DNA from: a virus
Virus record (IMG/VR): IMGVR_UViG_3300009180_000262
Coordinates: 1 to 21,157 of that record
Length of the DNA stretch: 21,157 nt
Direction: 5' to 3' (one strand)
Part shown: positions 1 through 21,157 of the stretch, in pieces
How the letters are laid out: each line of letters opens with the position of its first letter
Position numbering within the stretch: the first letter of the stretch is position 1
The notes under the pieces: generated by a model
Databases searched by the model: none
What the model was told of the DNA's origin: nothing
What the model saw: the letters and a program-made list of their open reading frames with translations, nothing else
Program-made: the position numbers and the translations under genes

Positions 1-34
1 ATTTTATGATGGTACTAATTGGAGATGTGGATAA
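1..34 (+). CDS. C-terminal end of an upstream tail-fibre-like gene (partial)
   Basis: The frame that starts at base 2 is open from the window edge and ends at TAA 32-34. It encodes a tail FYDGTNWRCG. Short 'YDGTNWR' endings are familiar from phage tail-fibre and structural proteins, which is the only basis for the call. Its stop overlaps the next start by one base (TAATG), the same junction used repeatedly further along this operon. Only ten residues are visible, so the identity is tentative. Confidence 0.5.
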   Translation, partial: FYDGTNWRCG

Positions 35-300
35 TGGCTTTATTAAAATCAGTAAAAACAGTATTTGGCATTGATGCTACATATTGGAACATCTTTTCTA
101 TTACAGAAGACTTTAAGAATAAATCACTTGAAGTGGTTATCAACGGCTATGTAAGCAAAGAAGTGCGTGACGAGAATCACAATCCTGTTGCATGGCAAAA
201 CCTAACATTTACAGGCGATGATTACATCAAAGATGCAACCCGTGAAGCCATCTATTTAGCTTTAAAAGCAAAAGACTTCTCTGATGCTGTGGATGCTTAA
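34..300 (+). CDS. Small conserved-type phage structural-region protein
   Basis: An 88-residue protein beginning MALLKSVKTVFGIDATYW. Start 34 is preferred over TTG 19 and ATG 25 because GGAG at 21-24 is well spaced from it and because it forms a TAATG overlap with the upstream stop. The stop in turn overlaps the next start as TAATG. The protein is mixed alpha/beta in appearance, without a signal peptide, membrane segment or Cys motif. Small proteins of this look sit among tail-fibre genes in many podovirus and siphovirus genomes, so a tail or appendage role is inferred from position. No enzymatic motif is visible. Confidence 0.75.
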   Translation: MALLKSVKTVFGIDATYWNIFSITEDFKNKSLEVVINGYVSKEVRDENHNPVAWQNLTFTGDDYIKDATREAIYLALKAKDFSDAVDA

Positions 301-812
301 TGTTTGGATTTAGCGCATTTGCTGAAGCACCATTTGCATCACTAGCTACTAGGATTCTATTTGCTACTGCAAGTATAAATGCCTATGCAGATGTTTCATG
401 CAACGCTAATGCGATCAGGACAAATTCAGCTTCCATAACAGCCACAGGAAGCGTAACTGCTGATGCGGTAAGGCAAAGACTAGGGGTTGCACAGATAAAT
501 GCGTTAGCAAGCGTTTCTGCAAGTTCTAACGCTATTTATAGTGGAATTGGCTCAGTAAATGCGTTAGCTACAACAAGTTGCTATGCAAATGCTAATTATT
601 CTGCGTTTGGCGCAATAACTTGTACAGCAAATCTAGCAGTAAGTAGTCTTGGTAACACTTGGGATAATGTTGCTGTTGGCAATAATACATGGACAAATAC
701 TGATAGTGGTTTATATGTTTTAGATGGATACTGGGTTGATGGATACGTTGTTACTGGTGTCACATGGACTGATGTTACAGTAAATAGCAATACTTGGTAT
801 AGACAAGGATAA
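300..812 (+). CDS. Repeat-containing virion appendage protein
   Basis: 170 residues beginning MFGFSAFAEAPFASL, a beginning typical of phage tail-region proteins. Residues ~25-115 contain four or five degenerate units of about 20 residues with the pattern x-I/V-N-A-x-A-x-V/T-S-x-x-A-N-A, for example around SINAYADVS, QINALASVS and SVNALATTS. Such low-complexity Ala/Ser/Thr repeats suggest a beta-rich fibrous stalk. The C-terminal ~55 residues change character: they are rich in Trp, Asn and Thr (NTWDNV, NNTWTN, VTWTDV, SNTWYR) and may form a small beta domain. Its start overlaps the preceding stop by one base. No catalytic residues are recognised. A structural or tail-fibre role is inferred from composition and neighbours. 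Confidence 0.72.
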   Translation: MFGFSAFAEAPFASLATRILFATASINAYADVSCNANAIRTNSASITATGSVTADAVRQRLGVAQINALASVSASSNAIYSGIGSVNALATTSCYANANYSAFGAITCTANLAVSSLGNTWDNVAVGNNTWTNTDSGLYVLDGYWVDGYVVTGVTWTDVTVNSNTWYRQG

Positions 813-814
813 TT

Positions 815-1522
815 ATGTCAACAATAGTAACAAGGTCAGGAAAAGGATCGCCACTCACATATGATGAGGTTGATTCTAATTTTACTAACTTAAACACAGA
901 CAAATACCAAGCTGGTGGTGCGCTAGGAACTCCTGCATCTGGAACTTTAACCAATTGCACAGGACTTCCTAATGCTGGGTTAGTAAACTCAAGCATTACT
1001 ATTAACGGAACGGCAGTTAGTCTTGGTGGTTCAGTTACAACTCCATCTGGTACAGTTACAAGCGTAACAGCAACATCGCCAGTAGTGTCAAGTGGTGGCA
1101 CTACTCCTGCGATAAGTATGCCAGCAGCAACAACATCTGCTAATGGATACTTAACATCTACGGACTGGAATACATTTAATGGAAAACTATCAGCAACATC
1201 ACCAGCAATAACTGGAACGATTATTGAGGATGTATATACCATTACAGATGGTGCTGGATTTGCAATTGATCCTACGAATGGTTCAATTCAGTTGGTAACT
1301 TTAGGTGCAAATAGAACACCAACAGTATCAAATTTTGATGCTGGCGAGGGTATTACATTAATGATTAATGATGGTACAGCTTATACTATTACTTGGACTA
1401 CCATTGGTGTAGTTTGGGTTGGTGGAACTGCACCTACACTTGCATTGACAGGCTATACAGTTATTGAGTTATGGAAAGTTGGATCTACTATCTATGGCGC
1501 ACTTGTTGGAAGCGTGGCTTAA
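815..1522 (+). CDS. Tail fibre protein
   Basis: 235 residues. The N-terminus (MSTIVTRSGKGSPLTYDEVDSNFTNLN) is a hallmark of phage tail-fibre and appendage proteins: a short anchor segment before a repetitive shaft. A glycine, serine and threonine rich stretch follows (residues ~35-125), containing STDWNTFNGK, also common in fibre shafts. The C-terminal ~95 residues (ITDGAGFAIDPTNGSIQ onward) look like a beta-sandwich or tip domain. The ribosome binding site AAGGA lies just upstream of the ATG. The downstream gene begins at the last base of this stop codon. It is probably a virion appendage subunit contacting the host surface; receptor specificity cannot be read from the sequence. Confidence 0.85.
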   Translation: MSTIVTRSGKGSPLTYDEVDSNFTNLNTDKYQAGGALGTPASGTLTNCTGLPNAGLVNSSITINGTAVSLGGSVTTPSGTVTSVTATSPVVSSGGTTPAISMPAATTSANGYLTSTDWNTFNGKLSATSPAITGTIIEDVYTITDGAGFAIDPTNGSIQLVTLGANRTPTVSNFDAGEGITLMINDGTAYTITWTTIGVVWVGGTAPTLALTGYTVIELWKVGSTIYGALVGSVA

Positions 1523-2178
1523 TGTTAAGTCATTTTTTAAGGGCTGAAGTTGGAAACGTTACTTCTAGCAAGGCTTTAAATTATATTGGTGCTGTAAGTA
1601 ATACTACTGGTGCAACAACATACACATTTACTGCTGCAAATATAGGAACTGCTACTTCTGATAGAGTAATTGTTGTTGGAGTAATGTTAAATTCATCAAC
1701 AAACAGAACTGTATCCTCAGTAACACTTGGTGGCAATGCCATGACAAGTATTGTTGGTACAAACTCTGCATCAAATACTGCTCTATTTAGAATTAGTGTA
1801 GCAAGCGGAACTACTGCTGATATTGTTGTTACAGGAAGTGGTGCTTCAAATGGATGTTATGTTGTCGTATATAGCTTAACTGGGTGGGGAACTGTTACTA
1901 CTTATGATTCCAATTCTGCTGCAAGCACAAATGCAGCAACTATATCTACAACCATTGATACAGCATCTGGTGGGGCAGTTATTGGAATCCAAAATAGATT
2001 TAACACAGGAAGTGTTACAACTGCTGGCTTTACTACACAAAATGTCAATACAACATTTGATGGAACTCAAAGAATATACGCAGGTAATACTTTTCCAACA
2101 ACGTCAGCTACTGGAACAACTTATAGCGTAACAGGAACGGCAACTACAGATTCTATTGCAGTAGCATCATTCTCATAG
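1522..2178 (+). CDS. Tail-fibre-associated beta-rich protein
   Basis: 218 residues if the ATG at 1522 is used. An in-frame ATG exists at 1471 inside the previous gene, but 1522 gives the one-base TAATG overlap used elsewhere in this operon. The protein is almost entirely Ser/Thr/Gly/Ala/Val rich with alternating hydrophobics (DRVIVVGVMLNSSTNRTVSS, ADIVVTGSGA), as expected for an all-beta appendage or carbohydrate-contacting domain. It has no signal peptide and no Cys motif. Position between two tail-fibre-type genes supports a virion appendage role. It could be an accessory tip or receptor-binding domain encoded separately from the shaft; this is inference. Confidence 0.72.
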   Translation: MLSHFLRAEVGNVTSSKALNYIGAVSNTTGATTYTFTAANIGTATSDRVIVVGVMLNSSTNRTVSSVTLGGNAMTSIVGTNSASNTALFRISVASGTTADIVVTGSGASNGCYVVVYSLTGWGTVTTYDSNSAASTNAATISTTIDTASGGAVIGIQNRFNTGSVTTAGFTTQNVNTTFDGTQRIYAGNTFPTTSATGTTYSVTGTATTDSIAVASFS

Positions 2179-2186
2179 GAATAAAA

Positions 2187-2510
2187 ATGTCATTTATTTT
2201 AAAATTAAATAATGAAGTAATTGCAAAAACAAAAGACTGGAATCCTCAGTCATATGCAAACTTTACACATACTTCATATCCATCAAATGTTGATCAGTCT
2301 TATGTATGGGAACAAGATGGGTATTGGCTTGGTTGGGAAGATGATGTGCTAACGCAAAGTGAAATAAATGCTAGGAATGAACAATTAAGAACTGAAGCCT
2401 ATCGTAGCGAATCAGATCCACTATTCTTTAAGGCTCAACGTAACGAAGCTACAATGGAAGAGTGGGTTGCTAAAGTAAACGAAATTAAAACAAGGTATCC
2501 AAAGGATTAA
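2187..2510 (+). CDS. Phage tail assembly chaperone-like protein
   Basis: 107 residues. The C-terminal half (NEQLRTEAYRSESDPLFF, then EATMEEWVAKVNEIKTRYP) matches the pattern I associate with the Phage_tail_APC family: an 'LR..AYR.ESDPLFF..QR.EAT..EW..KV..I..RYP' signature. The N-terminal half carries several Trp/Tyr residues and resembles the short fibre-binding portion found in such proteins. The gene lies between tail-fibre genes, as tail-fibre assembly genes often do. It probably assists folding or assembly of the adjacent fibres. The family is recalled from pattern, not from a search. Confidence 0.78.
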   Translation: MSFILKLNNEVIAKTKDWNPQSYANFTHTSYPSNVDQSYVWEQDGYWLGWEDDVLTQSEINARNEQLRTEAYRSESDPLFFKAQRNEATMEEWVAKVNEIKTRYPKD

Positions 2511-2512
2511 TC

Positions 2513-3832
2513 ATGCCAAAAAATAAAGTTTCAGAATGGAGTTCATCAGCATCATCTAATACGGATGTTGGTGGTGTTGACATCAATGAGGGATGTGCGC
2601 CATCTAATTTAAACAATGCTATTCGTGAAGTAATGGCTCAAATTAAAGATATGCAGACTGGTTCAGATGCAGATAACCTTGTAGTTGGTGGAACTCTTGC
2701 AGTTACAGGAACTTCAACATTTACTGGCGCAGTAACTGCTAGTGTAACTGGTAACGTAACTGGCAATGTAACTGGTAACTTATCTGGCAACGTAACAGGT
2801 AACTTAATCTCAATAACAAATACAATTTCTGCTGGTAGCTTTGTTGTTGGCAATACTTATGTGATTGCAACACTAGGATCAAGTCCAACTGACTTTCAAG
2901 CAATTGGTGCTTCATCTAATACAGTTGGTGTTGAGTTTACTGCTACTGGTGTAGGTACAGGTAATGGTACTGCAACAACAGTAACTGGTCGTGCGGTAAC
3001 TATAAGTAGCACTCTTCCAGTAACAAAAGGTGGTACTGGAAATACATCATTGACACCAAATTCAGTAGCTATTGCTGGTTCTACAAGCACAAGTGCAGTT
3101 GCAGCAGTAAGACCAAGCACACTAGGTAACGTATTAACATCAACTGCTGGATCAACTGTCAATGTAGGAAGTTTTGTAATTGGTGTGCAATATTCAATTT
3201 CAAGTCTTGGAACTACTACTTCACAAGCAAACTGGAATACTATTGCAGGAACATCTGGAGTAACTTATGTAGTAGGCAGCGTATTTACTTGTGCAAACAT
3301 TGGTACTGGGTTGGGTGATGGTCAAGCTAAAATAACTACATGGACAAGTGCAGCACCAGCCACAGCAACAACAATTACAACTACATCAGGTTCTGCGCCA
3401 TACTATGGCATAAGAGCATATTTTTATGTTGATACTACTGCCCCAGTAGCATCTACTGCACTAACAGTAGGAAGGCAGTATGTTATTTGGACAGTCGGCA
3501 CTACAACTTGGACATCTGCTGGTTCGTCAAGTAACGCACTAGGAACAATATTTACAGCAACTGGCAGCGCAGCAGGAACGGGAACTGCTCTTGCAGTTAA
3601 TTCTCAAGGGTTTAGTAATTGGCAAGTAACAGCAAGTCAATACCAAGCACGATTTACATTCTCTATAACTCCACCAGATGCTCGTTATGTAATTTCAAGC
3701 ACAGTAGGAGAAAGTGGTTCACAACGTTATGCAACAGAATATTCAAGGACAGGATCTACTTTTACACTACAAACATCTGATGATGCTTCAAGTAATAATT
3801 TTACTCAAATGAATGTAATGGTTATCTATTAG
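2513..3832 (+). CDS. Tail fibre protein with repeated beta modules
   Basis: 439 residues. The N-terminus (MPKNKVSEWSSSASSNTDVG, then NLNNAIREVMAQIKDMQ) is the classic anchor region of many podovirus and siphovirus tail fibres. Residues ~78-97 are a tandem VTGN-type shaft. Beyond that are three copies of a ~45-55-residue module (VGNTYVI.TLG..., IGVQYSISSLGTTT..., VGRQYVIWTVGTTT...), each ending in a GTG-type segment. The last ~70 residues (SQYQARFTFSITPPDARYV onward) form a different domain, possibly the tip. The same module occurs in the next gene. Likely trimeric appendage protein for host attachment; specificity unknown. Confidence 0.85.
   Translation: MPKNKVSEWSSSASSNTDVGGVDINEGCAPSNLNNAIREVMAQIKDMQTGSDADNLVVGGTLAVTGTSTFTGAVTASVTGNVTGNVTGNLSGNVTGNLISITNTISAGSFVVGNTYVIATLGSSPTDFQAIGASSNTVGVEFTATGVGTGNGTATTVTGRAVTISSTLPVTKGGTGNTSLTPNSVAIAGSTSTSAVAAVRPSTLGNVLTSTAGSTVNVGSFVIGVQYSISSLGTTTSQANWNTIAGTSGVTYVVGSVFTCANIGTGLGDGQAKITTWTSAAPATATTITTTSGSAPYYGIRAYFYVDTTAPVASTALTVGRQYVIWTVGTTTWTSAGSSSNALGTIFTATGSAAGTGTALAVNSQGFSNWQVTASQYQARFTFSITPPDARYVISSTVGESGSQRYATEYSRTGSTFTLQTSDDASSNNFTQMNVMVIY
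2744..2803 (+). repeat. Five 12-bp tandem units encoding V/L-T/S-G-N
   Basis: Five consecutive 12-base units of the type GTAACTGGTAAC encode VTGN VTGN VTGN LSGN VTGN within the tail-fibre gene. Units 1 and 3 are identical and the others differ by a few bases, mostly at third codon positions. This is a coding minisatellite that could expand or contract by slippage and so alter shaft length. Confidence 0.85.
2831..3597 (+). repeat. Three copies of a ~50-residue module within the tail fibre
   Basis: Copies lie at about 2831-2985, 3163-3330 and 3459-3597. Each reads roughly as [V/I]G-x-x-Y-x-I-x-[S/T]-[L/V]-G-T-T-T, then a central W-N-T-I-A-G or AIGASSN-type segment, then V-G-x-x-F-T and a GTGxGxA ending. 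The second copy (YSISSLGTTT, NWNTIAGTSGVTYVVGS) is closest to the two copies in the next gene. Boundaries are approximate, judged by eye. Confidence 0.75.
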
Positions 3833-3838
3833 GAATAT

Positions 3839-5647
3839 ATGACAATACAGCGTATAACATTTACAGAGTGGACACCAGATCAACCTAGTATAGTTGATAA
3901 CTTGTCTGTTGCTAGGAACGTAATTCCTGCTGCCGTAGGATTTTCTTCTTTTCCATTGGCAATTGATTATTCTGCATCTGCATCTGAAAACTTAAACAAT
4001 GCCTACACAGGTAGATTTGGCTCTACATCTGTTACCTTTGCTGGTGGATCAACAAAGCTATTTAAACTTGATGGCGGTACTTTGGCACTCTCTGACGTAT
4101 CTAAATCTGGTGGGTACTCTAGCGTTAGTCGTTGTAATTTTACACAGTTTGGCGATACAGTTATTGTTGCAAATGATCGTAATAAACTTCAAGCATGGAC
4201 ACTAGGCTCTAGTTCTACATTTGATGACTTGGCTGCTGCTGCACCAATTGCTAAATATGTGACAGTAGTTCGTGACTTTGTGGTATGTGCAAACTTAGAT
4301 ACTGGAACTAATGCTAACAAGGTTCAATGGTCAAATATCAACGATGAAACTAATTGGACTTCTGGTAGTGCAAGTCAATCAGATTTCCAGATTATTCCAG
4401 ATGGCGGTAACATTAATGGCATTACTGGTGGTGAGTTTGGTCTGATATTAATGGAACGTACCATTGTGCGTATGTCGTATATTGGTTCACCATTATTCTT
4501 CCAATTTGATACCATCTCACGCAATCTTGGCTGCCGTGAAGGTAATTCTGTTACCAAGTATGGTAATACTACATACTTCTTAAGTAATGAAGGATTCTAC
4601 TCATGTGATGGTCAATCATTAAAAGCTATTGGCAACCAAAAGATTGATAACTGGTTTTATACTTACGCTGATCCTACTTCTTTTGACACAATGTCAGCAA
4701 CTGTTGATCCTATTCTTAAGATTGTGGTATGGAACTTCAAGACATTAACTGCATCAGTATATGGTGGTAGTCGTTTACTACTAATTTATAATTGGCAAGT
4801 AGATAAATGGTCTTTTGCTGAAACAGACGTAAACTTCATCTCTAACTCATCATCTATTGCTACTGCTGGAACTACACTTGAATCACTTGATTCTACATAT
4901 GCCATTGCAGTAACAGCTATTGCAAATGCTGCTACCATATCAACAAGTGGATTTGTTATTGGCAATGAGTACATGATTAAAACAATGGGAACTACCACTA
5001 GTGCTAACTGGAATACTTTAGCTGGAACTACTGGAGTAACTTATGTTGTTGGCTCTACGTTCATTGCAGCAGGAACTACAGTTATTGGAACTGGTACTGC
5101 ATATCTAGGTAAACGATACACTATTGTTAGTCTTGGTTCTACTACAAATGCTCAATGGAATACAATTGCAGGAACTACATCAGTAACCTATGCTGCTGGC
5201 AACAATATCTATTCAATATTAACTGGTGTCGGTACAGGTACTGTGGTTAGTCTTGATAACATTCCAGTAACAATGGATAGTCAACAATACTCTGGTGGTA
5301 GTTTGTTATTTGCTGGATTAAGAACTACAAAAATAGTTACTTTTGTTAAAACAATCAGTAATCCAAACTCAGAGATTGTTACAGGTGATATTGGTAACGA
5401 ATATAACTCTACAGCGATACTTGCTAGACCAATTGTAGATAATGGATCTGCTAATGTTGCAGTTGCATCAAGAAACCTATTAAGTGGTGCGGTAACCTAT
5501 AGCTCATACGTTCCAGCGAGTACAGAAAATCGTGTATCATTAAGGTCTAATGGTAAGTACCATAGATTCTCTATAAAGCCTACAGGCACTAACTGGTCTA
5601 ACGTGATGGCTATTGATGTGGATATTATTCCACAGGGAACTCGCTAA
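3839..5647 (+). CDS. Propeller-like packaged-DNA stabilisation / tail hub protein with inserted modules
   Basis: 602 residues. Repeated blade-like strands (YTGRFGSTSVTFAGG, SRCNFTQFGDTVIVAN, YFLSNEGFYSCDG, VWNFKT) and phrases such as WSNINDETNWTSG and LILMERTIVRMSYIG fit the beta-propeller-type protein found in P22-like and marine podoviruses at the head-tail interface (P22 gp10-like plug/stabilisation). That family call is by pattern. Residues ~369-472 are different: two tandem copies of the ~50-residue module seen in the preceding tail fibre interrupt the expected sequence. The final ~125 residues return to a beta-rich virion domain. The start follows AGGAAT. Cytoplasmic assembly and virion location are inferred. 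Confidence 0.75.
   Translation: MTIQRITFTEWTPDQPSIVDNLSVARNVIPAAVGFSSFPLAIDYSASASENLNNAYTGRFGSTSVTFAGGSTKLFKLDGGTLALSDVSKSGGYSSVSRCNFTQFGDTVIVANDRNKLQAWTLGSSSTFDDLAAAAPIAKYVTVVRDFVVCANLDTGTNANKVQWSNINDETNWTSGSASQSDFQIIPDGGNINGITGGEFGLILMERTIVRMSYIGSPLFFQFDTISRNLGCREGNSVTKYGNTTYFLSNEGFYSCDGQSLKAIGNQKIDNWFYTYADPTSFDTMSATVDPILKIVVWNFKTLTASVYGGSRLLLIYNWQVDKWSFAETDVNFISNSSSIATAGTTLESLDSTYAIAVTAIANAATISTSGFVIGNEYMIKTMGTTTSANWNTLAGTTGVTYVVGSTFIAAGTTVIGTGTAYLGKRYTIVSLGSTTNAQWNTIAGTTSVTYAAGNNIYSILTGVGTGTVVSLDNIPVTMDSQQYSGGSLLFAGLRTTKIVTFVKTISNPNSEIVTGDIGNEYNSTAILARPIVDNGSANVAVASRNLLSGAVTYSSYVPASTENRVSLRSNGKYHRFSIKPTGTNWSNVMAIDVDIIPQGTR
4943..5254 (+). repeat. Two tandem copies of the shared ~50-residue module
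   Basis: Copy 1 (about 4943-5107) reads FVIGNEYMIKTMGTTT, then NWNTLAGTTGVTYVVGS. Copy 2 (about 5108-5254) reads GKRYTIVSLGSTT, then QWNTIAGTTSVTYAAG. Both end with GTGT-type residues. They match the copy near 3163 in the tail-fibre gene at both protein and base level (for example TGGAATAC, GGAGTAACTTATG), suggesting duplication or exchange between the two genes. Confidence 0.75.
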
Positions 5648-5949
5648 TGTTTAGAACGCTTAACTATTCTGGTGCAGATCCTCGTGAGATTTCAGAGGTA
5701 GTCAACAATGCCATGAACGGCAAGACTAACAATACAGGCTCAATTACTTTAGCTGTAGGTGGTGCAACATCAACTATCATCTATGATGAACGTATTGGAT
5801 TTAATTCAGTAGTGTTACTTACACCAACAACTTCAAGTGCAGCAGGTTACGTTTACTACGTTGATACTAATGCTAAAGGATCAATTACTATTCGCCATGC
5901 AGCTAACTCAGTTGCTGGAATAACATTTAGATATGTAGTGGTCGGATAA
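5647..5949 (+). CDS. Small beta-rich virion-region protein
   Basis: 100 residues. A short N-terminal helix (ADPREISEVVNNAMNGK) precedes an all-beta C-terminal domain (GSITLAVGG, TTIIYDERIGFNSVVLLTPTT, GSITIRHAANSVAGITFRYVVVG). This arrangement is recurrent in marine and freshwater podovirus genomes next to the propeller-like protein. I know no established function; a capsid fibre, decoration or tail role is possible. It is joined to both neighbours by one-base TAATG overlaps, implying coupled translation with the propeller protein and the GNAT-like protein. Confidence 0.75.
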   Translation: MFRTLNYSGADPREISEVVNNAMNGKTNNTGSITLAVGGATSTIIYDERIGFNSVVLLTPTTSSAAGYVYYVDTNAKGSITIRHAANSVAGITFRYVVVG

Positions 5950-6329
5950 TGGAACTTAAATATATACCACCAAGTGAATTAAGAACTCAATGGGATTGGG
6001 TAAGACAGGGATTAGAGAAAATACGTTCTAAAGGTCATAACTCATGGCTTCCAGAAGATATTTACTGTGATTGTTTTGAGCAACGTGCAATGCTATGGAT
6101 TTCACCAGATAATGGATTCATGGTATTGCAACCTACTGGTAAAGAACTTCATGTATGGGCTGCTTATTTGCAGACTGCTGATCAATTAGAAGCTGGATTT
6201 GAACACATCAAAAATATTGCAATAAAAGGCAATTGCAACAAAATTACATTCTCATCAATGCGAAGAGGTTGGGAACAACGTGCAAAGCAAATGGGATTTA
6301 GACCAAGAGTTTGGGAAATAGATATTTAG
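5949..6329 (+). CDS. GNAT-fold-like phage protein
   Basis: 126 residues. The order is an N-terminal basic helix (WDWVRQGLEKIRSKGHNSWLPE), a hydrophobic strand pair (RAMLWISPDNGFMVLQP, ELHVWAAYL), then HIKNIAIKGNCNKITFSS and a terminal segment RRGWEQRAKQMGFRPRVWEI. This layout matches a widespread group of phage proteins usually compared to the GNAT acetyltransferase fold. The canonical acetyl-CoA loop (Q/RxxGxG/A) is not obvious, so enzyme activity is doubtful and a virion or assembly role is as likely. It overlaps the previous gene by one base. Confidence 0.68.
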   Translation: MELKYIPPSELRTQWDWVRQGLEKIRSKGHNSWLPEDIYCDCFEQRAMLWISPDNGFMVLQPTGKELHVWAAYLQTADQLEAGFEHIKNIAIKGNCNKITFSSMRRGWEQRAKQMGFRPRVWEIDI

Positions 6330-6338
6330 GAGTTTTAC

Positions 6339-7448
6339 ATGATTACATTAGGTTCATTACACAATTACTTTGCTAACGCATTTACATTTTATGGTGGTAG
6401 TGGTGGCGGTGGCACTTCAACATCACAGACTGGCATTGATCCAATGCTCAAGCCATATATTACATATGGTCTGAATGAAGCGCAAAACTTATACAAAAGC
6501 AATACTCCACAGTATTATGGTGGTCAAACGTATGTCAGTCCATCAGAAGCTACGCAAGCTGCATTGCAAGCTAATACAAATCGTGCTACTGCTGGCAATC
6601 CACTTTTACCTGCTGCACAGCAACAACAACAAGATGTAATTAGTGGTAACTACCTAAACAGTAACCCATACTTTAACCAAGCACTACAAGGTGCTGCACA
6701 GGGTGCAACAACCAACTACTTTGATGCAATTAAACAGGCTCAAGGTAGCACAGCACTTGCTGGTCGTTATGGTTCAAACGTAAGTGCAGATATTCAGAAT
6801 CGTGCAGCCACAACACTATCAAATACATTGGCTAACAAGTATGGTGACTTGGCTTACCAAAACTACAATGCTGAACGTGCAAGACAAGAAGCTGCTGCTG
6901 GTGCTGCACCTGCTTTGGCTGCTGCTGACTATAATGACATTAATCAACTATTGAAGTCTGGTCAAGCGATGGAAGGATACCAACAAAAAGCGTTGGATGC
7001 AGACATCAACAGATTCAACTACCAACAAAATCTACCTTACAGCAAGTTATCTACTTTCTTGGGTTCTGTTTATGGCGCACCACAAGGATCAGTAACACAG
7101 ACAACTCAATCTGGTGGCAAGATTGTATGTACAGCGATGAATGAAGCATACGGCTTTGGTTCATTCCGTCAAGCTATCTGGTTAAAACATTCAGCATCTA
7201 TGCCTAACGCTAAGACAATTGAGAAGGGCTATCACACATTATTCTTACCAGTTGTAGCCTATGCCTTCAACGGAACTCCAAACGCTGTAAGGAACGCTGT
7301 AAGAAGCGTTGCAGAGCATATTGCTCGCCATCGTACTGCTGACTTGTGGAAAGAGATGCGTGGCAAGAAGCGTGATCCGCTAGGTCGTATCTATCGTGCA
7401 GTTATTGAGCCATTGTGCTTTGTAGTTGGTAAAGTGAAGGGATACTAA
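6339..7448 (+). CDS. Candidate DNA-ejection / internal virion protein
   Basis: 369 residues. The N-terminus contains a glycine tract (GGSGGGGTSTSQTG). Residues ~35-250 are helical and Gln/Ala/Asn rich (PYITYGLNEAQNLYKSNTPQYY, AAQQQQQDVISGNYLNSNPYF, ARQEAAAGAAPALAAADYND), which resembles P22 gp7-type and related ejection proteins. The C-terminal ~105 residues form a separate domain with one Cys (IVCTAMNEAYGFGSFR, KGYHTLFLPVV, AEHIARHRTADL) that I recall in many environmental phage proteins, function unknown to me. The ribosome binding site GGAG is 5' of the ATG. It is the first of a run of ejection-type genes. Role inferred from composition and order. Confidence 0.65.
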   Translation: MITLGSLHNYFANAFTFYGGSGGGGTSTSQTGIDPMLKPYITYGLNEAQNLYKSNTPQYYGGQTYVSPSEATQAALQANTNRATAGNPLLPAAQQQQQDVISGNYLNSNPYFNQALQGAAQGATTNYFDAIKQAQGSTALAGRYGSNVSADIQNRAATTLSNTLANKYGDLAYQNYNAERARQEAAAGAAPALAAADYNDINQLLKSGQAMEGYQQKALDADINRFNYQQNLPYSKLSTFLGSVYGAPQGSVTQTTQSGGKIVCTAMNEAYGFGSFRQAIWLKHSASMPNAKTIEKGYHTLFLPVVAYAFNGTPNAVRNAVRSVAEHIARHRTADLWKEMRGKKRDPLGRIYRAVIEPLCFVVGKVKGY

Positions 7449-7449
7449 T

Positions 7450-8106
7450 ATGGCTGATCCGATAACCATGATGGCAGTTGGTGCTGGTGTAGGTGCGCTG
7501 AAGGGTGCAGTTACAGGTGGCAATCCATTTAAAGAAGCATTAATTGGTGGAACAATTGGTGGATTAACTGGTGGCGCAGGTCAAGCACTTGGTCTTGGTG
7601 GTGCTGCTGCTGGTGGTGGAACTGCTGTTGGAACTGCTGGCGCAACAAGCCTTGCACCTGCAACTGCTGCTGAATTTGAAGCTGCAATGGGATTGCCAAG
7701 TTCTGCTCTTATAAGTGCTGGCGCACCAATAGCATCTGCAATGCCAACTGGTGCTGCAATGGGTTTGGTTCAAGGTGCTGGCGGTACAATGATTAACCCA
7801 GAATACTATTCAAACATTTTAGGTAATCAAATTTATAATGGCGGTGAAGGTGTATTATCCAATGCAATCAGTCAATTTGCACCATCCATGTCTGATTTAA
7901 AACAATATGCAACTATTGATAACCTTAAAGGTGCTGCATCTATTGCAAATCAATACCAACCAAGACCTATGTCACCAGCACCACAAGGTAGAATCACACA
8001 AGGTAAAGCACCAGAAAGCGGTCTAGGCGGTGGCGGTGTAGAAGGCTTACTAGCTGAAATTATGAAAAAACAACAACAACAATATCAACCTATCTCATTG
8101 TTATAG
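7450..8106 (+). CDS. Gly/Ala-rich candidate ejection protein
   Basis: 218 residues. Residues ~1-65 are a glycine and alanine rich, weakly hydrophobic region (MMAVGAGVGALKGAVTGG, LIGGTIGGLTGGAG, ALGLGGAAAGGG) of the sort that can insert in or cross membranes. A second hydrophobic stretch lies near residues 80-110. The C-terminus is polar, ending in a glutamine run (KKQQQQYQPISLL). Virion proteins with this composition are commonly ejected with DNA in podoviruses. It follows the previous stop by one base and precedes two more candidate internal virion proteins. No enzymatic motif is visible. Confidence 0.65.
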   Translation: MADPITMMAVGAGVGALKGAVTGGNPFKEALIGGTIGGLTGGAGQALGLGGAAAGGGTAVGTAGATSLAPATAAEFEAAMGLPSSALISAGAPIASAMPTGAAMGLVQGAGGTMINPEYYSNILGNQIYNGGEGVLSNAISQFAPSMSDLKQYATIDNLKGAASIANQYQPRPMSPAPQGRITQGKAPESGLGGGGVEGLLAEIMKKQQQQYQPISLL

Positions 8107-8115
8107 GACAAAATC

Positions 8116-9291
8116 ATGGCAAACGGATTATTAGATTTACTTGGTGGATTGGGAACGACACCACCAGCTTACTTGGAAGGACTGCTAGGCGCACAGCCTG
8201 TTGAAGATTTGCGTAAGCGTTCTATCGGTACAGGCATTGCTAACGCATTGATTGGCTACCTTGCAACTCCTAAAAACCAAAACTTAGGTCTTGGTCGTAT
8301 TCTTGCTAATACTGCACAGGCTGGTATGCAGGGCGCACAGGGTGTTTATGACACAGCTACAGCAGATTATATGCAAGCACAAAAGATTGCAGAGATGCAA
8401 CGTCAAAAAGAACAACAAAAAAGACAATTGTTAGCAGTTGAACAAGCTGCAACTCAATTTCCAGAGTATGCAGATGCTATTAGAGCAAATCCAGAACTCC
8501 TTAAAGAAATTATTGCTGCTAAAATTAAACCAGCAGAATCTCAAATTGCTAAACTTAATCCAAAAGATTACACACCAGAATCTTGGGCTGCATATATTAA
8601 TTCAAAAAATGATACAACTCAATTGCGTGAAGCTATAAACCCATCTACTGCTGATGTAACTAATGATCGAAATGCAGTTGCATTTGCTAACTTCGGTGGT
8701 AAACGATTTAGTGAATTAACTCCAGCAGAAGCAAAACAAGTTAATGACTATATTGAAAACTCAAAGGTTAGGGTTGCAGGTGCTGGTATTCCTAGTCAAC
8801 AACCTAGTTTCCAAGATGCTACAAAAATTCGTGAAGAGTTTAAATCAAATCCAGTAGTAAAAGCATTTAATACTCAAGAAAGTGCTTATAAAATTATTAA
8901 ATCTACAATGACAAATCCATCTGCTGCTGGTGACTTGGCTGGGGTAACTAAATTTATGAAGTTGCTTGATCCAGAATCAGTTGTTCGTGAATCTGAGGTT
9001 GGTTTGGCAAGAAATGCCACAGGATTATATGATAAATTAAAAAATTATTATGAAACAATATCAACTGGTAAAATTTTAACTCCACCACAAAGAGCAGACT
9101 TTTTAGCTACAGCAGAACAATTCTATAATGTTGCTAGAGAGCAAAAAAAGCTAGTAGAAAATGAATATTCTAGAATTGCAAAAATTGGTGGGTTAGATCC
9201 TACACTTGTTGTTGGTTCTCCAAATTCTGAATCTTCATTGTCTGCTCAAGATTTGGCAAAACAACTTCTTGAACAAAGAAAAAAAAGGTAA
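8116..9291 (+). CDS. Candidate internal virion / DNA-transfer protein
   Basis: 391 residues. The N-terminus (MANGLLDLLGGLGTTPPAYLEGLLG) is followed by a region seen in many phage virion genes (IGTGIANALIGYLATPKNQ, LGRILANTAQAGMQGAQG). Residues ~80-125 are a charged Gln/Lys/Glu coiled-coil-like helix (YMQAQKIAEMQRQKEQQKRQ). The remainder is helical (TKFMKLLDPESVVRESEVG, FLATAEQFYNVAREQKKLVE), ending in a basic tail. Combined with its place in the ejection cluster, a role as an internal virion protein released with DNA is likely. P22 gp20/gp16-type functions are an analogy, not an alignment. Confidence 0.65.
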   Translation: MANGLLDLLGGLGTTPPAYLEGLLGAQPVEDLRKRSIGTGIANALIGYLATPKNQNLGLGRILANTAQAGMQGAQGVYDTATADYMQAQKIAEMQRQKEQQKRQLLAVEQAATQFPEYADAIRANPELLKEIIAAKIKPAESQIAKLNPKDYTPESWAAYINSKNDTTQLREAINPSTADVTNDRNAVAFANFGGKRFSELTPAEAKQVNDYIENSKVRVAGAGIPSQQPSFQDATKIREEFKSNPVVKAFNTQESAYKIIKSTMTNPSAAGDLAGVTKFMKLLDPESVVRESEVGLARNATGLYDKLKNYYETISTGKILTPPQRADFLATAEQFYNVAREQKKLVENEYSRIAKIGGLDPTLVVGSPNSESSLSAQDLAKQLLEQRKKR

Positions 9292-9297
9292 ATAATT

Positions 9298-10836
9298 ATG
9301 GCTATTGATAAACAAACATTAAACAAGTTATCTACCAAAGATTTAGAATATTTTGCTGCAAATAAGATGGATAAGATGTCAGATGCTGGATTAAATATTA
9401 TTGCATCTGCTTCAACACAGTCATATTCAGCAGATCCTAGTGTTCCAACTCCTATGGGTACTATTGAACCAAGACGTATTGTTCCAGAAAGAACACTTGG
9501 CGAACAAGCACTAGGTGTTGGTGAAGCTGCATTGTCAACCTTAACTGGCGCAACAACAGGAACGGCAAGCGGTTTAGCAAATATGTTTACTCCAAAGCCA
9601 CAAGCAAATATTGCAGCAGAAAAAGCGCAATTTGAAAAAATGAATCCTAACTTGCAATATATTCCTCAAGAGCAAGCGTTCTTTAGGGGTGCTGAAAGAG
9701 CAACATACTCACCTAGAACAGAAGCTGGTCAAGAGTATGCTGGTAAGTTAGGTGAGTTTATTAATAGTCTTGGACTTCAAGGCTTGATGGGTATGCCAAT
9801 TTCACCTAAATCAACTTTGCCAAAAATTAAACCAGAAAAATCTGGACTTACTGCAAATGTTGTAGGAATGACTACAGGTACTGGTGCTGAAGCATTAAGC
9901 CAAGCATATAAGGCTGGTAAAGTTGGTGGAGAAAAAGGTAAGATATTTATTGAAAATATGCGCCAAGAAGTACCTATTGATACTGTATTAAATTCTGCAA
10001 AACAAACACTTCAGACTATGAAAGCAAATAAATCTGCTGATTATGTTGCAAATAAAGCAGGATGGGCTGCTGACACTACTCCATTAGATTTTACTCCAAT
10101 TGAACAGTCTTTCAAAAGTCTTGAGGATTCACTAAAAGTTCAAGGTAAATGGAAAATTGGTAAAGATGAAGTTACTAAAATTAATGAAGTTCGCCAAGTG
10201 ATTAATGATTGGAAAAAATCACCATCATTACATACTACTGTAGGTCTTGATGCACTTAAACAACGTATTGATGCAATTTATCCAGATAGTCCAAAACAAT
10301 CTCAAGCACAACGAGTTATTACTGGGGCAAGCAATTCTGTTAAAGATACAATTATTAAACAAGCACCAGACTATGCTGAAGCAATGAAAGATTATGAGGT
10401 AATGTCATCTACAATCAAAGAAATTGAAGCTGCATTATCATTGGGTAACAAAGCATCAAAAGATACAGCATTACGCAAATTACAATCTTTAACTCGTAAT
10501 AATGTGCAAACAAATTATGGTGGTCGTTTGGATATGGCAAGACAGCTTGAGCAAGTTGGTGGTGAAAATATTATGCCAGCAGTATCTGGTCAAGCATTAA
10601 GTTCTTTAACTCCTCGTGGTCTTGCTGGGCAAGGTGGTGCTAGTTTGGCTGCTTTGGCTAGTTATTTCAATCCTGCAACATTAGCAACTTTGCCTGTTAC
10701 TTCACCAAGACTAATGGGAGAAACTGCGTATAAATTAGGACAGACATCTAATTATTTGCCATCAATTCCAAGAATCCCATTTAAACAAAATCCGCAAATT
10801 TATAGTTTGTTAATGCAACAAGAGCAAGGACAATAA
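9298..10836 (+). CDS. Large candidate ejection protein, helical
   Basis: 512 residues. The N-terminus is a helical segment (LNKLSTKDLEYFAANKMDKM). Residues ~60-105 carry a small-residue stretch (GVGEAALSTLTGATTGTASGL) and ~180-205 another. The middle (~215-410) is a long mainly helical region rich in Lys, Asp and Glu, with patterns such as VRQVINDWKKSPSLHTTVG and TIKEIEAALSLGNKASKD. The C-terminus has Ala/Gly/Pro-rich hydrophobic segments (GGASLAALASYFNPATLATL). No active-site motif is recognised. It completes a run of four ejection-type genes upstream of the lysis cassette and is probably packaged in the virion. Confidence 0.62.
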   Translation: MAIDKQTLNKLSTKDLEYFAANKMDKMSDAGLNIIASASTQSYSADPSVPTPMGTIEPRRIVPERTLGEQALGVGEAALSTLTGATTGTASGLANMFTPKPQANIAAEKAQFEKMNPNLQYIPQEQAFFRGAERATYSPRTEAGQEYAGKLGEFINSLGLQGLMGMPISPKSTLPKIKPEKSGLTANVVGMTTGTGAEALSQAYKAGKVGGEKGKIFIENMRQEVPIDTVLNSAKQTLQTMKANKSADYVANKAGWAADTTPLDFTPIEQSFKSLEDSLKVQGKWKIGKDEVTKINEVRQVINDWKKSPSLHTTVGLDALKQRIDAIYPDSPKQSQAQRVITGASNSVKDTIIKQAPDYAEAMKDYEVMSSTIKEIEAALSLGNKASKDTALRKLQSLTRNNVQTNYGGRLDMARQLEQVGGENIMPAVSGQALSSLTPRGLAGQGGASLAALASYFNPATLATLPVTSPRLMGETAYKLGQTSNYLPSIPRIPFKQNPQIYSLLMQQEQGQ

Positions 10837-10837
10837 C

Positions 10838-11068
10838 ATGGATCAATCAATCATCAACATTATCATTGGTACTGTTCTCTCTGTTCTTGGCTGGTTCGCT
10901 AGACAGCTATGGGATGCGGTACAAAGTCTTAAAGCAGATATGCAAAAGATTGAAATATCACTTCCTACGCACTATGTACGCAAGGATGAACTAGAGCAAA
11001 GGTTTGACAAACTAGAATCCATGTTAGATAAGATTTTTGAAAAATTAGACCACAAGGTTGACAAATGA
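10838..11068 (+). CDS. Single-TM, coiled-coil lysis-region protein
   Basis: 76 residues. Residues ~4-24 (SIINIIIGTVLSVLGWFARQL) form one predicted membrane segment. The rest is a charged helix with heptad-like spacing (LEQRFDKLESMLDKIFEKLD). Proteins of this shape are common just ahead of phage endolysin genes and have been considered accessory holin or lysis regulators; no function is established that I can name. Its stop overlaps the start of the next small gene (ATGA). It is not the main holin candidate, because a 3TM-type holin gene lies after the endolysin gene. Confidence 0.7.
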   Translation: MDQSIINIIIGTVLSVLGWFARQLWDAVQSLKADMQKIEISLPTHYVRKDELEQRFDKLESMLDKIFEKLDHKVDK

Positions 11069-11238
11069 AGCAGTCTTTTATAAACCAAATTACTCTCTGC
11101 GATAACTGCAAATCAGCATTTATTATCAACGTAGAGGGTGATCAAACAACTTGTGATGGATGTATCGCTGAACGTGAACTGACACACGAGATTATTGATA
11201 GTGGTGCTTTGAATGGAGTTGTACATGACTGTTACTAA
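11065..11238 (+). CDS. Zinc-ribbon-like small protein
   Basis: 57 residues starting MKQSFINQITLCDNCKSAF. Two CxxC pairs are visible (CDNC at residues 12-15 and CDGC at 30-33), with spacing typical of a small zinc ribbon. The ATG overlaps the preceding stop as ATGA, and the gene ends 14 bases inside the next reading frame, so translation is probably coupled. It may bind nucleic acid or stabilise a protein partner. Similar small zinc-binding proteins occur in many phage genomes without known roles. Confidence 0.7.
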   Translation: MKQSFINQITLCDNCKSAFIINVEGDQTTCDGCIAERELTHEIIDSGALNGVVHDCY

Positions 11239-11413
11239 AATTCGTGGTACGTTGCAAGGCTATTTTGAACACATGACAGGCAAGACTATTGAGGGTGTCG
11301 GCACGTTTGATGATGAACTCATTATTCTACTTGACGATCAGTCAGAGGTATGTATCTGGTCTGATGACAGCTTATCAATACAGATTAATGAAAGACAAGA
11401 ACTGGATGATTAA
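11225..11413 (+). CDS. Small acidic hypothetical protein
   Basis: 62 residues from the ATG at 11225 (MTVTKIRGTLQGYFEHMTGK). An earlier in-frame ATG at 11213 exists, but GGAG at 11215-11218 sits six bases before 11225, favouring the later start. Beta-rich and acidic, it reads like a small barrel-type fold (GVGTFDDELIILLDDQSEVCIW). The gene overlaps the zinc-ribbon gene upstream and the endolysin downstream by 14 and 8 bases. No family recognised. Confidence 0.65.
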   Translation: MTVTKIRGTLQGYFEHMTGKTIEGVGTFDDELIILLDDQSEVCIWSDDSLSIQINERQELDD

Positions 11414-11819
11414 CTCTCGCAGCCTTTCTGACTTGCATCCTAAAGTTGCAGCAATGTGTACTGAGTTTATTAACTGCTGTAAAGAGCAAGGAATTGATGT
11501 AATTATTACATCTACTTATCGTGATGCTGAAAGCCAAAATGCGTTATACGCACAAGGGCGAACGATAAAAGGGAAAATTGTTACAAACGCAAAAGGCGGT
11601 CAATCATTCCATAACTGGAAAGTAGCTTTTGATTTCTGTCCAATTGTCAATGGTAAGGCGCAATGGATGGATGCTGATTTATTTAACAAGTGCGGTGAGA
11701 TTGGCGAAAGTGTTGGTCTTGAATGGGCTGGTCGTTGGAAGAAGTTTAAAGAGATGGCGCATTTTCAATACACATATGGACTAACGCTTGCTGACTTTCA
11801 AGCAGGTAAAACTTTTTAA
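11406..11819 (+). CDS. Endolysin, M15-family peptidase (VanY/L-Ala-D-Glu peptidase type)
   Basis: 137 residues from ATG 11406 (MINSRSLSDLHPKVAAM). It is a zinc peptidase that would cut peptidoglycan stem peptides to lyse the host. The M15 signature is clear: the SxHxxxxAxD-type motif at residues 67-76 (SFHNWKVAFD, ligands His69 and Asp76), then EMAHFQ at 116-121 with catalytic Glu116 and third zinc ligand His119. TSTYRDAESQNALYAQGR at ~35-52 is the usual strand-loop preceding them. Longer in-frame starts at 11289 and 11388 would lie mostly inside the preceding gene and add no recognised sequence. It has no signal peptide and thus needs a holin, supplied by the next gene. Confidence 0.93.
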   Translation: MINSRSLSDLHPKVAAMCTEFINCCKEQGIDVIITSTYRDAESQNALYAQGRTIKGKIVTNAKGGQSFHNWKVAFDFCPIVNGKAQWMDADLFNKCGEIGESVGLEWAGRWKKFKEMAHFQYTYGLTLADFQAGKTF

Positions 11820-11828
11820 GGAGTTGTC

Positions 11829-12215
11829 ATGTTTTCTGGTTTAGCATCTTTAATTTTCCCTGCACTAATGCCAACAATAGCTGATGGTGTGCGTGGTGTA
11901 TTTGCAAAGTTTTCTGGTGGTGCAGGTGGAACTCCACAAAACGTAGATGAACGTATCAAGCTAATGGAAGCTGAAACTGCACGTTTACAAGCACTTGCTG
12001 ACATAGACAAACCAAGTGGAGAACCTTCACGCTGGGTTACTGACATGAGATCATCATTCCGTTATATCGCTATTTTAATTATATGGATTGCTACTATTGC
12101 TGCCGTATTCACACCAAATGTTGCTCAATCAATTACACTAATGATGCTTGATCTTTCTGGTGCTTGTATGAGTTTTGTCATAGGTGAACGTATGTACTTG
12201 TCTTTAAAGAAATAG
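11829..12215 (+). CDS. Holin, 3TM (GTA-holin-like) family
   Basis: 128 residues. An N-terminal hydrophobic segment (MFSGLASLIFPALMPTIADG) is followed by a polar helix (ERIKLMEAETARLQALADID), a basic-aromatic stretch (PSRWVTDMRSSFRYIAILIIW) that leads into a membrane helix, and a further membrane segment at ~98-120. Final residues are GERMYLSLKK. This order matches the 3TM holin family associated with gene-transfer-agent and phage release. It directly follows the endolysin with a clear AAGGAG ribosome binding site, making a holin role the natural reading: forming membrane lesions to release the endolysin. Confidence 0.85.
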   Translation: MFSGLASLIFPALMPTIADGVRGVFAKFSGGAGGTPQNVDERIKLMEAETARLQALADIDKPSGEPSRWVTDMRSSFRYIAILIIWIATIAAVFTPNVAQSITLMMLDLSGACMSFVIGERMYLSLKK

Positions 12216-12253
12216 TGTAAAATTATTATACCTTTAACTCTTAATGAGAGATC

Positions 12254-13018
12254 ATGGAAAAGATACATTTAGTTATACCTGACGTACAGGCAAAAGAAGG
12301 CAATGACTTTACTTACTTAACCTGTCTGGGCAACTTTATAGTACAGAAGAAGCCAGACGTAATAATTTGCATAGGCGATTTTGCAGACATGGAATCGTTA
12401 AGCACCTACGACAGAGGATTAAAATCTTTTGAGGGTAGGAGTTACCAAAAGGATATTCAAGCTGCTCGTGAAGCTATGGATGCCTTGCTGATACCTTTAT
12501 ACGAGTTCAACAAGAAAGCTAAACGCAATAAAGAGAAGCAATACAAACCTAGAATGGTGCTAACACTTGGCAACCATGAACACAGAATTAACAGGGCAAT
12601 CAATGAAGATCGGAAGCTAGATGGTCTTATCTCTACGGATGACTTGCCTTACCAAGACTGGGAAGTAATCCAATTCCTAGAAGTAGTAACGATAGATGGC
12701 ATTGCGTACTCTCACTACTTTACTAGTGGTGTGATGGGCAGACCAATTACAAGTACGGCAGCACTACTCACCAAGAAGCATATGTCATGCTTTGCAGGTC
12801 ACCAGCAGGGCAGACAGATCTCATATGGTCGTAGAGCTGATGGACAAGAGATGACAGCAATTATCTCAGGATCATTCTACGAACACAGCGAGGACTATTT
12901 GGGCGCACAAGGCAACCAGCATTGGCGAGGATTCTACGTCTTGCACGATGTGCATGATGGCGCGTTTGACGAGATGGCTGTTTCAATTAAGTTCCTAAAG
13001 GAACGATACAATTATTAG
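12254..13018 (+). CDS. Calcineurin-like metallophosphoesterase
   Basis: 254 residues. Metallophosphoesterase motifs appear in order: PDVQ at 9-12 (D10, replacing the usual DxH by DxQ), GDFAD at 41-45, GNHEHR at 106-111, a His in SHYF, and GHQQGR in place of the usual GHxH. These fit a two-metal phosphoesterase whose first His is changed to Gln, a form I have seen in other phage proteins. Substrate is unknown (phosphoprotein, nucleotide or nucleic acid). It stands 38 bases after the holin, the largest gap in the late operon, and GAGAG precedes the ATG. The role in late infection is unclear. Confidence 0.85.
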   Translation: MEKIHLVIPDVQAKEGNDFTYLTCLGNFIVQKKPDVIICIGDFADMESLSTYDRGLKSFEGRSYQKDIQAAREAMDALLIPLYEFNKKAKRNKEKQYKPRMVLTLGNHEHRINRAINEDRKLDGLISTDDLPYQDWEVIQFLEVVTIDGIAYSHYFTSGVMGRPITSTAALLTKKHMSCFAGHQQGRQISYGRRADGQEMTAIISGSFYEHSEDYLGAQGNQHWRGFYVLHDVHDGAFDEMAVSIKFLKERYNY

Positions 13019-13028
13019 GGAATAAAAT

Positions 13029-14519
13029 ATGGATGACTACAAGCTATTGCCACAATTTTTGATTGATGCGCTAAATAAAAAAAGAGCATTAAATTCAGCA
13101 GAAGCTAGTATGGCTGGCAAGTATGCAGATCCTTCAAATCAAATTGGGCTTGGTGATATTGCTAGTAGTCTTGATCCAGTAAGTGCTGGAGTTCGTGGAT
13201 ATAATCAATTATCTGGAATGAATCCACAAGATTTTGCTAAATCTGCACTTTTAATGCAGTCTGGGGCTTTGCCATTTTTGCCAAAAGATATGCGTAATCA
13301 ATATGTCAATACTGCACTTCAAGGGATTAGTGGTGCAGCAGATATATTGCCAGCAACAGTAATTGGTGGGGCTGGTGCAAAAGCTGGTGCTAGAGAGATT
13401 GCTCGTCAAATTGAAAGTGGCACAGGATTATTTGGCAGAAATATTATTGATCCTCGTATGTATGCTTATTTGCCAGATACTCCTAAAAATCGCAATCCAT
13501 TAGTTGGCACTCGTTTTGAAAATCAAGCACAAGGTAATTTAGTTCCAGAAGTTCCATTAAAGATTGAGGATCTAAAAGGCGCAAGTTTAAAAGTTGTACC
13601 TTATGATCTCACTAATGCAGATAGATTAATTACAAATGTTTCTGGTGAGCAATTAGATAATCCAGTTTACACAATGGGTGGCGGTGATTTTTCAAGATTA
13701 ATTCCAAATTATGAAAAAAATATTGGCGGTGCATCTGGAAAAGAAATTGCAAAACGAGTTGTTGGAAGAACAGAAGCAACTAGAAGGGAAAATCTTGCTC
13801 AAGGCGGTACTGGTGAAGTTTTTTCAACTCCAATTACAATGGCTAAAAAATCAGAATGGTTTACAACATACCCAGTTGACATTGCAAAACAATTTGCATT
13901 AAGAGGTGATACAAAAGATATTGCTGCCTTTAATAAATCAATGAGGGAAGCATCAATTGTAGGGAAAGCAAAAAAACGACCATTTGCTAATTTTCAAGGC
14001 ATTGAAACACCAGAAGGTCAGCAACAATTATTAACTGGACAAGGGTTTGGTGCTGGTGGTACTGCTGGTGAGTTTAGAAAAGCATTTATGCAAAAGATGT
14101 CTTTAAAAGGTAATCAAGAAAGATTTGGTTATAACTTTGAGGATATTATTAATTCAACTTTAGAACCAGAAATAATGAATCTTCCAAAAGGATTTGCTGG
14201 AAGAAATATTATTAAAACTTTTGAAAATACAGCACTAACTCCATCATCATCTGGTTCTAAGATCCCAGCTTATGATACAGATATTGCTGGACAATATTTT
14301 GGTAAATTGCAACCAACACCAGTTGAAGCATTAATGCCAAAAACATATAACAGATTATTTCAATTCTTTTCTCAGAAATATCCAGAAAAACATCCAGCAG
14401 CTATTAAGAACATGGCAATTGGTGCTATGGAAAAAAGAAAAAATAATATTGGCGAGTTAATTGATCAAGAAGTTATTGATAGCTATTACAAATATCAAGA
14501 AGGTCTTTTAGGAAGATAA
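13029..14519 (+). CDS. Large polyvalent-protein-like / candidate ejected protein
   Basis: 496 residues. Residues ~55-125 contain low-polarity segments (ALLMQSGALPFLPKDM, GGAGAKAGAREIARQIESG) of the kind seen in ejected phage proteins. The ~190-400 region (TMGGGDFSRLIPNYEKNIGG, STPITMAKKSEWFTTYPVDI, FANFQGIETPEGQQQLL, GEFRKAFMQKMSLKGNQE) resembles a conserved domain that I remember in giant phage and conjugative 'polyvalent' proteins; its biochemical role is unknown. The C-terminus is a Lys/Glu-rich helical tail. The ATG follows AGGGAATAAAAT. It and the next gene form a pair downstream of lysis genes. Function is not assigned; ejection into the host with DNA is a hypothesis. Confidence 0.6.
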   Translation: MDDYKLLPQFLIDALNKKRALNSAEASMAGKYADPSNQIGLGDIASSLDPVSAGVRGYNQLSGMNPQDFAKSALLMQSGALPFLPKDMRNQYVNTALQGISGAADILPATVIGGAGAKAGAREIARQIESGTGLFGRNIIDPRMYAYLPDTPKNRNPLVGTRFENQAQGNLVPEVPLKIEDLKGASLKVVPYDLTNADRLITNVSGEQLDNPVYTMGGGDFSRLIPNYEKNIGGASGKEIAKRVVGRTEATRRENLAQGGTGEVFSTPITMAKKSEWFTTYPVDIAKQFALRGDTKDIAAFNKSMREASIVGKAKKRPFANFQGIETPEGQQQLLTGQGFGAGGTAGEFRKAFMQKMSLKGNQERFGYNFEDIINSTLEPEIMNLPKGFAGRNIIKTFENTALTPSSSGSKIPAYDTDIAGQYFGKLQPTPVEALMPKTYNRLFQFFSQKYPEKHPAAIKNMAIGAMEKRKNNIGELIDQEVIDSYYKYQEGLLGR

Positions 14520-14521
14520 TT

Positions 14522-15463
14522 ATGGCAGAAAATCTACAATACAATACAAATTCTCAAAACTGGGAAATTATCAAAAATTTATATAAGACTTTTGGTAATA
14601 ACCCACGAAATGCAGAAACCATGAATGCACTAAAGGGATATGTTGGTGCTTTTCCAGTTATCGGTGCGCCAGTTGCAGCATCTGAAATATATTCTGGTAT
14701 TAAAGAAGGAAACCCATTGCAAGCTGGTCTTGGTGCGTTAGGATTTGCTGGTGGTGTTGCACCTGCTGCAAAATATCTTTCTCCAGTAGTTGCAAAGGCT
14801 ATGATGCCATTGCGTGAAGCACAAGTAAACATTGAAGCCACATCCCCAAATTTATTGCAGGGTGCTAATGCATCTCGTCAAGGTCAATTTTTATCTGATA
14901 TGCGTTATAACGAAGCATTAAAAGCTGCAAGAGAAAAAGGTATGACTTTGGCTGATGCGCCTATGAGCAAAACTCAAGGTGTATGGGTAGATCCTGCTTC
15001 TAACGTAGAAGAGTTTAATCGTGTTTATGCTCAAAATATTGGAAGAGTTCCAACAAAACAAATTTCAGATTATTTGCCATTACAGCAATATGCTGAATCA
15101 ATGGGTGGAGATCTAGGTCAATGGGGTGTTGGTGCTGCACGATTCAGTAAGTTACCATTTAATATTAATAAAGAATCTGCTACTGCTATTATGTATCCAA
15201 AAGCAAGTTCAAAAGACATTATTGATGCAGGAAGAAAATTGAATCCAAAAGGTGGTGTAGTTTCATCAACTCCTAATGGCGGTATGTTAGTATTTAATCC
15301 AGAAGGCACAATGACTGCAAAAGAAATTGCAAGTGAATTGAAAGGAGTTTCCAGCAAACCAAGATATGGTCTACTGGATTCTGCCTATTATGATACTAGC
15401 GCACAACCTCAAGGCGCATATATGTCTAATGTTGATGATTTAATTAAAGGTCTAGGGTACTAA
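14522..15463 (+). CDS. Second polyvalent-like / candidate ejected protein
   Basis: 313 residues, starting two bases after the preceding stop. An Ala/Gly-rich hydrophobic tract at ~38-85 (GYVGAFPVIGAPVAASEIYS, GALGFAGGVAPAAKYLSP) parallels that in the upstream protein. The C-terminal half has a different character (QGVWVDPASNVEEFNRVYAQ, IMYPKASSKDIIDAGRKLNP, NGGMLVFNPEGTMTAKEIAS) and resembles segments seen next to the above polyvalent-type domain in larger single proteins. The two genes could be a split version of one long polypeptide. No catalytic motif recognised. Its end overlaps a minus-strand gene by 12 bases, marking the end of the late operon. Confidence 0.6.
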   Translation: MAENLQYNTNSQNWEIIKNLYKTFGNNPRNAETMNALKGYVGAFPVIGAPVAASEIYSGIKEGNPLQAGLGALGFAGGVAPAAKYLSPVVAKAMMPLREAQVNIEATSPNLLQGANASRQGQFLSDMRYNEALKAAREKGMTLADAPMSKTQGVWVDPASNVEEFNRVYAQNIGRVPTKQISDYLPLQQYAESMGGDLGQWGVGAARFSKLPFNINKESATAIMYPKASSKDIIDAGRKLNPKGGVVSSTPNGGMLVFNPEGTMTAKEIASELKGVSSKPRYGLLDSAYYDTSAQPQGAYMSNVDDLIKGLGY

Positions 15464-15622
15464 CTTTTTAATTATATTATCTATCCGTGTGTAAAATAAA
15501 AGCTGTACATGACGTTTTAGACCACTTCTAATTAAATTGCGATTGTCACCAAGATCAATTGCTTTATTATCTAAAATTGATTGTACAGCCTTTTCCAAAT
15601 TATCATTAAAGTTATCTGACAT
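15452..15622 (-). CDS. Small hypothetical protein at the end of the leftward operon
   Basis: 56 residues beginning MSDNFNDNLEKAVQSILDNK and ending in LFYTRIDNIIKKLVP. An ideal ribosome binding site (AGGAG, 3 bases from ATG 15622) lies immediately after the stop of the gene upstream in transcription order, supporting a real gene. Mostly helical with charged and hydrophobic residues alternating; no Cys motif or membrane helix. Its last 12 bases overlap the 3' end of the convergent late operon. No family recognised. Confidence 0.72.
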   Translation of the reverse strand: MSDNFNDNLEKAVQSILDNKAIDLGDNRNLIRSGLKRHVQLLFYTRIDNIIKKLVP

Positions 15623-15629
15623 ATTCTCC

Positions 15630-15950
15630 TCAATAATATTGTAAGGCGGTATTAAGAAGTTCTAATACCTGCCCTGTAATATCTTCATATTCGTTTATAT
15701 TATTAATGTGTCCTTGATCTGTATTTTCAGAATAATCTCCCTGCAACACAATCCTATCACCAGCCCAAGATCCAACTAGTGGATGACCTTCCACATCACC
15801 ACCACCACGACCATTACTGTTAGCAACTAAAAGTAATAGTGCGGTAGCTGTTGATTTAGGATGTCCAATAAGTTCAAGAAGTTTATATCCATCCAACCCA
15901 TCAACTTTTTGTTTTTTATCTACATTGTAAAGCGTATGATACTGCCCCAT
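15630..15950 (-). CDS. Conserved phage/bacterial protein of unknown function (MGQY-type)
   Basis: 106 residues beginning MGQYHTLYNVDKKQKVDGLD. The pattern KLLELIGHPKSTATALLLLVANSNGRGGGD, then HPLVGSWAGDRIVLQGDYSE, is a combination that I recall in many phages and some actinobacteria and proteobacteria as an uncharacterised protein; the glycine-rich NGRGGGD and SWAGDRI segments are the diagnostic parts. No membrane segment or known catalytic triad is apparent. GGAGAAG precedes the start. Neighbours are equally uncharacterised early-type genes. Possible ligand-binding role because of the Gly-rich loop, which is speculation. Confidence 0.75.
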   Translation of the reverse strand: MGQYHTLYNVDKKQKVDGLDGYKLLELIGHPKSTATALLLLVANSNGRGGGDVEGHPLVGSWAGDRIVLQGDYSENTDQGHINNINEYEDITGQVLELLNTALQYY

Positions 15951-15960
15951 GATCTTCTCC

Positions 15961-16392
15961 TTATTTAACGTACACTAGTTGAAGTTTACCTAACTCTTGC
16001 AATGCGTTGAACGCAAGCACGTTAGATAGACTTACTTTATTGTTATAAACGTATGGCTTATCCCAACGACCAATATTGATGTCAATATAAAATGCTGTAT
16101 TGAAGTAATCAATTTGTGCGTTTGATTCGTCATACCATGCACCAGCTTTTTTAATGGTATCTAATACTTCATTTAAGAAGTCTTTAGCTTTGCCAGTATA
16201 GTGATCATCAACCCAGTAAACATTAACCTGTTGATACTCAGTACCAAAGTCAATGTCACCAGCAGATACGTTTACAACTAGTGTTGATTTATAAGAATTA
16301 CGACCTACAGTAGCTTTAATACCATATTTTTTAAATACTGGTTTAAGTGCTGCGTGGATTGCTGCCTTTGTTTCGTTATTTACATAAGCCAT
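15961..16392 (-). CDS. LPD29-like small protein of unknown function
   Basis: 143 residues. The start MAYVNNETKAAIHAALKPVF and the order helix, strand (STLVVNVSAGDIDFG), VNVYWVDDHYTGKAKDFLNE, then YFNTAFYIDINIGRWDKPY resemble a compact alpha/beta domain that occurs alone or as the polyvalent-protein-associated domain usually called LPD29. That assignment is from memory of pattern and could be wrong. AAGGAG stands eight bases ahead of the ATG. The gene lies between two small uncharacterised genes and is presumably expressed early from the promoter at about 16651-16678. Confidence 0.7.
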   Translation of the reverse strand: MAYVNNETKAAIHAALKPVFKKYGIKATVGRNSYKSTLVVNVSAGDIDFGTEYQQVNVYWVDDHYTGKAKDFLNEVLDTIKKAGAWYDESNAQIDYFNTAFYIDINIGRWDKPYVYNNKVSLSNVLAFNALQELGKLQLVYVK

Positions 16393-16404
16393 GTTATTTT
16401 CTCC

Positions 16405-16584
16405 TTAAGCTGTAATGATGCCAGCATCAATTAATGAACGTGCTGTACGACCAAACCAGCCTTGAAGATTCCATGCCAAACCAGTATCAACCAGATATTG
16501 CCATGCTGCAATTGCTTGATCTTCTGATTCTGCTTCAATGAAGCCTTCTGCGATACCAATTGCTTCGTATTGTGTTAATTCCAT
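16405..16584 (-). CDS. Small conserved-type phage protein (59 aa)
   Basis: 59 residues beginning [20 protein letters not shown]. The pattern [18 protein letters not shown], then [18 protein letters not shown], is one I recall from numerous unrelated phages, always as a short uncharacterised gene. It looks like a two- to three-helix acidic protein. AGGAGAAGTAAA directly precedes ATG 16584, confirming the start. It is the first gene after the candidate leftward promoter at 16651-16678 and so may be among the most strongly transcribed genes of that unit. Confidence 0.78.
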
Positions 16585-16650
16585 TTTACTTCTCCTTTAG
16601 CGTTTAATTTATTGATCGGTAGCAAGTAGATTTAAATCACCGATGTAGTA

Positions 16651-16678
16651 ACTATACTCTTATTATTTATTAATGCAA
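16651..16678 (-). promoter_or_regulatory. Candidate leftward early promoter P2
   Basis: On the minus strand TTGCAT (16678-16673) and TATAGT (16656-16651) are separated by 16 bases, and GAG immediately precedes the -10 box. The arrangement matches the other leftward candidate at 20272-20299 almost exactly. It would drive the genes 16584 to 15452. The expected transcript start falls about 60 bases ahead of ATG 16584. Confidence 0.62.
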
Positions 16679-16719
16679 CACTTTTTTATTAAATAGTTTA
16701 AATTATTTTGTAAATATTA

Positions 16720-16748
16720 ACTAATAGTTGATTATTAGTGCTTTTTTT
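16720..16748 (+). terminator. Terminator-like hairpin upstream of pqqA
   Basis: Perfect 7-bp inverted arms ACTAATA (16720-16726) and TATTAGT (16733-16739), loop GTTGAT, then GC and seven T residues on the plus strand. The stem is AT-rich, so it is weak. A further pair, GTTTAAA (16696-16702) and TTTAAAC (16746-16752), encloses it and could compete for the T tract. It lies upstream of the candidate pqqA promoter and might insulate pqqA from rightward antisense transcription. Confidence 0.45.
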
Positions 16749-16778
16749 AAACTTAATTCATGATAATGCTTAGAAACT

Positions 16779-16808
16779 TTGTGTGTAATAAATAGCCAAA
16801 TGTATACA
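16779..16808 (+). promoter_or_regulatory. Candidate pqqA promoter
   Basis: TTGTGT (16779-16784) and TATACA (16803-16808) with an 18-base spacer form a weak sigma70-type promoter. It would give a leader of about 30 bases carrying the AGGAGA ribosome binding site at 16835-16840. A closer TATAAA at 16825-16830 would start transcription inside that site, so this one is preferred. Confidence 0.4.
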
Positions 16809-16826
16809 TATACACAATGACGTGTA
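16801..16826 (+). promoter_or_regulatory. Overlapping inverted repeats, candidate operator for pqqA
   Basis: TGTATA-CA-TATACA (16801-16814) is a perfect 6-bp-arm palindrome over the candidate -10 box. TACAC-AATGAC-GTGTA (16811-16826) is a second, overlapping one with 5-bp arms, just at the expected transcript start. Two palindromes stacked on a promoter suggest a regulator binding site. The protein is unknown; one of the two nearby winged-helix proteins is a candidate. Confidence 0.4.
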
Positions 16827-16846
16827 TAAATTTTAGGAGATCTATC

Positions 16847-16918
16847 ATGTGGACAAAACCAGCAGCTACTGAAATGCGTTTCGGCTTTGAAGTAACTATG
16901 TACGTTTGCAATCGCTAG
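16847..16918 (+). CDS. pqqA: PqqA, pyrroloquinoline quinone precursor peptide
   Basis: A complete 23-residue peptide that starts [14 protein letters not shown] and continues EVTMYVCNR. PqqA is the ribosomal precursor of PQQ: PqqE (radical SAM), with the chaperone PqqD, crosslinks the Glu and Tyr of the E-x3-Y motif, and PqqB, PqqC and a protease finish the cofactor. Here Glu15 and Tyr19 are intact, and length and flanks (MWTKP start, GFEVTMY core, NR end) match bacterial PqqA. Position 21 is Cys where the family usually has Ala or Ser. AGGAGA is six bases before the ATG. No other pqq gene is in the window, so host PqqB-E would be required. It is the sole plus-strand gene between minus-strand genes, with its own flanking signals. 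PQQ serves methanol and other quinoprotein dehydrogenases, so a methylotrophic host is likely. Confidence 0.93.
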
Positions 16919-16949
16919 ACAAACAGGGGATTAACCATCCCCTATCTAG
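16915..16949. terminator. Hairpin between pqqA and the convergent leftward operon
   Basis: Inner arms AGGGGAT (16925-16931) and ATCCCCT (16937-16943) with a 5-base loop, plus outer arms CTAGA (16915-16919) and TCTAG (16945-16949). It overlaps the stop codons of both convergent genes. On the minus strand the stem is followed by GTTTGTCT, a modest T-rich tail, so it fits a terminator of the leftward transcript best. On the plus strand there is no T run, though the hairpin could protect the pqqA message. Confidence 0.6.
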
Positions 16950-17046
16950 CATCCCATATATCAAGTATTGTCAGCCACAATATAGCGAACCATATCCATA
17001 TTGGTGCGGTAATAAGCAGTAAGAATAGTTTAGTCTTTAGTTTCAT
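16942..17046 (-). CDS. Tiny single-pass membrane peptide (34 aa)
   Basis: 34 residues, MKLKTKLFLLLITAPIWIWF and onward to DIWDAR. A basic N-terminus then about 22 hydrophobic and aromatic residues makes one membrane segment. The ATG at 17046 lies inside the end of the preceding gene (17-base overlap), so translation is likely coupled; no separate strong ribosome binding site is seen. Its stop falls in the hairpin at 16915-16949. Function unknown. Small phage membrane peptides often modulate host envelope or lysis processes; this is only an analogy. Confidence 0.55.
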   Translation of the reverse strand: MKLKTKLFLLLITAPIWIWFAILWLTILDIWDAR

Positions 17047-17323
17047 AGTGTGACTTGTCTGGAAATCCATCTCCATTAGCACCAATAGCATCAATCCTGC
17101 TCTCATTCCAGTTAAGTGGGCATCCTGTCCATGCACATTCTTGAGTGCTTGCTAAACCTTTTCCACATATCTTGCACAATGGATCACTCATTACAACTGG
17201 TGGCTTCCATCCGCCATTAGTCTTTTTTTTCTCACCAAAGATACGATCAAATGCTTCTGATCCCTTATCACTTAATAAGCGTGATACTAAAGCATCCCCA
17301 GTTACGTCATTAATTCCTGCCAT
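17030..17323 (-). CDS. Cys4 zinc-finger-like small protein
   Basis: 97 residues beginning MAGINDVTGDALVSRLLSDK. Cysteines at 50, 53, 63 and 68 (CKIC, then C-x4-C) suggest a small zinc-binding site. The N-terminal ~30 residues are helical and the C-terminus acidic. GGAG lies seven bases before the ATG, and the start overlaps the upstream winged-helix gene by 14 bases. Placed in an early operon with DNA-handling and regulatory genes, a nucleic-acid or protein adaptor role is plausible, but none is established. Confidence 0.72.
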   Translation of the reverse strand: MAGINDVTGDALVSRLLSDKGSEAFDRIFGEKKKTNGGWKPPVVMSDPLCKICGKGLASTQECAWTGCPLNWNESRIDAIGANGDGFPDKSHYETKD

Positions 17324-17723
17324 AATATCTCCTCACATAATAAATCTTGCTTAAACTCACATCTAAATCAATTGCTACTATTTTTGGAACTTGACTAGAC
17401 AATTTACTTAATACGATTGATACAAAGTCCTCACCAAGTTTTTTTAATGGCTTATACGGCTTCCTACTAGGCTCTTTGATGTATTTTTTTGGTGTATATT
17501 CACTAAAAGATTCGTAGTGTGTCATCATCTTGCCAATTGACGGAAGTCTTGATTCTTTAACCATGTATTCATTACTCAGCTTTAATAGCAATAATCTTAT
17601 ATACGCAATAGACAATCCTGTGGCTTCTTTGATCTGTTGCATTGATGCTGGGTTGTTATAAATGTAATTACAGACATTACTTTTATTCATCTCACCACTA
17701 TCGTGCTGTGTCTTTGCACTCAT
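17310..17723 (-). CDS. Winged-helix DNA-binding-type protein A
   Basis: 137 residues if ATG 17723 is used, which overlaps the upstream stop as ATGA. Residues ~16-60 (NVCNYIYNNPASMQQIKEAT, GLSIAYIRLLLLKLSNEYMV) read as a winged helix-turn-helix with a recognition helix around 37-49. A second helical, HTH-like stretch lies near the C-terminus (VPKIVAIDLDVSLSKIYYVR). The middle is basic and Pro/Lys-rich (YTPKKYIKEPSRKPYKPLKK). It is probably a transcription regulator acting on phage or host promoters. It is coupled to a second winged-helix gene, suggesting a regulatory pair. No named family recognised. Confidence 0.7.
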   Translation of the reverse strand: MSAKTQHDSGEMNKSNVCNYIYNNPASMQQIKEATGLSIAYIRLLLLKLSNEYMVKESRLPSIGKMMTHYESFSEYTPKKYIKEPSRKPYKPLKKLGEDFVSIVLSKLSSQVPKIVAIDLDVSLSKIYYVRRYYGRN

Positions 17724-18169
17724 GCTGATTCCCACATTGAGAATGAACTGCCGATTCCTCTGTATGAACTCTTGCTGCTAAGTCTTGACACTTCAACTCT
17801 CTTGTCCAGCCTACGAATGATTCGCAAGTTTGGGTTAGCTTGCATTGCTGCCAGATCACTTGCATATCTCTTTGTATATTCTTTTCTCTCTTGATCAGAT
17901 ACTCCAAGTTCATCTTCTGTCTTGGCAATGTATGGTTTATCACTCTGACGATAAAGATTGTTCCACTTTCCTGTTGCTTTATTAATAATCTTGGTTGAAA
18001 CAATGTGACCACGAGCAGCTAGTGTGTTTAGGTGATTCTTAATTAATGCTTCACCTAAATTTAAAATGTTGTTAATCTCTGGCAATTTCATAACTTCGTT
18101 ACCAATAGCATCAAATATTGCTTGTCTATTATTTTCTGCTTTTAGCATTATTTCTTTTCTTGTTGGCAT
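17720..18169 (-). CDS. Winged-helix DNA-binding-type protein B
   Basis: 149 residues from ATG 18169 (MPTRKEIMLKAENNRQAIFD), chosen because GGAG lies seven bases before it. Residues ~12-65 (AIFDAIGNEVMKLPEINNIL, NLGEALIKNHLNTLAARGHI) form a winged HTH with the recognition helix around 45-58. RKEYTKRYASDLAAMQANPN follows, a helical region, then a basic C-terminus. Its stop overlaps the start of winged-helix protein A. The stretch before it (18170-18274) holds an inverted repeat at 18235-18249 which might be its target. A regulator of early transcription is the likely role. Confidence 0.72.
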   Translation of the reverse strand: MPTRKEIMLKAENNRQAIFDAIGNEVMKLPEINNILNLGEALIKNHLNTLAARGHIVSTKIINKATGKWNNLYRQSDKPYIAKTEDELGVSDQERKEYTKRYASDLAAMQANPNLRIIRRLDKRVEVSRLSSKSSYRGIGSSFSMWESA

Positions 18170-18234
18170 TTTTCTTCTCCAAAAATGGGATGGGCTACTC
18201 ACGCTGGTTGATAGATTTTGCACAATATATCATG

Positions 18235-18249
18235 GTCTGACTTTCAGAC
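18235..18249. promoter_or_regulatory. Inverted repeat in the ssb to winged-helix gap
   Basis: GTCTGA-CTT-TCAGAC, perfect 6-bp arms with a 3-base centre, is the only marked structure in the 105-base gap between ssb and the regulator gene. There is no T run after it in either direction, so an operator or RNA-processing hairpin is more likely than a terminator. Confidence 0.4.
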
Positions 18250-18274
18250 TAATTAACGCTTTTACCCATGTTCT

Positions 18275-18664
18275 TTAAAACGGAATATCTGATTCAATTT
18301 CATCTAGTGGTTGATTCTGGTATCCGTTTGCTTTGCTGGCTTCTCTTGGTGCTGAATCTTTCTTACCTAGCAGAGTTACGTTGTTCACCAAGCACTCTAA
18401 AGACGATTTATTTGATCCATCCTTAGCAACATATTCATTCAAAGAAATCTCGCCTGTAATCGCTACCTGTGATCCTTTATTGAGCATTGGTGCAAGTGTT
18501 TCACCACGTTTACCAATAATGTTGCAACGTAGCCATGTCGTTTTCTTTCTATCACCATAACCAGATGACAAGGCAAAGCTAAAACTTGCAATGGCTGTAC
18601 CTTCTTTAGTGAAGCGAACTTCTGCATCTGATCCGATGTTGCCTACTGCGTTTAAGTTATTCAT
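18275..18664 (-). CDS. ssb: Single-stranded DNA-binding protein
   Basis: 129 residues. The OB-fold signature is clear: MNNLNAVGNIGSDAEVRFTK, then GTAIASFSFALSSG, TTWLRCNIIGKRGETLAPML, KGSQVAITGEISLNEY and NNVTLLG. A Gly/Gln-poor linker follows and the acidic C-terminal tip ends DIPF, the standard SSB docking tail for partner proteins. It coats single-stranded DNA during replication and recombination. Its ATG overlaps the stop of the small gene before it (ATGA), and the annealing protein gene lies one gene upstream, forming a recombination/replication unit. Slightly shorter than typical bacterial SSB, as common in phages. Confidence 0.95.
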   Translation of the reverse strand: MNNLNAVGNIGSDAEVRFTKEGTAIASFSFALSSGYGDRKKTTWLRCNIIGKRGETLAPMLNKGSQVAITGEISLNEYVAKDGSNKSSLECLVNNVTLLGKKDSAPREASKANGYQNQPLDEIESDIPF

Positions 18665-18792
18665 TTGTTGCCTTTCTTAATTATAGTTGCTAATAAATAC
18701 TTGTTGCCTAAGTATTGAATTGCTGCTTTCAATTTGTTTTCATGCTCTTTGTTTAGAAGAGTTGTCATTCCGTATAGTGATGTGATAATCAT
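18661..18792 (-). CDS. Small coupled ORF between annealing protein and ssb
   Basis: 43 residues (MIITSLYGMTTLLNKEHENK, then LKAAIQYLGNKYLLATIIKK). The ATG uses the last base of the upstream stop (TAATG) and its stop overlaps the ssb start (ATGA), so it is tightly locked between two real genes. A second start at Met9 is possible and would give 35 residues. Helical and basic; no motif recognised. Coupling suggests a true gene acting alongside SSB and the annealing protein. Confidence 0.6.
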   Translation of the reverse strand: MIITSLYGMTTLLNKEHENKLKAAIQYLGNKYLLATIIKKGNK

Positions 18793-19403
18793 TATTTACC
18801 TTTCAATGATTCAGCGTGTTTTTTAAGTGTGCTGCGTGTCTTGCTATCCAATAAAGTCCATACAGCGAGTTTCTCTTCATTGAGTAATGTTGTCGTTTTC
18901 CCATAAGCATCCTCAATGTGTCCACCAGCAACATCACCAATAATATCAATTGCAAGGTCTTTAATAAACTGTTGTGATTCCTCATCTAAATTCTCCATTG
19001 CACCAGCCGTAGGTGTGATTGCTTTTGGTGCTTGTACTTTATCTTCCTCTGGTACATCTTCACCAGCATAAATGTACAAACCTAGACCATGTAATGCAAT
19101 TGCTTTAGCTAGGCATCGCTGCATCGCTGTATTGACTGCCATGCTGTCTGGGTTAGGGATACTCTTGTTCCTATAATCCATAACTGGCAACTGAGATGTC
19201 ATGGATTTACCGAACGCTGTTACTGTACAGAACACCATCAAGGTTTCACCAAACTTAACTGGCTCACCATAAGACCATGTTGCTGCTGGATCTTGCATCA
19301 GTAACTGGTCAACTGCCCATGCCCATGACAGGTAAGTAAGATTGTTTTTCTTCTCTGTATGTGCGTTTACGTTAATTGCTCTTAATACTTGATAATTACT
19401 CAC
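18792..19403 (-). CDS. DUF1071-type single-strand annealing protein (Sak3-like)
   Basis: 203 residues. The sequence NLTYLSWAWAVDQLL near the N-terminus, VMDYRNKSIPNPDSMAVNTA, then MQRCLAKAIALHGLGLYIYA and GEDVPEE form the diagnostic core of the DUF1071 family, which has been grouped with phage single-strand annealing recombinases (Sak3-type). Such proteins anneal SSB-covered strands during phage recombination and genome maintenance. The C-terminal ~75 residues are helical and less conserved. The start is GTG at 19403 with AGGAG six bases ahead; the family-like start MSNYQVLRAINVNAHTEKK supports it. SSB is encoded two genes downstream, consistent with partnership. Confidence 0.88.
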   Translation of the reverse strand: MSNYQVLRAINVNAHTEKKNNLTYLSWAWAVDQLLMQDPAATWSYGEPVKFGETLMVFCTVTAFGKSMTSQLPVMDYRNKSIPNPDSMAVNTAMQRCLAKAIALHGLGLYIYAGEDVPEEDKVQAPKAITPTAGAMENLDEESQQFIKDLAIDIIGDVAGGHIEDAYGKTTTLLNEEKLAVWTLLDSKTRSTLKKHAESLKGK

Positions 19404-19412
19404 TCTGTTCTC

Positions 19413-19634
19413 CTAATTAAAAATAATATCTTTATTGTCAAAAGTTTCTACAACCCACTCTGTAAAGTTATCACCAAAGTTTTCTAACATCCACTCTTCG
19501 TTATGTGCTTTTGGTTCATTGCTCAACATATGATCCCAGAACTGTTCGTTATACTTATCTTCCATTGCATTCCAGTCAATAGAATCAATAAAACGTTCTA
19601 GATCAAATTCTGCTTGAAATTGTTGTTCACTCAT
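19413..19634 (-). CDS. Small acidic protein
   Basis: 73 residues from ATG 19634 (MSEQQFQAEFDLERFIDSID), which overlaps the upstream stop as ATGA; a start two codons earlier is in frame but lacks that coupling. The sequence is strongly acidic and rich in Trp and Phe (DKYNEQFWDHMLSNEPKAHN, NFTEWVVETFDNKDIIF). Acidic early phage proteins of this type can mimic DNA or bind host enzymes, but there is no evidence here beyond composition. It sits directly before the annealing protein gene. Confidence 0.68.
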   Translation of the reverse strand: MSEQQFQAEFDLERFIDSIDWNAMEDKYNEQFWDHMLSNEPKAHNEEWMLENFGDNFTEWVVETFDNKDIIFN

Positions 19635-19732
19635 TCCCATCCCCTAACCTTAGCTATTATACCAGCTATTACAAATACGGCACAGATTATTGCACCACCT
19701 AAACAAAGTATTAATAAATTATCAAGCATCAT
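19631..19732 (-). CDS. Tiny single-pass membrane peptide (33 aa)
   Basis: 33 residues: MMLDNLLILCLGGAIICAVF, then VIAGIIAKVRGWE. About 25 hydrophobic residues make one membrane helix followed by a short basic tail. AGGAG is three bases before the first ATG (19732) and six before the second (19729), either of which may be used. The stop overlaps the next gene's start as ATGA. Function unknown; the second such membrane peptide in this operon. Confidence 0.62.
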   Translation of the reverse strand: MMLDNLLILCLGGAIICAVFVIAGIIAKVRGWE

Positions 19733-19738
19733 ATTCTC

Positions 19739-19900
19739 CTATATTCCAACCCATTTAACCAAACCAGCAAGATGTTTTTCTTGTTCAAGAAACTTTACTT
19801 TATCTTCTGGAAACTGTAAATCAAACCATAATTCTTGAGCAATATCTTCTGGCAGCACTATGATTTTGTCATTCTCTTCGTCTGTATATTCATCACACAT
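19739..19900 (-). CDS. Small acidic hypothetical protein (53 aa)
   Basis: 53 residues beginning MCDEYTDEENDKIIVLPEDI and ending LAGLVKWVGI. GGAG lies six bases before ATG 19900, and the stop lies a few bases before the start of the membrane peptide. The N-terminal ~12 residues are very acidic; the rest is helical with aromatic residues. No family recognised. Confidence 0.68.
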   Translation of the reverse strand: MCDEYTDEENDKIIVLPEDIAQELWFDLQFPEDKVKFLEQEKHLAGLVKWVGI

Positions 19901-19909
19901 AATTATCTC

Positions 19910-20233
19910 CTATTCGTTGCTATAACCAAGTTTTTGATTCTCACGATACTGTGCATCGCTGCAAGCAATATTGTGAGCTAGTTCTTCCGTGTATCCAGCA
20001 GCTAGGTATCTATCCTTATCTGCTGCAAACAATCTCTTGTACTCTTTTAACTCTGCTGCATCATTGTCAGCCTTAAGTTCTGCTGTAGCTGCACGAAGGA
20101 TTGCACGATGTGCTTCTAACTCTTCCTTGATGCGTTTATCTTCTGCATCACGAGCTGCATAAAATGCAACCATGTCAGCTTTACGTTTTGCAACTTGTTC
20201 TGGTGTATTAAAGTATTCATCCCAATCAAACAT
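19910..20233 (-). CDS. First gene of the leftward operon, helical protein
   Basis: 107 residues beginning MFDWDEYFNTPEQVAKRKAD. Nearly all helical and highly charged (AARDAEDKRIKEELEAHRAI, TAELKADNDAAELKEYKRLF), consistent with a coiled coil. AAGGAG precedes the ATG by seven bases. It is the first gene after the promoter at 20272-20299 and would be expressed earliest. No known family; coiled-coil early proteins often act by binding a host factor, which is speculation here. Confidence 0.72.
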   Translation of the reverse strand: MFDWDEYFNTPEQVAKRKADMVAFYAARDAEDKRIKEELEAHRAILRAATAELKADNDAAELKEYKRLFAADKDRYLAAGYTEELAHNIACSDAQYRENQKLGYSNE

Positions 20234-20271
20234 TTTTTTCTCCTTGTGTTAATATGTAGTGCATGAATAGA

Positions 20272-20299
20272 ACTATACTCCAATAAAAAAGTATTGCAA
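20272..20299 (-). promoter_or_regulatory. Candidate leftward early promoter P1
   Basis: Minus strand TTGCAA (20299-20294), 16-base spacer, TATAGT (20277-20272), with GAG just before the -10 box. Identical layout to P2 at 16651-16678. TTGCA (20294-20298) and TGCAA (20308-20312) form an inverted repeat over the -35 region, a possible operator. It would drive the operon from ATG 20233 leftward. Confidence 0.65.
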
Positions 20300-20354
20300 T
20301 AACCAAATGCAATTATTTCACAAATATATGATTGTTTTTTTAAATGGATAACAA

Positions 20355-20696
20355 ATGATACATAAGAAAACTAAATACAATAATAAAATCACAAAGTTAG
20401 ATGGCATAAAGTTTCACTCACGCAAAGAATCTGTGCGCTATGGACAGCTAAAAGTATATGAAAAAGGTGGATTAATCTCTGATCTGCGCTTACAAGTTTC
20501 GTATGAACTGATCCCAAAGCTGGTGATTAATGGTAAGGCTGAGAGAGCCATCAAGTACATCGCAGACTTTGTTTACTTTGACACAGTACATAAGGTAGAA
20601 GTAGTTGAGGATGTCAAGGGAATGATTACAGATATATTTAAGCTGAAATATAGGCTGATGAAATTAATTCACAATATTGATATAAAAATAACTTGA
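20355..20696 (+). CDS. DUF1064-type phage nuclease-like protein
   Basis: 113 residues. The pattern KYNNKITKLDGIKFHSRKES, GQLKVYEKGGLISDLRLQVS, then KAERAIKYIADFVYFDTVHK and VEVVEDVKGMITDIFKLKYR matches DUF1064, a phage family with a PD-(D/E)XK-like core: Glu24, Asp70 and the EDVKG segment (Asp-x-Lys) are the candidate active-site residues. Members are thought to be endonucleases or Holliday-junction-type resolvases in phage replication. Length is close to the family norm. The ribosome binding site is weak. It is the first plus-strand gene of the rightward module, divergent from P1. Confidence 0.8.
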   Translation: MIHKKTKYNNKITKLDGIKFHSRKESVRYGQLKVYEKGGLISDLRLQVSYELIPKLVINGKAERAIKYIADFVYFDTVHKVEVVEDVKGMITDIFKLKYRLMKLIHNIDIKIT

Positions 20697-20722
20697 CATA
20701 TATATAAATGTATTGCGATAAT
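20693..20722 (+). promoter_or_regulatory. Candidate rightward promoter for the replication gene
   Basis: A consensus TTGACA (20693-20698) and GATAAT (20717-20722) are separated by 18 bases, overlapping the end of the DUF1064 gene. A direct repeat GCGAT-AAT-GCGAT overlaps the -10 box, a possible regulator site. It would start a leader of about 20 bases before the GGAG at 20742-20745. Confidence 0.68.
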
Positions 20723-20751
20723 GCGATCACATTACTTACTCGGAGAAAATA

Positions 20752-21157
20752 ATGGATTGGTTTAAACATGATTCTAACGCTAACCTAGATGAGAAACTTC
20801 AAGAGGTGCTGCTGGATTACGGACTGGAAGGTTATGGTCTGTACTGGTACTGCATTGAACTTATTGTAGGCAAGACAAACACAGACAACATCACATTTGA
20901 ACTTAAGCATGATGCTCGAATTATTGCTAGGAATACAGGATCAACTCCCCAGAAGGTAGAGGAGATGATGAAGCGATTTGTAACGCTAGGACTGTTTGAA
21001 AATACTGATGGGAAAATCACTTGCTTGAAGGTAGCCAAGCGTTTAATGACTTCTGCTACAAGTAACCCACAAATGAGAACTATGATTCAGAACATCAAAT
21101 CAAATCAATCAGTTGAGATGCCGTCATGTCATCGTCATGACGAGGTCATGCCAGATA
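20752..21157 (+). CDS. DUF4373-type replication initiator-like protein (partial, 3' end outside window)
   Basis: 135 codons visible. The N-terminus MDWFKHDSNANLDEKLQEVL, then DYGLEGYGLYWYCIELIVG, is characteristic of the DUF4373/Lin1244-type domain found in phage replication organisers. A winged-helix-like segment follows (VEEMMKRFVTLGLFENTDGK). From residue ~120 the sequence becomes SVEMPSCHRHDEVMPD, a short repeat-like segment encoded by regularly spaced GTCATG boxes. GGAG lies six bases ahead of the ATG. The consensus promoter just upstream suggests strong, early expression. Likely binds an origin and recruits host helicase or loader; the C-terminal domain is not visible. Confidence 0.82.
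   Translation, partial: MDWFKHDSNANLDEKLQEVLLDYGLEGYGLYWYCIELIVGKTNTDNITFELKHDARIIARNTGSTPQKVEEMMKRFVTLGLFENTDGKITCLKVAKRLMTSATSNPQMRTMIQNIKSNQSVEMPSCHRHDEVMPD
21123..21150 (+). repeat. Three GTCATG boxes at 11-bp spacing, candidate intragenic origin iterons
   Basis: GTCATG at 21123-21128, 21134-21139 and 21145-21150 repeats exactly every 11 bases, one helical turn. The middle box lies in a perfect 10-bp palindrome CGTCATGACG (21133-21142). They sit inside the coding sequence of the putative initiator, like the origin within lambda gene O. The array may continue beyond the window end. Confidence 0.5.

Follow-up and report, generated by a model that had tools for sequence, protein, structure and literature searches.

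The DNA analysed here is a 21,157-base IMG/VR virus record, itself a fragment, and this whole stretch is referred to below as the window. On its plus strand, at positions 16847-16918, lies a gene of 23 codons and a stop that encodes PqqA, the precursor peptide of PQQ, as recognized from its translation, from profile searches and from its identity with host peptides. By searching the window peptide against two curated PqqA models, the identity put forward in a preliminary description of this DNA was confirmed. The Pfam model PqqA (PF08042) matched at all 19 of its 19 positions with an E-value of 6.3e-11 and 42.4 bits (cut-off 21.1), and the NCBIfam equivalog TIGR02107 matched with an E-value of 5.8e-12 and 45.1 bits (cut-off 20), so that the peptide scores approximately twice the cut-off of both. 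The translation also contains the GFEVTMY core that had been pointed out, with Glu15 and Tyr19 four positions apart; in PQQ synthesis, PqqE joins the Glu and the Tyr of PqqA. A Shine-Dalgarno sequence, AGGAG (16835-16839, plus strand), lies 7 nt upstream of the ATG, in agreement with the ribosome binding site claimed earlier. A chance open reading frame is ruled out, because all 80 of the 80 viral core matches examined are full PqqA genes and because pN/pS is 0.21 over 33 viral genes. The window gene is therefore confirmed as a genuine full-length pqqA, and crosslinking of its peptide by PqqE/PqqD, followed by maturation to PQQ, is predicted.

Both flanks of the gene contain candidate signals. 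Directly 3' of the stop codon, a hairpin of the form AGGGGAU...AUCCCCU (16925-16943, plus strand; dG -10.2 kcal/mol, z -2.8) may mark the 3' end or the terminator of a single-gene transcript; it has no T-run, and no canonical T-run terminator was found in the scan. Approximately 20 nt upstream of the ATG lies the inverted repeat TACACAATGACGTGTA (16811-16826, plus strand), the single such site in the whole window. About a dozen other phages (for example P19250A, L027, L052 and L057) have an identical or similar repeat ahead of pqqA, including types unlike the window, P19250A among them, and a palindrome of this type stands upstream of 14 of 148 viral genes versus 2 of 128 host genes. It is possible that the palindrome is a shared operator or promoter element, which we offer as a lead; the stronger idea of a conserved phage promoter was reduced to this lead, since only those 14 viral copies are preceded by the palindrome. 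No convincing sigma-70 promoter was found adjoining the window pqqA. The best explanation of this arrangement is that pqqA forms a small accessory cassette with its own ribosome binding site and its own 3' hairpin.

The genes of the window include those for virion structural proteins, a metallophosphoesterase, a VanY/M15 peptidase, an SSB and a Sak annealing protein. On one side of pqqA are the Sak annealing protein (18792-19403, minus strand) and the SSB (18275-18664, minus strand), and on the other side are virion structural and peptidase genes, as the preliminary description had it in placing the gene between SSB/recombination and structural functions. Viral genes therefore stand on both sides of a host-type pqqA, and the pqqA of cultured isolates is embedded in the same way. 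No integrase was recognized among the window genes scanned, and the notion that pqqA serves as an integration site was set aside, as none was recognized near it. At the DNA level, no match to the window was found among phages, so relatives were taken from protein comparisons: the closest named relatives of the stabilisation protein are the OM43 phage Venkman and the spring podovirus MW202481, and those of the phosphoesterase are MEP402/MEP401. The window is a fragment of a Venkman-like, small podovirus-type phage.

None of pqqB, C, D and E is found in the window fragment, and the earlier remark that no other pqq gene is present is limited to that fragment, because the record has only 21,157 bases. 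The same absence holds more widely: pqqB-E are beside pqqA in 0 of 147 viral loci (window included), and PqqE was not found above the cut-off in any of 50 viral records. On the other hand, 29 of 120 host pqqA loci have at least one of pqqB-E. These counts bear out the earlier view that the phage supplies only the gene for the substrate peptide.

With a pattern for an 11-residue stretch of the peptide, the GTDB species genomes retrieved belonged for the most part to Methylophilaceae, the others being bins with names at higher ranks only. Since ten of those Methylophilaceae-type genome stretches encode the window peptide without a change and the gene differs from the nearest host copies at only 4 of 72 bases (68/72 nt identical), the host is very likely a Methylophilaceae methylotroph; the closest isolates are Methylophilales phages, and the methylotroph host proposed earlier accords with these results. 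All 159 of the 159 Methylophilaceae genomes searched contain pqqA, in 1 to 12 copies (two or more in 151), and scattered solo copies occur in the host genomes. Similarly, 3-12 pqqA copies have been described in Methylophilaceae, with the other pqq genes typically in single copy (PMC4109929), and a methanol-grown PQQ production strain, also a methylotroph, has five pqqA copies with very different expression levels (PMC9851590).

A tblastn search of the peptide against 50,697 phage records matched twelve of them: nine isolates with Methylophilales or Methylophilaceae hosts (Venkman, P19250A, MEP301, MEP401, MEP402 and four Melnitz), the spring podovirus MW202481 and two contigs named 'Acinetobacter phage MD-2021a' (CAKLQF020000010.1, CAKLQH020000055.1). 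We left the last two out of the phage evidence; CAKLQF020000010.1 (L008), the one examined, is bacterial chromosome with pqqABCDE, fur and ppk. The PqqA of the isolates is 77-87% identical to the window peptide, and the nine come from the PqqA search itself, with HIM624-A, MEP431-434 and EXVC038S outside the count. In the matched phages, pqqA is either unannotated in GenBank or covered by an antisense ORF call; its length of only 23 codons is why it was missed in the nine cultured methylophages. IMG/VR was searched with a degenerate DNA pattern that fixes the GFEVTMY core, and at least 120 stretches match, the 80 examined among them. The frame is thus conserved in related phages, isolates as well as IMG/VR relatives, though only part of them carry it.

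No convincing similarity in terminase (TerL) or capsid links MEP401, P19250A, MEP301 and the Venkman/MW202481 group to one another, and Melnitz is T4-like; pqqA is therefore carried by at least five distinct phage lineages. The annotated large terminases and capsids of P19250A (KX815270, L331) and Venkman (MT375522, L332) are without meaningful blastp similarity. These two phages have been described as one genus-level cluster (PMC8163748). It was also observed that P19250A_0031 (L004), annotated as a diguanylate cyclase/phosphodiesterase, adjoins pqqA at the place of an exonuclease in Venkman and MW202481; because the three neighbourhoods have just one protein in common, a pqqA-flanking one of about 205 aa, this annotation looks wrong.

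A second viral PqqA type was observed in 20 contigs (L012, L021, L026, L032, L552-L567) of 36-48% GC, whose host is probably another PQQ-producing group. None of the 20 loci contains pqqB-E, which suggests that phages of other PQQ users also carry the precursor alone; among the 50,697 phage records, tblastn with the window peptide matched no phage of other PQQ-using hosts.

Selection was assessed on 33 distinct viral pqqA genes found by profile or tblastn, since core conservation in the pattern-found set is circular, the pattern itself fixing GFEVTMY. The pN/pS of 0.21 over the 33 genes includes three divergent forms, without which it is 0.17; on the codons outside the search pattern, the pattern-found viral set gives 0.27. 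Glu15 and Tyr19 are invariant in 33 of 33 genes. Three of these have a changed core (GMEITAY or GFEVTAY) in which the Glu/Tyr spacing is unchanged, and these variants still match TIGR02107. Viral pqqA is under purifying selection and is not a decaying capture, and the low pN/pS together with the invariance of the two residues joined by PqqE argues that the peptide is retained for its chemistry.

The gene is nonetheless patchily distributed. Many of the records compared being fragments, pqqA was found in 15 of 38 window-type records and in 11 of 42 MEP401- and P19250A-type records; among window-type records of at least 33 kb, it was found in 7 of 12. In two comparisons, the relative without pqqA retains flank-like DNA and no remnant of the gene. 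Because many relatives are without pqqA and close ones can lack the cassette cleanly, the gene is accessory and dispensable for the phage. Of the earlier claim of a phage gene, what stands is that it is genuine and conserved in relatives; it is not fixed, being an accessory cassette in only part of them. In addition, when the window is compared with L507, the two sequences are almost the same over the 3' half of pqqA, the hairpin and the DNA beyond it, but diverge over the 5' half of the gene, which points to recombination within pqqA.

Such patchiness and such a breakpoint, together with hosts full of donor pqqA copies, are what would be expected if pqqA were a near-neutral passenger, that is, a genuine gene with its own signals that recombines between phages and has no selected role in infection. 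This seems rather unlikely to us, since the peptide is under purifying selection, unrelated lineages carry the gene, with genomes of 35-43 kb among them, Glu15 and Tyr19 are retained even where the core changes, and no pqqB-E have been carried along.

We regard it as probable that pqqA acts as an auxiliary gene, one that provides nothing but the substrate consumed in PQQ synthesis and so supports methanol oxidation during infection; its expression, processing and benefit are inferred. The phage gene would be expressed during infection of a Methylophilaceae methylotroph, host PqqE/PqqD would join Glu15 to Tyr19 in its peptide, and the product would be matured by the remaining host Pqq enzymes to PQQ for methanol dehydrogenase. 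The extra copy may thus keep PQQ supply and methanol oxidation going while the phage replicates. Each PQQ uses up one PqqA molecule, and pqqA is the only pqq gene that the hosts themselves multiply, so one more copy would be a cheap way to this end; expansion of the consumed precursor alone is thus the hosts' own habit, which the phages follow. We infer that precursor supply would be limiting for PQQ during infection. The marginal benefit is not obvious, however, because the hosts already hold several copies, and pqqA dosage need not limit PQQ, as the five copies of one strain are expressed very differently (PMC9851590). The broader proposal, that unrelated methylotroph phages repeatedly acquired only the RiPP precursor because precursor dosage, not enzyme, limits PQQ, is tentative, and we would give it slightly less than an even chance.

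Among the viral records, G251 (IMGVR_UViG_3300025120_009955; L051, L550/L551) was observed to be a T4-like-looking phage contig of 72,356 b with pqqA and an unusually complete C1-oxidation gene set. It also encodes a complete methanol dehydrogenase, whose nearest PDB match is XoxF, and formate dehydrogenase alpha, together with IscU and IscA, thioredoxin and a CsgG gene for curli secretion; it is among the 50 records without PqqE. The co-occurrence of pqqA with methanol dehydrogenase points to boosting and speaks against a decoy function, in which phage PqqA would occupy host PqqD/PqqE and lower PQQ-dependent oxidation in the host. A decoy would fit the encoding of the substrate peptide alone and the few variants that depart from the usual core (GMEITAY, L501 and L502). 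Nevertheless, with a window peptide identical to host PqqA and with the crosslinked residues conserved, we consider it very unlikely.

A role in the lysogen, as a moron-type conversion gene rather than one of the lytic cycle, is also very unlikely. That pqqA is a unit of one gene, on the other strand from the neighbouring replication module, is compatible with it, as are the Cro/CI-type regulators in Venkman and MW202481, but no integrase was recognized among the window genes scanned, and host numbers fall sharply with isolates such as MEP401/402 (PMC10580990).

The reading that we prefer, supply of the PQQ substrate during infection, allows a clean test of the idea that phages steer host C1 oxidation by feeding a cofactor pathway its substrate. 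Carbon flow in lakes and coastal seas, where Methylophilaceae are important methanol oxidisers, could be affected. Venkman, MEP301, MEP401, Melnitz and P19250A are in culture with their hosts, which makes the hypothesis testable now. The medium used for OM43 in PMC9004378 has 1 nM PQQ in it, and this supply might hide any benefit of the phage gene.

Compared with known systems, the window gene is closest to the PqqA of Methylophilaceae, with which it shares an identical 23-aa peptide, 68 of 72 nt, the Glu15/Tyr19 core and an occurrence as solo, dispersed copies; it differs in its phage setting, with recombination genes to one side, structural genes to the other and no pqqB-E. The pqq operon (pqqABCDE), in which pqqB-E stand beside pqqA, is seen neither in the window nor in the viral loci. 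Like cyanophage psbA, an energy-related auxiliary metabolic gene thought to sustain host energy metabolism in infection, pqqA is host-derived; its product, in contrast, is a consumed RiPP substrate and not an enzyme or a photosystem protein. The isolated methylophages carry the same peptide type as the window, and their gene was overlooked in GenBank annotation; in the open-licence PMC literature, the isolate papers make no mention of pqq genes in phages. The earlier suggestion that a viral PqqA might be unreported does not hold, because PqqA in a T4-like virus population was described in 2020, along with methanol dehydrogenase, among the predicted Methylophilaceae viruses VP_266 and VP_139 of Lake Baikal, where it was proposed to raise PQQ (PMC7678222). 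The likeness lies in a viral PqqA and predicted Methylophilaceae hosts, and G251, with methanol dehydrogenase and pqqA, belongs to the same theme; the difference is that both Lake Baikal populations are T4-like and have methanol dehydrogenase, whereas the window, a fragment of small podovirus type, has pqqA alone. Relative to the open-licence PMC literature, what is new is that small methylophages of podo- and siphovirus type carry pqqA as a solo gene, that it recurs across distinct lineages and that there is a second PqqA type, so that beside the Lake Baikal case the window provides a new instance of a gene that is apparently widespread in methylophages.
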